Assembly: GCA_027451865.1 (NCBI GenBank) | Contig: DAIDHW010000007.1 | Span: 1-64,000 of the forward strand | Reading direction: 5' to 3' | From: Leptolyngbyaceae cyanobacterium clean351 | GTDB taxonomy: Bacteria > Cyanobacteriota > Cyanobacteriia > DAIDHW01 | DNA: 64,000 nucleotides | Shown: piece after piece, positions 1 through 64,000 of the stretch | Numbering within the stretch: position 1 is the stretch's first letter | Layout of the letters: the number at the start of each line of letters is the position of its first letter | Notes under the pieces: generated by a model | Told to the model about the DNA's origin: nothing | Databases searched by the model: none | The model's input: the letters and a program-made list of their open reading frames with translations, nothing else | Translations under genes and position numbers: made by a program

Positions 1-135
1 GTCGCGCTCGCTCACCCTGGTGCGCGCGTCGGGGCGCAGCACCACGAACGCCTTCACGGTCTCGCCGCGATGCGCGTCGCGGGTGCCCACCACGCAGGCC
101 TCGACGATGTCCGGATGCTGGTACATCAGGGTCTC
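1..135 (-). pseudogene. Acyl-CoA synthetase C-terminal fragment (foreign, chimeric)
   Basis: Read leftward, this very GC-rich stretch translates to text typical of the C-terminal lid domain of AMP-binding long-chain acyl-CoA synthetases: YQHPDIVEACVVGT, then RGETVKAFVVLRP. There is no start or stop inside the window. Base composition and codon use are unlike the rest of the window. Its N-terminal side runs in frame into an RND-transporter fragment, so it is not an intact gene. It most likely comes from a contaminating high-GC bacterium joined during assembly; a genuine transferred fragment is less likely. Confidence 0.6.
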
Positions 136-260
136 GACCTCGGCCGGCGAGGCGCCCGGATAGGCGGTGGTGACGAGGACCACCGGGAACTCGACGTTGG
201 GCATCAGATCGGGCGGGAGCTGGGTGTACGAGGCCAGGCCCAGGACCACCATGATGGCAA
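136..260 (-). pseudogene. RND efflux transporter N-terminal fragment (foreign, chimeric)
   Basis: Leftward translation gives IMVVLGLASYTQLPPDLMPN followed by EFPVVLVTTAYPGASPAEVE, which is the conserved region just after the first membrane helix of RND-family (AcrB-like) pumps. The frame then switches without a break into the acyl-CoA synthetase fragment at a shared block encoding EVETL. Two unrelated protein families fused at a short shared word, at the edge of a contig, is what a k-mer-driven misassembly looks like. The exact junction within about 130-150 cannot be fixed. Confidence 0.6.
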
Positions 261-345
261 GAGGTCCTCAAGGCTGATCCGGATAAGCTAGATGCACCGA
301 CGAATTTCCCTCGGTGCCGGGGAGAGCAGTCCTATTCAAACCTAT
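261..345. other. Transition between foreign end and cyanobacterial DNA
   Basis: No gene was recognised here. Composition drops from the GC-rich foreign end to that of the rest of the window. A 10-base word (CCTATTCAAA) is repeated head to tail at about 331-350 and runs into the uppS stop codon. The true beginning of native sequence lies somewhere near 261. Confidence 0.4.
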
Positions 346-1095
346 TCAAACTCGGCCAAAGCGCCGCTCCCGGTGTTGATAATCTACCAAAGCCTGGTAG
401 AGGGACTGCCGGTCAAAATCTGGCCACAGGGTTTCAGTAACGTATAGTTCCCCGTAGGCCATCTGCCACAGTAGGAAGTTACTTAGGCGCATCTCACCAC
501 TGGTGCGGATCAGCAGGTCTGGGTCACACACTCCGGCAGTGTAGAGGTGATCAGCAAACAAAGCCTCGGTAATCTCCTCTGGTTGCAGGCGACCAGATTG
601 CACTTCCCGAGCAATTGCCTGACAAGCCTGAATGATTTCCTGTCGGCCACCGTAGTTAGTAGCTACAGTGAACCGAATTCCCTGGTTTAGAGCTGTTGCT
701 TCCATAGCCCGCTGAATCTCTGACTGCAAAGACCTAGGCAGAGCCAACAAGTTCCCGACAAATTGAATGCGCACGTTTTCCAAGATCATCTCTTGGAGCT
801 CTTGGTGTAGGACCCGCTCAAACAAAGTCAAAAGAAAGTCGACCTCCTCCGAGGGCCGCCCCCAATTCTCCGTTGAAAAAGCGTAGGCGGTTAAGGCCTG
901 AATTCCCCAGTCCCGGCAGCACCGTAGGAGGTTTTTAAGGGTATCTACCCCCCGGTGGTGGCCGATAATCCGGGGCAGGCCTTGGCGTTTAGCCCAGCGA
1001 CCGTTGCCATCCATGATTACAGCAATGTGACGGGGCAGACGCTTAATATCCAGGTCTGCAGGTAAATTTTGGAGTAGAGTTTGCTTACCGGTCAT
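346..1095 (-). CDS. uppS: Isoprenyl (undecaprenyl) diphosphate synthase
   Basis: cis-Prenyltransferase that condenses isopentenyl diphosphate units into the C55 lipid carrier for peptidoglycan and surface polysaccharides; cytosolic, membrane-associated. The signature [12 protein letters not shown] with catalytic Asp at about residue 29 and the C-terminal [15 protein letters not shown] block are present, and 249 residues is normal for the family. I chose the ATG at 1095 rather than an upstream start inside cdaA: it overlaps the cdaA stop as ATGA and has GGGAG just upstream. It is the last gene of lysA-cdaA-uppS, so translational coupling to cdaA is likely. Very secure. Confidence 0.96.
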
Positions 1096-2009
1096 TTTTT
1101 CTCCCGGGAGGCCTGATGAAAGCCACCAAGAACTTTGGTAGCTGCTTTCCACCCGCGCATCAAGCCTCGAGGGTGGGGTAATCCCGAAGTGCGAGGCTCG
1201 CGATTGACAGGGGTCGAGAAGCGCTCATCGAGCAATTCTTTAAGTCTACTACTTGTGAGTGGCCGATTCAGGACCCCCCGCTCGGCTAAGGAAATAGAAC
1301 CCGTCTCCTCGGAAACGACTACGCAAATGCAATTTTCCACTCTCTCAGTAATTCCCATGGCCGCCCGGTGGCGGGTGCCAAGCTGGCGGGAGGCGGTACG
1401 GGCAGACAGGGGCAAGATTACCCCGGCTGCAAGCACCCGGGCACCCCGGATGAGTAAGGCTCCATCGTGCAAAGGGGTGGTGGTCTGAAAGACTGCCAAG
1501 AGCAATTCCTTGGAGAGGATAGCATTGAGACGCACTCCCGCTACCGGGAAATCTAGCTCATCGATGGGAGTATCGGTCTCCAGAACGATCAAAGCACCCG
1601 TGCGACTTTGGGATAGGTCCTTGACCGCCTCCACAATAGTTTCGATCACACTATCAGACTTAAGGACCACCTGTTGGGGGGGCCGCAGCAGCTGCAGTAA
1701 TTCTCCCCGGCCGAGGTGCTCGAGAAAGCGGCGAAACTCCGACTGCAAAATTACGGCCATGGCTACGGCCGAGCCCACTACCAAACTCTTAAGGGCAAAG
1801 CTGAGCAAGGTTAACCCTAGCCAACCACTAACGGCGGCAGCCACCAGTAGGTAGACAAACCCCCGCACCATCCACAGGGTTCGTCGCTCCCCAATAATCA
1901 GCAGCACCATGTAGGTAAGGGTAAGCACTAAACCAATGTCTATGGCAGGCACTATTAGGGATGTAGGCCAGGCTGGGAGCATCGGCCGCAGTTTCCAGAG
2001 GAGTCCCAT
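1092..2009 (-). CDS. cdaA: Diadenylate cyclase (c-di-AMP synthase), CdaA type
   Basis: Makes cyclic di-AMP from two ATP. The N-terminal ~95 residues hold three hydrophobic helices (about 18-40, 46-68, 73-90), followed by the DAC domain with the catalytic DGA motif (about 182-184) and RHR motif (about 213-215), both intact. The order of membrane part and catalytic part matches CdaA rather than DisA or CdaS. A C-terminal tail of about 40 residues is rich in Arg, Pro and Gly. It follows lysA after about 46 bp and overlaps uppS. c-di-AMP is a known controller of potassium uptake in bacteria, and a kdp operon lies about 7 kb away. Confidence 0.95.
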
Positions 2010-2033
2010 TAAACCGGGAGGGTGGAGCTAAGT

Positions 2034-2048
2034 CTCCTAGATTAGGAG
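2034..2048. other. Short hairpin between lysA and cdaA
   Basis: CTCCTA GAT TAGGAG forms a perfect 6-bp stem with a 3-base loop in the ~46-bp gap between the lysA stop and the cdaA start. There is no U tract on the transcribed strand, so it is not a clear terminator. It could be an RNA processing or stability element. Function unknown. Confidence 0.3.
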
Positions 2049-2055
2049 GGGGAAA

Positions 2056-3435
2056 TCAAAAAGCCAGGTGGGGCGGCAGCAGGTCTTGACGTACTAAGTC
2101 CAGGTAAGTTTCCCGTCGCAGGATCAAACTTGCATCTCCAGCATAAACCAGGACCGCCGCCGGGCGGCAAATCCGGTTGTAGTTAGAAGCCATGCTGTAG
2201 TTGTAGGCTCCAGTCCCAGCGACCACCAAAATGTCGCCGGCGACAGCGGGAGGCAACTGGGCTTGGGCAATCAGCACATCTCCCGATTCGCAGTGCTTGC
2301 CCGCCACGGTCACTACCTGGGTCAAAGGAGCCGAAAGACAGTTAGCCATCAGGGCCCTATAGGTAGACTGGTAGGTGATCGGCCGGGGATTATCTGACAT
2401 GCCTCCGTCTACGCTGAGGTAGGTACGCACCCCAGGCACCTCCTTGCGGCTGCCAACTCGGTAGGCGGTGATACCGGCAGGACCGACTAGAGAACGTCCA
2501 GGCTCGCACAAAAGTTCGGGGAGGGGGATTCCCCGCCGCCCACAAGCCTCGATAACTCCCTGGGCTACCTGTTCTACCCAGGCGCCGATGCTAGGGGGGT
2601 CATCGGTTTCCGTATAGGAAATTCCCAAACCGCCCCCCAAGTTAAGTGCCTCTACGGGCAACCCTGCCTCCCGAGTTGCGACTAGTGCCTGAACCATGAC
2701 CTCTCCCAAGTCTTGGTGGGGCTGGAGTTCAAAGATCTGCGAACCAATGTGGGCGTGCAAGCCGCGGCAGTACAGGTGGGAATGCTGGCGGATAAACTGA
2801 CACACTTCAGATAGCTGCTGCAGGTCAAAGCCAAACTTGCTATCCAGATGACCGGTGCGAATGTATTGATGAGTGTGACACTCGATCCCCGGCGTCAGGC
2901 GCAGAAAAATTGTCACTTGCCTTCCCAGGCTAGCTAGGGTTTCTAGCTCAAGCCAATTGTCGACCACAATCGTCACCCCGGATTCTATACCCTGCTCTAA
3001 CTCCAGGCGGGATTTATTATTACCGTGGAGGTAGATGCGGCCAGGGTCAACCCCGGCAGCCAAGGCGGTGTAGAGTTCCCCTCCCGATACCACATCAACC
3101 CCTAGGCCTTCCCGGGCCACCAAGGCGCATAGGGCCAGACAACTCCAGGCTTTCGAGGCAAACAAAACCTGAGCCGGCCCAGGATAAAAACGCTTCCAGG
3201 CGCTTAGGTACTGACGACAGGCAGTGCGCAGGGTCAGCTCGTCGACAATGTACAGGGGAGACCCAAAACGTTCCACCAAGTCAGGCACATCACACCCCCC
3301 CACTTCCAAGTGGTCCTGGTCGTTACCACGGGCGGACAGGGGTAGAAGTTGTTGATTGGGTGACTCGGCCTCGGGGCTGAAGTAAGCTGGCAAATAGCGG
3401 CGCCCTGAGTTTTCAGTGGAGGCAAGACAGGTCAT
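2056..3435 (-). CDS. lysA: Diaminopimelate decarboxylase
   Basis: PLP enzyme converting meso-diaminopimelate to L-lysine, the last step of lysine synthesis. Visible are the PLP-lysine motif FASKAW (Lys at about residue 95), HIGSQI, the Gly-rich LGGGLG, CEPGRSL, CESGD and the C-terminal AGTGAYNYSMASNYN. The frame is open to 3513, but that start would run into the divergent rimI gene and adds a hydrophobic, non-conserved leader. I therefore chose the internal ATG at 3435 (459 residues), although no strong ribosome binding site precedes it. First gene of a leftward lysA-cdaA-uppS group. Confidence 0.93.
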   Translation of the reverse strand: MTCLASTENSGRRYLPAYFSPEAESPNQQLLPLSARGNDQDHLEVGGCDVPDLVERFGSPLYIVDELTLRTACRQYLSAWKRFYPGPAQVLFASKAWSCLALCALVAREGLGVDVVSGGELYTALAAGVDPGRIYLHGNNKSRLELEQGIESGVTIVVDNWLELETLASLGRQVTIFLRLTPGIECHTHQYIRTGHLDSKFGFDLQQLSEVCQFIRQHSHLYCRGLHAHIGSQIFELQPHQDLGEVMVQALVATREAGLPVEALNLGGGLGISYTETDDPPSIGAWVEQVAQGVIEACGRRGIPLPELLCEPGRSLVGPAGITAYRVGSRKEVPGVRTYLSVDGGMSDNPRPITYQSTYRALMANCLSAPLTQVVTVAGKHCESGDVLIAQAQLPPAVAGDILVVAGTGAYNYSMASNYNRICRPAAVLVYAGDASLILRRETYLDLVRQDLLPPHLAF

Positions 3436-3474
3436 GGCAGGCGTAGGGACATCAAAGATCCAGTATAGGTAGTA

Positions 3475-4083
3475 ATGGGTAACCCAGAAAGCCTCTCCGG
3501 GCCACCAGGTCAATGGCTTCTAACTATCAGTCCCCTCACAGCCGAATTACTCCCAGGGGTAGTAGCCCTGGACGAGGACTGTTTGGGGGGGTTTTGGGCC
3601 GAGGCTGGCTACCAAAGGGAAATGGACAGCCCCAACAGTGACCTGCTAGTGATTACAAGGGGGATGAATCGGGAGGTACTAGGGGTAGGGTGCCTATGGT
3701 CAATCCTCGAGGAGGCTCACATTACCCTTTTGGTCGTGAGGGCTGACCGGCAGCGGCAGGGGTTAGGCCAGGCACTTCTAGGGGTGCTCCTAGGCTGTGC
3801 CTGCCAGCGGGGTTTAGCTTGGGCTACTTTAGAGGTGCGCTGTGGCAATTCCCCTGCCCTGGCTCTGTACCGAAAATTTGGGTTTGGGAGCGTAGGCCGC
3901 CGGCCCCACTACTATCAAAATCCCCAGGAGGACGCTCTAATCCTCTGGCAGCCGAAACTACAGTCCTCAGATTTTTGGGCCTTGCGCCAACTCCTGGTGG
4001 AGGAGGCGAAAAATCGTTTAGCGGTTGGTGGTTGGCAACTAGACCTAGGGAGCTTTGCCAGTCCCTGCCCAGACCAGCCTTAG
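3475..4083 (+). CDS. rimI: GNAT acetyltransferase, RimI-like
   Basis: Acetyl-CoA-dependent N-acetyltransferase, in this family usually acting on the N terminus of ribosomal protein S18. The acetyl-CoA loop RQRQGLGQALL and the following EVRCGNSPALALYRKFGF are typical. The protein is 202 residues, longer than E. coli RimI because of extensions at both ends; the N-terminal ~16 residues look non-conserved, so the true start may be slightly downstream. It is divergent from lysA, an arrangement found in other cyanobacteria. The substrate is inferred only from the family. Confidence 0.8.
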   Translation: MGNPESLSGPPGQWLLTISPLTAELLPGVVALDEDCLGGFWAEAGYQREMDSPNSDLLVITRGMNREVLGVGCLWSILEEAHITLLVVRADRQRQGLGQALLGVLLGCACQRGLAWATLEVRCGNSPALALYRKFGFGSVGRRPHYYQNPQEDALILWQPKLQSSDFWALRQLLVEEAKNRLAVGGWQLDLGSFASPCPDQP

Positions 4084-4310
4084 TAAAGGCTCTAAAATCC
4101 CCCTGGAAGATTGTAGTCGATTGTCAAAATTACCTAGCTGGGAGGCCCGGTTTGTAATATTTGCTGTAACACTCGGAGGATTCTGCGCTACACTAAAGCT
4201 CTAGGGATCCAAGCAACCTCGTCTTTAGAAAAGTCCGGCGGTCGTACCTGTAGCCGCCCCTCGGGTTGCCCCTTGCCTGGTCATTTGGCTAAGCTACACA
4301 CTTCTACGGA

Positions 4311-5642
4311 ATGCACACTAAGCCCACCATTGCCATCGCCCACTTGGGCTGCGAGAAGAATCGTGTCGATACTGAGCACATCCTAGGGCTTCTAGCCGCG
4401 GCGGGTTACCCAGTGGAATCTGACCCTGAAGGCGCAGACTACGTCGTGGTGAACACTTGTAGTTTTATTGAAGATGCCCGGCGGGAATCTGTGCGCACCC
4501 TGGTGGAGTTAGCAGAGGCAAAAAAGCGCATTGTGATTACGGGCTGCTTAGCCCAGCACTTCCAATCCCAGTTATGGGATGAGCTGCCCGAGGCAGTTGC
4601 CCTGGTGGGCACCGGTGACTATCAACACATTGTGGAAGTGATCCAGCGGGCGGAGGCTGGGGAACGGGTGCAGCGGATTTCCCCCCAGCCCACCTATATT
4701 GCTGATGAGCACACCCCCCGCTATCGAACCACCCCTACTGGTTTTGCCTATCTACGGGTGGCTGAAGGTTGCGATTACCGTTGTGCCTTTTGTATTATTC
4801 CCCACCTGCGCGGTCAACAACGCTCTCGCACTATTGAGTCAATTGTTGCTGAAGCCCATCGCCTCGCTGACGAAGGTGTCCAAGAGATCATTCTGGTCTC
4901 CCAGATCACTACCAATTACGGCTTAGATCTTTACGGAGAGCCCCGCTTGGCGCAACTATTGCGAGCTCTGGGGGACGTGCCCGTACCTTGGATCCGCTTC
5001 CACTATGCCTACCCCACTGGTCTGACACCCGCCGTGATCGCTGCGATTCGCGAGACTCCGAATATTCTTCCCTACTTAGATTTGCCCCTGCAGCACTCCC
5101 ACCCAGAGGTCCTGCGGGCCATGAATCGCCCCTGGCAGGCCGATGTCAACGACCGAGTGATTGCCGGGATTCGGGAACTACTACCGGAGGCGGTAATGCG
5201 CACCACCTTGATCGTGGGGTTCCCCGGTGAAACTGAGAAGCACTTTGAACACTTGAAGGAGTTTGTCTGCCGCCATGAGTTCGACCATCTAGGAGTGTTC
5301 ACCTTCTCAGCTGAGGAGCACACTCCTGCCTTCAATCTCCCCGACCCCGTTCCGGCCGTGGTCATGGAACGACGACGACGGGATTTAATGCGCTCTCAAC
5401 AGCCAATCTCTCAACGCAAAAATCAGCAGCAGGTGGGGAAGGTGGTAGACGTGCTCCTTGAGCAGGAAAACCCCCACACTGGGGAGATGGTCGGGCGTTC
5501 AGCTCGCTTCTCCCCGGAAGTAGATGGCCAAGTCTACATTCAAGGGCGTGGAGAGCTAGGTTCTCTGATACAAGTACAGATCACCGCTGCTGACGTGTAC
5601 GACCTGTACGGCCAAGTGGTCCCGAACCTGGCCAGAGTTTGA
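4311..5642 (+). CDS. rimO: Ribosomal protein S12 methylthiotransferase
   Basis: Radical-SAM enzyme that adds a methylthio group to an aspartate of ribosomal protein S12. The N-terminal UPF0004 domain carries three cluster cysteines (about C14, C50, C79). The radical-SAM CxxxCxxC is CDYRCAFC (C154, C158, C161), and a TRAM-like C-terminal domain follows. Length 443 is typical, and the sequence fits RimO better than MiaB. It is followed closely by a DEAD-box helicase gene. The 227 bases upstream hold no gene. Confidence 0.95.
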
Positions 5643-5686
5643 TTGAGTTCGCTTCGCACAAAACACAGAACAATTTGAGGATACCT

Positions 5687-7081
5687 ATGACCATTTCGTT
5701 TAGCAGTTTAGGACTTTCAGAGTCGCTCGTTCAACATCTAGAGGGTCTGGGTTTTGCCAGCCCTACGGCCATTCAGGCCCAGGCTATCCCCCCTCTCTTA
5801 GAGGGGAAAGATGTGGTGGGCCAGGCCCAGACTGGCACTGGTAAAACCGCTGCCTTTGCTCTGCCGATGCTAGAAAGGCTCGACCCTAGCCTGCCCCAGG
5901 TGCAAGCTCTAGTGCTCACCCCCACCCGGGAGTTAGCCATGCAAGTGCACCAGGCAATTCGTAGCTTCAAAAGCGATGATCGTCTGCGGGTCCTGGCTAT
6001 CTACGGTGGTCAATCCATGGAGCGACAGATTCTCACCCTGAAACGGGGGGTGCAAATAGTTGTTGGGACCCCTGGCCGGGTTCTCGACCTTCTCAGTCGC
6101 GGCTCCCTGATGCTAGACGCAGTCAAGTGGCTGGTCCTAGATGAAGCGGATGAAATGTTGAATATGGGGTTTATTGAGGATGTGGAGAAAATCCTCTACT
6201 TTGCTCCCCGACAACGGCAAACCGCCTTCTTCTCCGCTACCATGCCCCTGTCGATCCGGAAGTTAGTCAACCGGTTCTTGCAAAGCCCAGTCATGGTGAC
6301 GGTAGAGCAGCCCAAGGCTGCCCCCCAACGCATTGACCAAATTGCCTACCTCGTACCCCGGGGTTGGACTAAAGCTCGGGCCCTGCAGCCGATTCTGGAG
6401 TTGGAAGACCCAGAATCAGCCCTAGTGTTTGTCCGTACCCGCCGGGCAGCGGCCGAGTTGACTAGCCAACTACAAGGAGCAGGTCACAGCGTGGATGAGT
6501 TCCATGGCGACCTGAGTCAAAGTCAACGGGAGCGGTTGCTTAACCGGTTTCGGCAACGGCAAGTGCGCTGGGTAGTAGCGACTGATATTGCTGCCCGGGG
6601 TCTGCACGTAGATGACCTCACCCACGTGATCAACTACGACCTACCCGATAGTGTAGAAAATTATGTCCACCGCATCGGCCGGACTGGCCGAGCTGGCAAG
6701 ACTGGGGTGGCGATCTCCTTGATTCAACCCCTCGAGCGGCGTAAGCTTAGAGATATTGAGAACCATGTTCGCCAAAAACTAGAGATTTGCACTATTCCCA
6801 CCCGGGCTCAAGTGGAGGCTCGTTACCTAGAGCGCTTAGAAAATCAGGTGCGTGAAGCTATGAGTGGTGAACGGGTAGCCTGTTTCCTACCAATTGTTGC
6901 TCGCCTAAGTGCTGAGTATGAATCCCATGCCTTGGCGGCTGCCGCCCTGCAAATGGTCTACGACCGCACTCGCCCCCCGGCTAACACCACTGACTACGGA
7001 GATAATCTCGAAGACACAGAGGCTCGTCCCACTCCTAAGCCCAAGTTAGTTAAACAGTCTCGGCACTCCCTGCGAGATTAG
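5687..7081 (+). CDS. DEAD-box RNA helicase (DeaD/CrhR-like)
   Basis: ATP-dependent RNA unwinding, probably in ribosome assembly or mRNA turnover. All helicase motifs are visible: Q-motif region near the start, AQTGTGKT, PTRELA, TPGRVLDL, DEAD, SAT, ARGLHVDDLTHVINYDLP and HRIGRTGRAG, with a C-terminal extension of about 100 residues. I chose the ATG at 5687, preceded by TTTGAGGA, over a TTG at 5639 that overlaps the rimO stop. Cyanobacterial relatives such as CrhR respond to cold and redox state; whether this one does cannot be read here. Likely cotranscribed with rimO. Confidence 0.92.
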   Translation: MTISFSSLGLSESLVQHLEGLGFASPTAIQAQAIPPLLEGKDVVGQAQTGTGKTAAFALPMLERLDPSLPQVQALVLTPTRELAMQVHQAIRSFKSDDRLRVLAIYGGQSMERQILTLKRGVQIVVGTPGRVLDLLSRGSLMLDAVKWLVLDEADEMLNMGFIEDVEKILYFAPRQRQTAFFSATMPLSIRKLVNRFLQSPVMVTVEQPKAAPQRIDQIAYLVPRGWTKARALQPILELEDPESALVFVRTRRAAAELTSQLQGAGHSVDEFHGDLSQSQRERLLNRFRQRQVRWVVATDIAARGLHVDDLTHVINYDLPDSVENYVHRIGRTGRAGKTGVAISLIQPLERRKLRDIENHVRQKLEICTIPTRAQVEARYLERLENQVREAMSGERVACFLPIVARLSAEYESHALAAAALQMVYDRTRPPANTTDYGDNLEDTEARPTPKPKLVKQSRHSLRD

Positions 7082-7094
7082 TTGAGTCTAGACC

Positions 7095-8168
7095 TTACTT
7101 GGGGGGTCGAAAGGCCAGAGCTGGTAAGGAAAAGCCGAAAACTGCCCCGTTAGGCTGGCGACTTTCGGCCCAAATGGAGCCTTGGTGGGCCTGGATGATT
7201 TGTCTGGACAAGTACAAGCCCAACCCAGAACCCTTGGCTCTGCGGTCGCTATGGCCCTGGTAAAACTGCTCAAAGACTTGGTCTTGCTGGGCTGGACTCA
7301 AACCGGGTCCTTGATCGGCGACCTTAACCAAGTGCCGAGAGGACCCGGCCTCAAAACTCACCTCCACCCTAGCTCCCCGAGGCGAGTGGTTGATCCCATT
7401 GATCAAGAGGTTAGCGACTACCCGTTGCAGTTGGAGAGCGTCCCCCCGGACCCAAAGAAACTGGCGAAAATCGGAGGGGCCGTGGTTGTGGCTAATATGC
7501 ACCCGGCGACTGGCAGCTAACTCTACCAGAATTGCCGTGACTTCTTCCACCAGATCCACTAGGTTAACCGGTCCTAGGTTTAACTTCAGGCCCTCAATAT
7601 CGTTTTTGTAAACTTCCAACATGGTTTCCACCAGCTGCAGGGTGGTCCGATGACTGTTAATAATGGTAGCCAGGACCGCCTTTTGGCTCGAGCTAACCGG
7701 GCCAAAGTTGCCTCGCCGCCAAGACTTCAGGGTTTCAATTGCCCCCAGGAGGGGGGTTTTGAGGTCATGGGCCAGGGTAGAGGCAAAATTCTCCCGCTCT
7801 TGAGTTAGTCTGGCTTGGCTTTGTATCTGGGCTTGTTGGGCCAGCAGTTCCTGTTGATAACGATGATTGCGATGGCCCAGCCCACTGGTAACCAGAATGG
7901 CCAGAGCAGCTGCAGACCGGCTCACAATCGTGGCCAGGTCTGCCCTCACCAGGCCCGGGATCCAGATGTTCATCAAAATCAGGCTACAGGCAGTTAATGT
8001 CAGCAGCAGGGTGGCCGGAGGATTAAGGCGACTAGTAGCAATCAGGATTGGGCCAATGTACAGATAGCCCAGTACATAGTCAGGGGGGGTGGCAAACTCC
8101 AGGACACTCACCGCCAGAAATAAGCCGATAATCCATCCCAGTTTCTTGTCAGAGGGTAGGGTACTCAT
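7095..8168 (-). CDS. Membrane sensor histidine kinase beside kdp
   Basis: Two-component sensor. The N-terminal ~95 residues contain about four hydrophobic helices with very short loops, so sensing is intramembrane or cytosolic. A coiled segment rich in Gln and Arg leads to the H box LAHDLKTP, then the N box NLLINGINHSPRG, ADQGPGLS and GSGLGLYLSRQI. It has no receiver or PAS domain. I used the ATG at 8168; a TTG at 8186 in frame is possible. It is divergent from kdpA across a 0.7-kb gap. Because the kdpD in this window lacks a kinase, this protein could be the missing kinase half; that is inference. Confidence 0.85.
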   Translation of the reverse strand: MSTLPSDKKLGWIIGLFLAVSVLEFATPPDYVLGYLYIGPILIATSRLNPPATLLLTLTACSLILMNIWIPGLVRADLATIVSRSAAALAILVTSGLGHRNHRYQQELLAQQAQIQSQARLTQERENFASTLAHDLKTPLLGAIETLKSWRRGNFGPVSSSQKAVLATIINSHRTTLQLVETMLEVYKNDIEGLKLNLGPVNLVDLVEEVTAILVELAASRRVHISHNHGPSDFRQFLWVRGDALQLQRVVANLLINGINHSPRGARVEVSFEAGSSRHLVKVADQGPGLSPAQQDQVFEQFYQGHSDRRAKGSGLGLYLSRQIIQAHQGSIWAESRQPNGAVFGFSLPALAFRPPK

Positions 8169-8292
8169 ATTGAAAAAGACTGCCAAGCCCTAAAACTCTC
8201 TTGGCACGGGTGCTTCCCATATTAGCCAGACCGACTGGTTCAGGTAGCCCCTTGAGAATAAATTCAGGACCACCAGACCTTCAAATCTTGGG

Positions 8293-8317
8293 GATACATA
8301 TGGGCGACATATGTGTC
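8293..8317. promoter_or_regulatory. AT-rich inverted repeat, first kdp module
   Basis: GATACATATG and CATATGTGTC form a 10-base inverted repeat with one mismatch around a GGCGA spacer. It resembles, in position and form, the palindrome cluster at 8676-8698. It may be a relic regulator site of the decayed kdp module. Confidence 0.35.
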
Positions 8318-8485
8318 TACACCTGGAATTAGACCATGATTGAGTAACTATGGATATCTCTGGTGTGTTGGTCTTGAGTGAGAGATACCCTAATCACAGT
8401 TCCCATAGTTAACACCAAATTCTTTCCACAGAGGCACCCTCCATTTTCCAGGCTTCTCTTGCGAGGCCTTCTGCGGCAAAGACTA

Positions 8486-8610
8486 CTAAATACCCCCGTC
8501 GGAGTGAAACCCAACCCGTGATGCAAGGGTAGATTCAGATGGCCATTACCGTCACCCAGGTACATGGCCCCGGTTTCCCAGCGCACCCTGTTAGACCCAG
8601 TGCCCGATCC
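8486..8610 (+). pseudogene. Decayed duplicate of kdpA 5' end
   Basis: This stretch aligns by eye with 8876-9030, the leader and first ~40 codons of kdpA. Shared words include CTAAATAC, GGAGTGAAACC, GATTCAGAT.GCCATTACC, ACATGGCCC and CAGCGCACCCTG. The copy has GTG in place of the kdpA ATG, a TAG in place of the Trp codon TGG a few codons in, and has lost about 31 bases encoding part of the first helix. It cannot make KdpA. It is either a tandem duplication or what is left of a second kdp operon. Confidence 0.75.
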
Positions 8611-8675
8611 CAGCGGCTTTCCCGGTCTCAGTTGATTACTGCTGGTGTTACTTAGACAGGTTTGGATTTAAGGGA

Positions 8676-8698
8676 GATATATATCAGCACATATATGT
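8676..8698. promoter_or_regulatory. Double AT palindrome upstream of intact kdpA
   Basis: GATATATATC (8676-8685) and ACATATATGT (8689-8698) are two adjacent perfect 10-base palindromes three bases apart, about 210 bases before the kdpA start. They are plausible operators for a response regulator such as KdpE, or part of the promoter. The assignment is inference from position only. Confidence 0.4.
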
Positions 8699-8906
8699 TT
8701 TCCGGACCCCCTAGGCCCCCTGTCTAGACCTAGAGTTAAACCCCGAATGGATGCTCGTTTATACCTCCAGTGCATTGTGCTTCACCTGACCATGTCCTAG
8801 GCTTGGTCCTAGGGATCGCCTCTGGTTCCCAGTCAAGACCCAGGGCTTTTCCCTTGATTGAGCTAGTGCCAGGGCCTAAATACTTCATCGGAGTGAAACC
8901 AAACCC

Positions 8907-10640
8907 ATGCTGCAAGGCTGGATTCAGATTGCCATTACCATCACCCTATTTGTGGCCATCAGCCCCCTGTTCGGGGGTTACATGGCCCGGGTTTTCCAGG
9001 GTCAGCGCACCCTGCTAGACCCGGTGCTCAACCCCCTTGAGGGGGTAATATTTACCCTCAGCGGTGTTAGAGACCGGCCAGAAATGAATGGCTGGCAGTA
9101 CACCCGCGCCGTCCTTTACAGCAACATTGCTGCCTGTATTTTGGTCGGCTTGATCCTGTTTAATCAGGCCCTGCTGCCCTTTAACCCCACCCACCTAAAC
9201 TCCTCGGCGGCCACCTGGGACACCATCCTGCACACCCTGGTTTCCTTTGTCACCAACACCGACCAGCAGCACTACTCAGGGGAGAGCACCTATACCTACT
9301 TTTCCCAGTTTGCCGGTTTGGGGTTGATGTTTTTCATCTCCTGCGCCACCGGCATAGCCGTGGCCATCGCCTTTATCCGTGGCCTGACCGGGCGGCCCCT
9401 GGGAAACTTTTACGTGGACCTGACCCAGGCCATCACCCGTATCCTCCTGCCCATGAGCCTGGTGGGGGGAGTAGTGATGCTAGCAGCCGGCATGCCCGAG
9501 ACCCTAGCCGGACCGGTGGTGGTGCCCACCCTCGAAAACCCCCACATCAGTCAGGCCATTGCCCTTGGTCCTGTGGCCCACTTTGAAATTATTAAGGAGC
9601 TAGGCCAGAATGGGGGCGGGTTTTTTGGGGTCAACTCGGCCCATCCCTTCGAGAACCCCAACGGATTTACCAACCTGCTCGAGATTGTCTCGATGGTCAG
9701 CATTTCCGCCGGCCTAATTCACACCTACGGTGCCATGGCCAATAACCCCAAGCAAGCCTGGTACATCTTCAACATGGTGCTGATTATCTACATCGCCTTC
9801 GTGGTAGTGGCAGGAATCAATGAGTACAACGGCATCCCGGGTATTAATCAGCTCCTGGGCAGCAGCCAACCTAATTTGGAGGGGAAGGAGGTGCGCTTTG
9901 GCTGGGCCCAATCTGCCCTGTTCCTGACTACCACCACCGGTACCATGTGTGGGGCAGCCAACAGTGCCCACGATTCGGTGATGCCCGGAAGTCTGTTTAT
10001 CGCCCTGTTTAACATGTTCCTGCAGATCCTCTGGGGGGGTGAGGGTACAGGCACCGCCTACCTCTTTGCCTACGTGATTTTAGCCGTATTTGCCACTGGC
10101 CTGATGGTGGGCCGGACCCCGGAATTCCTCGGCCGCAAAATTGAGCAGCGCGAAGTAGTGCTAGCTAGCCTGCTGCTGCTGCTAGTCCACCCCATTGTCA
10201 TTCTCATCCCTGGGGCAATTACCCTCAGCTTTCCCGAGGTAGCAGCCAATGTCACTGTCCCTGGTTTCTACAACGGCATCTTCAATCCCGGCTTCCACGG
10301 CTTATCGGAGGTAATTTACGAGTACACCTCGGCGGCGGCCAACAATGGTTCAGGGTTAGCGGGCCTCGGGAACAGTGAACCTGCCCCTTCTGCCCTATGG
10401 TGGAACCTCAGCTGTTGCGTGGTCTTGGCCATCGGTCGGTACGTACCGATTATGGCCCTGTTACTGCTCGCCGACGGTATGTCTCGGAAGCAGTCAGTAC
10501 CCATGACCTCCGGTACCCTGCGCACGGACACCAAATTGTTTGCCGGTGTAGCAGCTGGGGTGATCCTGATTGTCGGCGCCTTGACCTTCTTCCCGGTCCT
10601 GGCCCTCGGACCTGTAGCCGAAGCCTTTGCAGTCCTCTAG
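8907..10640 (+). CDS. kdpA: Potassium-transporting ATPase subunit A
   Basis: Channel-like K+-selective subunit of the high-affinity KdpFABC pump in the cytoplasmic membrane. It has about ten hydrophobic helices and four degenerate selectivity-filter loops: [42 protein letters not shown] and [12 protein letters not shown]. Length 577 is close to the usual ~560. The ATG at 8907 gives the conserved N terminus; no strong Shine-Dalgarno is seen. First gene of kdpA-kdpB-kdpF/G-kdpC, 12 bp before kdpB. Expression of such operons is normally induced by K+ limitation. Confidence 0.97.
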
Positions 10641-10652
10641 AGTTGCCTTCCC

Positions 10653-12794
10653 ATGTCCAATTCTTCTCCTAGCCGGCCCCTCCACGTCCCCCAAGGACCC
10701 CGGGAAAGTCGCCGGCACACCCCGAAAACTAACTTTAAGGGCATCTACCGCCGAGCCCTGGGGCAGTCCTTTGTCAAACTCGACCCCCGGATCACCGTCC
10801 GCAACCCGGTTATGTTCGTGGTTTGGGTCGGGACCATCGTCACCTTCCTGGTGACCGTCAACCCCAACCTGTTTGGCGACATTCAGGCGGACCCTACCGA
10901 GCAGCGAGTCCTCAACGGCTCCATCACGGTGATTCTATTCTTTACCCTCCTATTTGCTAACTTCGCAGAAGCTGTAGCTGAAGGGCGCGGCAAGGCCCAG
11001 GCAGATTCTCTCCGGGCTACCCGCTCCGATACCATCGCCCATAAAGTTTTGGCGGACGGCACCATTGAAGAGGTTAATTCCACCCAACTACGCCGGGGGG
11101 ACCAAGTGCAGGTCTTGGCCGGGTCCATGATTCCCGCCGACGGGGAAGTTATCCAAGGCATCGGCTCAGTGGATGAGTCTGCTATCACCGGCGAATCAGC
11201 CCCAGTCCTCAAACAACCCGGCACCGACATTGCCAGCTCCGTCACCGGCGGGACCAAGCTCCTGTCCGATGAACTGCTGATTCGCGTCACCTCGGACCCG
11301 GGTCAAGGGTTTATTGACCGGATGATTGCCCTAGTGGAGGGAGCTAAAAGAACTAAAACCCCCAACGAAATCGCCCTGACGGTGCTGCTGGCAGTACTAA
11401 CTCAGGTATTCCTGATTGTCGTGGCTACTGTCCCCGCCATTGCCCAGTTTATTGCCAACTTTATCAGTACCCTGTTTAGCCAGGCGGCGGCGAACAACCT
11501 CCAGGCCGGAGCTAGTGTGGCCGTGATGATCTCCTTGCTGGTGGCCTTGATTCCCACCACCATTGGCGGCCTCCTGAGTGCCATTGGCATTGCCGGCATG
11601 GACCGGGTAGCCCAATTCAACGTCATTGCCACCTCTGGCCGGGCTGTGGAAGCCTGTGGGGACGTCAACACCATGATCCTGGATAAGACCGGCACCATTA
11701 CCTTCGGTAACCGGTTGGCGGACGAATTTATCCCGGTCACCGACGTCTCCAGCCAGACCCTAGCCCAGGTCTGTTGGCTAGCTAGCGTGTTTGATGACAC
11801 CCCCGAGGGGCGCTCGATCCGAGCCCTAGCGGAAAAGCTAGGGGGAGCCGTAGACCTGGATTTAGCCACGGCGGAGGGGATTGAGTTCTCCGCCCGCACC
11901 CGCATGAGCGGTACTAACCTAGCCAACGGCCAGGAAATCCGTAAAGGCTCCGTAGAGGCGATTAAGGGATTTGTCCGCTCCCGGGGTGGGCAGGTGCCAG
12001 ACCAGATTGATCCGGCCTACGAGCGGGTCTCCCGCTTGGGGGGCACTCCCCTAGCGGTTTGCCGGGATAAGGACATCTACGGGATCATCTACCTGAAGGA
12101 CATTGTCAAGCCCGGCCTGCGGGAAAGGTTTGACCAGCTGCGCCGGATGGGGATTCGTACCATCATGCTCACGGGGGATAACCGGATTACCGCTTCAGTG
12201 ATTGCCCAGGAAGCGGGGGTAGACGACTTCATCGCTGAGGCCACCCCGGAGGACAAGATCAGCGTGATCCGCTCCGAGCAATCCCAGGGCAAGCTGGTAG
12301 CCATGACCGGAGACGGCACTAACGATGCCCCTGCCCTCGCCCAGGCCAACGTAGGGGTGGCGATGAACTCGGGTACCCAGGCGGCCAAGGAGGCCGCTAA
12401 CATGGTGGACCTGGACTCCGACCCCACTAAACTGATTGACCTGGTGGCCATTGGCAAACAGCTGCTGATTACCCGGGGGGCATTGACCACCTTCTCTATC
12501 GCCAATGATGTGGCCAAGTACTTTGCCATTATCCCGACTATTTTTGCCGCTGCTGGCATTGGGGCTCTGAATATCATGGGCCTCAAAAGTGCTGAGTCAG
12601 CAATTATCGCCGCTCTCATCTACAACGCTCTGGTGATCCCGGCCCTGATTCCCCTAGCCCTGAGGGGGGTGCAGTTTAGACCAGTCAGTGCTAACCAGCT
12701 CCTGCAGCGTAACATCCTCATCTACGGGGTCGGGGGGGTCGTTGCCCCCTTTATTGCCATCAAGGCCATTGACCTAATCCTGCCCTTTTCCTAG
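10653..12794 (+). CDS. kdpB: Potassium-transporting P-type ATPase subunit B
   Basis: Catalytic P-type ATPase subunit that drives K+ import. Visible are the phosphorylation motif DKTGTIT (Asp at about 344), TGES (about 179-182), the hinge MTGDGTNDAPALAQANVGVAM, and hydrophobic helix groups at about 55-105, 240-310 and the C terminus. At 713 residues it is slightly longer than E. coli KdpB because of a ~25-residue polar N-terminal extension. It is followed without a gap by the small KdpF/G gene. Confidence 0.97.
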   Translation: MSNSSPSRPLHVPQGPRESRRHTPKTNFKGIYRRALGQSFVKLDPRITVRNPVMFVVWVGTIVTFLVTVNPNLFGDIQADPTEQRVLNGSITVILFFTLLFANFAEAVAEGRGKAQADSLRATRSDTIAHKVLADGTIEEVNSTQLRRGDQVQVLAGSMIPADGEVIQGIGSVDESAITGESAPVLKQPGTDIASSVTGGTKLLSDELLIRVTSDPGQGFIDRMIALVEGAKRTKTPNEIALTVLLAVLTQVFLIVVATVPAIAQFIANFISTLFSQAAANNLQAGASVAVMISLLVALIPTTIGGLLSAIGIAGMDRVAQFNVIATSGRAVEACGDVNTMILDKTGTITFGNRLADEFIPVTDVSSQTLAQVCWLASVFDDTPEGRSIRALAEKLGGAVDLDLATAEGIEFSARTRMSGTNLANGQEIRKGSVEAIKGFVRSRGGQVPDQIDPAYERVSRLGGTPLAVCRDKDIYGIIYLKDIVKPGLRERFDQLRRMGIRTIMLTGDNRITASVIAQEAGVDDFIAEATPEDKISVIRSEQSQGKLVAMTGDGTNDAPALAQANVGVAMNSGTQAAKEAANMVDLDSDPTKLIDLVAIGKQLLITRGALTTFSIANDVAKYFAIIPTIFAAAGIGALNIMGLKSAESAIIAALIYNALVIPALIPLALRGVQFRPVSANQLLQRNILIYGVGGVVAPFIAIKAIDLILPFS

Positions 12795-12803
12795 GTGTTA
12801 CCC

Positions 12804-13046
12804 ATGAATTTACCCTCGGTCCTTGAAACCCTCCAGGATATCTGGTCTCTCCAGCGCCACCGCAAGCTGCCAGTGTACCTATTCTTGGCAATTGCCTTTA
12901 ACCTGATCCTTGCCCCCCTGGTGTTGGCAGCTACGGGCAATAGTTTCTCGCGCACCCAGGCTTGGGCAGTGGGGTTACTCCTGATCACCACCTGTGCTCT
13001 GGGCATCTACCTGTTTTTTGTCATGTTCATTCCGGAGAAATTCTGA
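12804..13046 (+). CDS. Small Kdp subunit, KdpF/KdpG-like
   Basis: 80-residue membrane peptide between kdpB and kdpC, the position occupied by kdpG in Anabaena. It has two hydrophobic segments, about residues 23-45 and 56-74. The end, IYLFFVMFIPEKF, resembles the single helix of KdpF, which stabilises the complex. I chose the ATG at 12804, with AGGTG six bases upstream overlapping the kdpB stop, rather than the GTG at 12795. The kdpC start overlaps its stop codon (TGATG). Confidence 0.8.
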   Translation: MNLPSVLETLQDIWSLQRHRKLPVYLFLAIAFNLILAPLVLAATGNSFSRTQAWAVGLLLITTCALGIYLFFVMFIPEKF

Positions 13047-13651
13047 TGCAAATTACCCGTGAAATTGGCTGGGCAATTCGCTCCACCCTAGTCCTGTGGG
13101 TGATTACGGCCCTCATCTACCCCCTGGTGATGGTGGGGATTGGCCAGGTGGCTTTTCCCTACCAGGCCAACGGCAGCCTACTTAAAAACGCCCAGGGGCA
13201 GGTGGTGGGCTCAGCCTTGATTGGTCAGCCTTTTACCAGTGACCGGTATTTCAATAGTCGCCCCAGCGCCGTCTCCTACAGCACTGCCGACCCCGCCCAC
13301 GACACGGCCGGGGTCCTTCAGACCGGAGAGTCTGGGTCTAGTAACTTGGCTCCTAGTAACCCGGCCCTCAAGCAGCGGATCCAAGCCTCGGTTAAGCAGC
13401 TACAGCAGGCGGGGGTGCAACCCACAGCCGACCTGGTCTACAGCTCCGCTTCCGGCTTAGACCCCCACATCACCCCCGCGGCGGCCCAAGCCCAGGTAGC
13501 CCGGGTGGCTAAGGCCCGTGGCCTCGACCCCCAAGCGGTGGCAGGCCTGATTGACCAGAACCTAGACCGGCGCTGGTTGGGCCTGTTTGGGGAACCAGGG
13601 GTTAATGTCCTGAAGCTAAACCTAGCCCTGGACGCCCTGCCCCATCCCTAA
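13046..13651 (+). CDS. kdpC: Potassium-transporting ATPase subunit C
   Basis: Single-span periplasmic-facing subunit that helps KdpA and KdpB cooperate. One N-terminal membrane helix (about 11-32) is followed by conserved ALIGQPFTSDRYFNSRPSA and, near the end, QNLDRRWLGLFGEPGVNVLKLN. Length 201 residues is typical. The start is the ATG overlapping the preceding stop as TGATG; longer in-frame starts lie inside the upstream gene. A terminator follows about 60 bp after the stop. Confidence 0.96.
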   Translation: MQITREIGWAIRSTLVLWVITALIYPLVMVGIGQVAFPYQANGSLLKNAQGQVVGSALIGQPFTSDRYFNSRPSAVSYSTADPAHDTAGVLQTGESGSSNLAPSNPALKQRIQASVKQLQQAGVQPTADLVYSSASGLDPHITPAAAQAQVARVAKARGLDPQAVAGLIDQNLDRRWLGLFGEPGVNVLKLNLALDALPHP

Positions 13652-13709
13652 CCCTGGATAGGGTTAACCATCAGTCCCCTGGACTGGTTTCTCGGAGTTG
13701 ATTAACCTT

Positions 13710-13740
13710 GCCCCCCGGTTCGTCCTGGGGGGCGTTTCTT
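13710..13740 (+). terminator. Rho-independent terminator after kdpC
   Basis: GCCCCCC (13710-13716) pairs with GGGGGGC (13727-13733), with two more G:C pairs beside a one-base bulge in the stem, then GTTTCTT. It lies between kdpC and kdpD. It should end or attenuate the kdpABFC transcript and separate kdpD from it. Confidence 0.7.
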
Positions 13741-13903
13741 ATGACACCGGGGTTAAATCCCTCACAGCTCTTCTCCGTTAGGTTTAGGGGTCATTGATCC
13801 CAGGTAAGCAGTAGTACTGAACCCCTGCCCAGACCTCCAGTCCCAGGCTGGCTTAAGGTTTGCCAACTCCAATGATCCCAGTAGGCTCCCTCAGGTGAAC
13901 AGC

Positions 13904-15004
13904 ATGAATCGCAAGGGCAAACACAAAATTTTCATTGGCATGGCCCCAGGGGTGGGCAAAACCTACAAAATGCTTGAGGAGGCCCACTCCCTGAAACAAA
14001 TTGGCGTAGACGTGGTAATCGGACTGCTAGAGACCCACAACCGCCAGGACACCATCGCCAAAGCAGTAGGCCTAGAGGTCATCCCTCGCCAGGAAGTACT
14101 CTACAACCAGATCGCCTTGACGGAGATGGATGTGGAGGCTATTTTGGCTCGCCAACCCCAGTTGGTTTTAGTAGATGAGTTGGCCCACACTAATGTCCCC
14201 GGTTCAGTGCGAGAAAAACGCTACCAAGACGTAGAGGTTCTCCTCGCAGCCGGCCTTGAGGTTTACTCGACCCTCAATATTCAGCACCTAGAAAGCCTAA
14301 ACGACCTGGTGGCCAGAATTACCGGGGTGGTGGTGCGGGAGCGAGTCCCGGACCGGCTCCTGGAGGAGGCAGACGAAGTGGTAGTGGTGGACGTAACCCC
14401 AGAGACCCTCCAGGAAAGACTCCTAGAGGGCAAGATCTATCCCGCCGCCAAGGTTGAACAGTCCTTGGATAATTTCTTTCAACACCGTAACCTGATTGCC
14501 CTGCGGGAGCTAGCCCTGCGGGAGGTTGCCGACAACATTGAAGAGTACGCCCGCCGCCACCATCCCCCAGCCACGGCCGGACCGGTTTGTAATATTCACG
14601 AGCGGGTGCTGGTGTGTGTGTCCACGGAGCCCCACTCGGTCCAGTTACTGCGGCGCGGCGGCCGGCTAGCCAGCTACATGAATGCCCCCCTCTACGCCCT
14701 CTACGTCAGTGCCCCAGACCGGTTTCTCACCAAGCCCGAGGTGCTGCACCTGGAAACCTGTGAGCGTCTGTGCACGGACCTACAGGGGCAATTTATCCGG
14801 GTGAATGGCCCTAAGGTAGTGACCGAAATTTCCCTGGTGGCCAAAACTTATCGAATTACCCAAATTATCCTAGGTAAGACCCGCAAGTCTCGCTGGAGCA
14901 TCCTGTTGCGGGGGTCATTCATTGACCACCTAATGCGGTCTTTGCCCCAGGTAGACCTCCATATCATTTCTACCGACGCTGTTAACTCTGACCGACCTGA
15001 CTGA
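13904..15004 (+). CDS. kdpD: Truncated KdpD (KdpD domain plus Usp domain only)
   Basis: Corresponds to the cytosolic N-terminal half of the potassium sensor KdpD. Walker A APGVGKTY is at about 14-21 and Walker B LVLVDELAHTN follows. A universal-stress-protein-like domain from about residue 220 ends the protein. The four-helix membrane part and the histidine kinase are absent, and the gene ends normally, so this is not an assembly break. Short KdpD proteins of this kind are known in cyanobacteria such as Anabaena. In other bacteria the Usp domain can bind c-di-AMP; whether it does here is unknown. I chose the ATG at 13904; a GTG at 13895 is possible. Confidence 0.9.
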   Translation: MNRKGKHKIFIGMAPGVGKTYKMLEEAHSLKQIGVDVVIGLLETHNRQDTIAKAVGLEVIPRQEVLYNQIALTEMDVEAILARQPQLVLVDELAHTNVPGSVREKRYQDVEVLLAAGLEVYSTLNIQHLESLNDLVARITGVVVRERVPDRLLEEADEVVVVDVTPETLQERLLEGKIYPAAKVEQSLDNFFQHRNLIALRELALREVADNIEEYARRHHPPATAGPVCNIHERVLVCVSTEPHSVQLLRRGGRLASYMNAPLYALYVSAPDRFLTKPEVLHLETCERLCTDLQGQFIRVNGPKVVTEISLVAKTYRITQIILGKTRKSRWSILLRGSFIDHLMRSLPQVDLHIISTDAVNSDRPD

Positions 15005-15217
15005 AGGTGGGGGATTCAAGCCCCGTCAGGACGGTTCTACGCTAGAACGGGCTTGTCGGGATGGGGCGGCGCCACGATGCTAGAACGGGCACGGATCGAC
15101 TGTAAGACTGCCTCGGCAGCAGGTCGAGATGAAGTATCCTTCCTACTCTTTTGGGGCAAGGAGTATGTCAGCCCGAGAGGGTCTACAATTACCCCTAGAT
15201 CTTCACGTAATCTGATC

Positions 15218-15805
15218 ATGGTACGCACCGCCTCCACCATGCTGCCCCTAGGTACAGCAGCTCCTGATTTTCAGCTCCCAGACGTGGTCACCGGAGCAAC
15301 GGTTTCCCGCGATAGCCTTGGGGGCAAAGCCCTTTTGGTCATGTTTATCTGTCGGCATTGTCCCTACGTTAAGCACGTGATGGGGGAACTAGTCCGGCTC
15401 GGCCAAGACTACCAAAACCGGCCGGTTAGCATTGTGGCCATCAGTGCCAACGATGCCGATAACTACCCCGATGACGCTCCTGGGAAGCTGCGCGACCTGG
15501 CCATGACTAGCGGTTTTACCTTCCCCTTGTGCTACGACGAAAGCCAAGCTGTCGCTAAGGCCTATACAGCCGCCTGCACTCCCGATTTCTTTCTCTTTGA
15601 CCAGCACCGGCAGTTGGTTTACCGGGGACAACTAGACGACAGCCGCCCGAGCAACGACTACCCCCCTGATGGCAAGGACCTACGGCAGGCCATGGAGGCA
15701 GTCCTGGCTGACCAGCCCGTTAGCCAAGCCCAAAAGCCCGGGATTGGTTGCAATATCAAATGGAAACCGGGTAACGCCCCCACCTACTTTGGGGCCAATG
15801 CCTAG
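15218..15805 (+). CDS. Thioredoxin-fold peroxiredoxin-like protein
   Basis: A 195-residue AhpC/TSA or TlpA-type thioredoxin-fold protein, presumably a thiol-disulfide oxidoreductase or peroxidase. PLGTAAPDFQLPD opens the fold. The active-site-like CRHCPYVKHV is a CxxC, followed by SANDADNYPDD and a cis-Pro-type CTPDFFLFD. I chose the ATG at 15218; the ~55 in-frame residues upstream are low-complexity and non-conserved. No signal peptide, so probably cytosolic. It converges on the AI-2E permease gene with one base between stops. Confidence 0.82.
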   Translation: MVRTASTMLPLGTAAPDFQLPDVVTGATVSRDSLGGKALLVMFICRHCPYVKHVMGELVRLGQDYQNRPVSIVAISANDADNYPDDAPGKLRDLAMTSGFTFPLCYDESQAVAKAYTAACTPDFFLFDQHRQLVYRGQLDDSRPSNDYPPDGKDLRQAMEAVLADQPVSQAQKPGIGCNIKWKPGNAPTYFGANA

Positions 15806-15806
15806 C

Positions 15807-16871
15807 TTAGGGCGAGGTTTGAGCCTCCCAGGCAGCTAAGCCCGTCTTCAACAAGGAAGCTAGGGGCACCGCCATGATCACCCCGAGCAGGCCGGCAGTC
15901 TGGACCCCGAGGAGTACCGCCACCAATACCCAGAAGGGATTGAGCCCGGTTACCTTACCTAGCACCCGGGGGGCGACCAGATTTTCTAGGACCTGTTGAA
16001 TTAGTAGGCCTGAGACTAAAACCCGCAGCCCCAGGGAAATATCGAGGATCGTCACCACCGCGGTCACCAATGCTATCCCCACGGTAGTCCCAAAGGGGAT
16101 CAAAGCCATCAGCCCGATGAGCAGGGCAAAGAGCAAGGCGTAGGGGATTTGCAGCAGCCAAAAGGTGGGGGCGAGCACCAGAGCAATCGAGCCGGCCATG
16201 ATTCCCTGGCCCACAAAATAGTTTTGAAAACTCAAGCGCAAGGCCTGGGTTAAAGCTTGGCGGGTAGCCGCCGGCAGCCACCGGATTAACCCCTGCCACA
16301 GCAGCTGGCCATGCTGTAGCAGGTAGAAAGTCAACACCAGGGTAAACAGGCCGTCAACTAGCCCCCCTAGGGTGACCACCGCTAGCCCCAGAATCTGTTG
16401 CGTCAACCCTTGGGCTTGGTTTTGGAGCTGGGCAGCTACTTGAGCTCCGAGTTGCCGCAGGTCTAGGGCGACGCCAAAACCGGTCAAAAGTCGGTTGAGG
16501 GAAATGTCCCAGTGCAGAAGCGCCTCCCACGCCCCAGCAAACCAACCCGGAAGGTGTAAAAGCAGTTGGTGTGCCTGACCTAAAGCCAGGGGGACAAGCA
16601 CAAACCCCAAGGTGGCAAGTAGGGTCAGGGTCAACAAAAAGATCAAGGTTGCGGCGCGGCCCCGGCTGGCCCCCCGGCGGACCATGAAATCTACGGGATA
16701 GTTGAGGATGAAAGCAAGTAGAGAGCTAGAAATCAGGATCCTCAACAAGCCGGCAAAGGTGTGAATAATTAGCACCACCGCCCAAGCGTTTAACAGTAGG
16801 AGGGGCAGGGCCAGGGAGAGGGTAATTACCCGGCCCAGGGGTGATAGGTTTTGCCAAAGCGACCGACCCAT
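15807..16871 (-). CDS. AI-2E family transporter (PF01594 type)
   Basis: A 354-residue integral membrane protein with two N-terminal helices, a central soluble-looking stretch (about 95-150), then a cluster of helices including LIGLMALIPFGTTVGI and VLGKVTGLNPFWVLVAVLLG, the most conserved region of the family. Members export small molecules or act as Na+/H+ antiporters; the substrate here is unknown. Leftward, convergent with the thioredoxin-like gene and divergent from the LpxB-like gene. Confidence 0.85.
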   Translation of the reverse strand: MGRSLWQNLSPLGRVITLSLALPLLLLNAWAVVLIIHTFAGLLRILISSSLLAFILNYPVDFMVRRGASRGRAATLIFLLTLTLLATLGFVLVPLALGQAHQLLLHLPGWFAGAWEALLHWDISLNRLLTGFGVALDLRQLGAQVAAQLQNQAQGLTQQILGLAVVTLGGLVDGLFTLVLTFYLLQHGQLLWQGLIRWLPAATRQALTQALRLSFQNYFVGQGIMAGSIALVLAPTFWLLQIPYALLFALLIGLMALIPFGTTVGIALVTAVVTILDISLGLRVLVSGLLIQQVLENLVAPRVLGKVTGLNPFWVLVAVLLGVQTAGLLGVIMAVPLASLLKTGLAAWEAQTSP

Positions 16872-16954
16872 AGGATACCTGGGAGTTATAAAATACCAGC
16901 CAGAACTCCAGCTGCCCTGCTATCGGTTGGCAGGAGACTAGCCCTACCCCAATT

Positions 16955-18190
16955 GTGGATTATAAACCCTTACCCACTAACTCCCCGCCCCGGGTCCTGT
17001 GCCTCAGCAACGGCCACGGGGAAGATGGGATCGCGGTGCGCCTTGCCCTAGCCCTCAAAACCCAGCTCAACCCCCTAGATTTGCAGGCTTTACCCCTAGT
17101 GGGAGAAGGCTACGCCTACCGGCAAGCGCAAATTCCTTTGATTGGCCGGGCCCAGGCCATGCCCTCCGGTGGATTTATTTACATGGATGGACGGCAGCTA
17201 GCGCGAGATCTGCGGGGGGGACTTGTGGGGCTTACCTGGAGTCAGATCCAGGCTGTGCGGGATTGGGCCAGGCTAGGGGGAGCGGTCCTCGCAGTGGGTG
17301 ATATTGTCCCCCTGCTGTTTGCCTGGGCTAGTGGAGCTGCCTACGCCTTTGTGGGCACCGCCAAATCAGAGTACTATCTCCGCGATGAGGCGGGGCTCCT
17401 GCCTCGGGAAACCTGGTGGGAGCGCTGGGAGGGTTGGGGTGGATCGGTGTACCTTCCCTGGGAGCGCTGGCTGATGGCCTCAGGCCGTTGTCGAGCGGTC
17501 TTCCCCCGGGATGCCCTGACAGCCAGGGTGCTTCAGCGTTGGGCCTACCCCGTGTTCAACCTGGGCAACCCGATGATGGATGATGTGGCGGGCCTAGCCC
17601 CAGCGGAGCCAACGGAGCTAACGGTTCTGCTGCTGCCAGGCTCACGTCCCCTTGAAGCGCAAGCTAATTGGCGCTTGCTAGTCCAGGCGGCCACCCAAGT
17701 GACCAGCCAGCGTGCTCCTGCCCCCTTAAGGTTTCTCGCGCCAATTGCCCCACTCCTGCCCCTAGCCCCCCTGGAGGAAGCCCTTATCGCTGGAGGATGG
17801 AACCGGGAGAGACCAGGGGAATTTCGGTACCGCCAAGCCCGCCTATGCCTTGACCAACAATCCTTCCCAGTCTTCCTCCGCCAGGCCCACCTAGCTATTG
17901 CCCTGGCCGGGACCGCCACGGAGCAGTTTGCCGGTTTGGGTAAACCGGTAATTACCTTTCCGGGCCCCGGACCCCAGTTCACGGCGCGCTTTGCTCGGGC
18001 CCAGGCGCGTCTATTGGGCCCCTCGGTGACCCTAGTGGCGGGACTAGAGGCCGTTGCCCCAGCCCTCGAGGACCTCCTGCACGATCCAGACCGACTCCAA
18101 CTGGTGGCTACCAATGGTCCCCGTCGCCTTGGACCCCCGGGGGCTTCCCAGCGGATTGCCGCCTGCTTTAAGAGCCAGGTTTTCCCCTAG
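16955..18190 (+). CDS. Lipid-A-disaccharide synthase-related protein
   Basis: A 411-residue GT-B-like protein of the cyanobacterial family related to LpxB. It begins with [17 protein letters not shown] and has a C-terminal donor-type half ending in [25 protein letters not shown]. True LpxB joins two lipid A precursors, but this family is distinct and its product is not established. The start is GTG at 16955. Its last four bases overlap the end of the convergent yvcK. Confidence 0.8.
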
Positions 18191-19575
18191 GCTACCCGCC
18201 GCCGCTGGGCCTGGCGGCCATACCAGCGCAGCAAGGTCCCGGCGAGCTTTTGGGAGTGATGACGCACTAGGCCCGTGGCCTGGTCCTCCTCCATCACATC
18301 TGCTAGGACTACCCGACAGCCTAGGTGATGAACCCCCTCCCGGTCTAGTTCTACGGGGTAACAGCCCTCCTGGGCGTAGCGCCTGAGGGTGGCGGGGCTA
18401 GGGGGACGTTTTTGGACTAGGACTGCGTCACAAATCTTCGGGCCACTGATGGCAAAAATCGCCTTGAGGTGGTCTGATACCTTGTATCCGGTAGTCTCTC
18501 CCACCTGGGTCATGATGTTGCACACGTAGATCCGCGGCGCTCTTGACTTCAACAGGGCTTTGAGGATCTCGGGCACTAGGAGATTAGGGATGACACTGGT
18601 GTAGAGGCTACCAGGGCCGAAGATCAGGTAATCTGCCTCCTGAATTGCCTTTAAAGCACTCGGCAGAGCTGCCGGGTTGGGGGGATTAGAGCCAATCTTG
18701 AGGATTCTGCCCCGGGCAGCGGTGATCTGGGACTCCCCCTCCACCCGGCGGCCATCCTCAAATTCCGCCCACAAACCCATGTGACTAAGGGTAGCGGGAA
18801 TCACCCTCCCCCGGACCGCTAAGACCTCAGAACTGGCATTAATGGCCTTTTCTAGATCACCAGTAATATCGCTCAGGGCACTGAGAAACAAATTCCCAAA
18901 ACTATGCCCGCTTAAACCATCACCGGCCCGAAAACGGTATTGGAATAACTCTGTCAGCAGCTTTTCCTCATCGGCCAGAGCCGCCAAACAGTTACGAATA
19001 TCCCCTGGGGGCAAGACCCCTATTTCCCGCCGCAGCCGCCCCGAAGAGCCGCCATCATCAGCCACAGTAACGATGGCCGTAATGTTGGCACTATACTCCT
19101 TCATGCCCCGCAGTAGGACTGATAAACCAGTTCCACCCCCCACCCCGACTATCTTGGGGCCACGGTGCAGGCGGTGGTGAGCCAGAAGCACATCCACTAG
19201 CTCCTCGTCTCCCTCCGGCATCACCACCCGGATAATTGAGCCCAGAGTCCGGGTTTGGCCCAGCCAAATCAGCGCCAGGCCGAGCAGGATGACAACGGGC
19301 CCGCTAACGGAGTTAGGCAAAAAGTGGGCCACATTTTCGGCGAAGTCTTGGGCAAATTGCAGCAGGTGGAAAACCGGAGTCTGCTTGATGGCGATCGCAA
19401 TTCCCAGCACCGTCAACAGCACTCCCCCCACGCTGATGAGCAGCCATCGCTTGATTACCAGACCGGGCACTAACCACTTAAACCAATGCAAGGGGTGACG
19501 GCTGCGGTTAGACCAGGCTGGCTCTTTAGCAACCGTGACACTTTTCAAGGCGCGTTTGATTCGGGCAAGAATCAT
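18187..19575 (-). CDS. yvcK: YvcK/CofD-like gluconeogenesis factor family protein
   Basis: Member of the YvcK branch of CofD-like proteins, needed in other bacteria for growth on gluconeogenic carbon and for cell-wall homeostasis; it binds UDP-sugars. The nucleotide-binding segment [20 protein letters not shown] is followed by [30 protein letters not shown] and GHSFGNLFL. Unusually for Firmicutes relatives but normal for cyanobacteria, about 130 N-terminal residues include two membrane helices (about 42-63 and 92-110). It is divergent from mlaF. Confidence 0.9.
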
Positions 19576-19694
19576 AGAAGTTAGCTGGCTAGGGTTGCAT
19601 GGCTAATAAACGGTCAACTAGAGTAGACTGAGGCCAGCAGATTGGGAATTTTGATCCCGTTGATTTGGATGCTGGTGCTCCTAGTGTACTCCCC

Positions 19695-20477
19695 ATGGCT
19701 GAAGCATTAATTGAACTGCGGCAGGTGAGCAAGTCCTTTGGAGGCACCAAGGTGCTCGACCAAGTGGACTTGGCTGTCTATCCTGGGGATGCCCTGGCGA
19801 TCATCGGTCCTTCCGGGACTGGCAAGTCGACCATACTGAGGATTATGGCCGGGCTTCTAGCCCCCGACAGCGGCGAAGTTTTCGTAGCGGGGCAGCAGCG
19901 GGCAGGGTTGCTTGAGGACAAGCCAGACCCCATCGGGATTGGTCTGGTGTTTCAGCAGGCGGCTCTATTTGACTCCCTGACCGTTGAAGAAAATGTCGGC
20001 TTTTCCCTCTTCGAACACTCTAAGCTACCCCGGTCCCGGATCCGGGAGTTGGTCAATCAGAAGCTAGAAATGGTAGGATTGCAGGGCATTAACCACCTCT
20101 ATCCGGCCGAGCTTTCGGGGGGGATGCGTAAGCGGGTCAGCTTCGCTCGGGCCATTATGGAGGACCCGAGTCACCCTGACGACAACCCGGCCGTTCTTTT
20201 GTACGACGAGCCCACTGCAGGCTTAGACCCGGTTGCCTCCACAGTGGTAGAGGACTTGATCCGCCATCTTCAGGGTTCTGAACAGGTTTGTAATACCTAC
20301 GTAGTAGTTACCCATCAAGAGAGCACTATCCGGCGTACCGTGGAACGAATAGTTCTTCTGTATCATGGAAAAGTTCAATGGATGGGGCAAGTGGCAGAGA
20401 TCGATACCACAGATAACCCCTTGGTGCGCCAATTTTTCAGTGGTAGCCTTGACGGGCCCATTCATGTGCTGAACTAG
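19695..20477 (+). CDS. ABC transporter ATPase, MlaF type
   Basis: ATP-binding subunit of an Mla-like lipid transporter. Walker A GPSGTGKST, signature LSGGMRKRVSFARA and Walker B LLYDEPTAGLDP are intact. The Met-Arg-Lys after the signature Gly-Gly is typical of MlaF. I chose the ATG at 19695 over an upstream TTG at 19665. It is followed after 27 bp by an MlaD-domain gene, so the two probably act together in moving lipids between membranes. No MlaE permease is in the window. Confidence 0.9.
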   Translation: MAEALIELRQVSKSFGGTKVLDQVDLAVYPGDALAIIGPSGTGKSTILRIMAGLLAPDSGEVFVAGQQRAGLLEDKPDPIGIGLVFQQAALFDSLTVEENVGFSLFEHSKLPRSRIRELVNQKLEMVGLQGINHLYPAELSGGMRKRVSFARAIMEDPSHPDDNPAVLLYDEPTAGLDPVASTVVEDLIRHLQGSEQVCNTYVVVTHQESTIRRTVERIVLLYHGKVQWMGQVAEIDTTDNPLVRQFFSGSLDGPIHVLN

Positions 20478-20504
20478 GGACTATCCTCCATCTTGATGTG
20501 AAAC

Positions 20505-21758
20505 ATGCGCAATCTTCTCCCCACCGCTAGACCATCCCGCTTGGCCCGAGAAGGCTCTGTAGGTCTGCTGATTCTCCTCGGATTAGGACTTCTGACCACA
20601 GTTATCCTCTGGCTGCGGGGCATTACCTTGGGGGAGCGAAGTTACTCCCTGCGCATCCAGTTTGCCGATGCCGGCGGCCTAGAGTTAGGGGCACCAGTGC
20701 GCTATCGGGGGGTCACTATTGGCCGGGCCACCGCTATTCATCCTGGTCCCAACGGCGTGGAAGTGGAGGTGACCATCAGTCCGGCAACGGTGGTCATCCC
20801 TCGCCAAGTGGAGGTAGAAACTAGTGAATCAGGGCTCATCAGTCAGACAGTGATCAATTTTGAACCCCTAGGGACCTTCACTGCTGACCGCCTAGCCTTG
20901 CCTCGGTCTAAAAACTGCAACCCCCAACTGATTTTGTGTAACGGGGAGCAGGTCAGAGGCCACTTGGGAGTCAGTATCGAACAACTAATTCGCACCTCCA
21001 TTCAATTTTCTGAGGCCTTCAGTAACCCCCAGTTTCTGTCCAACCTCAACCGAGCCATAGCCAACACCTCAAGTGCCGCTGTGGGTATCACCCGCCTTAG
21101 CGGTGATGTTTCCGGTCTTACTCGCTCCCTCAACGGCCAGATCGGGACCCTAGCCACCTCCGCCCAATCCATTACCAGTGCTGCCCACAGCATTGACAAC
21201 ACCGCTGCCCAGCTCGATGGCCTGATCCGGGATAACCGGGCCAGGTTGCGCCAAAGTGTGGATAACTTAGCCCTTGCCAGCCAAGACCTGCGCATTAATG
21301 TCCACCGCCTCGGGCCGCTCCTCGACCAGGTCCAAAAGGGGCGACTGATTGAGAACTTGACTACCTTTGCCGATAACGCTGCTCAGATCTCGGTTTCTTT
21401 GCGGCATCTCGGTAGTACTGCTACCAATCCCGCTCTCCTGATTGGCCTTTATCAACTGCTCAGCTCCGCTCGCACCACCTTTCAAAACACCGCCGCCATT
21501 ACCACCCAGCTGCGCAAGGTAACCGATGACCCGGAGTTGCGTAAAACCCTGCATCAGCTAATCCTAAACCTCAACAAGTTGCTCAGCTCAACTCAAAGCC
21601 TCCAGCAGGAGACAGATTTAGCTCGAGCCCTCACCCCAGGCAGCTCCTCCTACCAACTCCCCCCCCACCCGCAACCCCTAGACCTACTCCAGCTACAACA
21701 ACAGCTAGCGGACCTGGAAAAGCAGCTTCCTAGCCCCATTCCTAAGAGCCCCTCCTAA
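20505..21758 (+). CDS. MlaD/MCE-domain lipid-transport protein
   Basis: Membrane-anchored substrate-binding component of an Mla-like system (Ycf22 family in cyanobacteria). One N-terminal helix (about 18-38) is followed by the MCE domain, with FADAGGLELGAPVRYRGVTIG at about 49-69. A long helical, Gln/Asn/Ser-rich region (about 150-380) could form the periplasmic tunnel or coiled coil, and the C terminus is Pro-rich. At 417 residues it is in the family range. Directly downstream of the MlaF-type ATPase. Confidence 0.9.
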   Translation: MRNLLPTARPSRLAREGSVGLLILLGLGLLTTVILWLRGITLGERSYSLRIQFADAGGLELGAPVRYRGVTIGRATAIHPGPNGVEVEVTISPATVVIPRQVEVETSESGLISQTVINFEPLGTFTADRLALPRSKNCNPQLILCNGEQVRGHLGVSIEQLIRTSIQFSEAFSNPQFLSNLNRAIANTSSAAVGITRLSGDVSGLTRSLNGQIGTLATSAQSITSAAHSIDNTAAQLDGLIRDNRARLRQSVDNLALASQDLRINVHRLGPLLDQVQKGRLIENLTTFADNAAQISVSLRHLGSTATNPALLIGLYQLLSSARTTFQNTAAITTQLRKVTDDPELRKTLHQLILNLNKLLSSTQSLQQETDLARALTPGSSSYQLPPHPQPLDLLQLQQQLADLEKQLPSPIPKSPS

Positions 21759-21819
21759 CCCCTTGCCCGAGGATAGCTTGCTTAGTTATCCTGGAACCTA
21801 TAGTTTCTCCAGCCCTGTC

Positions 21820-22494
21820 ATGGTTTCTCCCTTTCCTCGAGGTGCTTGGGCCGCCGCCCTGCTCCTGCTTGTCTGGTTTCTGGGCTCTTCCCCAGCCCAG
21901 GCCACCTCTGTCGGGGCCATGCCTGCTCAACCGGCCGGGGTAGTAGACCAGGCAGAGATATTAAGTCGCTCCACGGAGAATGCCCTCACCCAAGGCTTTG
22001 GCACCCTTGCGGACACCACTAATCAGCAGGTGCATGTGGTCACCCTCCATCGCTTAGACTACGGGGTTACTCCCCAGGACTTCGCTGACCGCCTGTTTGA
22101 GCGGTGGTTTCCCACCCCTGAGATACAAGCTCGCCAGGTTCTGCTAGTCCTAGATTCAGTTACCAATGGAGCTGGCCTGCGCTGGGGGAAGGACATTCCC
22201 CTGGACCAGTCCCTAGCAGACAGCATTACCCGGGAGACCCTCCAGGTACCCCTGCGACAGGGAAACTACAATCAGGGCTTGCTAGATGTGGCTGAACGCC
22301 TAGGAGCGGTCCTTGCTGGTGAACCAGACCCAGGCCCGCCGGTGGTGACAGCAGTTTGGGAACCGGAAAGCAACTTCCCTAAATCTCCGCAAGGAAGTGG
22401 GGCTACCCTCTGGGTAGTGGGCCTGCTACTAGCCGCCACCGTCATCCCCATGGCCACCTACTACTTCTACCAGTTTCTTCAATCCCGGGCCTAG
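21820..22494 (+). CDS. psb32: TPM-domain protein, Psb32-like
   Basis: A 224-residue protein with an N-terminal signal peptide ending in SSPAQA, a TPM domain (about 33-165: VVDQAEILS, QQVHVVTLHRLDYG, VLLVLDSVTNGAGLRW) and one C-terminal membrane helix. This layout matches cyanobacterial Psb32, a thylakoid protein that speeds repair of photodamaged photosystem II. I chose the ATG at 21820, which begins the signal peptide, over a TTG at 21763. It lies between mlaD and an ABC ATPase that starts right at its stop codon. TPM proteins have other roles, so the name is probable, not proven. Confidence 0.78.
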   Translation: MVSPFPRGAWAAALLLLVWFLGSSPAQATSVGAMPAQPAGVVDQAEILSRSTENALTQGFGTLADTTNQQVHVVTLHRLDYGVTPQDFADRLFERWFPTPEIQARQVLLVLDSVTNGAGLRWGKDIPLDQSLADSITRETLQVPLRQGNYNQGLLDVAERLGAVLAGEPDPGPPVVTAVWEPESNFPKSPQGSGATLWVVGLLLAATVIPMATYYFYQFLQSRA

Positions 22495-23181
22495 GTGATA
22501 GTGCGCCTCGAGGGGATTACTAAGCTCTACGGCACTGGCGAAACCCAGGTCCGAGCCCTCGATAACGTGTCTCTAACTATTGGTGCTGGTTCCTACTGCG
22601 CAATTATGGGTCCTTCTGGGTCGGGCAAGTCTACAGTCATGAACATCATTGGCTGTCTAGACCGTCCCACCCAGGGCCACTACTACCTCAACGGCTTGGA
22701 TGTATCTGCCCTCAGTAATGACCAGCTAGCCCGAATTCGCAATCGCCAGCTGGGCTTTGTCTTTCAGCAGTTCCATCTCCTACCTCAGCTGACAGCTCTG
22801 GAAAACGTCATGCTGCCCATGGTCTATGACCAGGTGCCAAGGGCTGAGCGTCAAGGACGGGCGGCGGCGGCCCTCAAGCAGGTGGGGTTGGGGCAGCGGC
22901 TCTACAATCGACCCAACCAACTCTCCGGCGGTCAGCAACAACGGGTGGCAATTGCCCGGGCCCTAGTGAATTCGCCCCTGTTGATCTTGGCGGACGAACC
23001 CACCGGTGCCCTAGACTCCCAAACCACCAAGGAGGTCCTAGACATTTTCGCGCACCTGCACAGCCAAGGCATCACCTTAATTCTGGTCACCCATGAGGCT
23101 GATGTGGCTCGCTGCACGGAGCGGGTGATCTGGTTTCAGGATGGTCATATCACCTCGGCCCCGGCTCACTGGCGCCCCTAG
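22495..23181 (+). CDS. ABC transporter ATPase, MacB/LolD type
   Basis: A 228-residue ATPase with Walker [11 protein letters not shown]-loop region QQFHLLPQLTALENVMLPM, signature [15 protein letters not shown] and Walker B LLILADEPTGALDSQTT. Its closest pattern is the MacB/LolD/DevA group that powers export of lipoproteins, glycolipids or peptides. The start is GTG at 22495, immediately after the preceding stop (TAG GTG), so coupling is likely. No MacB-type permease gene is adjacent, so its partner must be elsewhere. Confidence 0.88.
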   Translation: MIVRLEGITKLYGTGETQVRALDNVSLTIGAGSYCAIMGPSGSGKSTVMNIIGCLDRPTQGHYYLNGLDVSALSNDQLARIRNRQLGFVFQQFHLLPQLTALENVMLPMVYDQVPRAERQGRAAAALKQVGLGQRLYNRPNQLSGGQQQRVAIARALVNSPLLILADEPTGALDSQTTKEVLDIFAHLHSQGITLILVTHEADVARCTERVIWFQDGHITSAPAHWRP

Positions 23182-23212
23182 CTCCTGCGTGGGTACGCTA
23201 TCCTAAAGACCT

Positions 23213-24601
23213 ATGAATCAACCACCTGGCCGCTCAAGCGTGCAGCAGAATTTGGCCTTTGTGGCCGTGTGTTTTGGTTTCTTTATGGTGGTGGTGGACG
23301 CGGGAATTCTGAACGTAGCGGTCCCAGCCATCGGTAAGGAACTAGGTAACTCCCTCAATAGCCTTGAGTGGGTGATCAACAGCTATACCCTAGTCCTGGC
23401 CAGCCTACTGCTGAGTGCCGGAGCCCTAGGGGACTTGATCGGAGCTAAGCGGGTCTACCTGACGGGGCTAGCGGTATTCACCCTTGCTTCTTTGGCCTGT
23501 AGCCTGTCTGCTACTATCCCGCTGTTGGTAGTAGCCCGTCTAATCCAAGGCCTAGGGGGCGCATTGTTGATCCCCACCTCCCTGGCTTTAATTGCCGCGG
23601 CTTACCCTGATCCGGCCGCCCGCTCCCGAGCCGTAGGGATTTGGGCTACTATCTCCGCTGCCGGCTTCACTAGCAGTATCACCTTCGGGGGGCTGTTAAT
23701 CGACTCCTGGGGCTGGCGGAGTATTTTCTGGCTAAATGTCCCGACCGGCATCGTCGCCCTGGCCTTGACCTGGTGGTTTGTAGTCCCCGTCCCGGGGACC
23801 CGGCGCCAAAGTTTTGACTGGCCAGGTCAAGGCCTCGGCATCCTTGCTTTGTTTTGCCTCACCTTTGCCCTAATTGAGGGCCACGCCCAGGGCTGGACTA
23901 GTGTAGGCATTTTAACTAGTCTGGTCCTTTTTGTCGTGGCTAGCAGCACCTTTATCTGGGTTGAACGGCGGGTCAAGGCACCCATGGTACCCCTAAAGCT
24001 ATTTATCAATCCCACCTTTAGTACCGCAGTTTCTGTGGGTCTAGTCTTTAATTTCTGCCTCTACGGCCAGTTATTTGTCTTTTCTCTACTGCTGCAAAAT
24101 GTGGAGGGACGTTCGGCAACCGTAACCGGCTTGGCCTTTTTACCCTTTACCGTGGTGAATGTACTCATGCCGAGCCTGTCGGGTTGGTTAACTGCCCGCA
24201 TGGGCCCTCGGCTACCGATGGCAGCGGGCCTGGGCTTAGCCGGTGTAGGCTCCCTCGTCCTCGATTCAGTACACTTAGGAGTACACCATCCCCTCGGGGG
24301 AATTGTGGGACTAGTAATCTTTGGCTTTGGCTCTGGCCTAATCCTGCCGGCCATGACCACTACGGCTCTGGCGGGAGCACCCACAACCCAGGCCGGGATT
24401 GCTTCGGCGATCCTCAACGCTATGCGTCAGACCGGCGGGGTTCTCGGGGTAGCGGTAATGGGGGTATTTGTGGGTGGGAGTTCCTTTATTCAAGGCCTAC
24501 ATGGAGCGCTGATGCTGGTGGTGGTGGTTTTTTGGCTAGGGTGTGCCGCTACCTTGGTTTACGTCCCTGGCGGAAAACTGCGGCATGCAAAGTTAGAATA
24601 A
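23213..24601 (+). CDS. MFS drug exporter, 14-helix (DHA2) type
   Basis: A 462-residue major-facilitator permease, probably a proton-driven exporter of toxic or signalling compounds. About fourteen hydrophobic segments are visible. Motif A-like LGDLIGAKRVY and motif C-like GGALLIPTSLALIAAAYP fit the EmrB/QacA group. It follows the MacB-type ATPase by about 30 bp on the same strand, possibly one transcript. The substrate is unknown. Confidence 0.86.
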   Translation: MNQPPGRSSVQQNLAFVAVCFGFFMVVVDAGILNVAVPAIGKELGNSLNSLEWVINSYTLVLASLLLSAGALGDLIGAKRVYLTGLAVFTLASLACSLSATIPLLVVARLIQGLGGALLIPTSLALIAAAYPDPAARSRAVGIWATISAAGFTSSITFGGLLIDSWGWRSIFWLNVPTGIVALALTWWFVVPVPGTRRQSFDWPGQGLGILALFCLTFALIEGHAQGWTSVGILTSLVLFVVASSTFIWVERRVKAPMVPLKLFINPTFSTAVSVGLVFNFCLYGQLFVFSLLLQNVEGRSATVTGLAFLPFTVVNVLMPSLSGWLTARMGPRLPMAAGLGLAGVGSLVLDSVHLGVHHPLGGIVGLVIFGFGSGLILPAMTTTALAGAPTTQAGIASAILNAMRQTGGVLGVAVMGVFVGGSSFIQGLHGALMLVVVVFWLGCAATLVYVPGGKLRHAKLE

Positions 24602-24652
24602 ATCTTAGGCGTGGTAGAATGCGCGTGGCACAAGTTGTAAGGTTTAGTTGCC

Positions 24653-26248
24653 ATGGCTCAGGCCCCGGTTTTCCCTGTGGTGTTGGTTATCTTAGATGGT
24701 TGGGGCTACGGAGAAGTTGCACCAGGTAATGCCATTGCCGCCGCCTCTACCCCAGTCCTTGATAGCCTTTGGCTCACCTATCCCCATACCCTCCTACAGG
24801 CATCAGGAAAGTCCGTGGGCTTACCCGAAGGTCAGATGGGTAACTCGGAGGTTGGCCACCTAAACCTCGGAGCAGGCCGGGTAGTGCCCCAGGAGCTGGT
24901 GCGAATTTCTGACGCCGTTGAGGATGGTAGCCTCCTCCACAACCAAGCTCTAGTGCAGGTTTGTGAAAAGGTCCGGTTGGGTGACGGTAAGCTGCACCTA
25001 GTGGGCCTGTGTTCTGAGGGGGGAGTGCACTCCCACATCAGCCACCTCTACGGTCTACTAGACTTAGCCGCAGCCCAGGGCTGTCAGGATGTGTGCATTC
25101 ATGCCATCACCGATGGCCGTGACACTGCCCCCACAGCAGGGAAAGCCACCCTAGAGTCCCTCCAGGCGCACCTAGAACGCACTGGCCTTGGACAAATTGT
25201 CACCGTCAGTGGCCGCTACTACGCCATGGACCGAGACCATCGCTGGCCGCGGGTTGAGCAGGCCTACCGGGTAATGACTGAACCGGGAACCCCCACGTGG
25301 CAGGGGGCGGCCCAGGTGTTACAGACTGCCTACGATCAAGGCATTACGGATGAGTTTATCCCCCCAGTCCGCCTAGCTCCAGGGGTGATTGCCCCGGGAG
25401 ATGGGGTGATTTGCTTTAACTTCCGCCCGGACCGCTCCCGCCAACTTGCCCAAGCCTTTGTGGACCCCCTCTTTACTGGTTTTAGTCGGGAGTTAATTGC
25501 CCCTTTGGCTTTTGCCACCTTTACCCAGTACGACTCCTCCCTCCCCGTCTCAGTGGCCTTCGAAGCCCAGAACCTCAGCCATATTTTAGGGGAAGTGATT
25601 GCTCACCGGGGACTGCGGCAACTACGGATCGCAGAGACGGAAAAGTACGCCCACGTCACCTACTTTTTCAATGGCGGGCTAGAGGATCCCCTCCCTGGGG
25701 AAGACCGGCAGCTGATTCCCAGTCCCCTGGTGGCTACCTACGACCAGGCTCCGGCCATGGCCGCAGGGGAGGTAACCAAGGGAGTGACGGCAGCCCTCAA
25801 CCAGCGGGTCTACTCCCTAGTAGTAGTTAACTATGCTAACCCCGATATGGTTGGACACACGGGTAATTTGGCCGCTACCATCGAGGCGGTAGAAACCGTA
25901 GACCGTTGTTTGGGAGAGCTACTCCAGAGCGCCCTGCGGGTAGGGGGAACCGTCCTCATTACCGCTGACCATGGCAACGCTGAGTACATGGGGGAATTTG
26001 ATCAGCCCTGGACTGCCCATACCACTAACCCCGTACCCTTTATTCTGGTAGAAGGGGAAAAATTGAAAGTCCCCGGCCATGGGGGCCAGGTAAACCTCAG
26101 GCAGGATGGCCGGCTGTGCGACGTCGCCCCTACGATTCTGGAGGTTTTGGGGCTACCTATCCCCCCCGCCATGACCGGTCGCTCTCTTATCCTGCCTGCC
26201 CCTGCCGATCTGAATACCCATCGCTCTCCCGCCCCCCTTACCCTTTAA
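24653..26248 (+). CDS. gpmI: 2,3-bisphosphoglycerate-independent phosphoglycerate mutase
   Basis: Interconverts 3- and 2-phosphoglycerate in glycolysis using two metal ions. VVLVILDGWGYGE opens the alkaline-phosphatase-like fold. The active serine lies in GQMGNSEVGHLNLGAGR, and ITDGRDTAPT, FNFRPDRSRQL and TADHGNAEYM are the metal- and substrate-binding blocks. Length 531 is normal. secG follows 21 bp downstream, an arrangement known in other cyanobacteria. Confidence 0.97.
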   Translation: MAQAPVFPVVLVILDGWGYGEVAPGNAIAAASTPVLDSLWLTYPHTLLQASGKSVGLPEGQMGNSEVGHLNLGAGRVVPQELVRISDAVEDGSLLHNQALVQVCEKVRLGDGKLHLVGLCSEGGVHSHISHLYGLLDLAAAQGCQDVCIHAITDGRDTAPTAGKATLESLQAHLERTGLGQIVTVSGRYYAMDRDHRWPRVEQAYRVMTEPGTPTWQGAAQVLQTAYDQGITDEFIPPVRLAPGVIAPGDGVICFNFRPDRSRQLAQAFVDPLFTGFSRELIAPLAFATFTQYDSSLPVSVAFEAQNLSHILGEVIAHRGLRQLRIAETEKYAHVTYFFNGGLEDPLPGEDRQLIPSPLVATYDQAPAMAAGEVTKGVTAALNQRVYSLVVVNYANPDMVGHTGNLAATIEAVETVDRCLGELLQSALRVGGTVLITADHGNAEYMGEFDQPWTAHTTNPVPFILVEGEKLKVPGHGGQVNLRQDGRLCDVAPTILEVLGLPIPPAMTGRSLILPAPADLNTHRSPAPLTL

Positions 26249-26269
26249 GTTCTTCGATAGGAGTCTTCC

Positions 26270-26503
26270 ATGAATGCTGTTTTGTTAGTTCGCTCCCTGT
26301 GGATGTTTTCCGCCGTGAGCTTGGTCGTGGTAGTGTTACTGCACAGTCCTAAGGGGGACGGGATTGGCGGGATCGGTGGCCAAGCCCAACTGTTCACTAG
26401 CACCAAGAGTGCTGAGGCGACCCTAAATCGGGTCACTTGGATCTTAACGGTGCTTTTTCTGGCAGCTACGGTGGTGTTAAGCGCCAACTGGTTGAGCCAC
26501 TAG
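26270..26503 (+). CDS. secG: Preprotein translocase subunit SecG
   Basis: A 77-residue accessory subunit of the SecYEG translocon with two membrane helices (about 5-24 and 51-71) joined by a loop containing the family hallmark LLHSPKGDGIGGIGGQAQLF. TAGGAG lies nine bases before the ATG. Likely cotranscribed with gpmI. Its stop is only nine bases from the end of the convergent solute-binding protein gene. Confidence 0.93.
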   Translation: MNAVLLVRSLWMFSAVSLVVVVLLHSPKGDGIGGIGGQAQLFTSTKSAEATLNRVTWILTVLFLAATVVLSANWLSH

Positions 26504-26512
26504 ACCCCTGGG

Positions 26513-27604
26513 TCAGCCCGAACGGGTGATTTGCCAAAGGCTTTCATACTGAGCAACAGTAGCAGCTGCCAGGGGTTGGAGAAATTCGCAGCGCCTTAGC
26601 AGAGAAGGCTCAGGGAATAATATCCCAGGGCAGCCGGGCACGGGAGAGCTCCCCGCTAAAACAGGTGAGGTGCTGTTATTGAACTGGGAAAACCAGGTCG
26701 CCGAGCGAGGCTGCCAACCGTAGTCAATCCAGTCTTCCCCAGCCCCATGCCCTCCCCGGGGCCGGACCCACAAGTCATTCCACACAGCACTCCCAGCAGC
26801 CGGAATCACCAATTGCAGTTGGGGGTAGGTTAGCACCTGGTCTAGGACCTCCTTAGACCACCCCACTGCTACCCAGGTGTCGCCCGTTACCAAGGCCTGC
26901 AGGTAACTATCGGAGCTATAAAATCTGGCCTGGCGGTTAAGGGAGCGCAGGTGAGGGACTAAATCGGGTACCTGTCTCAGGTCAGGGGTGTTGTAGGAGT
27001 AGCCCAGTTTCTTGAGCGTCAGGCCAATCACTTCCCGGGGCTGGTTGAGGAGGGATATATGCCCCTGCAGTTCTGGCCGCCAAAGATCGGACCAGTCCTG
27101 GGGTACCCAGCCCAAACTCCGGAAGCGGTTTTTGTCGTAGGCGATCACTGTTGTCCCCCATCGGTAGGGAGCACCCCACAGGCGGCCCTGAGGATCGATC
27201 TCCCCCTGGTCGTTGCGCCGGACTAGGGTTTGCCAGGGCTGAGGCAAGCGGGCCCAGCCAGAGAGCTTCTCTAGGGCCAAAGGCTCAATTAACCGCTGCT
27301 GAATCGCTGCCTGGAGCCAGAAGTCCCCCAGGGTCACCAAATCAGCTGGGGTGTCAACTCCTCCTCCCCAGGGCCAAGGGGAGCGGCGTTCCCGGCGGTG
27401 CTGCCAGGCCCACAGTTGCCGGTAAAGTGACTCTAGTTGCTCGGTAGGCTGAGCCTTAACTGGACCAGGAAAGGAAGCCACCAGCTGCACCGGCAAGGAG
27501 TCTTTAAGCACCTGCAGCCGCAGGGGCTGCTCCGGGGAAGTTTGGCAACTCCCCAAGGCCCAGGCTACTGCACTCACCAGTAGCGAGCGTCGGGTCATGG
27601 TCAT
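26513..27604 (-). CDS. Extracellular solute-binding lipoprotein (PotD-like)
   Basis: A 363-residue periplasmic-binding-protein fold of the spermidine/putrescine or iron type. The start MTMTRRSLLVSAVAWALGSC has a twin-arginine pair and a lipobox-like LGSC, so it is probably a lipoprotein. Later blocks such as WGAPYRWGTTVIAYDKNRF and VAVGWSKEVL are typical of this group. I used the ATG at 27604; a longer frame to 27655 precedes the signal peptide. It is divergent from a double-ATPase ABC gene, but no matching permease is nearby. The ligand is unknown. Confidence 0.82.
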   Translation of the reverse strand: MTMTRRSLLVSAVAWALGSCQTSPEQPLRLQVLKDSLPVQLVASFPGPVKAQPTEQLESLYRQLWAWQHRRERRSPWPWGGGVDTPADLVTLGDFWLQAAIQQRLIEPLALEKLSGWARLPQPWQTLVRRNDQGEIDPQGRLWGAPYRWGTTVIAYDKNRFRSLGWVPQDWSDLWRPELQGHISLLNQPREVIGLTLKKLGYSYNTPDLRQVPDLVPHLRSLNRQARFYSSDSYLQALVTGDTWVAVGWSKEVLDQVLTYPQLQLVIPAAGSAVWNDLWVRPRGGHGAGEDWIDYGWQPRSATWFSQFNNSTSPVLAGSSPVPGCPGILFPEPSLLRRCEFLQPLAAATVAQYESLWQITRSG

Positions 27605-27687
27605 GGAGCAACGTACTTCCCAGATCAACTCTATAATCCTAGCGTAGGGGAGCACACGCTCCCCGTCTCCTCAGTCCAATACCCCCC

Positions 27688-29298
27688 ATGTCTGCCCTGC
27701 TCCAATTTGATCAATTCCGCCTCGCCTATCCCCAAGGCCGCACTTGGGCTGTAGACGGGGTCTCCCTCAGGATGGAGAAGGGGGAAATCCTTGGACTAGT
27801 GGGGGAATCTGGGTCTGGTAAGTCAACCCTGGGTCGGGCAACCCTAGGGCTATGGCCCCCGGGCTCGCGTCAGGAGGGCCAGGTGTGGTTGGCCGGTCAA
27901 GGGGTGATCGGACTTTCTCCCACCCAGGTGCGCCGGCTGCGGGGAGAGGTGGTCGCCTTAGTATTCCAAGACCCCATGACTCGCCTTAATCCCCTGCTGA
28001 CCATCGGCGAGCACTGCTTAGAAACCATTGCTGCCCACGGGGTCTACCGGTCCCGCCGCCAAGCCCGGGCTAGAGCCGAAGCAGTCCTAGAGTCAGTGCG
28101 CATCCCCCCCCAGCGCTGGTCTCAGTATCCCCACCAATTCAGTGGCGGCATGCGCCAACGGGTGGCCATCGCCCTGGCCCTGCTCCTAGAACCACAGCTC
28201 CTAGTCGCAGACGAGCCAACTACTAGTCTCGACGTCACCGTCGCCGCCACGATCCTGCAGGAGCTTACCCGCCTGTGCCGTGAGCGCTCCCTGGCCCTGC
28301 TGCTGGTCTCCCACGACCTAGCTTTAGTAGGAAAGTACTGTGATCGGGTAGCGGTCATGTATCAAGGACGGATCGTCGAGGAGGGTCAAAGCCGGGCTCT
28401 GTTATCTCAACCGCAACACCCCTATACCCACTCCCTGGTCCAGGCCGCCCGGCAGCTACACACCGCTCCAGCTCCGGGTGTATCAGTGCCCCCCAAGCCC
28501 TTGTTGCGTCTGCGTAATCTCTGCCAGTACTACCCCCTGCGGACCAGTTGTGGGGGGTGGTGGCGACCAGGACCGAGTTTTAAAGCCGTCGACGGGGTGG
28601 ACCTGGAGGTTTACCAAGGGGAGATCCTGGGACTAGTAGGGGAGTCTGGGTGCGGCAAATCCACCCTCGCCCGCTCAATTCTCCAGCTAGCCACCCCGAC
28701 GGCTGGCCAAGTGGAGTTTGCGGGGCGGGAGTTGACGACCCTATCACGGCGGCAGATGCGTGCCCAGAGGCGCTGGCTGCAGATGATTTTCCAAGACCCC
28801 CATGCCTGTCTCAATCCCCGCATGACCATCGGGCAAATCATTGCCGAGCCTCTGTTGATCCACGGTTTAGTCCAGGGTCCTAGCCCCAGACCCCAGGTCC
28901 GGGAAATGCTGGCTCAGGTGGGCCTGACCCCAGAGTTTGCGTCGCTCTACCCAGCTCACCTTTCTGGTGGCCAACAGCAACGGGTAGCCATCGCCCGGGC
29001 CTTGATTACCCGTCCCCAACTAGTGATCTGTGATGAGCCGGTGAGTATGTTAGATGCCAGCGTCCAGACCCAAGTGATCGAACTAATGCTAGAACTTAAG
29101 CAGGCCTTTGGTCTGACCTACCTATTTATTACCCATGACTTGTGGTTAGCCCGGGGCTTTTGCGACCGTATCGCCGTCATGCAAGGAGGACAGATAGTCG
29201 AGATCGCCCCAGCCGGCCAACTGTTTCGTCATCCCTGTCACCCCTACACCCAGGCCTTGTTAGCTGCGGCTCCCCTCCTCCAGGCTGGGGAAGCATAA
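27688..29298 (+). CDS. Double-ATPase ABC protein (dipeptide/nickel type)
   Basis: A fused pair of ABC ATPases as in YejF/GsiA/DppD-DppF. The first half has Walker [10 protein letters not shown], signature [12 protein letters not shown] and Walker [14 protein letters not shown]. The second half (from about residue 270) has [24 protein letters not shown] and [13 protein letters not shown]. Both halves look catalytically intact, and each ends with the HPYT-type oligopeptide-ATPase tail. Substrate probably oligopeptides or a metal chelate. No DppB/DppC permeases are in the window. Confidence 0.9.
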
Positions 29299-29306
29299 CC
29301 AATCTG

Positions 29307-29326
29307 AATAAGTACCTTCACTTATT
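29307..29326. promoter_or_regulatory. Inverted repeat upstream of flv3
   Basis: AATAAGT (29307-29313) and ACTTATT (29320-29326) form a perfect 7-bp inverted repeat with a 6-base spacer, followed by AAAACTTT. It lies just after the ABC gene and about 80 bases before the flv3 start. It could be a regulator site for flv3-flv1 or a weak transcript end for the ABC gene. Confidence 0.4.
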
Positions 29327-29403
29327 AAAACTTTACGGTGGGGTGGGCCTGGGATAATAATTGGTGTATCTGGTATCCGCTCCTTAACGTTGGAGGGCAG
29401 TAA

Positions 29404-31113
29404 ATGGTAGCACTCACAGACCGGACTCAAAACAGGCTGACGCTGCAGAATGCAGTCATCGGACCAGACACCCTGGCGATCCGCTCCCTGGACTGGGACC
29501 GAGACCGCTTTGATATTGAATTTGGGTTGAACAACGGCACCACCTACAATTCCTTCTTGATCCGAGGGGAGAAAACTGCCCTCATCGATACTTCTCACCG
29601 GAAGTTTCAAGACCTGTACCTTGGCAATCTCACCCAGCGGCTAGACCCGTCACAGCTAGATTATCTGATCATCAGTCATACAGAACCTGACCACAGTGGT
29701 TTAGTTAAGGATGTGCTGGAGCTAGCCCCCCAGGTAGTGGTAGTGGGATCTAAGGTGGCTCTGCAGTTTCTCGATGACTTAGTTCATCAACCCTTCGAGC
29801 GGCTGGTGGTCAAAAATGGTGACCGCCTAGACCTAGGAGCTGGGCATGAGTTGGAGTTTCTCATGGCTCCTAATCTCCACTGGCCCGATACCATCTTCAC
29901 CTACGACCGGGGTACTGGCATCCTTTACACCTGTGATGCCTTCGGCATGCACTACTGTAACGATGACCTCCTAGACGAAGACGTAGCAGCCATCGAAGCA
30001 GACTTTCGCTACTACTACGATTGTCTGATGGGGCCAAATGCTCGCTCAGTGCTTTCGGCCATGAAGCGCATGGCAGAGCTGCCCCGGATTGACACCATTG
30101 CCACTGGCCATGGTCCCCTGCTCCACCACCATATTCCCCAACTGACCGGCTGGTATCGCCAGTGGAGCCAGGCTCAAACTAAGGGCGAAAAGTCAGTGGC
30201 GGTGTTTTACCTACCCGAGTACGGCCACGCCAAGGCCCTGGCCCTGGCTATTGCCGAGGGGATTGAGAAGACGGGGGTGGTCGTAGATTTAGTAGATCTA
30301 GCCACGGTAGACCCTTCGGAGGTCCGCGAGATCACCGCTCACGCTGCCGGCCTGGTAATCGGCATGCCCTCCGCCAGCAGTGCCACGGTCCTGAGCACAA
30401 TCTTGGCGGCTTGCCACAGCAAACAAGCCATAGGCCTGTTTGAGTCCGGGGGGGAGGAAGACGAGTTGGTTTATCCCCTGCGCAATCAGTTTCAAGCCCA
30501 GGGTCTCGTCGAGGCCTTTGCGCCGATTCTCCTGAAGGAAGCCCCCCGGTCGGCTACCTTCCAGCTATGCGAAGAGGCAGGCACCGACCTAGGCCAGTGG
30601 TTGACCCGGGACCGGACAGTCCAGATGATGAAGTCCCTCGATACGGACCTAGATAAGGCCCTAGGCCGTCTGAGCGGAGGACTTTACATCATCACTGCCA
30701 CCCGGGGCAATCTCAGCAGTGCCATGGTAGCCTCCTGGGTGGCTCAGGCTAGCTTTGAACCGGTGGGTTTGAGTGTTGCCGTAGCTAAAGACCGGGCAAT
30801 TGAATCCCTAATGCAGGTGGGGGATCACTTTGTCCTGAATGTGCTAGCAGAGGACAACTACCAAGGCCTAATGCGCCACTTCTTGAAGCGCTTCCCCCCG
30901 GGGGCCGACCGATTTGCCGGCGTCAAAACCCAATTGAGTGACAACGGCTCCCCGATTCTGACGGAAGCCCTCGCCTACCTGGAGTGCACTGTGGTCAGTC
31001 GTCTGGAAACTCCTGACCACTGGGTTGTCTACAGCAGCGTTCAAAATGGCCGCGTTTCCCAGCCCGACTCCCTTACCGCCGTCCATCATCGGAAGGTGGG
31101 GAACCACTACTAG
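29404..31113 (+). CDS. flv3: Flavodiiron protein Flv3 (A-type with flavin reductase)
   Basis: Reduces O2 to water with NAD(P)H-derived electrons without making reactive oxygen, working as Flv1/Flv3 to protect photosystem I in fluctuating light. A beta-lactamase-like diiron domain comes first, with canonical ligands in SHTEPDHSG (H92, E94, D96, H97). A flavodoxin domain (from about 262, FYLPEYGHAKALA) and a C-terminal flavin-reductase domain (from about 415) follow. The intact ligand set identifies it as the Flv3/Flv4 kind; pairing with Flv1 points to Flv3. GGAGGG precedes the ATG. It is 12 bp before flv1. Confidence 0.93.
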   Translation: MVALTDRTQNRLTLQNAVIGPDTLAIRSLDWDRDRFDIEFGLNNGTTYNSFLIRGEKTALIDTSHRKFQDLYLGNLTQRLDPSQLDYLIISHTEPDHSGLVKDVLELAPQVVVVGSKVALQFLDDLVHQPFERLVVKNGDRLDLGAGHELEFLMAPNLHWPDTIFTYDRGTGILYTCDAFGMHYCNDDLLDEDVAAIEADFRYYYDCLMGPNARSVLSAMKRMAELPRIDTIATGHGPLLHHHIPQLTGWYRQWSQAQTKGEKSVAVFYLPEYGHAKALALAIAEGIEKTGVVVDLVDLATVDPSEVREITAHAAGLVIGMPSASSATVLSTILAACHSKQAIGLFESGGEEDELVYPLRNQFQAQGLVEAFAPILLKEAPRSATFQLCEEAGTDLGQWLTRDRTVQMMKSLDTDLDKALGRLSGGLYIITATRGNLSSAMVASWVAQASFEPVGLSVAVAKDRAIESLMQVGDHFVLNVLAEDNYQGLMRHFLKRFPPGADRFAGVKTQLSDNGSPILTEALAYLECTVVSRLETPDHWVVYSSVQNGRVSQPDSLTAVHHRKVGNHY

Positions 31114-31125
31114 AGGCTCCGCCCT

Positions 31126-32847
31126 ATGAATGACCTCAAGCCTCGGGATGTGCAGGTAGCCCAGATCGGTCCCGATACTCTGGTCCTGCGCTCCCGCACC
31201 TGGGACCGGCTGAAGTTTGAGATTGAATACTCCCTCCAGCGGGGTACTACCGCCAACGCCTACCTGGTCCAGGGGGAAACCATCGCCTTGCTAGACCCCC
31301 CGGGCGAGTCTTTCCGGGATATTTTCATCGAAGAGCTGCAGCAGCACCTCCCCTGGCAAAAGCTCAGCTACCTGATTCTCAGTCACCTAAACGCCAATCG
31401 GCTCAACACCCTCAAAGCTCTCCGGGAATGGGCCCCTCACATTACCCTGGTGTGTACCAAGCCGGGAGCCCAGACCCTCCTAGCGGCCCTGCCAGAGTGT
31501 CAGGGGCAGGTACAGGTGGTGCGCACAGGTGACATCTTGGATTTAGGCCGAGGACATAGGCTAGAGTTTGTCAGTGCCCCCACTCCCCGCTGGCCTGATG
31601 GCCTGTGCACCTTCGACCAGGGCACTTCAATTCTCTACACCGATAAACTGTTTGGCGCCCACGTGTGCGGCGACTCGGTGCTAGATGAACAGTGGAAGCA
31701 ACTAGATGAGGACCGACGCTTCTACTTTGATTGTCTCCACGCTGCCCAGACCCGGCAGGTGGAAGGAGTCCTCGACAAGCTAGCCGCCCTGCCCTATCGG
31801 CTGTATGCCCCCGGGCACGGCCCGATGGTGCGCTTCAGCTGCAGTCGCCTGACCCTAGACTACCGTCAGTGGTGCGAGCGGCAAAAAACCAGCGGTCTCA
31901 AGGTGGCGCTTTTCTACACCTCCGCCTACGGCAACACGGCCATCCTGGCCCAGACCATAGCTCGTGGCCTAACTAAATCCGAAGTGCAGGTGGAGTTGGT
32001 CAACTGTGAACTGGGAGATGGGAGCGAAGTTGCCCCCCTGCTTGAACAGTGCGACGGCTTCCTGGTGGGGTCTCCCACCCTGGGGGGGCACGCCCCGGTA
32101 CAGGTGCAAACCACCCTGGGGATCATTCTAGCTAACGCCTCTAAAACCAAACTCGCCGGGGTATTTGGCTCCTACGGTTGGAGTGGGGAAGCGGTGGACA
32201 TGATCGAAGGTAAGCTACGGGATGCGGGGTTTACCTTTGGCTGTCCCTCCCTACGGGTGAAGTTTAGTCCCACCGAGGCAATCCTGCAGCAAGCAGAGGA
32301 GATGGGCACGGATTTCGCCCAGGCTCTACGCAAGAGCCGGCGGGTCCGCCAGGCCCGGCAAGCAGTCCCGGAAGCCCAGGTAGACCGCACTAACCAGGCC
32401 ATGGGTCGGATCGTCGGCGCCCTGTGCGTGGTCACTGCCTGTCGGGGAGATGCCAAGAGTGCCATGCTTGCCTCCTGGGTCTCCCAGGCTAGTTTCAACC
32501 CCCCTGGGTTGACCGTGGCGGTCGCCCGGGAACGAGCCATTGAATCCTTCACCCACGGGGGAGACAAATTCGTCTTAAATATCCTCCAGGAGGGCCGCAA
32601 TCTGCGCCGTCACTTCCTCAAACCCTACGAGCCTGGAGAAGACCGGTTTGTCGGTCTTGAAACTGAGACTGCCGCCAACGGGGCCTACATCCTCAAGGAC
32701 GCCCTGGCCTACCTGGAGTGCACTGTCCGGGACCGGATGGAGTGCGGTGACCACTGGCTCGTCTACGCCTCAGTGGACCGGGGTCGGGTATTAAATCCGG
32801 CCGGAGTAACTGCGGTACACCACCGCAAGTCTGGCAGTCACTACTAA
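31126..32847 (+). CDS. flv1: Flavodiiron protein Flv1 (non-canonical diiron site)
   Basis: Partner of Flv3 with the same three-domain layout in 573 residues. The diiron motif is degraded: the positions of H-x-E-x-D-H read H87-L-N89-A-N91-R92 in SHLNANRLN, which marks the Flv1/Flv2 type. The flavodoxin domain (FYTSAYGNTAILAQ) and flavin-reductase domain look complete. Expected to function only as a heteromer with Flv3. Cotranscribed with flv3. Its stop overlaps the start of a broken methyltransferase gene (TAATG). Confidence 0.93.
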   Translation: MNDLKPRDVQVAQIGPDTLVLRSRTWDRLKFEIEYSLQRGTTANAYLVQGETIALLDPPGESFRDIFIEELQQHLPWQKLSYLILSHLNANRLNTLKALREWAPHITLVCTKPGAQTLLAALPECQGQVQVVRTGDILDLGRGHRLEFVSAPTPRWPDGLCTFDQGTSILYTDKLFGAHVCGDSVLDEQWKQLDEDRRFYFDCLHAAQTRQVEGVLDKLAALPYRLYAPGHGPMVRFSCSRLTLDYRQWCERQKTSGLKVALFYTSAYGNTAILAQTIARGLTKSEVQVELVNCELGDGSEVAPLLEQCDGFLVGSPTLGGHAPVQVQTTLGIILANASKTKLAGVFGSYGWSGEAVDMIEGKLRDAGFTFGCPSLRVKFSPTEAILQQAEEMGTDFAQALRKSRRVRQARQAVPEAQVDRTNQAMGRIVGALCVVTACRGDAKSAMLASWVSQASFNPPGLTVAVARERAIESFTHGGDKFVLNILQEGRNLRRHFLKPYEPGEDRFVGLETETAANGAYILKDALAYLECTVRDRMECGDHWLVYASVDRGRVLNPAGVTAVHHRKSGSHY

Positions 32848-33611
32848 TGTCAGACCTGGAGCAGACCCTGGCCTACTCCCAAGCCCGACTCTGCTACCCC
32901 CAATCTCTAATCGACTAGGTGATCACCCGGGCCGGCCTTACCGCCGCCTTGCCCTTGCTAGAGGTGGGTTGCGGGCCGGCGGTAGCTACCCCAGCTTTTG
33001 CAGCCCTAGGAGGCCCCATGGTTTGCCTGGAGCCCAATCCCGACTTTTACCGGCTGGCCCAAGCCTGCCTAGGCTCCTATCCCCGGGTCCAGCTCCTTAA
33101 CTGTTCCTTTGAGGAGTGGGAGCTAGTCCCCCAGGGGTTTGCAGCTGTGGTAGCCGCCAGCTCCCTGCACTGGATCCGACCGGAGATTGCCTATTCTAAG
33201 GCCGCTGCCGCCTTGGCACGCCCCCACGGCCAACTGATTATGCTCTGGAATAAGGAGCTGCAACCCCCCCCGGATCTCTACCAAGAGTTAGCTAGGATCC
33301 TGCCAAGGTACGACCTACCCCCGCGCCCCTACGAAGACCCCACCGCCCAGCTGGCAATCCTAGACCAGCTAGGTCAGAGGGCTATTAGTTCGGGATACTT
33401 CCGAGACCTGGTCTTGGGTCACCAGGAAGTAGTTGTTATCTACTCCCTGGACCGGTACCTAAATCTGATGTCTACCTACTCCCCCTATGAGCGGCTGCCA
33501 GGCCTCCAGTGGGAGAAACTGCGGACCGACTGGCGCTAAGTGCTGGAAACCCAAGGGGATCAAGTTGAGCTCACCTACGTCTCGGCCTATCATCTGGCCA
33601 GGCTGGAGTAA
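32847..33611 (+). pseudogene. Class I methyltransferase gene with two in-frame stops
   Basis: One reading frame of 254 codons from the ATG overlapping the flv1 stop to TAA at 33609. It is interrupted by TAG at 32916-32918 (codon 24) and TAA at 33537-33539 (codon 231). Joined across these, it reads as a SAM-dependent methyltransferase: SQARLCYPQSLID, then LPLLEVGCGPAVATPAFAAL (SAM-binding), VCLEPNPDF and AASSLHWI. Apart from the stops the coding text is clean, with no frameshift. The central 206 codons (32919-33539) could start at GTG and still contain the SAM site. Recent inactivation is most likely. Confidence 0.8.
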
Positions 33612-33617
33612 CACCCA

Positions 33618-34352
33618 GTGCGCTTTCTCGGAGTCGATCTAGGCTGGCGCACCGGCCCTAGTGGCCTATGCTGTCTGGCATGGCAGGGGAATGCCCTAGA
33701 GCTGGTGGTCCTAGACCGCCGGCTGGAGCTAGAGGCGGTATTGGCTTGGGTAGATGAGTGGGCCCTAGGGCCAGCCATGGTGGCTGTCGATGCTCCCACC
33801 CTAATCCCCAACCCCACCGGTATGCGGCTGCCAGACCGCCTGACCCACCGTTACTTTGGTGCCTACCACGCCGGTTGCTACCCAGCCAATCTCGGCCGGC
33901 CCTTTGCCGCCCGGACAGTGGCTCTGGGCAGGAGTCTAGAGGAGCGGGGCTTTGAGCACGCCCCGCAGATCGTTCCTCAGCAGCCGGGCCGCTACCAAAT
34001 CGAAGTCTTTCCCCATCCCGCCCAGATCAATCTGTTTGGCCTAGAGCGGATTTTAAAGTACAAAAAGGGGCCCCTAGCTGCCCGCCGTCGGGAATTGAAC
34101 CGGCTGCGGGATTTACTCCTAGAACAGCTCCCCCACGCCCAACCACCCCTGAACCTGGAGTATCTAGACCCGGTCCCGGTCCCTGGGGCCGCCCTGAAAG
34201 CCCTTGAAGACCAACTGGATGCTGTGGTGTGCGCCTACGTAGCAGCCCACTGGTGGTACTGGGGGCAAGCCAGGAATCTGGTGCTCGGAGACCGGGAAAC
34301 CGGTTACATTGTCATCCCTGGGGGTTATCCTGGGGGAGGGACTCCCGTCTAG
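33618..34352 (+). CDS. DUF429 family protein (predicted RNase H-like fold)
   Basis: A 244-residue protein starting MRFLGVDLGWRTGPSGLCCL, with MVAVDAPTLIPN and the later YQIEVFPHPAQINLFGL, characteristic of DUF429, which is predicted to be an RNase H-like nuclease. Acidic residues (Asp in GVDLG, Asp in AVDAP) could be catalytic. The start is GTG at 33618. It sits 9 bp before murE. The biochemical role is unknown. Confidence 0.82.
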   Translation: MRFLGVDLGWRTGPSGLCCLAWQGNALELVVLDRRLELEAVLAWVDEWALGPAMVAVDAPTLIPNPTGMRLPDRLTHRYFGAYHAGCYPANLGRPFAARTVALGRSLEERGFEHAPQIVPQQPGRYQIEVFPHPAQINLFGLERILKYKKGPLAARRRELNRLRDLLLEQLPHAQPPLNLEYLDPVPVPGAALKALEDQLDAVVCAYVAAHWWYWGQARNLVLGDRETGYIVIPGGYPGGGTPV

Positions 34353-34361
34353 AACCACTCC

Positions 34362-35840
34362 ATGAAGCTTGCCCAACTCCTCGCTGTCGTCCCCCACTTA
34401 CCTTTCCCAGACCCAGAATTGTCGGGGTTGGAAATCACCGGCCTAGCGGTAGATTCACGTGCCTGCAAGCCCGGGGACTTGTTCTTGGGAATTCCGGGTC
34501 TGACTGTAGATGGAGGCGAGTTCTGGGCCCAGGCTCTTACCCAGGGGGCCTCAGCGGCATTAATTTCCCCCCAGGCTTACCAAAAGTGCCCCCCGGGGAG
34601 TCCCCGGGTGCTCGCTATCCCAGATGTAGGTGTTGCCACAGCCCGGATCGCGGCTTGTTTCTTCGGCTACCCGAGCGAGGCTCTGCAGCTGGTGGGGGTA
34701 ACCGGCACCAACGGCAAGACTACCACCACTCACCTACTAGAATATTTCCTCAAGCAGCAAAACCAAGTGCCGGCTCTCCTGGGGACCCTCTACCAGCGCT
34801 GGCCAGGGTTTGAACAAGCTGCCCAGCACACCACCCCCTTTGCCACTCAACTGCAGGACCAGCTGGCCCAAGCCCGCTCAGCCGGCTGCACCCACGGGGT
34901 GATGGAGGTTAGTTCCCATGCCCTAGCCCAGGACCGAGTCTTGGGCTGCCGGTTTGCTGTTGCAGTGTTTACAAACCTGACCCAGGACCACCTAGACTTT
35001 CATCAAACCATGGAAGCCTACTATGGTGCTAAGGCAAAGCTCTTTAGCCCCGAGTACCTGAGGGGAACTGGGGTAGTCAACGCCGATGACCCCTACGGAC
35101 AGAGGCTTCTAGCCACCCTTGAGTCGGGGCTAACCTACAGTACCCAGCAGCCCGCCCACCTGTGGACTAGTCACCTGAGCTACAACGGGACCGGGGTGGA
35201 GGGACAGCTGCACACCCCCACAGGCACCTACTCTTTCACTTCGCCCCTAGTGGGGGGATACAACCTGGAGAACCTCCTAGGGGCCCTGGGGGCCTTAAGG
35301 GCCCTAGATCTGGATCTAGAGTCGGCCTTGGCCAGTCTCCCCGGGTTTCCCGGGGTGCCGGGACGCATGGAGCGGGTGCAGGTCAGCCCTGAGCAGGATC
35401 TGAGCGTGATTGTCGACTACGCCCACACCCCTGACGGCTTGGCAAACGTCCTCCGGGCTACCCGTCCCTTTGTCCAGGGCCGCCTAGTGTGTGTGTTTGG
35501 CTGTGGGGGAGACCGGGACCGGCGCAAAAGACCCCAAATGGGGGAGATCGCCGCTCAACTGGCTGACCGGGTAATCGTCACTGCTGATAATCCCCGCACT
35601 GAAGACCCTGGGCAAATATTTCAAGACATCCTTGCCGGCATGCCGGGGGGAACAACCCTCATCCCTGACCGAGCCCAAGCCATTGAAACGGCCATCTCAG
35701 AGGCCCAGCCCCGAGATGTGGTGCTCATTGCCGGCAAGGGCCACGAGGACTACCAGATTCTGGGTCGGGAGAAATTCCCCTTTGATGACCGGCAGGAGGC
35801 CCGCCGCGCTCTGCTGAAAAGGTACGGGGGACGATGTTGA
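34362..35840 (+). CDS. murE: UDP-MurNAc-tripeptide synthetase
   Basis: ATP-dependent Mur ligase adding the third residue (meso-diaminopimelate in cyanobacteria) to the peptidoglycan precursor in the cytosol. The N-terminal substrate domain contains LAVDSRACKPGDLFLGIPG. The ATP loop is GVTGTNGKTTTTHLLEYF, and HTTPFATQLQ, FTNLTQDHLDFH, DYAHTPDGL and TADNPRTEDP follow; the last resembles the DNPR signature for diaminopimelate. Length 492 is normal. Confidence 0.96.
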   Translation: MKLAQLLAVVPHLPFPDPELSGLEITGLAVDSRACKPGDLFLGIPGLTVDGGEFWAQALTQGASAALISPQAYQKCPPGSPRVLAIPDVGVATARIAACFFGYPSEALQLVGVTGTNGKTTTTHLLEYFLKQQNQVPALLGTLYQRWPGFEQAAQHTTPFATQLQDQLAQARSAGCTHGVMEVSSHALAQDRVLGCRFAVAVFTNLTQDHLDFHQTMEAYYGAKAKLFSPEYLRGTGVVNADDPYGQRLLATLESGLTYSTQQPAHLWTSHLSYNGTGVEGQLHTPTGTYSFTSPLVGGYNLENLLGALGALRALDLDLESALASLPGFPGVPGRMERVQVSPEQDLSVIVDYAHTPDGLANVLRATRPFVQGRLVCVFGCGGDRDRRKRPQMGEIAAQLADRVIVTADNPRTEDPGQIFQDILAGMPGGTTLIPDRAQAIETAISEAQPRDVVLIAGKGHEDYQILGREKFPFDDRQEARRALLKRYGGRC

Positions 35841-35935
35841 CTCTAGCTGACACCTAGTTTGCCCCTCGATCCGGCTGCCCAACTCAAGGTGCCCTCCTGC
35901 CCCTGATCCGACCAAGCCAAACCCAAGGTAATGCC

Positions 35936-36925
35936 ATGACAATTCGCGTAGAAGCAGTATCAAAACGCTTCGGCCACTTTCTCGCCCTAGACCAGGTGAG
36001 TTTAGACGTCAGCTCCGGGTCTCTAGTGGCCCTGCTAGGTCCCTCCGGGTCAGGAAAATCGACTCTATTGCGGGTGATTGCTGGTCTGGAAACCCCCGAT
36101 GCTGGCCGAGTATGGTTGACCGGTGAGGAGGCAACCCAAAAGCGCGTTCAGGAGCGCCGGATTGGGTTTGTGTTTCAGCACTACGCCCTGTTTAAGCACA
36201 TGCGAGTAGGAGAGAATATCGCCTTTGGTCTAGAGGTCCGGCGGGTGCCCCGGGCTGTTGTCAAGGAGCGAGTAGAGGCTCTTCTAGAACTGATCCAATT
36301 GCAAGGGTTTAAGGACCACTACCCAGCACAGTTATCCGGTGGCCAAAGACAGCGGGTGGCTCTGGCTCGGGCCCTGGCAGTTGAGCCCCCAGTTCTATTA
36401 TTGGATGAACCGTTTGGGGCCCTAGATGCCCACGTACGCAAAGAATTACGGAGTTGGCTGCGGCGGCTGCACGACGAGGCGCACATGACCACGGTATTTG
36501 TCACCCATGACCAGGAGGAGGCCATGGAGGTAGCTGATGAGATCGTGGTCATGCGCCAGGGCCGCATCGAACAGACGGGCAGTCCCAAGGAAGTCTACGA
36601 CCACCCCGTCAGCCCCTTTGTGATGAGCTTCCTTGGACCAGTCAATGTCCTCCAAAAGCCTGACAGCCAAGCTAGCCTCAACCGGATTTTCCTGCGGCCC
36701 CACGACCTGCTAGTCACCGACAATCCCCAACCCAATGCCATGGAAGCGCGAGTACGGCATATCAGTTTCCTAGGGTCGGAAGTGCACGTGGAAATTATCC
36801 TAGGGGATGGTCAGGTAGTTGAGGCCCATCTGCCAACAGCTCAGGCTCAGGGGTTGGCAGAGGGACAACGGGTGTATGTGCAGTACCGGTCAGCTAAAAC
36901 CTTTCCCATGTACTATGAAATATAG
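35936..36925 (+). CDS. cysA: Sulfate/thiosulfate ABC transporter ATPase
   Basis: ATP-binding subunit of a CysA-type importer. Walker [10 protein letters not shown], signature [15 protein letters not shown], Walker [20 protein letters not shown] and H-loop [14 protein letters not shown] are intact, and a TOBE-like C-terminal domain starts at about 240 (FLGPVNVL). CysA and MalK/PotA relatives look alike, but [17 protein letters not shown] favours CysA. No cysT/cysW permeases are adjacent. cysC, which uses the sulfate imported, is 4 kb away. Confidence 0.82.
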
Positions 36926-36992
36926 GCTCTTTTAGGGGTTAGTTAAAACGGGTTAGAATGGCCTAGTCAGTCTGACCCTTGCCTGAGAATCT

Positions 36993-38240
36993 ATGGGTGT
37001 TCCCCGGCCCCTCGCCAACTTTTCCATCTCTAATCCCTTCACCTTCACGACCCAGTTAGGGGTTTGGATTCTCTTGGGTTTGGGGTGCGGGTTAGTGGCT
37101 TCGACCTACTGGTTAACCCTAGCCTGGTTGACAGACCAGGGGCGATTCCTGCAGGGCGCAGGGGTAGTGGCCCTCATGGGGGGAGCTGGTCTGGGAGTAG
37201 GCCTGCTAATTCACTGGCTAGGAGACCCGGGAGAGATCTCTCAACTGGTAGACGATGTGCATCTGCGGGGGGGGCGGATTGAAGCGCGGCGCAATCCCAA
37301 CATGCTCATGACCTCCCTGCTGAGCATTGCTAGTGGCGGGAGCTTAGGTCCCGAGGCCCCGATGGTCCAATTAACTGGCTCCCTGGGGACCTGGTTAGCG
37401 GACCGGTTAGGTCTAGGGGGGGGGGAATTGCGCTGCCTAAGCTTAGCCGGCATGGCTGCTGGCTTTACTGCCCTGTTCGGAGCTCCCCTGGGAGGAGCCT
37501 TTTTTGCCCTAGAAATCCTGCACGACCAACACTTTCTCGAGTACTACCGAGCTGTGGTCCCTGCCCTCGTGGCCAGCTGCTCTAGCTACCTAGTATTTGT
37601 GCTCATTACCCACCTGGGCCTGGCCCCAGACTGGCATTTCCCCCAGTACCACCTCCAGGGTATTGATGACATTCTGACGGCGATGCTGTATGGCGCTCTG
37701 GGAGCTGGAGCTGCCTGGGTCTTCATTACCTTGGTCAGTCTGGTCCGGCGCGCGGTGCCCAAAATTCCCGGGCCAGTCTACCTCCACACTACCCTAGCCG
37801 GTCTGGTTCTGGGGGTTCTGGGGGTAGTGTGGCCCTTGAGCCGCTACTTCGGGGATGCTCAACTTAATACTCTCCTGTCGGTGCAGCTGGGCATGTGGGG
37901 CTTACTGGGTTTGGCGGTAGTCAAGATGGTAGCAGTCAGTGTTACCATCGCTGGGGAGTGGCGGGGGGGTCTAATCATTCCTCTGTTCTTTATTGGCGCC
38001 TGCCTGGGCAAAGCCCTGACCCTCCCGGGAGTGGACCCGAGTTTGGCCATGATTGCCACTATGGCAGCCCTGAATGCGGCGGTGACTAGGACTCCTATCA
38101 GTACCGGTATTCTTTTGGCCAAGCTGACTGGGGCTAGTCCTCTGACCCCGATTCTATTTGCCGGTTTAGTGGGTTTTTTCCTCTCCCCCCGGACTCCCTT
38201 CATTAAATCCCAATCTGATCATCCCTCCTGTCCTCTATGA
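36993..38240 (+). CDS. ClC-family chloride channel/transporter
   Basis: A 415-residue membrane protein with about ten hydrophobic helices. The anion-binding segment IASGGSLGPEAPMVQL carries the gating glutamate, AGFTALFGAPLGGAFFALE is helix H-I text, and GGLIIPLFFIGACLG lies near the C terminus. Whether it is a channel or a Cl-/H+ exchanger cannot be decided by eye. The stop overlaps the purH start (ATGA). Confidence 0.88.
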   Translation: MGVPRPLANFSISNPFTFTTQLGVWILLGLGCGLVASTYWLTLAWLTDQGRFLQGAGVVALMGGAGLGVGLLIHWLGDPGEISQLVDDVHLRGGRIEARRNPNMLMTSLLSIASGGSLGPEAPMVQLTGSLGTWLADRLGLGGGELRCLSLAGMAAGFTALFGAPLGGAFFALEILHDQHFLEYYRAVVPALVASCSSYLVFVLITHLGLAPDWHFPQYHLQGIDDILTAMLYGALGAGAAWVFITLVSLVRRAVPKIPGPVYLHTTLAGLVLGVLGVVWPLSRYFGDAQLNTLLSVQLGMWGLLGLAVVKMVAVSVTIAGEWRGGLIIPLFFIGACLGKALTLPGVDPSLAMIATMAALNAAVTRTPISTGILLAKLTGASPLTPILFAGLVGFFLSPRTPFIKSQSDHPSCPL

Positions 38241-39751
38241 AACCCCTCGCCCTCCTGAGCGTATCGGATAAAACTGGCCTAATCGAACTGGCCCAGACCC
38301 TAGTTGGGGAATTTGGCTTTGACTTGATGAGCAGTGGGGGCACTGCCCAGGCCTTGCAGCGGGCTGGCCTACCGGTGACCAAAGTTTCTGACTATACCGG
38401 GTTCCCAGAGATTCTCGGTGGCCGGGTTAAAACTCTCCATCCACGCATCCACGGGGGAATTTTAGCCCGGACCGAGCTGGAGGAGGACCGACAGCAGTTG
38501 GCTCACCACCAGATTCGGGCAATTGAGCTAGTGGTAGTTAATCTCTACCCCTTCCAGGCCACAATTGCCCGCCCGGAAGTCACCCCCGAAGAGGCCATCG
38601 AGCAGATCGACATTGGTGGGCCTACCCTACTGCGGGGAGCAGCTAAAAACCACGCCTCCGTCAGTGTATTGTGCGATCCAGGCCAGTACCCAACCTACCT
38701 AGAAGACCGCCGCCAGGGGACCATCACCCCGGAAAAGCGCCGGGCCTGGGCCCAGGCGGCCTTTGCCCACACCGCCGCCTACGATACAGCCATCGCCGCT
38801 TACCTTAGCCCTGAGCCCACCTTTAACCTCAAAGCCTCCCTAGTCCAGACCCTCCGCTACGGGGAAAACCCCCACCAAGGGGCGGCCTGGTACCAGACCG
38901 GAGCTGCTCCTACGGGTTGGGCCAGGGCCACTAAGCTTCAAGGGAAGGAGCTTAGTTATAACAACCTAGTCGACCTGGAGGCAGCTCGAGAACTGATTGC
39001 TGACCTGCTAGACACGCCGGCGGCGGCAATTCTCAAGCACACTAACCCCTGTGGAGTGGCTTGCGGTTCAACCCTGGAGGAAGCCTACCAGCGGGCCCTG
39101 CGTGCTGATCCAGTGTCAGCCTTTGGTGGGGTGGTCGCTCTCAGTCGCCCCCTAGATGTAGCAACTGCCCAAGCCCTGGCACAGATATTCCTCGAATGCA
39201 TTCTGGTGCCCGGCTGCGATCCGGCCGCCCAGGAGGTCCTGCAAGCTAAGTCCCGAGTGCGGCTCATGGTACTTTCGGACCTGGCTAGTGGTCCTGACAA
39301 GGGGATCAAGGCCGTTGCCGGGGGCCTATTAGTGCAGGATAGTAACATCGGGGGGGTAGAGCCCCAGGGCTGGCAGGTGGTGACCAAAGCCCAACCCACC
39401 CCCGCGGATCTAGGGGAGTTGGGGTTTGCCTGGCGGGTAGTTAAGCACGTTAAGTCTAATGCCATTGTGGTTACCCGTAGTCAATGCACCCTAGGGATTG
39501 GTGCTGGTCAAATGAACCGGGTCGGCTCCGTGGCCCTAGCCCTGCAGCAGGCGGGCCTGCAGGCTAACGGTGCCTATCTGGCCAGTGACGGCTTTTTCCC
39601 CTTTAGCGACTCAGTTCAGCTGGCAGCTCAGGCAGGTATTCGCGCCATCATCCAGCCAGGCGGGAGTCTGCGGGACCAGGAATCCATCGAGGCGGCGGAC
39701 AAGGAAGGGTTAATTATGGTCACAACTGGAGTCAGACACTTCTGGCATTGA
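38237..39751 (+). CDS. purH: Bifunctional AICAR transformylase/IMP cyclohydrolase
   Basis: Last two steps of purine synthesis: formylation of AICAR and closure to IMP. The N-terminal MGS-like cyclohydrolase domain has SDKTGLIELA and GRVKTLHPRIHGGIL. The C-terminal transformylase has LRYGENPHQGAAWY, LKHTNPCGVA and SDGFFPFSDS. Length 504 is typical. Translationally coupled to the ClC gene by overlap, and convergent with a small secreted-protein gene. Confidence 0.97.
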   Translation: MKPLALLSVSDKTGLIELAQTLVGEFGFDLMSSGGTAQALQRAGLPVTKVSDYTGFPEILGGRVKTLHPRIHGGILARTELEEDRQQLAHHQIRAIELVVVNLYPFQATIARPEVTPEEAIEQIDIGGPTLLRGAAKNHASVSVLCDPGQYPTYLEDRRQGTITPEKRRAWAQAAFAHTAAYDTAIAAYLSPEPTFNLKASLVQTLRYGENPHQGAAWYQTGAAPTGWARATKLQGKELSYNNLVDLEAARELIADLLDTPAAAILKHTNPCGVACGSTLEEAYQRALRADPVSAFGGVVALSRPLDVATAQALAQIFLECILVPGCDPAAQEVLQAKSRVRLMVLSDLASGPDKGIKAVAGGLLVQDSNIGGVEPQGWQVVTKAQPTPADLGELGFAWRVVKHVKSNAIVVTRSQCTLGIGAGQMNRVGSVALALQQAGLQANGAYLASDGFFPFSDSVQLAAQAGIRAIIQPGGSLRDQESIEAADKEGLIMVTTGVRHFWH

Positions 39752-39758
39752 GGAGATC

Positions 39759-40187
39759 TTAGAACGGGGGTGGGGGAGGGCTCACCTGAAATCCGTCGCA
39801 GGCGACTATGCCCTGGGGCGTACGCCATAGTACGGTGTAGCGGCCGGGGGTAGTCGGCTGACCTCCGAGGAAGTCTCGGGGGTATACCAGATAGTTAAAG
39901 CTGCCGCCGTTAAAGACAAAGTGGCTAGAGCTAACCTGGCCTCTAGGAGAGATCACCTGGACCTCCAGGGAGGCGACCGGGGAATGGGGTGGCTTAGTAA
40001 GTCCGAGCAACACTAGATCCCCCGGGTACAGGGAAAAGCGGGGAGCGGAGCTCGTCCAACCAGGACCCCCAACTAGGGCTGGGGGCGGGAGGCAGGCGTA
40101 GGTGTTAAAGTCAAACCGCGGGGGGGGAGTGCTCGGGGGTGTTAGAGCGACCACCAGACCTAAAAGACCCAAGACGGGAGAGTTCAT
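39759..40187 (-). CDS. Hypothetical secreted protein, CopC/Ig-like possibility
   Basis: A 142-residue protein I do not recognise. The first ~16 residues are hydrophobic and suit a short signal peptide; what follows is Pro-rich. The C-terminal half (YLVYPRDFLGGQPTTPGRYTVLW) resembles the end of a small beta-sandwich domain. Its start overlaps the stop of the CbbY-like gene upstream (ATGA), so the two are coexpressed. Confidence 0.6.
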   Translation of the reverse strand: MNSPVLGLLGLVVALTPPSTPPPRFDFNTYACLPPPALVGGPGWTSSAPRFSLYPGDLVLLGLTKPPHSPVASLEVQVISPRGQVSSSHFVFNGGSFNYLVYPRDFLGGQPTTPGRYTVLWRTPQGIVACDGFQVSPPPPPF

Positions 40188-40945
40188 GCCTTCACCAGCT
40201 GCCGGGCTAGGTCGAGGTCAAAGTAGGTAGCCCCCCCGGCCTCTCCCTGGAGAACCTGAAAGGGTAGGTCTGGTTCCCCTAGGTGGTCAAGTACCAGTAG
40301 GGCCCCCTGGAAGTCTTGGTGACGGGTGTAGCCGTTAACGGTGATCACCGTGGGTATCCCAGCTGCGAGGGCGGACTTGAGGCCGTTACTAGAATCCTCC
40401 ACAGCCAAACAATCGGTCGCCTTCAGGTCCAGGTGCTCAAGAGTATAAGTGTAGATATCGGGAGCAGGCTTTTTAGCGGGTACCAAGTCACCAGCCGCGA
40501 TCACCTCAAACCACCCCAAACTCTCAGCCCCCAGGGTACTACTCAGGAGGGCCGTGACGTTGGCGGGGGTGGTGGTGGTGGCAATAGCTAACCGCAGGCC
40601 GGCGCTGCGGGCGCAGTGCAGGAGGCGGGCTACCCCCGGGCGCAAGGGGATCTCCCCTTTAGCGATCAACCGAGTGTAGTGCTCGGTCTTAGCCCAGTGC
40701 AGTTGGGCAATCAGGGCCTCTAGGTTCTCAGGGAGGGGGGAGTCCTGCCGGTACTGGTCAAGATAGAAGCGCATCCGCTCCTTACCCCCGGTAACTGCTA
40801 GCAGGTCTCCGTAGAGCTCTACAGACCAATTCCAGTCTAGGCCCGCCTCAGCAAAAGCCTGATTAAAAGCTAGGCGATGCCCATCCCGCTCCGTGTCCGC
40901 TAGGGTGCCATCAACGTCAAAAATTAGCGCTTGTAGGTCGGCCAT
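40184..40945 (-). CDS. HAD-family phosphatase, CbbY-like
   Basis: A 253-residue haloacid-dehalogenase hydrolase. Motif I is IFDVDGTLADTERDGHR, with a helical cap after it, motif II in LRLAIATTTTPANV, motif III Lys in PAKKPAPDIYTY and motif IV VEDSSNGLKSA. It fits CbbY, which in photosynthetic organisms removes the Rubisco inhibitor xylulose bisphosphate; beta-phosphoglucomutase-type activity is the alternative. First gene of a two-gene leftward unit. Confidence 0.85.
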   Translation of the reverse strand: MADLQALIFDVDGTLADTERDGHRLAFNQAFAEAGLDWNWSVELYGDLLAVTGGKERMRFYLDQYRQDSPLPENLEALIAQLHWAKTEHYTRLIAKGEIPLRPGVARLLHCARSAGLRLAIATTTTPANVTALLSSTLGAESLGWFEVIAAGDLVPAKKPAPDIYTYTLEHLDLKATDCLAVEDSSNGLKSALAAGIPTVITVNGYTRHQDFQGALLVLDHLGEPDLPFQVLQGEAGGATYFDLDLARQLVKA

Positions 40946-41017
40946 GTCATCTTTCCTTGATTAAGGTCCGCCGTCTCATCTTACCTCTGACTGACAAGAC
41001 TACCCCCCAGGGGGATG

Positions 41018-41581
41018 CTAGTGGCCGACTGTCAAGGGTTGGGGAAAAACTGGGTAGTCTAGTTCTACCTCTAGATGCCGCATCACCCGGGCGACGCTTT
41101 CCTCGACGGTTTCCTGGTCCGTAGGACAGAGGACTTCCGGCTGTTCGGGGGGCTCGTAGGGGTCGTCAATGCCGGTGAAGTTCTTGATTTGGCCGGCCCG
41201 AGCTTTCTTGTAAAGTCCCTTGACGTCCCGCTGTTCGCAAACCGCTAGGGGGGCTTGGACGTACACCTCTACAAAGTTACCAATGAGTTGCCGCACATGC
41301 TCCCGCATCTGGCGATAGGGGGAAATGGCCGAGACCAGAACAATCACCCCATTACGGGTTAGCAAGGAGGCGACAAAGGCAATCCGCCGGACATTTTCGT
41401 CTCGGTCTTCGCGACTAAAGCCCAAGCCCTTAGTCAGAAATTCACGTACTACATCCCCGTCCAGGACTTCGACTTTGCGGCCCTGGCGGCGCAACTGTTC
41501 AGCCACGGCACGGCTGATAGTGGTCTTACCGGCACCACTAAGGCCGGTGAACCATACTGTAAGTCCTGTTTCTTGGATCAT
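41018..41581 (-). CDS. cysC: Adenylylsulfate kinase
   Basis: Phosphorylates adenosine 5'-phosphosulfate to PAPS in sulfate assimilation. The P-loop GLSGAGKTT is at about 14-22; FLTKGLGFSREDRDENVRRI is the APS-binding region, and DVKGLYKKARAGQIKNFTGIDDPYE is the lid. At 187 residues it is the stand-alone form without a sulfurylase domain. It is divergent from the integrase gene across about 250 bp and marks the left edge of the accessory island. Confidence 0.95.
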   Translation of the reverse strand: MIQETGLTVWFTGLSGAGKTTISRAVAEQLRRQGRKVEVLDGDVVREFLTKGLGFSREDRDENVRRIAFVASLLTRNGVIVLVSAISPYRQMREHVRQLIGNFVEVYVQAPLAVCEQRDVKGLYKKARAGQIKNFTGIDDPYEPPEQPEVLCPTDQETVEESVARVMRHLEVELDYPVFPQPLTVGH

Positions 41582-41828
41582 GGATGGGGATGGTGCTTGA
41601 GGTCTGGGTTTTACTACAGGAGGGAAAATGGTTTCTCCGCCTTGGGGAATAGGAGGAATTCAGGCTATTGTGACATGATTTGTGTGACATGATCTGTAGG
41701 GCAGTGCCGGATTTGCCTTTAGCAACTATGCCTTGAACGTTCATGAATTGAGCAGGGGGGCTATTGACCTGGACTTCTAGGCAGTTAAGGGCTTTGGCTA
41801 TACTGGCTGAAAAGACCAGGTCCCGCCC

Positions 41829-42971
41829 ATGGCTTCCTCCCCCCCGACCAAAAAATCCCCTAAGGGAACGGTAGTAGTCCGCAACTTCCAAGGTAGACTA
41901 CGCCTGGTCTGGTCCTTTGGGGGTAGGCGTTATTGTCTGTCAACGGGGTTTCCCGACGGCAAGGTCAACCGTCTGGCAGCGGAGGCCAAGGCGCGCCAGA
42001 TTGAGCTGGATATGATTACGGGTAACTTCAACCCGACTCTGGAGAAGTACGATCCCCGCCGTTCCCTCAAAGATAAACCCGTAGAGCTGGCAGCGATTCC
42101 TTTGTTGGAACGGTTTATTCTTCACAAACAAAAAGAAGTCTACCACCGCACCCTAGAAAAGTACCGGACGGCTCTCGAGTACCTACGGCAGTTTCTAGCT
42201 CAGGACTCCCGACGCGTCCTAGACGTGAAAAGTGCCGAACGCCTAGTGGATTATCTACGTCCCCGCTTGGCTCCCGTCACCCTCAAGGAGCGTTTGACCA
42301 TCTACGCGGCTGGCTGGCGGTGGGGGGTGGAGCAGGGGTTGGTGACAAGTAACCCTTGGGAAGGTTTGCCCGGGAGAGTCAAGGTACCCCCTAAACAGAT
42401 GCCCCGGCCCTTCACCCAAGGGGAGGTAGAGGCAATTCTCCAGGGGTTTCGCGAGCACCCCCGTTACTGTCACTACAGTGATTTTGTCAGTTTCCTCTTT
42501 GGTACCGGTTGCCGGACTGGAGAGGCGATTGGCCTGCGCTGGGGACATCTGCACCCGGATTGCTCCGGGGTCTGGTTTGGTGAGAGTATTTCCCGGGGGG
42601 TGAGAAAGGCTACCAAAACTAATCGAGCCCGGTCAGTGACTTTACCTAAAAGCCTGCAAGTCTTGCTGCTGGCCCGACGGCCCCAAGACCCCCACCCAGA
42701 CGACCTAGTATTCACTGCTGCCTGGGGTGGGATTATCAATGACCACAACTTTCGCGACCGGGTTTGGAAACCCGTACTGCAACTAGCAGGGGTGGATTAC
42801 CGCAAACCCTACACAACCCGCCACACTCTTATTAGCCATGCCCTAGCCATGGGTATGGACCCGGTCACCCTAGCGCAGTTAGCCGGCCATGACGTGGAGA
42901 CTCTTTACCAAAACTACGCCGGTTCGGTAAGTTCTCGGCCGCGGTTACCGGATATGTTGTCAGGAGGATAA
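41829..42971 (+). CDS. Tyrosine recombinase/integrase
   Basis: A 380-residue phage-type integrase. The N-terminal ~90 residues hold an arm-binding-like part (VWSFGGRRYCLSTGF), then a SAM-like core-binding domain (about 95-180). The catalytic domain has Arg229 in GTGCRTGEAIGLRW, Lys near 263, Arg331 in YTTRHTLISHA (the box II His is Tyr328), His354 in LAGHDVETLY and the nucleophile Tyr, probably 363 in QNYAG. The set looks active. It flanks cysC and begins an island of genes of unknown function and CRISPR. A broken copy of its 5' end lies at 44344-44640. Confidence 0.9.
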   Translation: MASSPPTKKSPKGTVVVRNFQGRLRLVWSFGGRRYCLSTGFPDGKVNRLAAEAKARQIELDMITGNFNPTLEKYDPRRSLKDKPVELAAIPLLERFILHKQKEVYHRTLEKYRTALEYLRQFLAQDSRRVLDVKSAERLVDYLRPRLAPVTLKERLTIYAAGWRWGVEQGLVTSNPWEGLPGRVKVPPKQMPRPFTQGEVEAILQGFREHPRYCHYSDFVSFLFGTGCRTGEAIGLRWGHLHPDCSGVWFGESISRGVRKATKTNRARSVTLPKSLQVLLLARRPQDPHPDDLVFTAAWGGIINDHNFRDRVWKPVLQLAGVDYRKPYTTRHTLISHALAMGMDPVTLAQLAGHDVETLYQNYAGSVSSRPRLPDMLSGG

Positions 42972-43658
42972 TCACCGTAAAAAAGCACGCTCTGGGGGGG
43001 AGGCGGACCGGTTTGGGGTCAAGATTCGCCCTGTGGCCTTCCTGAGGCAATCTGCCGCCATCAGGTACAATCCCAAGTGCCTACCCGGAATCAGCGGTTT
43101 GAGGGGGTTTTAGGCCTAAGTATATATGCTCACTAGTGTAGTGTGGCTCAGATCTACTCCGCCGGGTCTGGGGAGTTGGTCTATCCCCGGTCACCCTCAG
43201 AGCTACTCCTGATAGAGCCGGGAAAAAAATTGAAATGAAAATGAGATGCTTGTTTCTAGCCTAACCGCTAAATTACTTTCTAGCATGGTTTTTAGAGATT
43301 TACGCTCCACTGGACAGAAGTGGAGTTCAGTTGCTCCCAGGGGGAGTGACGGGCTCAGGTCTCGAAGCTTAGGGCAGTCCCAGGGGGAAAAGAGGGCAGC
43401 GTGGACTTCCGGGGGCGGTGCTCGGTAAGACTATCCCCGCCAATGGGCCGGCGGTAAACTCCCTCAGCAGAAGATCTAGCAGGAGGCGGGGCTGTGGGAA
43501 TCACCACGAGAAATCGACCACTTGTTGAGTAAGCGATGGACTTCCTAGAGGCAGGCCGCAAGATTGGGGAGGTGCCCCGCTCAAGCCGTCGGGGAAATTA
43601 ATTCTGGTGGGGTTGGCTTGGTAGTCTCTGACCAATTAGTATCCCCGACAAGTAGGAG
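42972..43658. other. Non-coding or decayed stretch after integrase
   Basis: 687 bases in which I find no convincing gene. There is an AT-rich spot (TAAGTATATATGCTCACTAGTG near 43118) and a perfect 7-bp hairpin, CTCCACT with AGTGGAG, at 43305-43325. Short open frames exist on both strands, but none shows recognisable protein text or a good ribosome binding site. It may be decayed element DNA. Confidence 0.5.
43305..43325. repeat. Perfect 7-bp inverted repeat
   Basis: CTCCACT (43305-43311) pairs with AGTGGAG (43319-43325) around a 7-base loop, in gene-free DNA between the integrase and the Roadblock-like gene. No T tract follows on either side, so it is not an obvious terminator. A recombination or protein-binding site is possible. 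Confidence 0.35.
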
Positions 43659-44036
43659 CTAGAGTTTGAGCTTGAATTCTATCTCTTGCAGTTTAATCAA
43701 AGTTATCCCCAGGTTGCCATCGTGGCGGCTTACGGCAACGTAAAAGAACAGCCCATACAAGTATTTAGTCAAATGCATGAGATGATACTGAGTCTCAAGG
43801 GTAATGGTGATGTCTTCAATTTTGTCCTTAAAGCCAAGAGCCTCAGCCGCCCTGGCTTTTGCCCGAATCACTTCTGTGTTGACAGCAATTGCTAGGGCCA
43901 GTTTCTGCTTGGGAAAAAGGGGGCTATCAGTACCTGTGTAATCGAGACAGGTACCATTTTTCCAATCCCCTAGGGCGGCCCCGAAAACACCATTGAGAGC
44001 TACTAGCTCTTCTAAACATTGACGAATATTTGACAT
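43659..44036 (-). CDS. Roadblock/LC7-like domain protein
   Basis: A 125-residue protein resembling small cyanobacterial Roadblock/LC7 (MglB-like) proteins. The pattern MSNIRQCLEELVALNGVFGAALGDW, then NTEVIRAKARAAEALGFKDKIEDITITLETQYHL, and a final LQEIEFKL fits the alpha-beta fold of that family. Such proteins regulate small Ras-like GTPases or act as scaffolds. No GTPase gene is next to it. It lies between the integrase and its broken copy, so it may be cargo of the element. Confidence 0.65.
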   Translation of the reverse strand: MSNIRQCLEELVALNGVFGAALGDWKNGTCLDYTGTDSPLFPKQKLALAIAVNTEVIRAKARAAEALGFKDKIEDITITLETQYHLMHLTKYLYGLFFYVAVSRHDGNLGITLIKLQEIEFKLKL

Positions 44037-44343
44037 GACGACTAACAGCCTGACGATAGGGTTTCTATGGAAGTAATGAGAGTGTTCAGATTATAGAGTA
44101 TGTTAGTTTTGTGGTCATCTCAACTGCCCTCACCCATGAAGTTTTGTAAGGGCCTAGGGGGGAAGTCGGGTTGACCATGGCGCGCACCACTCCCGAGGGA
44201 AAGAATCCCTAATTTATACCACTTTATACCACGATCCCACACCGTCGGGGCGAGAGAACTTAGGACCTCGAGGTACTGGTCCGATGGATCACCAAGTCAA
44301 AGTTGAGGCGAGAATGGAGGGCGTGTTTATAACCACTCCTATG
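44037..44343. other. Gap before the integrase remnant
   Basis: 307 bases without a recognisable gene. It contains a head-to-tail duplication of TTTATACCAC at 44213-44232. AT-rich DNA at 44085-44120 is a plausible promoter region for the leftward Roadblock-like gene. Confidence 0.45.
44213..44232. repeat. Tandem 10-bp repeat TTTATACCAC x2
   Basis: Two exact adjacent copies of TTTATACCAC, about one helical turn apart. They could be a regulator site with two half-sites or a replication slip. Only two copies, so an origin-type iteron array is not supported. Confidence 0.4.
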
Positions 44344-44640
44344 ACTCCTAGGCAGTGGCTATGCTGGCTGAAAAGACCGGCTCCCGCCCATGGCCCCCTC
44401 CTCCCCGCCCAAGAAATCCCCCAGGAGAATGGTAGTAGTCCACAACATTAGACTGCGCTTATTCTGGTGGTCCTTTGGGGGCAGGCGTTATTGTCTGTCG
44501 ACTGGGTTTGCTACGGCAAGGCCAACCGTCTGGCAGCGGAGGCCAAGGCGCGTCAGCTTCAACCCGACTCTGGAGAAGTACGACCACCGCCGTTCCCGCA
44601 AAGATAAACCCGTAGAGCTGGCGGCGATTCCTTTATTGGA
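44344..44640 (+). pseudogene. Decayed copy of the integrase promoter and 5' end
   Basis: Aligns with 41773-42109. It shares the upstream words CTAGGCAGT, GGCTGAAAAGACC and CTCCCGCCCATGG, and the coding words TTTGGGGG.AGGCGTTATTG, CAACCGTCTGGCAGCGGAGG, AACCCGACTCTGGAGAAGTACGA and AAAGATAAACCCGTAGAGCTGGC. It has point changes and small indels that break the frame, including loss of about 26 bases before AACCCGACTCTGG. Homology stops abruptly at about 44640, where the 3' end of the next leftward gene begins. It is a remnant of a second related integrase gene or a partial duplication. Confidence 0.85.
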
Positions 44641-45133
44641 TCTGGAAACAGCTCCCCCGGTAATTGAGGTTGTGGTAGCCAGGATAAATCATCGGAATCA
44701 CGGTGGGGATGGGCTGGTTGGGGTTAGCTCCAGGTTGGTGGGGATCAACAGGCTGGACGAAACACTGACCAGAACTAGGTATGGCAGAATCGTAGACCCC
44801 AATGATGAAGGTCTTGTATCGTTGTGCCACCTGAGGGGTGACGGTTAGGGTGTAGGCACAGTTGGCACCATTCTGAGTCACGGTGCCTGGGAATAGGCGG
44901 TTGGACTGGTTATCGACACCAAAGACCGTGATCGTGTTGCAAGACCGACCCGGGAATATGGTGCCGGTGACGGTCGTATATACTGTCCGCTTATACGGAG
45001 GGATAGTAGGAGTGTAGCGGTAGCCAGGAGTATATGTGGGGGCAAGGGATGGGTTAACTTGCGCCAGGGAGGGGGAGGCTAAGGTGATGGCACCAAGGCT
45101 AGTGAGGCAAAATGTGGTCAGTAGTAGCTTCAT
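44633..45133 (-). CDS. Hypothetical secreted protein
   Basis: A 166-residue protein I cannot name. MKLLLTTFCLTSLGAITLASPSLA is a clear Sec signal peptide; this is why I start at 45133 although the frame is open to 45295, across a relic CRISPR repeat. The mature part is Tyr/Thr/Pro-rich at first, then SCNTITVFGVDNQSNRLF and TFIIGVYDSA, with four cysteines that could pair in the periplasm. Its stop codon lies inside the integrase remnant (overlap 44633-44640), so the extreme C terminus may have been created by that insertion. Confidence 0.6.
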   Translation of the reverse strand: MKLLLTTFCLTSLGAITLASPSLAQVNPSLAPTYTPGYRYTPTIPPYKRTVYTTVTGTIFPGRSCNTITVFGVDNQSNRLFPGTVTQNGANCAYTLTVTPQVAQRYKTFIIGVYDSAIPSSGQCFVQPVDPHQPGANPNQPIPTVIPMIYPGYHNLNYRGSCFQIQ

Positions 45134-45162
45134 AGGAGTGTGAAAAGGTTTTCTTAAATCTC

Positions 45163-45202
45163 GTTTATTACCATTCGACTTATATCCCCAGCGAGTGGGG
45201 AT
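45163..45202. repeat. Relic CRISPR repeat, distant
   Basis: A degenerate copy of the array repeat containing the intact hairpin half CCCCAGCGAGTGGGGA. Its 5' half reads GTTT, an extra ATTA, then CCATTCGACTTATAT. It lies about 1.4 kb left of the main array, in the upstream region of a secreted-protein gene. Too long an identical core (17 bases) to be chance. Confidence 0.8.
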
Positions 45203-45407
45203 TGTCAACATGCTCTTGTACTCAAGACCAGGGCTACCATCCCCTTGAATTAACATCCCCGGTAGATCCGCAATAGGCACTGTAAAGGAGGGCAACTAGT
45301 CCAGGCGGGGGCAGACTTGGCGACTAATTCTCAACTTGGGGAAGATGAGGAGGGGGCCTCGAATAAAACCCGAGGGATATTGGCGTTTATCCCCCGCCTC
45401 AGGCAAG

Positions 45408-45782
45408 TTAAGGGGAACTAAGGTAGGCCCAATCAAAGCAGTAATGATTGCCGTTTACCATTACCCCGCAACTGGCGTGCAGGTTGCCGATGCGATGGGA
45501 GTATCCTTTCTGGGCCACTGTCACAACTTGGTCAAACCAAGTGGTCACTCCCGGGGGAAAGGTCTGCTGGGAGTCAACATGAGCGATATTCATAAAGCTA
45601 TCATCTTCAGCTGAACCGTCGTAAACTCGGAAGATTGATAACTTTACCTCGTGCTCACTAACAGGCTGAACCGTGACACACATTGCGGAGTCACAGTGGG
45701 TGGTGGAGTCGGCCCGGACTGGTAAGGCCAGGAACAAGGAACCGGCAGTTGCCAGTGATAACAGGATGTATTTTCTCAGCAT
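45408..45782 (-). CDS. Hypothetical secreted protein with cysteines
   Basis: A 124-residue protein with a clear signal peptide, MLRKYILLSLATAGSLFLALPVRA. The ~100-residue mature part has four cysteines (HCDSAMC, ASCG, HYCFDW), Asp/His-rich patches and no membrane helix. No family is recognised. It lies, with the similar-sized secreted protein on the same strand, between two relic CRISPR repeats. Confidence 0.6.
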   Translation of the reverse strand: MLRKYILLSLATAGSLFLALPVRADSTTHCDSAMCVTVQPVSEHEVKLSIFRVYDGSAEDDSFMNIAHVDSQQTFPPGVTTWFDQVVTVAQKGYSHRIGNLHASCGVMVNGNHYCFDWAYLSSP

Positions 45783-45950
45783 CAGCTATCTCCAGGGATT
45801 CTTACAGGGTATATTTCGTACAAGCATATTATCAAGACTCATTAACTAAGATCAATACTTAGAATGACTTAGCCAAGAGATTGGTATCTTAGATTTCCAT
45901 CAGCTAAAAGACGTCCCCGGGGAGTAGGGAGCCTCGTAGGTGTTTGGTTT

Positions 45951-45966
45951 GCTCCCACGTGGGAGC
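45951..45966. repeat. Perfect 16-base palindrome
   Basis: GCTCCCACGTGGGAGC, self-complementary over all 16 bases, located seven bases beyond the stop of the interrupted leftward gene. It could be a transcript-end hairpin or a dimeric protein site. No T tract follows on the minus strand. Confidence 0.4.
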
Positions 45967-45973
45967 GGTTACT

Positions 45974-46207
45974 TCACCCCCGCACTAACTCCCACAAGCC
46001 GGGATCCTCCCTTGCTGGAATAAAGGTGTAACGGCAGGTGAAGAACAGGGTAACCTGCATTTGCAACACGGCAGTGTGCTCCTCTTTGACTATCCAGCGG
46101 TACTTGTGTTGAATGCCCCCTTGATTGGAGTTAAGGTGCTCAGCCTAGGCAATGAGAGTACGGGGCACGTTATCGCCAGGCCAGTTAGAGGGTGATAATA
46201 CCACCAC
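45974..46207 (-). pseudogene. Small interrupted gene of unknown family
   Basis: Read leftward from GTG at 46207, with AGGAGG five bases upstream, the frame runs 20 codons to a TAG (46145-46147) and then 56 more codons to TGA at 45974. The text after the stop, HKYRWIVKEEHTAVLQMQVT then LFFTCRYTFIPAREDPGLWE, looks like genuine protein. A single CAG- or GAG-to-TAG change would explain the break. I do not recognise the family. It sits at the old, left end of the CRISPR locus, 50 bases from a relic repeat. Confidence 0.5.
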
Positions 46208-46258
46208 GTAAGCCTCCTATAGGTTAGTTACTATTATTATAATACAAATCCCCAGAGT

Positions 46259-46294
46259 CATGCCATTCAATTGATGTCGCCAGCGAGTGGGGAC
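46259..46294. repeat. Relic CRISPR repeat near the array
   Basis: CCATTCAATTGATGTC, then GCCAGCGAGTGGGGAC: the array repeat with changed first bases (CATG for GTTT) and one C-to-G change that weakens the hairpin. It is 318 bases from the first array repeat, far more than one spacer. It marks the ageing, distal end of the array. Confidence 0.85.
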
Positions 46295-46611
46295 TACATA
46301 CTCAATCGTTTTCGCCTTGGAGCCTGTAACCCCCGTCTACGAGTATGAGTACATATGTGTACAGCACACCGTATACCGAGAGCGTTAACACGACCGACTT
46401 GTCATCACGTACCGTTTGGCCTAGCACGCGGTGTCTGATACCCCACGTAGCTATTTTGGGTCAAACAACTGCGCCACTCTTGGAGGCTATAGACCGTGTC
46501 TGGATCGGTATACCAACTTCCCGGTTTGTAAGGCATATCGCCTCCTCCATCGATTTACAGTCCCATTGTAGGACGTTTGCATCATCTCCGACAATCTGCC
46601 GATGTTTCCAT
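46295..46611. other. Non-repetitive insert at distal end of array
   Basis: 317 bases between a relic repeat and the first array repeat. Composition is noticeably less GC-rich than the window. No gene, repeat remnant or mobile-element end was recognised. Its length is close to what four or five spacer-repeat units would occupy, but no internal repeat is visible. Just before the array GTTTCCATTC appears once at 46604-46613, followed by a second CCATTC at 46616, suggesting a small duplication in the terminal repeat. Confidence 0.5.
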
Positions 46612-48458
46612 TCGTCCATTCAATTGATGTCCCCAGCGAGTGGGGACGCGGACCTGGCCCTTGCCGGGAAGGTGGCCGATTTCTTGGGTTTCCATTCAAT
46701 TGATGTCCCCAGCGAGTGGGGACCAGGAAGGTATCCAGGCTGGCTCCCGCGTTCACCCAAGTTTCCATTCAATTGATGTCCCCAGCGAGTGGGGACTCCG
46801 TTGTTCTCCGGATACTACCGGGAACTTTTGAGGTTACGTTTCCATTCAATTGATGTCCCCAGCGAGTGGGGACATAGTAGAGCCCAAAACTGGCTCGGTC
46901 AAAAAAGAGATTGTTTCCATTCAATTGATGTCCCCAGCGAGTGGGGACGTTCTCTCCTTTCGAGGAGAAATCTCCCCCTTCAAAAGTTTCCATTCAATTG
47001 ATGTCCCCAGCGAGTGGGGACATGGAAAGTTCGACAGCAAAGGACGCTGGTACCCCAGGTTTCCATTCAATTGATGTCCCCAGCGAGTGGGGACCTAGCC
47101 CTGGACGAACTAATCAAGGAAATCAGTGGCCAAGTTTCCATTCAATTGATGTCCCCAGCGAGTGGGGACAAGGTAAACTCAAACCCGCTTCCGGGGCGGG
47201 TCCCCCGTTTCCATTCAATTGATGTCCCCAGCGAGTGGGGACCTTAAGCAAATCAATGCGCAGTACCACTTGGCCAGGCAGAAAATGTTTCCATTCAATT
47301 GATGTCCCCAGCGAGTGGGGACAATCAGGTTCTGGTTGGCGGCGTAAGCTGTGCTGTCCCCCTGGTTTCCATTCAATTGATGTCCCCAGCGAGTGGGGAC
47401 AGGGGATAACAGACGAGCCCAAGACGGGGTTAGTCAAGAGTTTCCATTCAATTGATGTCCCCAGCGAGTGGGGACGGGCTACGGGGTGACCCGGTTTCCG
47501 CAATTCCCCAAACGGTTTCCATTCAATTGATGTCCCCAGCGAGTGGGGACCTGAACGTTACCTCGCATTGAAGAACCGTCAAGTTGACCCTGGTTTCCAT
47601 TCAATTGATGTCCCCAGCGAGTGGGGACACTCAAGGGCCGTACTATTTACGTGGTCTTCGACCAGGATTGTTTCCATTCAATTGATGTCCCCAGCGAGTG
47701 GGGACCACCCCCCACTAAGGAGAACCAATGGAAGCCCTAACTCAACAGTTTCCATTCAATTGATGTCCCCAGCGAGTGGGGACCAAAAAGGCAATTGGCA
47801 GTATTTGGGTATCTGCCCAGATGTTTCCATTCAATTGATGTCCCCAGCGAGTGGGGACAATACCGTCTAACGCTAAAGCGGCTTATCTTGAGCCGGTTTC
47901 CATTCAATTGATGTCCCCAGCGAGTGGGGACACAGTAACGGCTAGCGGCTGGTACTAAGAGTGGTACTAAGTTTCCATTCAATTGATGTCCCCAGCGAGT
48001 GGGGACCGCTTGAGAGCCACCCGAGATGCTAGGCCAAATCCCTGTTTCCATTCAATTGATGTCCCCAGCGAGTGGGGACCGTGGAATAACTGCGGTAGCC
48101 ATAATAATATTTCGATCTAGTTTCCATTCAATTGATGTCCCCAGCGAGTGGGGACTGCTCTGCATGTCGCAGAGGAGTACGGGGTAGAGGTCGCGTTTCC
48201 ATTCAATTGATGTCCCCAGCGAGTGGGGACATGGTAGTAGACCTTGCCCCAGAAAAGGTCTGCCTCGTAAGTTTCCATTCAATTGATGTCCCCAGCGAGT
48301 GGGGACAAGACGGAGCCTTCCGTCTGGGACCAGCCACGGACCTCCAAGTTTCCATTCAATTGATGTCCCCAGCGAGTGGGGACGTGGAAGAAAGGGGCGG
48401 GATGCCTGTACTGGGCAAACATGTTTCCATTCAATTGATGTCCCCAGCGAGTGGGGAC
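46612..48458 (-). CRISPR. CRISPR array, 25 repeats of 36 bp, 24 spacers
   Basis: The repeat on the plus strand starts GTTTCCATTC and ends in the hairpin CCCCAGCGAGTGGGG plus AC. Copies begin at 46612 (5' end degenerate), 46688, 46761, 46838, 46913, 46986, 47059, 47134, 47207, 47287, 47365, 47440, 47515, 47593, 47670, 47748, 47823, 47896, 47971, 48044, 48120, 48195, 48271, 48348 and 48423. From 46688 on they look identical. Spacers are 37-44 bases and all different. The complementary repeat ends in GAATGGAAAC, a typical crRNA 5' handle, so transcription runs leftward, with new spacers at the right. Spacers of this length with such repeats usually belong to type III or I-D systems, but no cas gene is present in the window. 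Confidence 0.97.
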
Positions 48459-48720
48459 CCTACCCCTATTAGAGCACCATCCAGACTGGATTACAAGTCC
48501 TGTTTGCGACAGGTCGGCAAAGTGACCAGGGCGGCGGGGGAATTTTCCGTGGCCAAAGGGCCAGAACCCTTACCAGAGGCCAAGTCGAGGGGCTCAACGA
48601 GTTTGCTGGCATTGGGGGGATTTTGGCTACCTGTCGCGGATCCACTAATGTTGATAGCAAATGCAGAAGTTTTATTATTAGCTTACAACATGAAATATAT
48701 TTCTTTAGTCAGCCCCCATA
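48459..48720 (-). promoter_or_regulatory. Probable CRISPR leader
   Basis: Sequence to the right of the last perfect repeat, upstream in the direction of array transcription. It contains a strongly AT-rich block at 48668-48712, read leftward as AAAGAAATATATTTCATG, that could hold the promoter about 210 bases from the first repeat. GCGACAGGT occurs in inverted orientation at 48506-48514 and 48629-48637, and CCTGT/ACAGG forms a small hairpin at 48499-48513. Assignment rests on array polarity and composition. Confidence 0.6.
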
Positions 48721-48956
48721 TCCGCGGATAGAGAGGCATGACCAGACCGCCTACAATCAGACCGAGCTTGACCTGGCTATGGTTTGGACCATTCTGTAGA
48801 TTGAGGCGCCGGCATTACAGTCATCCCCGACCAGATGCAATGGGCTTGCCACTAAGGACCATAAAATCACCATAATCACGGGAGGAAAAAGACCCACCCC
48901 TGAAGAAATCGCCTTTTATGAACCCCTAGTGTAAATCAGCGGCGCCGCGCCCGTGG
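48721..48956. other. Possible decayed coding end right of the leader
   Basis: No intact gene. A plus-strand tail ending at TAA 48932-48934 reads HKITIITGGKRPTPEEIAFY then EPLV, which looks like a real protein C terminus. Upstream, coding-like text ITVIPDQMQWACH is in another frame and closed by a stop, suggesting frameshift decay. The family is not recognised. Confidence 0.3.
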
Positions 48957-49172
48957 CTAATCTTTACTAGTAGTCAAGGCAGTAAGTAATAAGTAAATCA
49001 CCCCAGCCGCCAGAGCGACCTGCCAAGCGTGGGGCAGGAGGGTCCAGCGCACCCAGTAACTAAGGCTCTGGAGGATCCAAAAAGCCGAGTTTGCCCCCCA
49101 ACTGAGAGCCTTGAGGATAATATAAATCACCGCTACAAGGCCGATGGCGCGCAGGAAAGGGTTTCTGGACAT
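48957..49172 (-). CDS. Small two-helix membrane protein
   Basis: A 71-residue protein starting MSRNPFLRAIGLVAVIYIIL, with hydrophobic segments at about 8-25 and 47-66 joined by SWGANSAFWILQSLSYWVRW, and a short charged tail SKD. I chose the ATG at 49172; the frame opens farther up to 49229, but the extra 19 residues are polar. The family is not recognised. It lies between the CRISPR leader and the divergent CARF-HEPN gene; a functional link is only positional. Confidence 0.6.
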   Translation of the reverse strand: MSRNPFLRAIGLVAVIYIILKALSWGANSAFWILQSLSYWVRWTLLPHAWQVALAAGVIYLLLTALTTSKD

Positions 49173-49324
49173 AAAAAACTTGCCTAGACTAGGGACTCTG
49201 TACCGGCCCTCCCAAGATACCATGGTCATACCACCATTGGACGACTCTAGTTAATCAATGCTATTAATTCCCAGAGGTCTGCGCCGAGGTTTTTCACCCT
49301 TACTTACCCCCAAAGGCATTTCCC

Positions 49325-50740
49325 ATGAATACTTGGCTGGTAACTACTGGCAGCAGTGACGTCAGATTAACCACTGACCAGCTATGGGACTCCTGGGGTG
49401 AGTGCCAGTTTAAGCCTGCCAAGGTGCGCAATCTTTACAGTGTCCCCTCCCGGGCCCTGGGAATGGTCTATCAAAAACACCCAGACCAGGTGTGGCCGTA
49501 CCTAAGTTTTCCCCTCCTGAAGGAGTTCGCCAGGCAGCTCCAAGCTGATGGAGTTAACCTCAGCCAAATTATCTTCTTCACCACCGACCAGCAGGCCATC
49601 TTTAGTGAACAGGAGCGTGATCAGGGAGAAAAATGCCCCTACTGGAAAGACACCTGCACCCTAGAGCCTGTTTTTCGCCGCCTCTTTGAACAGCTGTACC
49701 CCGGAGCGGTCGTAGTCCCCAAGCTGATCGCCCCCCAAGACCCCCAGGCCGGGGTAGATGATTGGAATGCCATGCTTGACTTAGTAGCAGACCAACTCCG
49801 GGAGGTCACGGCCTCAGGGATTGTCTACGTCAGCCACCAGGCCGGCACCCCCGCCATCTCCTCAGCTTTACAGTTTCGCACCCTGGCAAAGTTTGGCCGG
49901 CAAGTCCAGTTCCTGATAGGCAATGAGTACAGCTCAAGCAAAACTCGTCTAATCAACAGTCCTGCCTACCTGCGCAGTCTCCAGCTGCAAGAAGCTAAGG
50001 CGATGCTCAGACGTCACGACTACACTGGTGTGCGGGACCTCCTCGGCATTGGTTCTCAAGAGGAAATAGCGGCCCCCCTAGAGGCAGCGATTCAGTGGAA
50101 CTTTGCCAACTTTGATCAGTTTGCCCAAAAGATCGGCCGTCAACCCGAATGGTGGCGCATTGGCTATGAAGCCGCCTACTTGGCTACCGTGCGGCTTGAA
50201 CAGGGCAGCCCTACCGAAGCATTCTTCCACGGTTTTCGGGCAGTGGAAGGGTTAATGTTGACCTGGGCGAGTGAGAGATTTGCCGCCCACATTGAAGAGC
50301 CCAAGCGCTCCTGTCCATTTCTGAAGCAATCGATTCTTGAGGAGTTGCCTAACTATCTTCGGGCGCAAGGGGATAAGCGTGATGAGCGTAGGCAAAGGCT
50401 AAGGGAGTCTCTCCTGGGTGATGGCAGAATCGAACTATCTAGCTTCCAACTCTACGAGCTCCTGCGCGAAGGTCAGCCAGAGGGCCAGGAGCTATGTTCA
50501 GACCTGGAAACCTTCGAAAATAGGATTGCTCCTCGACGCAACCTTCTGTTCCACCGTCTGCGGGGATTGGAGACCAAAAAACTCCTTGAAGAATGGAAAG
50601 TAAAGACTGAGCAGGAGTGGAGAGACCGCCTGTTAAGGCTACTGAATTTTATTAGTGGGGAGAACTTTAGCTCCCTAGAAGCTGCCAGTCACCTACCCGC
50701 GGTACACGCCCAGCTAGGCCAGATGCTTGAGTACCTGTAG
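49325..50740 (+). CDS. CARF-HEPN CRISPR ancillary ribonuclease (Csm6/Csx1-like)
   Basis: A 471-residue protein. The N terminus MNTWLVTTGSSDVRLTTDQL and the later GIVYVSHQAGTPAISSALQF (about 166-185) match the two conserved blocks of CARF domains, which bind cyclic oligoadenylates made by Cas10. The C-terminal helical half carries RNLLFH (R405 to H410), the Rx4H catalytic motif of HEPN ribonucleases. Family knowledge predicts collateral RNA cleavage when a type III complex recognises a target. It is the only CRISPR-associated gene in the window, 0.9 kb right of the array. The exact subfamily is uncertain; it does not look like a canonical Csm6 in its first 150 residues. Confidence 0.78.
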   Translation: MNTWLVTTGSSDVRLTTDQLWDSWGECQFKPAKVRNLYSVPSRALGMVYQKHPDQVWPYLSFPLLKEFARQLQADGVNLSQIIFFTTDQQAIFSEQERDQGEKCPYWKDTCTLEPVFRRLFEQLYPGAVVVPKLIAPQDPQAGVDDWNAMLDLVADQLREVTASGIVYVSHQAGTPAISSALQFRTLAKFGRQVQFLIGNEYSSSKTRLINSPAYLRSLQLQEAKAMLRRHDYTGVRDLLGIGSQEEIAAPLEAAIQWNFANFDQFAQKIGRQPEWWRIGYEAAYLATVRLEQGSPTEAFFHGFRAVEGLMLTWASERFAAHIEEPKRSCPFLKQSILEELPNYLRAQGDKRDERRQRLRESLLGDGRIELSSFQLYELLREGQPEGQELCSDLETFENRIAPRRNLLFHRLRGLETKKLLEEWKVKTEQEWRDRLLRLLNFISGENFSSLEAASHLPAVHAQLGQMLEYL

Positions 50741-50962
50741 CACTAGGGCAATCGCCTCACGTGGGGCAGCAATAGGGAGTGGTCCCGTGGGGGGGAAAGC
50801 CCAGCCGCTATAGTCTATTAGTATTATCAAACGACATACAGAACCCCCTTCCATGGACTGTTTCTGAGGTAACTAGGTTCACCCAGACACCCCCGCGTGG
50901 CGACATACCGGCGCCAATAGGGATAACATTGAATCTGGGTCTCATCTTTCCCCGCCTTCCCC

Positions 50963-52699
50963 ATGACTGCCTCCCTATCCCTATTCACCCGTGCCCCCGG
51001 ACCGCAGCGGCTGTTTTGGTTTGGTCTGAGTATAGGCTTTGCCATCTTCTATGCCAGCCTTGACCTTAAGCAAGCCTTCGCCCATGAGTACGTAGTGCAA
51101 GGGGATACTCGCGCCTACCTGGTAGCTCTTTCAGGTTTGCTAGGGGGGAATCTGGTCCCCCACGACTGGATTGCAGACTACTATGCCTCCGTTAGTCCCT
51201 GGGGGTTTACCCAACTCTACCTGCTGATGGCTCACCTGGGAGTGGCACCCTTATTATTCAGTAAGATCCTGCCCCTGTTTCTGGAGGTGGCCGCTACTAT
51301 TTACGGGTTTTTCCTAGTCCAGGAAATGTTTCCTGTTCCCCTAGCGGGCTTTATCGGGACCCTACTCCTTAATCAAGGTCTTGGTATTCACGATGATATA
51401 GTTTCCGCCACCCCCAGGGGATTTATCTATCCTCTTTTACTCGGTTTTATGTATTATCTAGCCCGCAGCAGCTGGCCAGGGGTAGCCTTATTTTCTCTTC
51501 TGTTAGGATTATTCTTCCCCATTGGGGTCCTTTTGAGTTCCGCGCTTCTAGCTTTGAGACTAGTCATGGCTTGGTTAGGCTGGCGGCCGCGGGAGCTGCC
51601 GGTCTACATTGCCGGTCTGACTGTTTCCCTAGCTGTAGTCCTTTCCTATCTGCTCAGTGAATCTCAGTTTGGGCCTACAGTCACCGCTGCCATGGCCAGG
51701 CACTGGCCGGAATACCAGCCCCATGGTCGTTGCCCTTTTTTCAACCCTAATCCTTGGATCTATTGGTTTCGCGGTTCTGGCAGTAGCTTCCGTTTAGCCA
51801 TCAACCCCCCTGCTACCGCCTTAGCCTTCCTGCTGCCTTGGCTGCCGCGATTTCGGACCAGATTGCCCCTAGGCCAAAAGCTCGGCCCCGCGGTCTGGCT
51901 GCTGCCGGAACTCGCTTTGGTTTCCTTAGCCTGGTTCTTTGCAGCCCAGGCCCTTCTATTTCAACTTTATCTCCCCTCCCGCTACACCGAACACAGCTTT
52001 CGGATCATTCTGGCTTTAGCCGGGGGGATTGCCCTAGTGATCCTCGCGGACGGGGTACTAAACTGGGTTAGCCAATCTCCTGCCCTCGGCAAAACCCTAG
52101 CAGGCTGGGGTGCACTTCTCGGGGTGGGCTTGACTACAGTCTTTTACCCGGCCCTGTTTTGGTCCCCCTTTTTCCCGATTACCCTGGATGTAGTGAGCCC
52201 CTACCCAGCCCTATACGAATTTTTCCGTAACCAGCCTAGTCATACCCTGGTGGCCTCCCTGGCCGATGAAGCCAATAATGTGCCAGTGTTTGCCCAGCGG
52301 TCAATCCTGGTGGGATGGAAGTACGCTGACCCCTACCACCTACGCTACTACCAAGAGATCCGGGAACGGGCCACAGACTTGATCAAGGCCCAGTACAGCC
52401 CCACCATGGCTGAGCTGGAACTATTCCAGCTAAAGTACCCCATCACCCACTGGCTCCTGGACGAGTCGGCCTTTGACCGGGGTTATCTGGAAGCTAACCA
52501 ATGGATTCAGCAATACCAGCCAGCAGCGGCCAAGGCCGAGGCCCTGATCAATCGGGGCCTCAAGCCAGCCATAGCTGAGCGAGTCGAGCACTGTACCGTC
52601 CTGCACACCCAGGGGTTAATCGTCCTCGATGCTCCCTGTCTAACTAATAGCCCTGCCCGGCACTCCCACCACCCCGCAACTAATTTACTGACCGAGTGA
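50963..52699 (+). CDS. Polytopic membrane protein, possible GT-C type
   Basis: A 578-residue protein with about eleven hydrophobic helices. After the first helix comes YVVQGDTRAYLVALSGLLGG with an Asp pattern, and a soluble C-terminal ~130 residues (VVSPYPALYEFFRNQP, SILVGWKYADPYHLRYYQEI). Layout and length suit a lipid-linked-sugar glycosyltransferase of the GT-C kind or a related envelope protein. Its stop overlaps the start of a family 2 glycosyltransferase (GTGA), so they are probably one functional unit. Confidence 0.6.
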   Translation: MTASLSLFTRAPGPQRLFWFGLSIGFAIFYASLDLKQAFAHEYVVQGDTRAYLVALSGLLGGNLVPHDWIADYYASVSPWGFTQLYLLMAHLGVAPLLFSKILPLFLEVAATIYGFFLVQEMFPVPLAGFIGTLLLNQGLGIHDDIVSATPRGFIYPLLLGFMYYLARSSWPGVALFSLLLGLFFPIGVLLSSALLALRLVMAWLGWRPRELPVYIAGLTVSLAVVLSYLLSESQFGPTVTAAMARHWPEYQPHGRCPFFNPNPWIYWFRGSGSSFRLAINPPATALAFLLPWLPRFRTRLPLGQKLGPAVWLLPELALVSLAWFFAAQALLFQLYLPSRYTEHSFRIILALAGGIALVILADGVLNWVSQSPALGKTLAGWGALLGVGLTTVFYPALFWSPFFPITLDVVSPYPALYEFFRNQPSHTLVASLADEANNVPVFAQRSILVGWKYADPYHLRYYQEIRERATDLIKAQYSPTMAELELFQLKYPITHWLLDESAFDRGYLEANQWIQQYQPAAAKAEALINRGLKPAIAERVEHCTVLHTQGLIVLDAPCLTNSPARHSHHPATNLLTE

Positions 52700-53430
52700 A
52701 AATCAGCGTAGTCCTGCCGGTCTACAACGAATCCCTGTGCATTAGCCAAACCCTAGCGGCAGTAGTGGAATACGTGCACAGACATCCTAACTACGAATTT
52801 TTGTTCGTAGACGATGGCTCACGGGATAATAGTGCCCTGCTCCTGGAGGAGGGTATTGCCCGCGCGGGTTTTTCACAGATACGTCTGCTGCGCTCCCCCG
52901 TTAATCGCGGTAAGGGCCACGCCGTCAAGACCGGCATCAGTCAGGCTCGGGGGCAGTACGTGTGCTATCTGGACAGCGATCTGGCTTATTCTCTAGACCA
53001 TCTGGATCTGTTAACAGAGAAACTTGCCGACTTTGACCTGGTCATGGGCTGTCGCAACCTGGTACCGGCGAGCTTACACCAACCGCGCCCCCTGCGGCGC
53101 CTCTCGGGGCAAATCTACAACCTCATGTCTCGTCTCATCCTCGGTTTACCCTACCGGGACATGCAAGCTGGCCTCAAGGGATTTCGGGCCGACGTAGCCC
53201 AAGACCTATTCGGCTGCCAGTTGTTAAGCGGCTTCTCCTTTGACGTGGAGCTAATCTACCTGGCCTGGCGACGGGGCTACCGGATCGGGGAAATTCCCGC
53301 CCACATCAGCCCGACTCACCGGTTCAAGGCCTCCCAAGTAGACCTAGTGAAGGACTCATGGCAAATGTTTCTGGATCTATTTCGGATTCGGTTTAAGACC
53401 AAGCACAAAAAGCGAGCTTTTGTACTGTAA
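52696..53430 (+). CDS. Family 2 glycosyltransferase (dolichol-phosphate-sugar type)
   Basis: A 244-residue GT2 enzyme that would transfer a hexose from a nucleotide sugar to a polyprenyl phosphate. ISVVLPVYNES at the start, FLFVDDGSRDNS, RGKGHAVKTGI, YLDSDLAYSLDHL (metal-binding DxD-like) and DMQAGLKGFR are conserved in Dpg/ALG5-like enzymes. It has no membrane helix of its own. The start is GTG at 52696, overlapping the membrane protein stop. The pair fits a sugar-donor synthase feeding a membrane transferase. Confidence 0.85.
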   Translation: MKISVVLPVYNESLCISQTLAAVVEYVHRHPNYEFLFVDDGSRDNSALLLEEGIARAGFSQIRLLRSPVNRGKGHAVKTGISQARGQYVCYLDSDLAYSLDHLDLLTEKLADFDLVMGCRNLVPASLHQPRPLRRLSGQIYNLMSRLILGLPYRDMQAGLKGFRADVAQDLFGCQLLSGFSFDVELIYLAWRRGYRIGEIPAHISPTHRFKASQVDLVKDSWQMFLDLFRIRFKTKHKKRAFVL

Positions 53431-53490
53431 AAGACTGGGGACTAGGGCTTTAATGGTAAAATCGAGGGAAGACCTCAGTGTGCCGCCTCC

Positions 53491-56040
53491 ATGACCTTTG
53501 CCCAGGAACCCACCCGGATCGTCCCTACAGATCTACGTAATGAGATGTCTCGGTCCTACCTAGAGTACGCCATGAGCGTAATCGTCGGTAGAGCCCTGCC
53601 GGACGCCCGGGATGGGTTGAAGCCCGTCCATCGGCGAATTCTCTTTGCCATGCACGAACTGGGCTTAACTGCCGACCGACCCTTTCGTAAGTGTGCTCGC
53701 GTGGTTGGGGAAGTGCTTGGGAAGTACCATCCCCACGGAGACAGTGCGGTTTACGATGCTTTAGTGCGCTTGGCCCAGGACTTCTCCATGCGCCACCCCC
53801 TGATCCAAGGGCACGGAAACTTCGGCTCCATCGACGATGACCCCCCGGCGGCCATGCGTTATACCGAGTGTCGCCTCCACGCCCTCACCTCCACCTCTTT
53901 GCTCCAAGACCTTGAGCTAGAGACCGTTGATTTCGCCGATAACTTTGATGGGTCCCAGCAAGAACCCATCGTTCTCCCCTCCCGTCTACCCCAACTGTTG
54001 CTCAACGGCTCCTCAGGCATTGCCGTCGGCATGGCTACCAATATCCCCCCCCACAACCTCAGGGAGTTGGTCGATGGCCTGTTAGCCCTGATTGCGCAAC
54101 CCGACCTTAGTGACGGGGAGTTGATGCGCTACATCCCCGGACCAGACTTTCCTACCGGCGCCCAAATCATTGGTCGCGAGGGTATCAGGGATGCCTACAC
54201 CACTGGGCGGGGTTCCATCACCCTGCGGGGGGTGGCCACCACCGAGACCCTTGAACAGCCAGGGCGCCAAGACCGGGAGGCGATCATCATCACCGAGCTG
54301 CCCTACCAAACCAACAAGGCCGCCCTAATTGAAAAGATCGCCGAACTAGTCAACGACAAACAGCTAGAGGGCATTGCCGACATCCGCGACGAGAGCGACC
54401 GCGACGGGATGCGGATCGTCATTGAACTGCGCCGGGACGCCTATCCCCGGGTGGTCCTCAATAACCTTTACAAACAAACTCCCCTCCAGAGCACCTTTGG
54501 GGTTCATATGCTAGCCCTGGTGAACGGAGACCCAGAAACTCTATCCCTCAAGCGGATGCTGCAGGTGTTTTTGGAGTTCCGGGTAGAGTGTATTACCCGG
54601 CGCACCCGTCATCAACTCCAGAAAGCCCAGGAGCGCGACCATATTCTCCAGGGGTTACTAGTGGCTCTCACCCACCTAGACTTGGTTATCCAGCAGATCC
54701 GCCAAGCTGCCGACGCCGCCACCGCTCGCACCCAACTGATGGAGAACCATGGTCTAACAGAGCCCCAGGCAGATGCCATTTTGCAGATGCAGCTGCGGCG
54801 CCTAACCGCCCTGGAAGCTGAGAAGATTGAGCAGGAGCACCTAAATCTCCAAGCACAGATCGCCGAGTTGGAGGCTGTCCTAGCCCATCGGGAGAGGATT
54901 CTCGAGATCATTGCCCAGGAACTCGGCCAGCTTAAGGAGACCTTTGCCAATCAACGCCGCACGCGGATCGAGCACTCTGAGCAAGACCTAGAAGACCAGG
55001 ACCTCATCGCCAACGAAAAATCTCTGATTATCCTCACGGAGCAGGGCTACATCAAACGTCTGGCCCTGAGCACCTTTAGCGCCCAAAACCGCGGCACTCG
55101 CGGTAAAGCAGCGGCCCAGATGAAGGAGGACGATGGGGTAGGTCACTTCCTCACCTGCTGTGACCACGATTACCTCCTGTTCTTTACAGACCAGGGGGTC
55201 GCCTACTGCCTGCGGGCCTACCAAATCCCCGCTAGCTCCCGTACCAGTCGGGGAGTACCCATTGTCCAGATGCTCCCCATCCCCCGGGAGGAAAAGGTTA
55301 CCTCCATGGTGGCGGTGCGGGAGTTCAGCGCCTCGGAATACCTTGTCATGCTCACGGCGGGGGGATACCTGAAAAAAACCGCCCTGGCGGCCTTTAGCCG
55401 CGTCCGTGCTAGTGGTCTAATTGCCATTAACCTGCGGCCGGGAGACCAGCTGCGCTGGGTCCGGCGCGCCACCGAGGAAGACAGTCTGATTATCGGTACG
55501 CGGCAGGGGATGGCGATCCACTTTCGCGCCGACCAGGAACAACTGCGCCCCCTCGGCCGCGACACCCAAGGGGTAAAGGCGATGGATCTAAAACCCGGTG
55601 ACCAGTTAATTGGCCTAGATGTTCTGCCGGCCCAGGTAGTTGCTCACCTTCCCTCCAGTGACGGTGATGAGGACCAGCTGGAGGAGAGTGCAGCCCCAGG
55701 GGTCGACCAATCCGAGGAGGAGGTCAATGGGGAGAACGGTCCCTGGGTCCTGGTGGTGACCACCGGCGGTTACGGCAAGCGGGTGCCCGTGGGCAGGTTC
55801 CGCCTGCAGAACCGGGCGGGTAAGGGCCTGCAGGCTCTGAAGTTTCGCTCCCCCGGTGACCAGGTAGCTACCCTCAGGGTGGTCCAAGCCGGGGAGGAAA
55901 TCATGGTGGTTACCAACCGGGGGATCATGATCCGCCAAAGTGTAGACGATATACCCTGTCAGTCTCGTCAGACCAGGGGAGTGTGCCTGCAAAAGCTCGA
56001 CGACCACATCCCCCCCAGTGTCGACCCAGAGGAGGAGTAA
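53491..56040 (+). CDS. gyrA: DNA gyrase/topoisomerase IV subunit A
   Basis: Type IIA topoisomerase breakage-reunion subunit. The catalytic tyrosine is Tyr124 in [42 protein letters not shown] and [19 protein letters not shown] (quinolone-pocket region) are intact. The C-terminal beta-pinwheel starts near residue 500 and carries [10 protein letters not shown], a degenerate GyrA box, favouring gyrase over ParC only mildly. Length 849 is in range; an acidic insert at about 720-750 lies in the pinwheel. Confidence 0.92.
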
Positions 56041-56042
56041 CC

Positions 56043-56279
56043 ATGAAACCAAGCCAGCGGGAGCGACTGCAGGCGGAACTACGGACTCCCTACCGGGGCC
56101 TGCGTCAAATCGTGTACCTAGTGTTTGGCGCCTCCGGATTCCTGGGGGCCCTACTGTTCCTCGGCCAGTTAGCCACGGGCCATGACCCCCTCGAGAGCCT
56201 GCCTAACCTAGGTCTGCAGGTAGGAGTAGTGGCCTTAATGGTTTGGCTGTGGCGTTGGGAAGGGAAGCGCCGCCCCTAG
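56043..56279 (+). CDS. DUF3493 family small membrane protein
   Basis: A 78-residue protein found in cyanobacteria and plastids: RLQAELRTPYRGLRQIVYLV then two hydrophobic segments (about 26-44 and 57-69). I use the ATG at 56043, two bases after the gyrA stop; the frame continues upstream into gyrA only by chance. Known for the plant and cyanobacterial family only as linked to photosynthetic membranes; the function here is inferred from family. Its end overlaps the convergent beta-helix gene by four bases. Confidence 0.8.
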   Translation: MKPSQRERLQAELRTPYRGLRQIVYLVFGASGFLGALLFLGQLATGHDPLESLPNLGLQVGVVALMVWLWRWEGKRRP

Positions 56280-57457
56280 GGCTCTGGTTGGAGGACCGGG
56301 GCGACCTTCTTTTTCACCACCACTGTGGTGGTACCAGGGGTGGGGTGATATATCACCTTTTTCACCACTACCTTAGGGGTGGGGTGATACATCACGGTCT
56401 TTACCTTTACCACTCTCTTAGTTGGTCCTACGGTAGTTTGGTGATGGATGACGGTCTTCACAATGACCTTTTTAGTCTTTGGGGTTGGGGTCACCTCACT
56501 GAGGTCAAACTGGACAGGACCAGTGATCTTCTTGGGATTGAGGGGGTCTCCCAGAGCTGAAATGGTGTTGCCGCGGCTGGCGTTGTAGATGTCTCGCAGG
56601 GTATTATCCTGAATCAGGTTATGGCCAGGGCTTGTGGCAGTGCCCAGATCCGGTAGGCCATTACCGATCACAATCACCCCATCCTGGGTGTTGTATTCGA
56701 TGACATTATCACGCAAAGTTGGGTTTGCCTGGTCAGAAACTAGCACTCCATCGCGGTTTTGGATGATTTTATTTTTAACAATCAGGGGGTTAGAAGTGCC
56801 CCCGACAGCAATCCCAAACCCAGTGTTTACGAAAAGGTTACCCTTAATTTCCCCCGCCGAGGCCTGAGTAATCGAAATACCATTGCCGTCGTTGTGGGTA
56901 AACAGGTTGGAGTAGATCCGCGGGTTGGCATTAGCCCCGGTGACAAAAATCCCTTCCCGCAGATTGTGCACAAAGGTACAGTTCTCAATCAAGGGACTGG
57001 AGGACTCCACCCAGATACCAGTCCCTCGACTTTCCGGGTCAGTAACTGTCAAGCCATTGATTGTGCTGGCATTCTGGGCCAGGATCGTAATATTTTGGTC
57101 GGCAAAGGTAGGACTAATAAAGGTGCCCCCACCGGTGATTACCACGGTTTGACTGTGGTGGGGATCACCCTGCAGGACCACCCCAGGCTTGACCACTAGA
57201 GGAAATACCTCTCCTGTGGAACTGCTATAGTGGCCGGGGGCCAGCTGGACTACAGTCCCTGGCTGGGCTTGGGAGAGGGCATAGGTGATGGTGCGGAAGG
57301 CTTGACTAGCGGTCCCCCCCGCCCCAGGACTATCTGTGCCGGACTGGGGATTGACGTATAAAGTCTCAGGACTCTCGGCTCTGGCCAGACTTGTTCCCCC
57401 CAGGAGAACTAAACTGACGATCGGTAGTAGAAACCAACTTACACCCCGCTTAGTCAT
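56276..57457 (-). CDS. Secreted right-handed beta-helix protein (DUF1565-like)
   Basis: A 393-residue protein with a signal peptide ending near SLARAES. The DUF1565 opening LYVNPQSGTDSPGAGGT is followed by FRTITYALSQAQPGTVVQLAPG and about nine beta-helix turns (FVHNLREGIFVTGANANPRI, LFTHNDGNGISI, IIQNRDGVLVSDQANPTL). The last ~80 residues are a low-complexity Val/Lys/His-rich tail with repeats of the VVKKVIYHPTP type. Probably a surface or periplasmic carbohydrate-binding or lyase-like protein; no catalytic residues could be assigned. Confidence 0.85.
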   Translation of the reverse strand: MTKRGVSWFLLPIVSLVLLGGTSLARAESPETLYVNPQSGTDSPGAGGTASQAFRTITYALSQAQPGTVVQLAPGHYSSSTGEVFPLVVKPGVVLQGDPHHSQTVVITGGGTFISPTFADQNITILAQNASTINGLTVTDPESRGTGIWVESSSPLIENCTFVHNLREGIFVTGANANPRIYSNLFTHNDGNGISITQASAGEIKGNLFVNTGFGIAVGGTSNPLIVKNKIIQNRDGVLVSDQANPTLRDNVIEYNTQDGVIVIGNGLPDLGTATSPGHNLIQDNTLRDIYNASRGNTISALGDPLNPKKITGPVQFDLSEVTPTPKTKKVIVKTVIHHQTTVGPTKRVVKVKTVMYHPTPKVVVKKVIYHPTPGTTTVVVKKKVAPVLQPEP

Positions 57458-57533
57458 GCCTTGCCCACCGCTAAATGCTGTCTTTCTGTCAATTAGACTG
57501 CAGACTTGCCCGCCAGGTTCCTTTCCGTCTCCC

Positions 57534-58601
57534 TCAGGGGCGGCCGTAGGCGGCTAGGACCGCGGCCGTGGCTTGGGCCGTAGCCCGCCAGGTGAACTGT
57601 TTAGCCCTTGCCAAACCGGCGGCCTGGAGGCTACTGCGTAGGTCTGAATCGTGAATAATGGCCCCCATGGCGGCGGCCCACGCTGCCGGGTCAAGGGGGT
57701 CAATTAACAAAGCCGCCTCCCCACACACCTCCCGGAGGGCCCCTATGTCCGAGGCAATTACAGGGGTACCACAGGCCATCGCCTCTAGGACCGGCAGCCC
57801 AAACCCCTCCCACAAACTGGGGAAGACCAGGGCTAGGGCTTGACCTAGCAGCTGAGGCAGATGGGCACGGGGGACGTAGTTAAGTACTTCCACCCGCTGC
57901 TGGAGGTCTAATTCCCGGATCTGCCTTTGCAGGAGGGGTAGATAGCGACGGTCCCCGGGGCCTGCCAACCGGAGGCTATAGTCCGGGGGCAAGCTGGCAA
58001 AGGCACTGATTAACCGGTGAAGATTTTTGTAGGGGACCATCCGGCCCAGATAGACAAAGTAGGGTTGGGGCGGCAATCCCAGGTTGTAAAACTGGTCTTG
58101 GTCGTGGGCTAGGGGGATAGGGGTAATTTTGCCCTCGGGAATCCGGTAAAACCGCTGAATGTCCTCGGCGGTCGCCTGGGAGTTACAGATCACGTGTAGG
58201 GAATGCCGCAGTACCTGGGGCACGTAGTAACGGAAGTAGGGTCCGAGGGGGGAGAACCGGGCAGGGAAGCGGACCGGGATTAGGTCATGACACATGACTA
58301 CTTGCCGACAGCCCTGGAAGAGGGGGCCCTCCGGGACCGGGGAGAACAGCAGGTCGGCTCCAAGGCGCCGGTAAAGGGCCGGCAGGGAAAGTTGAGTCCA
58401 CAGCAGCCGCCGGAGATGCCCCCGGGTACCCTCATCGGGACTAAGGTGCTGCGGGATAGGGTGGCAGGGAAAGTCTGGCCGGGGTCTGGCCGTGAGCAGG
58501 GTAGGAGAAAGCCCCTGCAGATGAGGCAGAATCCCCTGGATATAGTTAGTAATTCCCGTGGGCTGCTCGATGAGCACCGCCAAATTAATGATTAAACCCA
58601 C
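57534..58601 (-). CDS. Family 4 glycosyltransferase
   Basis: A 355-residue GT-B enzyme of the WcaA/RfaB group. The C-terminal donor domain shows YFVYLGRMVPYKNLHRLISAF, YVPRAHLPQLLGQALALVFP and the EX7E motif in SLWEGFGLPVLEAMACGTPV. The N-terminal acceptor domain contains CHDLIPVRFPARF. It is likely to build a surface polysaccharide; donor and acceptor are unknown. A short gap separates it from a hypothetical gene on the same strand. Confidence 0.88.
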   Translation of the reverse strand: MGLIINLAVLIEQPTGITNYIQGILPHLQGLSPTLLTARPRPDFPCHPIPQHLSPDEGTRGHLRRLLWTQLSLPALYRRLGADLLFSPVPEGPLFQGCRQVVMCHDLIPVRFPARFSPLGPYFRYYVPQVLRHSLHVICNSQATAEDIQRFYRIPEGKITPIPLAHDQDQFYNLGLPPQPYFVYLGRMVPYKNLHRLISAFASLPPDYSLRLAGPGDRRYLPLLQRQIRELDLQQRVEVLNYVPRAHLPQLLGQALALVFPSLWEGFGLPVLEAMACGTPVIASDIGALREVCGEAALLIDPLDPAAWAAAMGAIIHDSDLRSSLQAAGLARAKQFTWRATAQATAAVLAAYGRP

Positions 58602-58625
58602 CCAAGAGTCTCCCGACAGGCTAGG

Positions 58626-59063
58626 TCAAAAGGATCGGCCATGGGTGCTTAGCTGCTCTAGCTGCTGCAGATCTGCCTGGACTTGGTCCCAGTTATGTTT
58701 GACCAGGCCCGGGAAGGGATATTGGTGCAGGATTGTATTGAGGGTGTAGCCCTGGCTGAGCAGGTTGTGTAGGGCCGCCAGGGTCAAGGGAACGTGGCGA
58801 ACGTTGACATCTTGCTGGAGGCCTTGGGCTGTGGCGCTGAAGCTGCGCACTAAGGAGCGCAGTTGCCCCTCCTGGCCTGACTCCGGGATGGTATTGCCCA
58901 CTAGGTCTAATAGCCAGTTGAGGGATTTTTGAAAGGACTGGGCGTGATCACAGGTGATGGCAAGAAGGGGTCCCACCTGGCTACCAGCCAGGGGAGGGGG
59001 AGTTGGCCTGGGGGACGCGCCCACCAGCATTAGGATCACCGCTAGGGCACTGATCGTCGGCAT
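58626..59063 (-). CDS. Hypothetical secreted helical protein
   Basis: A 145-residue protein with a short hydrophobic start (MPTISALAVILMLVGAS) and a Pro-rich stretch; the rest looks alpha-helical. No family is recognised. One cysteine only (in ITCDHAQSF). Same strand as the flanking glycosyltransferase and kinase genes. Confidence 0.55.
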   Translation of the reverse strand: MPTISALAVILMLVGASPRPTPPPLAGSQVGPLLAITCDHAQSFQKSLNWLLDLVGNTIPESGQEGQLRSLVRSFSATAQGLQQDVNVRHVPLTLAALHNLLSQGYTLNTILHQYPFPGLVKHNWDQVQADLQQLEQLSTHGRSF

Positions 59064-59213
59064 AGAACTCCATCAAAACTAGGCCCGGGCACCATCAATC
59101 TTCTCTTAAGCTTTGCCAAGACTAGTCTCGGATCGCATGCTCGGGGATTGGTCACCTTGTCATCCTAACCCAGGACCACCGTACCCCGTAAAGGGTCACG
59201 GGAGGGGGGGTCC

Positions 59214-60530
59214 TCACCAACCCCAAGTCCAGATCTGCCGGATCAGGTGGTCCTTAAGAGCTTGCAGGAGGCTCACCTGTTCGGGCACCAGGGTCATCAA
59301 GGGGAGGAGACTCCCCGCCAACAGCAGCAGCAACAGCCACAGCAGCGGCAGTCGAGGGGCCCGGGGGAGGGAGGGGGTAGTGACCTGCAGCCATAACTCC
59401 CGGCTGACGGCGGTGTCTTTAAGGTGCACCCTCAGGCGTCGTTCGTAGGTGGAGTTAGCTTGCAGGGAGCTGGTATCCACCAGTAGTGTACAGGTGGAAT
59501 TGCCCCGGATCTCCGGGTCGAGAAAGCGGATCCATTCATTACCTGGCCCGACCTCCCAGCGGCCCTCCAGGCGCACTTCTGGCACCGAGTTAACTAGGGT
59601 CAGCTCCTGAGCGAGTTTTTGGTTGAGCTTATCCGCCTTTAAACAAATCACCACCGGTCGAGACGCCAGGTCGTACTCTTGCCCCCGGTAGACCAAGCGG
59701 CAATCGGGCACCGCCCCCACCGCCAGAGCCTGCAAAGTTTCCAGAGCTGTAGCAGCATCGGGAAATCGTTCGCTGAGTTTTGGCTTCACCATCAGTTCCA
59801 ACCAGTGGATGAAGCGCTGACTGTAGCCGGACTCGCGCACCAGGGCTTGAAACTGAATTTTGTAGGGGTCTTCCGGGTCAAGTAACTCTAGGATGGACCG
59901 CCCGGTAATCAGGTTGATTAAGGTAGCTCCTAGAGCGTATAGGTCTGAAGCCTTAGTGGGTCTACTCAACTGTTCGGGGGGAATGTAACCGGGAGTCCCC
60001 TTCAAGACACTGCTGCCGCTGACCTCCCCAATCCCTAACCGCCCAAACCCAAAATCAATTAAATAAACCCGTTGCTGCCGGTCCATGAGGATATTCTCAG
60101 GTTTGATGTCTCGGTGGAGCACTGGCTGGGGCCGACTCTGGAGGTAGACCAGAATATCTAGGACCCCCTGGGCAACCAGCTTGACCTGTTCAGGTTGCCA
60201 AACCCGGGGGACAGTTAGGTTATCGGCTTCTACATACACTTGAACCATGCAGAAGCCATCGGGAGTTTCGAAGGAGGTAATGTAGGCAGGAATACTGGGG
60301 TGCTTAAGGCCCTGCAGCAGGGCAATCTCCTGGAGGTAGGCTTCGTAGGCAGACCAGTTTTCCCCCCGGGCAAAGCAGAACTGCTTAATTACCACCCGCT
60401 GCTCAGGCTCCCCCAGGGGATGGCCCAGCCAGGTCAAGCGCCCCCCCTGGTGGTTCTGCCCTAGCAACTGGGTAACTGCATACCCCTGGGCAGTGAAGTC
60501 TGGTACAGGTAATTTGTTACCTATGACCAC
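59214..60530 (-). CDS. Ser/Thr protein kinase with C-terminal membrane anchor
   Basis: Hanks-type kinase. The nucleotide-loop region is unusual (LLGQNHQGGRLTWLG). The catalytic Lys is about 49 (VVIKQF), HRDIKPEN is at 139-146 (Asp141), DFG at 159-161, and the P+1 loop is GTPGYIPPEQL. After the ~275-residue kinase comes a ~110-residue beta-rich domain (STCTLLVDTSSLQ, RRLRVHLKD) and one membrane helix about 390-415 with a short tail. The Gly-rich loop lacks the full GxGxxG pattern, but all catalytic residues are present. The substrate is unknown; it is divergent from psb28. Confidence 0.88.
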   Translation of the reverse strand: MVIGNKLPVPDFTAQGYAVTQLLGQNHQGGRLTWLGHPLGEPEQRVVIKQFCFARGENWSAYEAYLQEIALLQGLKHPSIPAYITSFETPDGFCMVQVYVEADNLTVPRVWQPEQVKLVAQGVLDILVYLQSRPQPVLHRDIKPENILMDRQQRVYLIDFGFGRLGIGEVSGSSVLKGTPGYIPPEQLSRPTKASDLYALGATLINLITGRSILELLDPEDPYKIQFQALVRESGYSQRFIHWLELMVKPKLSERFPDAATALETLQALAVGAVPDCRLVYRGQEYDLASRPVVICLKADKLNQKLAQELTLVNSVPEVRLEGRWEVGPGNEWIRFLDPEIRGNSTCTLLVDTSSLQANSTYERRLRVHLKDTAVSRELWLQVTTPSLPRAPRLPLLWLLLLLLAGSLLPLMTLVPEQVSLLQALKDHLIRQIWTWGW

Positions 60531-60632
60531 ATCTCCTCCAGATGAGCTGGGCTGAAAAGTGCCGGCTCAATAGTTTTTGCTTATTCAAGCCCTTAAGATA
60601 GAAAGGACAACTTAAACAACCCTTAAAAAATA

Positions 60633-60968
60633 ATGGCTGAAATTCAATTTTACCGAGGCACCCCGGAAGAAGTCATTCCCGAGGTGCGGCTGACCCGCTC
60701 CCGCACCGGCAACAGCGGCACGGCCACCTTCATCTTTAACAAACCCGAGGCGCTCAGCCAGGCTAATACCACTGATATTACTGGCATGTACCTGGTCGAC
60801 AGTGAAGGGGAACTCGTATCCCGGGAGGTGAAGGCTCGCTTTATTAACGGGCAGCCGGAGGCCCTCGAGGGAACCTATATTATGAGGTCGGCTGAGGACT
60901 GGGACCGGTTTATGCGCTTTATGGAAAGATACGCCCAAGAGCATGGTCTCGACTTTAGCAAATCCTAA
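60633..60968 (+). CDS. psb28: Photosystem II assembly protein Psb28
   Basis: A 111-residue cytosolic-side PSII assembly factor that binds CP47-containing intermediates. EIQFYRGTPEEVIPEVRLTR, GTATFIFNKPEAL, GMYLVDSEGELVSREVKARF and WDRFMRFMERYAQEHGLDF are the family hallmarks along the whole length. The ATG is at 60633, after an AT-rich leader. Its stop overlaps the moaB start (TAATG), so the two are coupled. Confidence 0.97.
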   Translation: MAEIQFYRGTPEEVIPEVRLTRSRTGNSGTATFIFNKPEALSQANTTDITGMYLVDSEGELVSREVKARFINGQPEALEGTYIMRSAEDWDRFMRFMERYAQEHGLDFSKS

Positions 60969-61465
60969 TGACCCCCCACCCTGACTCGCCTGGATTAAGT
61001 CTTAGCTGCGCGGTAATTACCGTCAGTGATACCCGCACCCCCGCCACCGATACCAGTGGCCAGTGGATCCAGGACCAGCTGCGGGAGGCGGGCCATCAGG
61101 TTGACCACTACGAAATCATCCCCGACGACCCCCACCGGATCAGCCAACTCCTCAGGGGCCTCGGGGAAAGCCTGCAGGCGGTCATCTGTAGTGGAGGGAC
61201 CGGTATTTCCCCCCGTGACACCACCTACGATGCCCTCACTGGACTGTTAGAGAAGCAACTACCAGGTTTCGGCGAGTTATTTCGCTGGTTGAGCTACCAG
61301 GAGGTAGGGTCCCGGGCCATAGCCTCCCGGGCTGTGGCGGGCACCTACCACAACAAGCTCATATTCTCCTTGCCCGGCTCTTTGGGGGCAGTTAAGTTAG
61401 CCCTAGGCACCCTAATCCTGCCGGAGTTGAGGCACCTAGGGCGGCAATTGGCCGGCCTCCCCTAG
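60968..61465 (+). CDS. moaB: Molybdenum cofactor biosynthesis protein MoaB/MogA
   Basis: A 165-residue MogA/MoaB-type molybdopterin adenylyltransferase. CAVITVSDTRTPATDTSG, DDPHRISQLLR, VICSGGTGISPRDTTYDALT (the substrate-binding SGGTG loop) and FSLPGSLGAVKLAL are present. It acts in Moco synthesis, for example for nitrate reductase. Overlaps psb28 at its start; its end overlaps the convergent cobA end by four bases. Confidence 0.92.
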   Translation: MTPHPDSPGLSLSCAVITVSDTRTPATDTSGQWIQDQLREAGHQVDHYEIIPDDPHRISQLLRGLGESLQAVICSGGTGISPRDTTYDALTGLLEKQLPGFGELFRWLSYQEVGSRAIASRAVAGTYHNKLIFSLPGSLGAVKLALGTLILPELRHLGRQLAGLP

Positions 61466-62220
61466 GAATCCTGACCCTGCAAAATTTCCCGTAGACTCAC
61501 TACTGCCCCAATCACAATAATCGCTGGGGCTTCAAACTGAGCTGAGCGCACCTGGTCGATGATGGTTGCTAAGGTCCCTACCAATTCCCTTTGGTTAGGC
61601 ATTGTCCCCCAGCCCACTAGACCAATGGGGGTGGAGGGTACCATGCCTACCGCCTGTAACTCCTCGACGATCTGAGGCAGGTTGTGTAATCCCATGTAGA
61701 TGACGATTGTTCCCCCCCCCTCGGCCAGAGACCGCCAGGGAATCTGGGGCTGATACTTCCCCTGGGACTCATGACCGGTGACAAAGGTGACTAGGGAGCT
61801 GTGCTCCCGGTGGGTGAGGGGGATACGGGCGGCCGCGGGGGCAGCAATGCCTGCTGTCACCCCAGGTACTACCTCCACTGGAATACCTGCTTGGACTAGA
61901 TCGGCCATTTCTTCTCCGCCGCGGCCGAAGATGAAGGGGTCACCCCCCTTCAGGCGCACCACCAGATTCCCTGCCCGAGCCTCTTGCAGGAGAATTTTGG
62001 TGGTCTCAGTTTGGGGACGAGAGTGGTAGCCCCGCCGCTTACCCGCATCAATCAGAACGGCCTGAGGATTGGCCAAGCCTAGAATCCCCGGACTGACTAG
62101 GGCGTCGTAAACCACTACCTCGGCCCTCTCTAGGATTGCTTTACCCTTGAGGGTCAGCAGGCCCGGGTCCCCGGGTCCCGCTCCCACCAGGTATACCTTA
62201 CCCCGGGTCGGGTTATTCAT
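61462..62220 (-). CDS. cobA: Uroporphyrinogen-III C-methyltransferase
   Basis: SAM-dependent enzyme making precorrin-2, the branch toward siroheme and cobalamin. GKVYLVGAGPGDPGLLTLKG, VVYDALVSPGIL, RLKGGDPFIFGRGGEEM, VEVVPGVTAGIAAPAA and the PLTHRE segment are hallmark blocks. At 252 residues it is the single-function SUMT form, without CysG or HemD fusion. Its start lies inside the end of the DUF3611 gene, with an 8-base overlap. Confidence 0.95.
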   Translation of the reverse strand: MNNPTRGKVYLVGAGPGDPGLLTLKGKAILERAEVVVYDALVSPGILGLANPQAVLIDAGKRRGYHSRPQTETTKILLQEARAGNLVVRLKGGDPFIFGRGGEEMADLVQAGIPVEVVPGVTAGIAAPAAARIPLTHREHSSLVTFVTGHESQGKYQPQIPWRSLAEGGGTIVIYMGLHNLPQIVEELQAVGMVPSTPIGLVGWGTMPNQRELVGTLATIIDQVRSAQFEAPAIIVIGAVVSLREILQGQDS

Positions 62221-62800
62221 GGGACCGGGGGGTGTAGACTACCTGCAGTAGCCACAGGGAGCAAACTAACCCCACCAAATGGGCAAGACTAGTATTGGTG
62301 TTTGCCTGAGCGACGAAAATGTCCACGGGGCGGATCAAAGAACCCTGAACAGGGTTGAGGACCGCGCCGGCAGCCTGGGTCAGGGACTTAGCTGCTAGGG
62401 TACCCATGATCGCCTCTGCTCCGATAGTGGTAATCAGCAGCCCAGCTATACTGACCCCCAGGCCAATCTTAAGGTCTTGAACCACCCCCGGTCGGGGCCG
62501 GGCCGGCGAGCCACCGCTGGCCAGTTGTTTGGCAATACCTACATACCGGTAAAACCAAAATATTCCCACCCCTAGGGGAAGCAAACCTAGGCCCGCTAAA
62601 ACCAGCCCAAAGCCGCTGCCCGGGGTAGCCCCCTGGTCACCTGACCCAGTTTGGGTAACCTGAGCAAACAATAAAATCGCTCCCGATACTGCCCCTAGGG
62701 CCACTTGGGTCCAAAGTCCAATCCAACCCGTGAGGCGGAAGTTTTGGACGACCTGCTGTACAGTTAAGGGACCTGAGCGGGGGTTAAAGGGGTTGAACAT
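62213..62800 (-). CDS. DUF3611 family membrane protein
   Basis: A 195-residue protein of a family shared by cyanobacteria and plastids. It has four hydrophobic segments (about 28-48, 65-86, 110-130 and 170-190), with VQQVVQNFRLTGWIGLWTQV at the start. Function unknown; the plastid members point to an envelope or thylakoid role. It overlaps cobA downstream and is divergent from the HEAT-repeat gene. Confidence 0.82.
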   Translation of the reverse strand: MFNPFNPRSGPLTVQQVVQNFRLTGWIGLWTQVALGAVSGAILLFAQVTQTGSGDQGATPGSGFGLVLAGLGLLPLGVGIFWFYRYVGIAKQLASGGSPARPRPGVVQDLKIGLGVSIAGLLITTIGAEAIMGTLAAKSLTQAAGAVLNPVQGSLIRPVDIFVAQANTNTSLAHLVGLVCSLWLLQVVYTPRSHE

Positions 62801-62836
62801 GGGTGAGAATGAAAATCCTATCAGATAAGCGTCAGC

Positions 62837-63994
62837 ATGAATCTTTCAACCCAGGCCCAAGGACAGGCCGCGGTCCAATCCGGGGACTGGCCTCAGGTAG
62901 TCCAAATCCTAGAGTTTATCTTAGATGATCCGCACCCGGACTGGGAGATGGCCCAAACTCTGGCCCTGGCCGTGCTGCAGGCGGGAGATTTTGAGCAGCG
63001 CTGGCGCCTTGAGTCCTTGTGGCCCCGGTTAGGAGCTGACTTTCAGGTCCTGCTGGGGGTGATTGGGGATGAATCTTTTCCCTGGGAAGGCCGCTGGTTT
63101 GCGGTGCGCATGTTAGCTACCTATCCCGAGGCTATCCCCTCCCTGGTTACCCTACTGCGGAGCCCCTTAGCTGAGGCGGCTATCTTTGCCCTAGGCCAAG
63201 TGGGCAGCCGGGCTATTCCCGATCTAAGTGCCTGTATCCATCAGCCAGGGTACCGCCGGCCAGTGGTGGAGGTGCTATCCCAACTCCATGACCCCCAAGT
63301 AATTGAGGTGTTGTTGCCGGTGTCCCAGGACAGGGATCCAGGGCTGCGGGGCCTGGCCCTAAAGACCTTAGCCCAGTGGGTCGACCGGCGAGTAGTCGAG
63401 TTTCTCCTCCCCGGCCTCGAACATCCAGACTCCCAGATCCGGCGCGCGGTGGTGGTAGGGTTAGGTCGACATCGGGACCCTGCCCTGGGTGCTCCCCTGG
63501 CAAGGGCCCTAGAGGATCCAGACGTTGAGGTGGCTGCCGCTGCCGCCTTGGCCCTCGGTCGTTTGGGGTCAGAATCGGCCGTCAAGGCTCTAGCCCAACG
63601 ACTTACCACAGCCCCTTTAGTAGTACAGGTACCTATTGTCCGGGCCCTGGCCTGGCTGGAGACCCCCCTAGCCCTAGATTATCTCCGTCAAGCCCTGGCC
63701 TGGGAGTCTCTGCGGCCAGAGATTGTTTCCCTCCTAGGGCGAGTGCATCAGGTCAAACCCCGAGCACGGGACATTCTCCTGGATTTGCTACAGGAAACCC
63801 TACCCGCCGCCTTGCGCCAGGAGATTGTCACATCCCTGGGCTTGCTGGGGGATAGACAAGCCGGCAGCACCCTAGAAGCTCTCCTACAGGACCCGGATTT
63901 GGGAGTGCGCATGCACGCCCAAGCAGCCCTCCGGGTACTGGACATCATCACAACTAGCCCCACAGAGCAATCCGTAATCCCCTCGGAGGTGTGA
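62837..63994 (+). CDS. HEAT-repeat protein
   Basis: A 385-residue protein made of about eight to nine HEAT/PBS-lyase-like repeats (for example EAAIFALGQVGSRAIPDLSA, IRRAVVVGLGRHRDPALGAP, VAAAAALALGRLGSESAVKA, VRMHAQAALRVL). Such proteins are scaffolds; some cyanobacterial members act as phycobilin lyases (CpcE/F), but the lyase-specific parts are not evident here. The stop overlaps the next start (TGATG). Confidence 0.82.
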   Translation: MNLSTQAQGQAAVQSGDWPQVVQILEFILDDPHPDWEMAQTLALAVLQAGDFEQRWRLESLWPRLGADFQVLLGVIGDESFPWEGRWFAVRMLATYPEAIPSLVTLLRSPLAEAAIFALGQVGSRAIPDLSACIHQPGYRRPVVEVLSQLHDPQVIEVLLPVSQDRDPGLRGLALKTLAQWVDRRVVEFLLPGLEHPDSQIRRAVVVGLGRHRDPALGAPLARALEDPDVEVAAAAALALGRLGSESAVKALAQRLTTAPLVVQVPIVRALAWLETPLALDYLRQALAWESLRPEIVSLLGRVHQVKPRARDILLDLLQETLPAALRQEIVTSLGLLGDRQAGSTLEALLQDPDLGVRMHAQAALRVLDIITTSPTEQSVIPSEV

Positions 63995-64000
63995 TGGTCG
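63994..64000 (+). CDS. Start of a further gene (cut by window end)
   Basis: ATG at 63994 overlaps the preceding stop as TGATG, with GGAGG at 63985-63989. Only two codons are present, so nothing can be said about the product. It is probably coexpressed with the HEAT-repeat gene. Confidence 0.5.

Follow-up and report, generated by a model that had tools for sequence, protein, structure and literature searches.

The CRISPR array and the adjacent Csx1-type gene described here, which lie on a contig lacking any cas gene, very probably belong, as a satellite, to the type III-B system of the same genome, with both the array and the Csx1-type RNase served in trans. The window, by which we mean the whole 64,000-nucleotide stretch analysed, comprises bases 1–64000 of an 82.9-kb contig, the remainder of which was also examined; the assembly is 2.48 Mb in 48 contigs and is 98.8% complete. 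An earlier note on this DNA had offered two explanations for an array with a CARF-HEPN protein and no cas genes, namely a type III system elsewhere acting in trans, or a different source of cyclic nucleotide. The first is borne out by a III-B locus on another contig, C1, that has the same repeat, a homologous leader and Cas10 proteins with intact cyclase motifs, while the second finds no support, since two cyclase-competent Cas10 proteins are present. The note had also taken a complete type III locus just outside this contig, carrying the identical repeat, as evidence that would speak against its reading; such a locus does exist, though its place is on C1.

Results

The array and its homologs

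The array was found where the earlier note had placed it, with 25 copies of the repeat, of which 24 are perfect 36-mers and the left-most, terminal one has three changed end bases (Table 1). The repeat pattern gave 71 hits in the genome compared to none for a control in which the same pattern was read backwards genome-wide. The repeat RNA (the GTCCCCACTCGCTGGGGACATCAATTGAATGGAAAC strand) forms a 7-bp hairpin followed by a single-stranded 17-nt 3′ tail, a fold that beats 199 of 200 shuffles. Given a conserved leader on the right and decayed repeats on the left, crRNAs probably come from the minus strand, with transcription running leftward; the leader side is intact, and the trailer side is decaying. 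Searches of the spacers against a phage collection matched no target, so the activity of the array is putative, and two spacer pieces had no exact match in IMG/VR. Scanned for promoters, the region of the leader and csx1 scored no better than chance.

Table 1. Positions of the array, the Csx1-type gene and related features in the window and on contig C1
Feature	Position	Strand	Description
CRISPR array	Window 46612..48458	(-)	25 repeats of 36 nt, crRNA-strand GTCCCCACTCGCTGGGGACATCAATTGAATGGAAAC; 24 spacers of 37-44 nt
CRISPR leader of window array	Window 48459..48683	(-)	Matches leaders of main III-B array and third array
Csx1-type gene	Window 49325..50740	(+)	471 aa, intact; CARF at about residues 1-215, HEPN at about 216-471, R405-N406-x3-H410
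Decayed small trailer ORF (WYTDP family)	Window 46308..46518	(-)	Split by in-frame TGA and frame change
Isolated decayed repeat beyond trailer end	Window 46259..46294	(-)	1 mismatch in 32-nt core, 4 in whole 36-mer
Second isolated repeat, more decayed	Window, about 45167..45202	(-)	In register in family D2
Main III-B array	C1:1031532-1033831		31 copies beside cas10-cmr modules; window repeat with 0 mismatches in 32-nt core
Intact WYTDP trailer ORF of main array	C1:1031141-1031371		Beyond trailer end
Third array	C1:488706-489649		13 perfect copies of window repeat; related leader

The leader of the window array aligns with that of the main III-B array at 83% identity over 225 aligned columns (E 8e-62), and with that of the third array at 73% over 248 nt. 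Additionally, the small WYTDP ORF occurs at only two sites in the genome, beyond the trailer ends of the window array, where it is broken, and of the main array, where it is intact. From these alignments the window, main (and third) arrays are judged to be homologous, beyond mere repeat likeness, and because leader and trailer ORF are common to the window and main arrays, we read the former as a homologous copy with its cas partners in trans. The arrays have no spacers in common beyond two chance-size 12-mers (window array against third array), so the copies are not recent: their separation is old and the spacers are each array's own. Close to the third array (C1:484000–494000) no csx1 was recognised, and its trailer end also carries decayed repeats.

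The contig around the array

The lack of cas genes that the earlier note had seen over at least 16 kb to the left and 13 kb to the right holds, and extends to the entire 82.9-kb contig, that is, to the 46.6 kb left of the array and the roughly 32 kb beyond csx1 on the right. When 147 Cas10, Cmr and Cas1 sequences were compared with the window by tblastn, no credible remnant came up, and we reject a hidden relic of cmr or cas10 close to the array; the best match in the window (E 0.006, 23 residues) falls inside an integrase gene.

A tyrosine-family integrase gene (PF00589, E 4.7e-14) lies at window positions 41829–42971, and 2.56 kb downstream, at 44351–44845, its 5′ part recurs as an incomplete, decayed copy with DNA blocks that are 84–94% identical. 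On account of this gene and its broken copy, we suggest that the DNA immediately to the left of the array may have been a site of mobile-element activity. A minus-strand ORF of 90 aa (48960–49229) lies in the interval from leader to csx1; its product looks membrane-spanning by eye and has only a sub-threshold EXPERA match.

Type III-B modules elsewhere in the genome

The earlier note had called for a search of the genome for cas10, cas6 and the same repeat; this found cas10 twice, a single Cas6 of PF10040, and the repeat at two further places. The two Cas10 proteins, in a genome with three cas1 genes, belong to two type III-B (Cas10/Cmr) modules at C1:1020–1048 kb. Module A consists of csx1, cmr6, cmr5, cmr4, cmr3 and cas10, with csx1 at the module end, and module B of cmr6, two non-cas genes, cmr5, cmr4, cmr3 and cas10; between them are the 31-repeat array, a cas1 and a second csx1-like (CARF-HEPN) gene. 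Thus both modules have Cas10, Cmr3, Cmr4, Cmr5 and Cmr6, and both Cas10 sequences retain an intact GGDD cyclase motif. By eye, the Cas10 of module A begins directly at the Cmr2 N-terminal domain and that of module B is without HD residues, for which reason signalling is probably the main output of both proteins. The III-B locus has a cas1 and no recognised cas6. The sole PF10040 Cas6 of the genome belongs to a type I locus (C1:772.5 kb); for PF01881 there was no match.

Several features of the modules are recorded here in their own right. The two non-cas genes of module B lie between cmr5 and the long cmr6 on the minus strand (C1:1037000–1056999, local 2258–4081 and 4078–6390), and encode a 607-residue coiled-coil-like protein and a 770-residue protein whose AAA/helicase signals are weak and whose start looks RelE-like by eye; neither had a convincing PADLOC or Pfam match. 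The Cmr6 proteins are unusually long, at 584 aa in module A (L037 3840–5594) and 630 aa in module B (C1:1037000–1056999, local 182–2074), and that of module B also matches Cmr1 profiles. Their length and these Cmr1 matches suggest that they may be Cmr6-Cmr1 fusions. A search for the Csx3 ring nuclease gave no matches, yet the control genomes were equally silent, and the search is hence uninformative.

Relatives and origin of the csx1-type gene

We compared the stretch around the gene with those around 69 relatives in other cyanobacterial genomes. In every case the stretch examined around the relative includes one cmr gene or more, with cmr6 directly upstream, on the same strand and within 400 bp, in 65 of them; among the 70 family members compared, the window gene alone lacks Cmr neighbours. 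In a maximum-likelihood tree it forms a long single branch inside the family, sister neither to the csx1 of module A nor to the csx1-like gene near module B, which rules out a recent duplication of the main-locus csx1 as its source. The window protein is 47% identical to the module A csx1 product over the best-aligned part. No relatives were found in viral contigs, and there is thus no sign that the protein is phage-borne. In several relatives (loci L084, L062, L063, L070, L087 and L093) a second CARF-HEPN gene lies close by in one III-B locus, and in some of these there is a shorter CARF of another type.

These comparisons leave two routes by which the gene may have reached its present position: it may have arrived together with the array, or have stayed in place when a third operon was lost. 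The latter leads to the possible, though somewhat doubtful, reading that array and csx1 are together the leftover of a third III-B locus that lost its cas10-cmr operon by deletion, with the array maybe idle and Csx1 a spare effector. The constant company of cmr genes in the relatives, with cmr6 so often directly upstream, argues for it, as do the separate long branch of the window gene and the decayed repeats and broken trailer ORF left of the array; a lone gene without Cmr neighbours may be a holdover in the course of being lost. However, the tblastn search found no trace of cmr or cas10 in the window, and the leader, 24 repeats and the CARF and HEPN residues are all perfectly kept or intact, which argues for continued use. 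Moreover, a deleted operon is mostly a matter of origin, and this first half of the reading is compatible with function in trans.

The CARF-HEPN protein

The Rx4H motif that the earlier note had assigned to R405–H410 is located exactly there in the intact ORF, as R405-N406-L-L-F-H410, and R405, N406 and H410 are invariant in 39 aligned sequences (the window protein and 38 relatives). The note had further proposed that the N-terminal 150 or so residues are unlike canonical Csm6 or Csx1 and that the protein might found a new subfamily, and had allowed that an HMM search could place it in a non-CARF family. Instead, the protein is placed in the PADLOC family PDLC01795 (CARF1-CARF_HEPN), which matches over its full length (residues 1–469, E 9.5e-116), as it also matches all 38 aligned relatives; PDLC01508 (Csx1) matches too (E 4.6e-90). 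The NCBIfam Csm6 equivalog model scores only 16.9 bits against a cut-off of 150, and we therefore do not consider the protein a classical III-A Csm6.

No Pfam model matches the protein, and sequence searches of the PDB with the single sequence and with a 39-row profile found nothing, which made a fold search necessary. This used a confident AlphaFold2 model (pLDDT 88.8, pTM 0.71), with Foldseek among the fold comparisons. As a whole, the model matches complete Csm6 proteins, such as that of E. italicus (PDB ID: 6tug; Z 16.4, 370 residues, rmsd 7.1). Residues 1–215 match the CARF domains of Can2, Card1, Cad1 and Sis0811 (Z 10–12, rmsd 2.5–3.4), and for residues 210–469 the counterpart is the HEPN part of Csm6 from S. 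epidermidis (Z 15.4, rmsd 3.9). The N-terminus is accordingly predicted to be a CARF domain, Rossmann-like in fold and diverged in sequence. With an existing profile that fits end to end, in the relatives as in the window protein, and with CARF and HEPN folds predicted, neither the non-canonical N-terminus nor the new subfamily is supported.

The CARF domain of characterised Csx1/Csm6 proteins binds cyclic oligoadenylate, and Csx1 is usually activated by cA4. The best Foldseek hits of the window protein are cA6-bound Csm6 proteins, and its family profile is named Csx1; the activating ligand would more likely be cA4 than cA6.

A precedent for a different role is found in Synechocystis, where SyCsm6, a second CARF protein of the system and similar to Csm6 effectors, acted as a ring nuclease and had no RNase activity in vitro (PMC9676260). 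By analogy, the window protein might be a ring nuclease or a catalytically dead regulator and not an effector. We consider this unlikely, as loss of the RNase function would normally permit the HEPN site to drift, whereas R405, N406 and H410 are invariant across the alignment; besides, the CARF domain could have ring-nuclease activity in a protein that is also an effector.

Probable service in trans by the main III-B locus

If the window region is a satellite of the III-B system, as we favour, the array would be transcribed leftward from its leader, and its crRNAs, having the same repeat as those of the main array, could enter the Cmr complexes that the main locus encodes. When such a complex meets a matching transcript, Cas10 would make cyclic oligoadenylate through its GGDD cyclase, and this diffusible signal would be bound by the CARF domain of the window protein, presumably activating it. 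The HEPN dimer would then cut RNA unguided, alongside the two main-locus paralogs. Since leader and repeat match, the Cas1 of the main locus could also add spacers to the window array in trans. Maturation of the crRNAs would fall either to RNase E, a host enzyme, or to the genome's one Cas6, which belongs to the type I locus. Behler et al. are said to have reported in 2018 that RNase E matures the crRNAs of the Synechocystis III-Bv system, and maturation of this kind would fit a III-B locus without cas6.

A further proposal is that the detached Csx1 and array form an independently regulated module, with a ligand or RNA preference that differs from those of the two main-locus paralogs. We think this unlikely; if true, one Cas10 signal would be split among three effectors at different genomic places. 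It is extremely unlikely that the CARF-HEPN protein works independently of CRISPR, in response to a cyclic nucleotide that some other enzyme makes (e.g. a CBASS-type cyclase), for though the gene is physically apart from every cas operon, it starts less than 900 bp from a type III array, its family has Cmr genes in every one of the 69 sampled loci, and the genome has two Cas10 proteins competent as cyclases.

Discussion

The window protein is like the Csx1/Csm6 effectors (PDLC01795, PDLC01508) in its full-length profile match, its CARF and HEPN folds and its RNxxxH active site, and like the cyanobacterial relatives in III-B operons in its GSSD and SHQAGTPA motifs. It differs from these effectors in that its gene is outside any cmr operon and on a long branch, and its nearest relatives are no more than about 45% identical to it. 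In Synechocystis, a Csx1 is a cA4-activated, cytosine-specific RNase (PMC9676260).

The main locus shares with cyanobacterial III-B systems, including the Synechocystis CRISPR3 III-Bv, its Cas10-Cmr3-Cmr4-Cmr5-Cmr6 modules, an adjacent CARF-HEPN gene, and a cas1 without a recognised cas6. In contrast to these, this genome has two adjacent modules and two distant arrays with the same repeat, and its only Cas6 (PF10040) is in the type I locus.

Distant arrays sharing the repeat of a remote cas locus have been described, and for III-B arrays it matters little whether cas genes are near, those with identical repeats being updated equally (PMC12814883). The window array is like them in its identical consensus repeat, homologous leader, normal length and distance from cas genes, but differs in having a linked Csx1-type gene; we found no description of a Csx1-type gene linked to a distant array in the literature searched. 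Type III loci have also been proposed to activate effectors encoded elsewhere in the genome (PMC11229360).

The sharing of type III machinery or signal between loci is thus already described, and we regard the window locus as an ordinary satellite belonging to a known system, in which the detached position of csx1 is mildly unusual. A practical caution follows for the reading of single stretches of DNA: that there are no cas genes nearby in one window tells little about the genome. For the biology of type III systems, this is one genome in which an effector gene and an array are uncoupled from the effector operon, an uncoupling that fits the proposal that cyclic oligoadenylate signalling is common to several loci.
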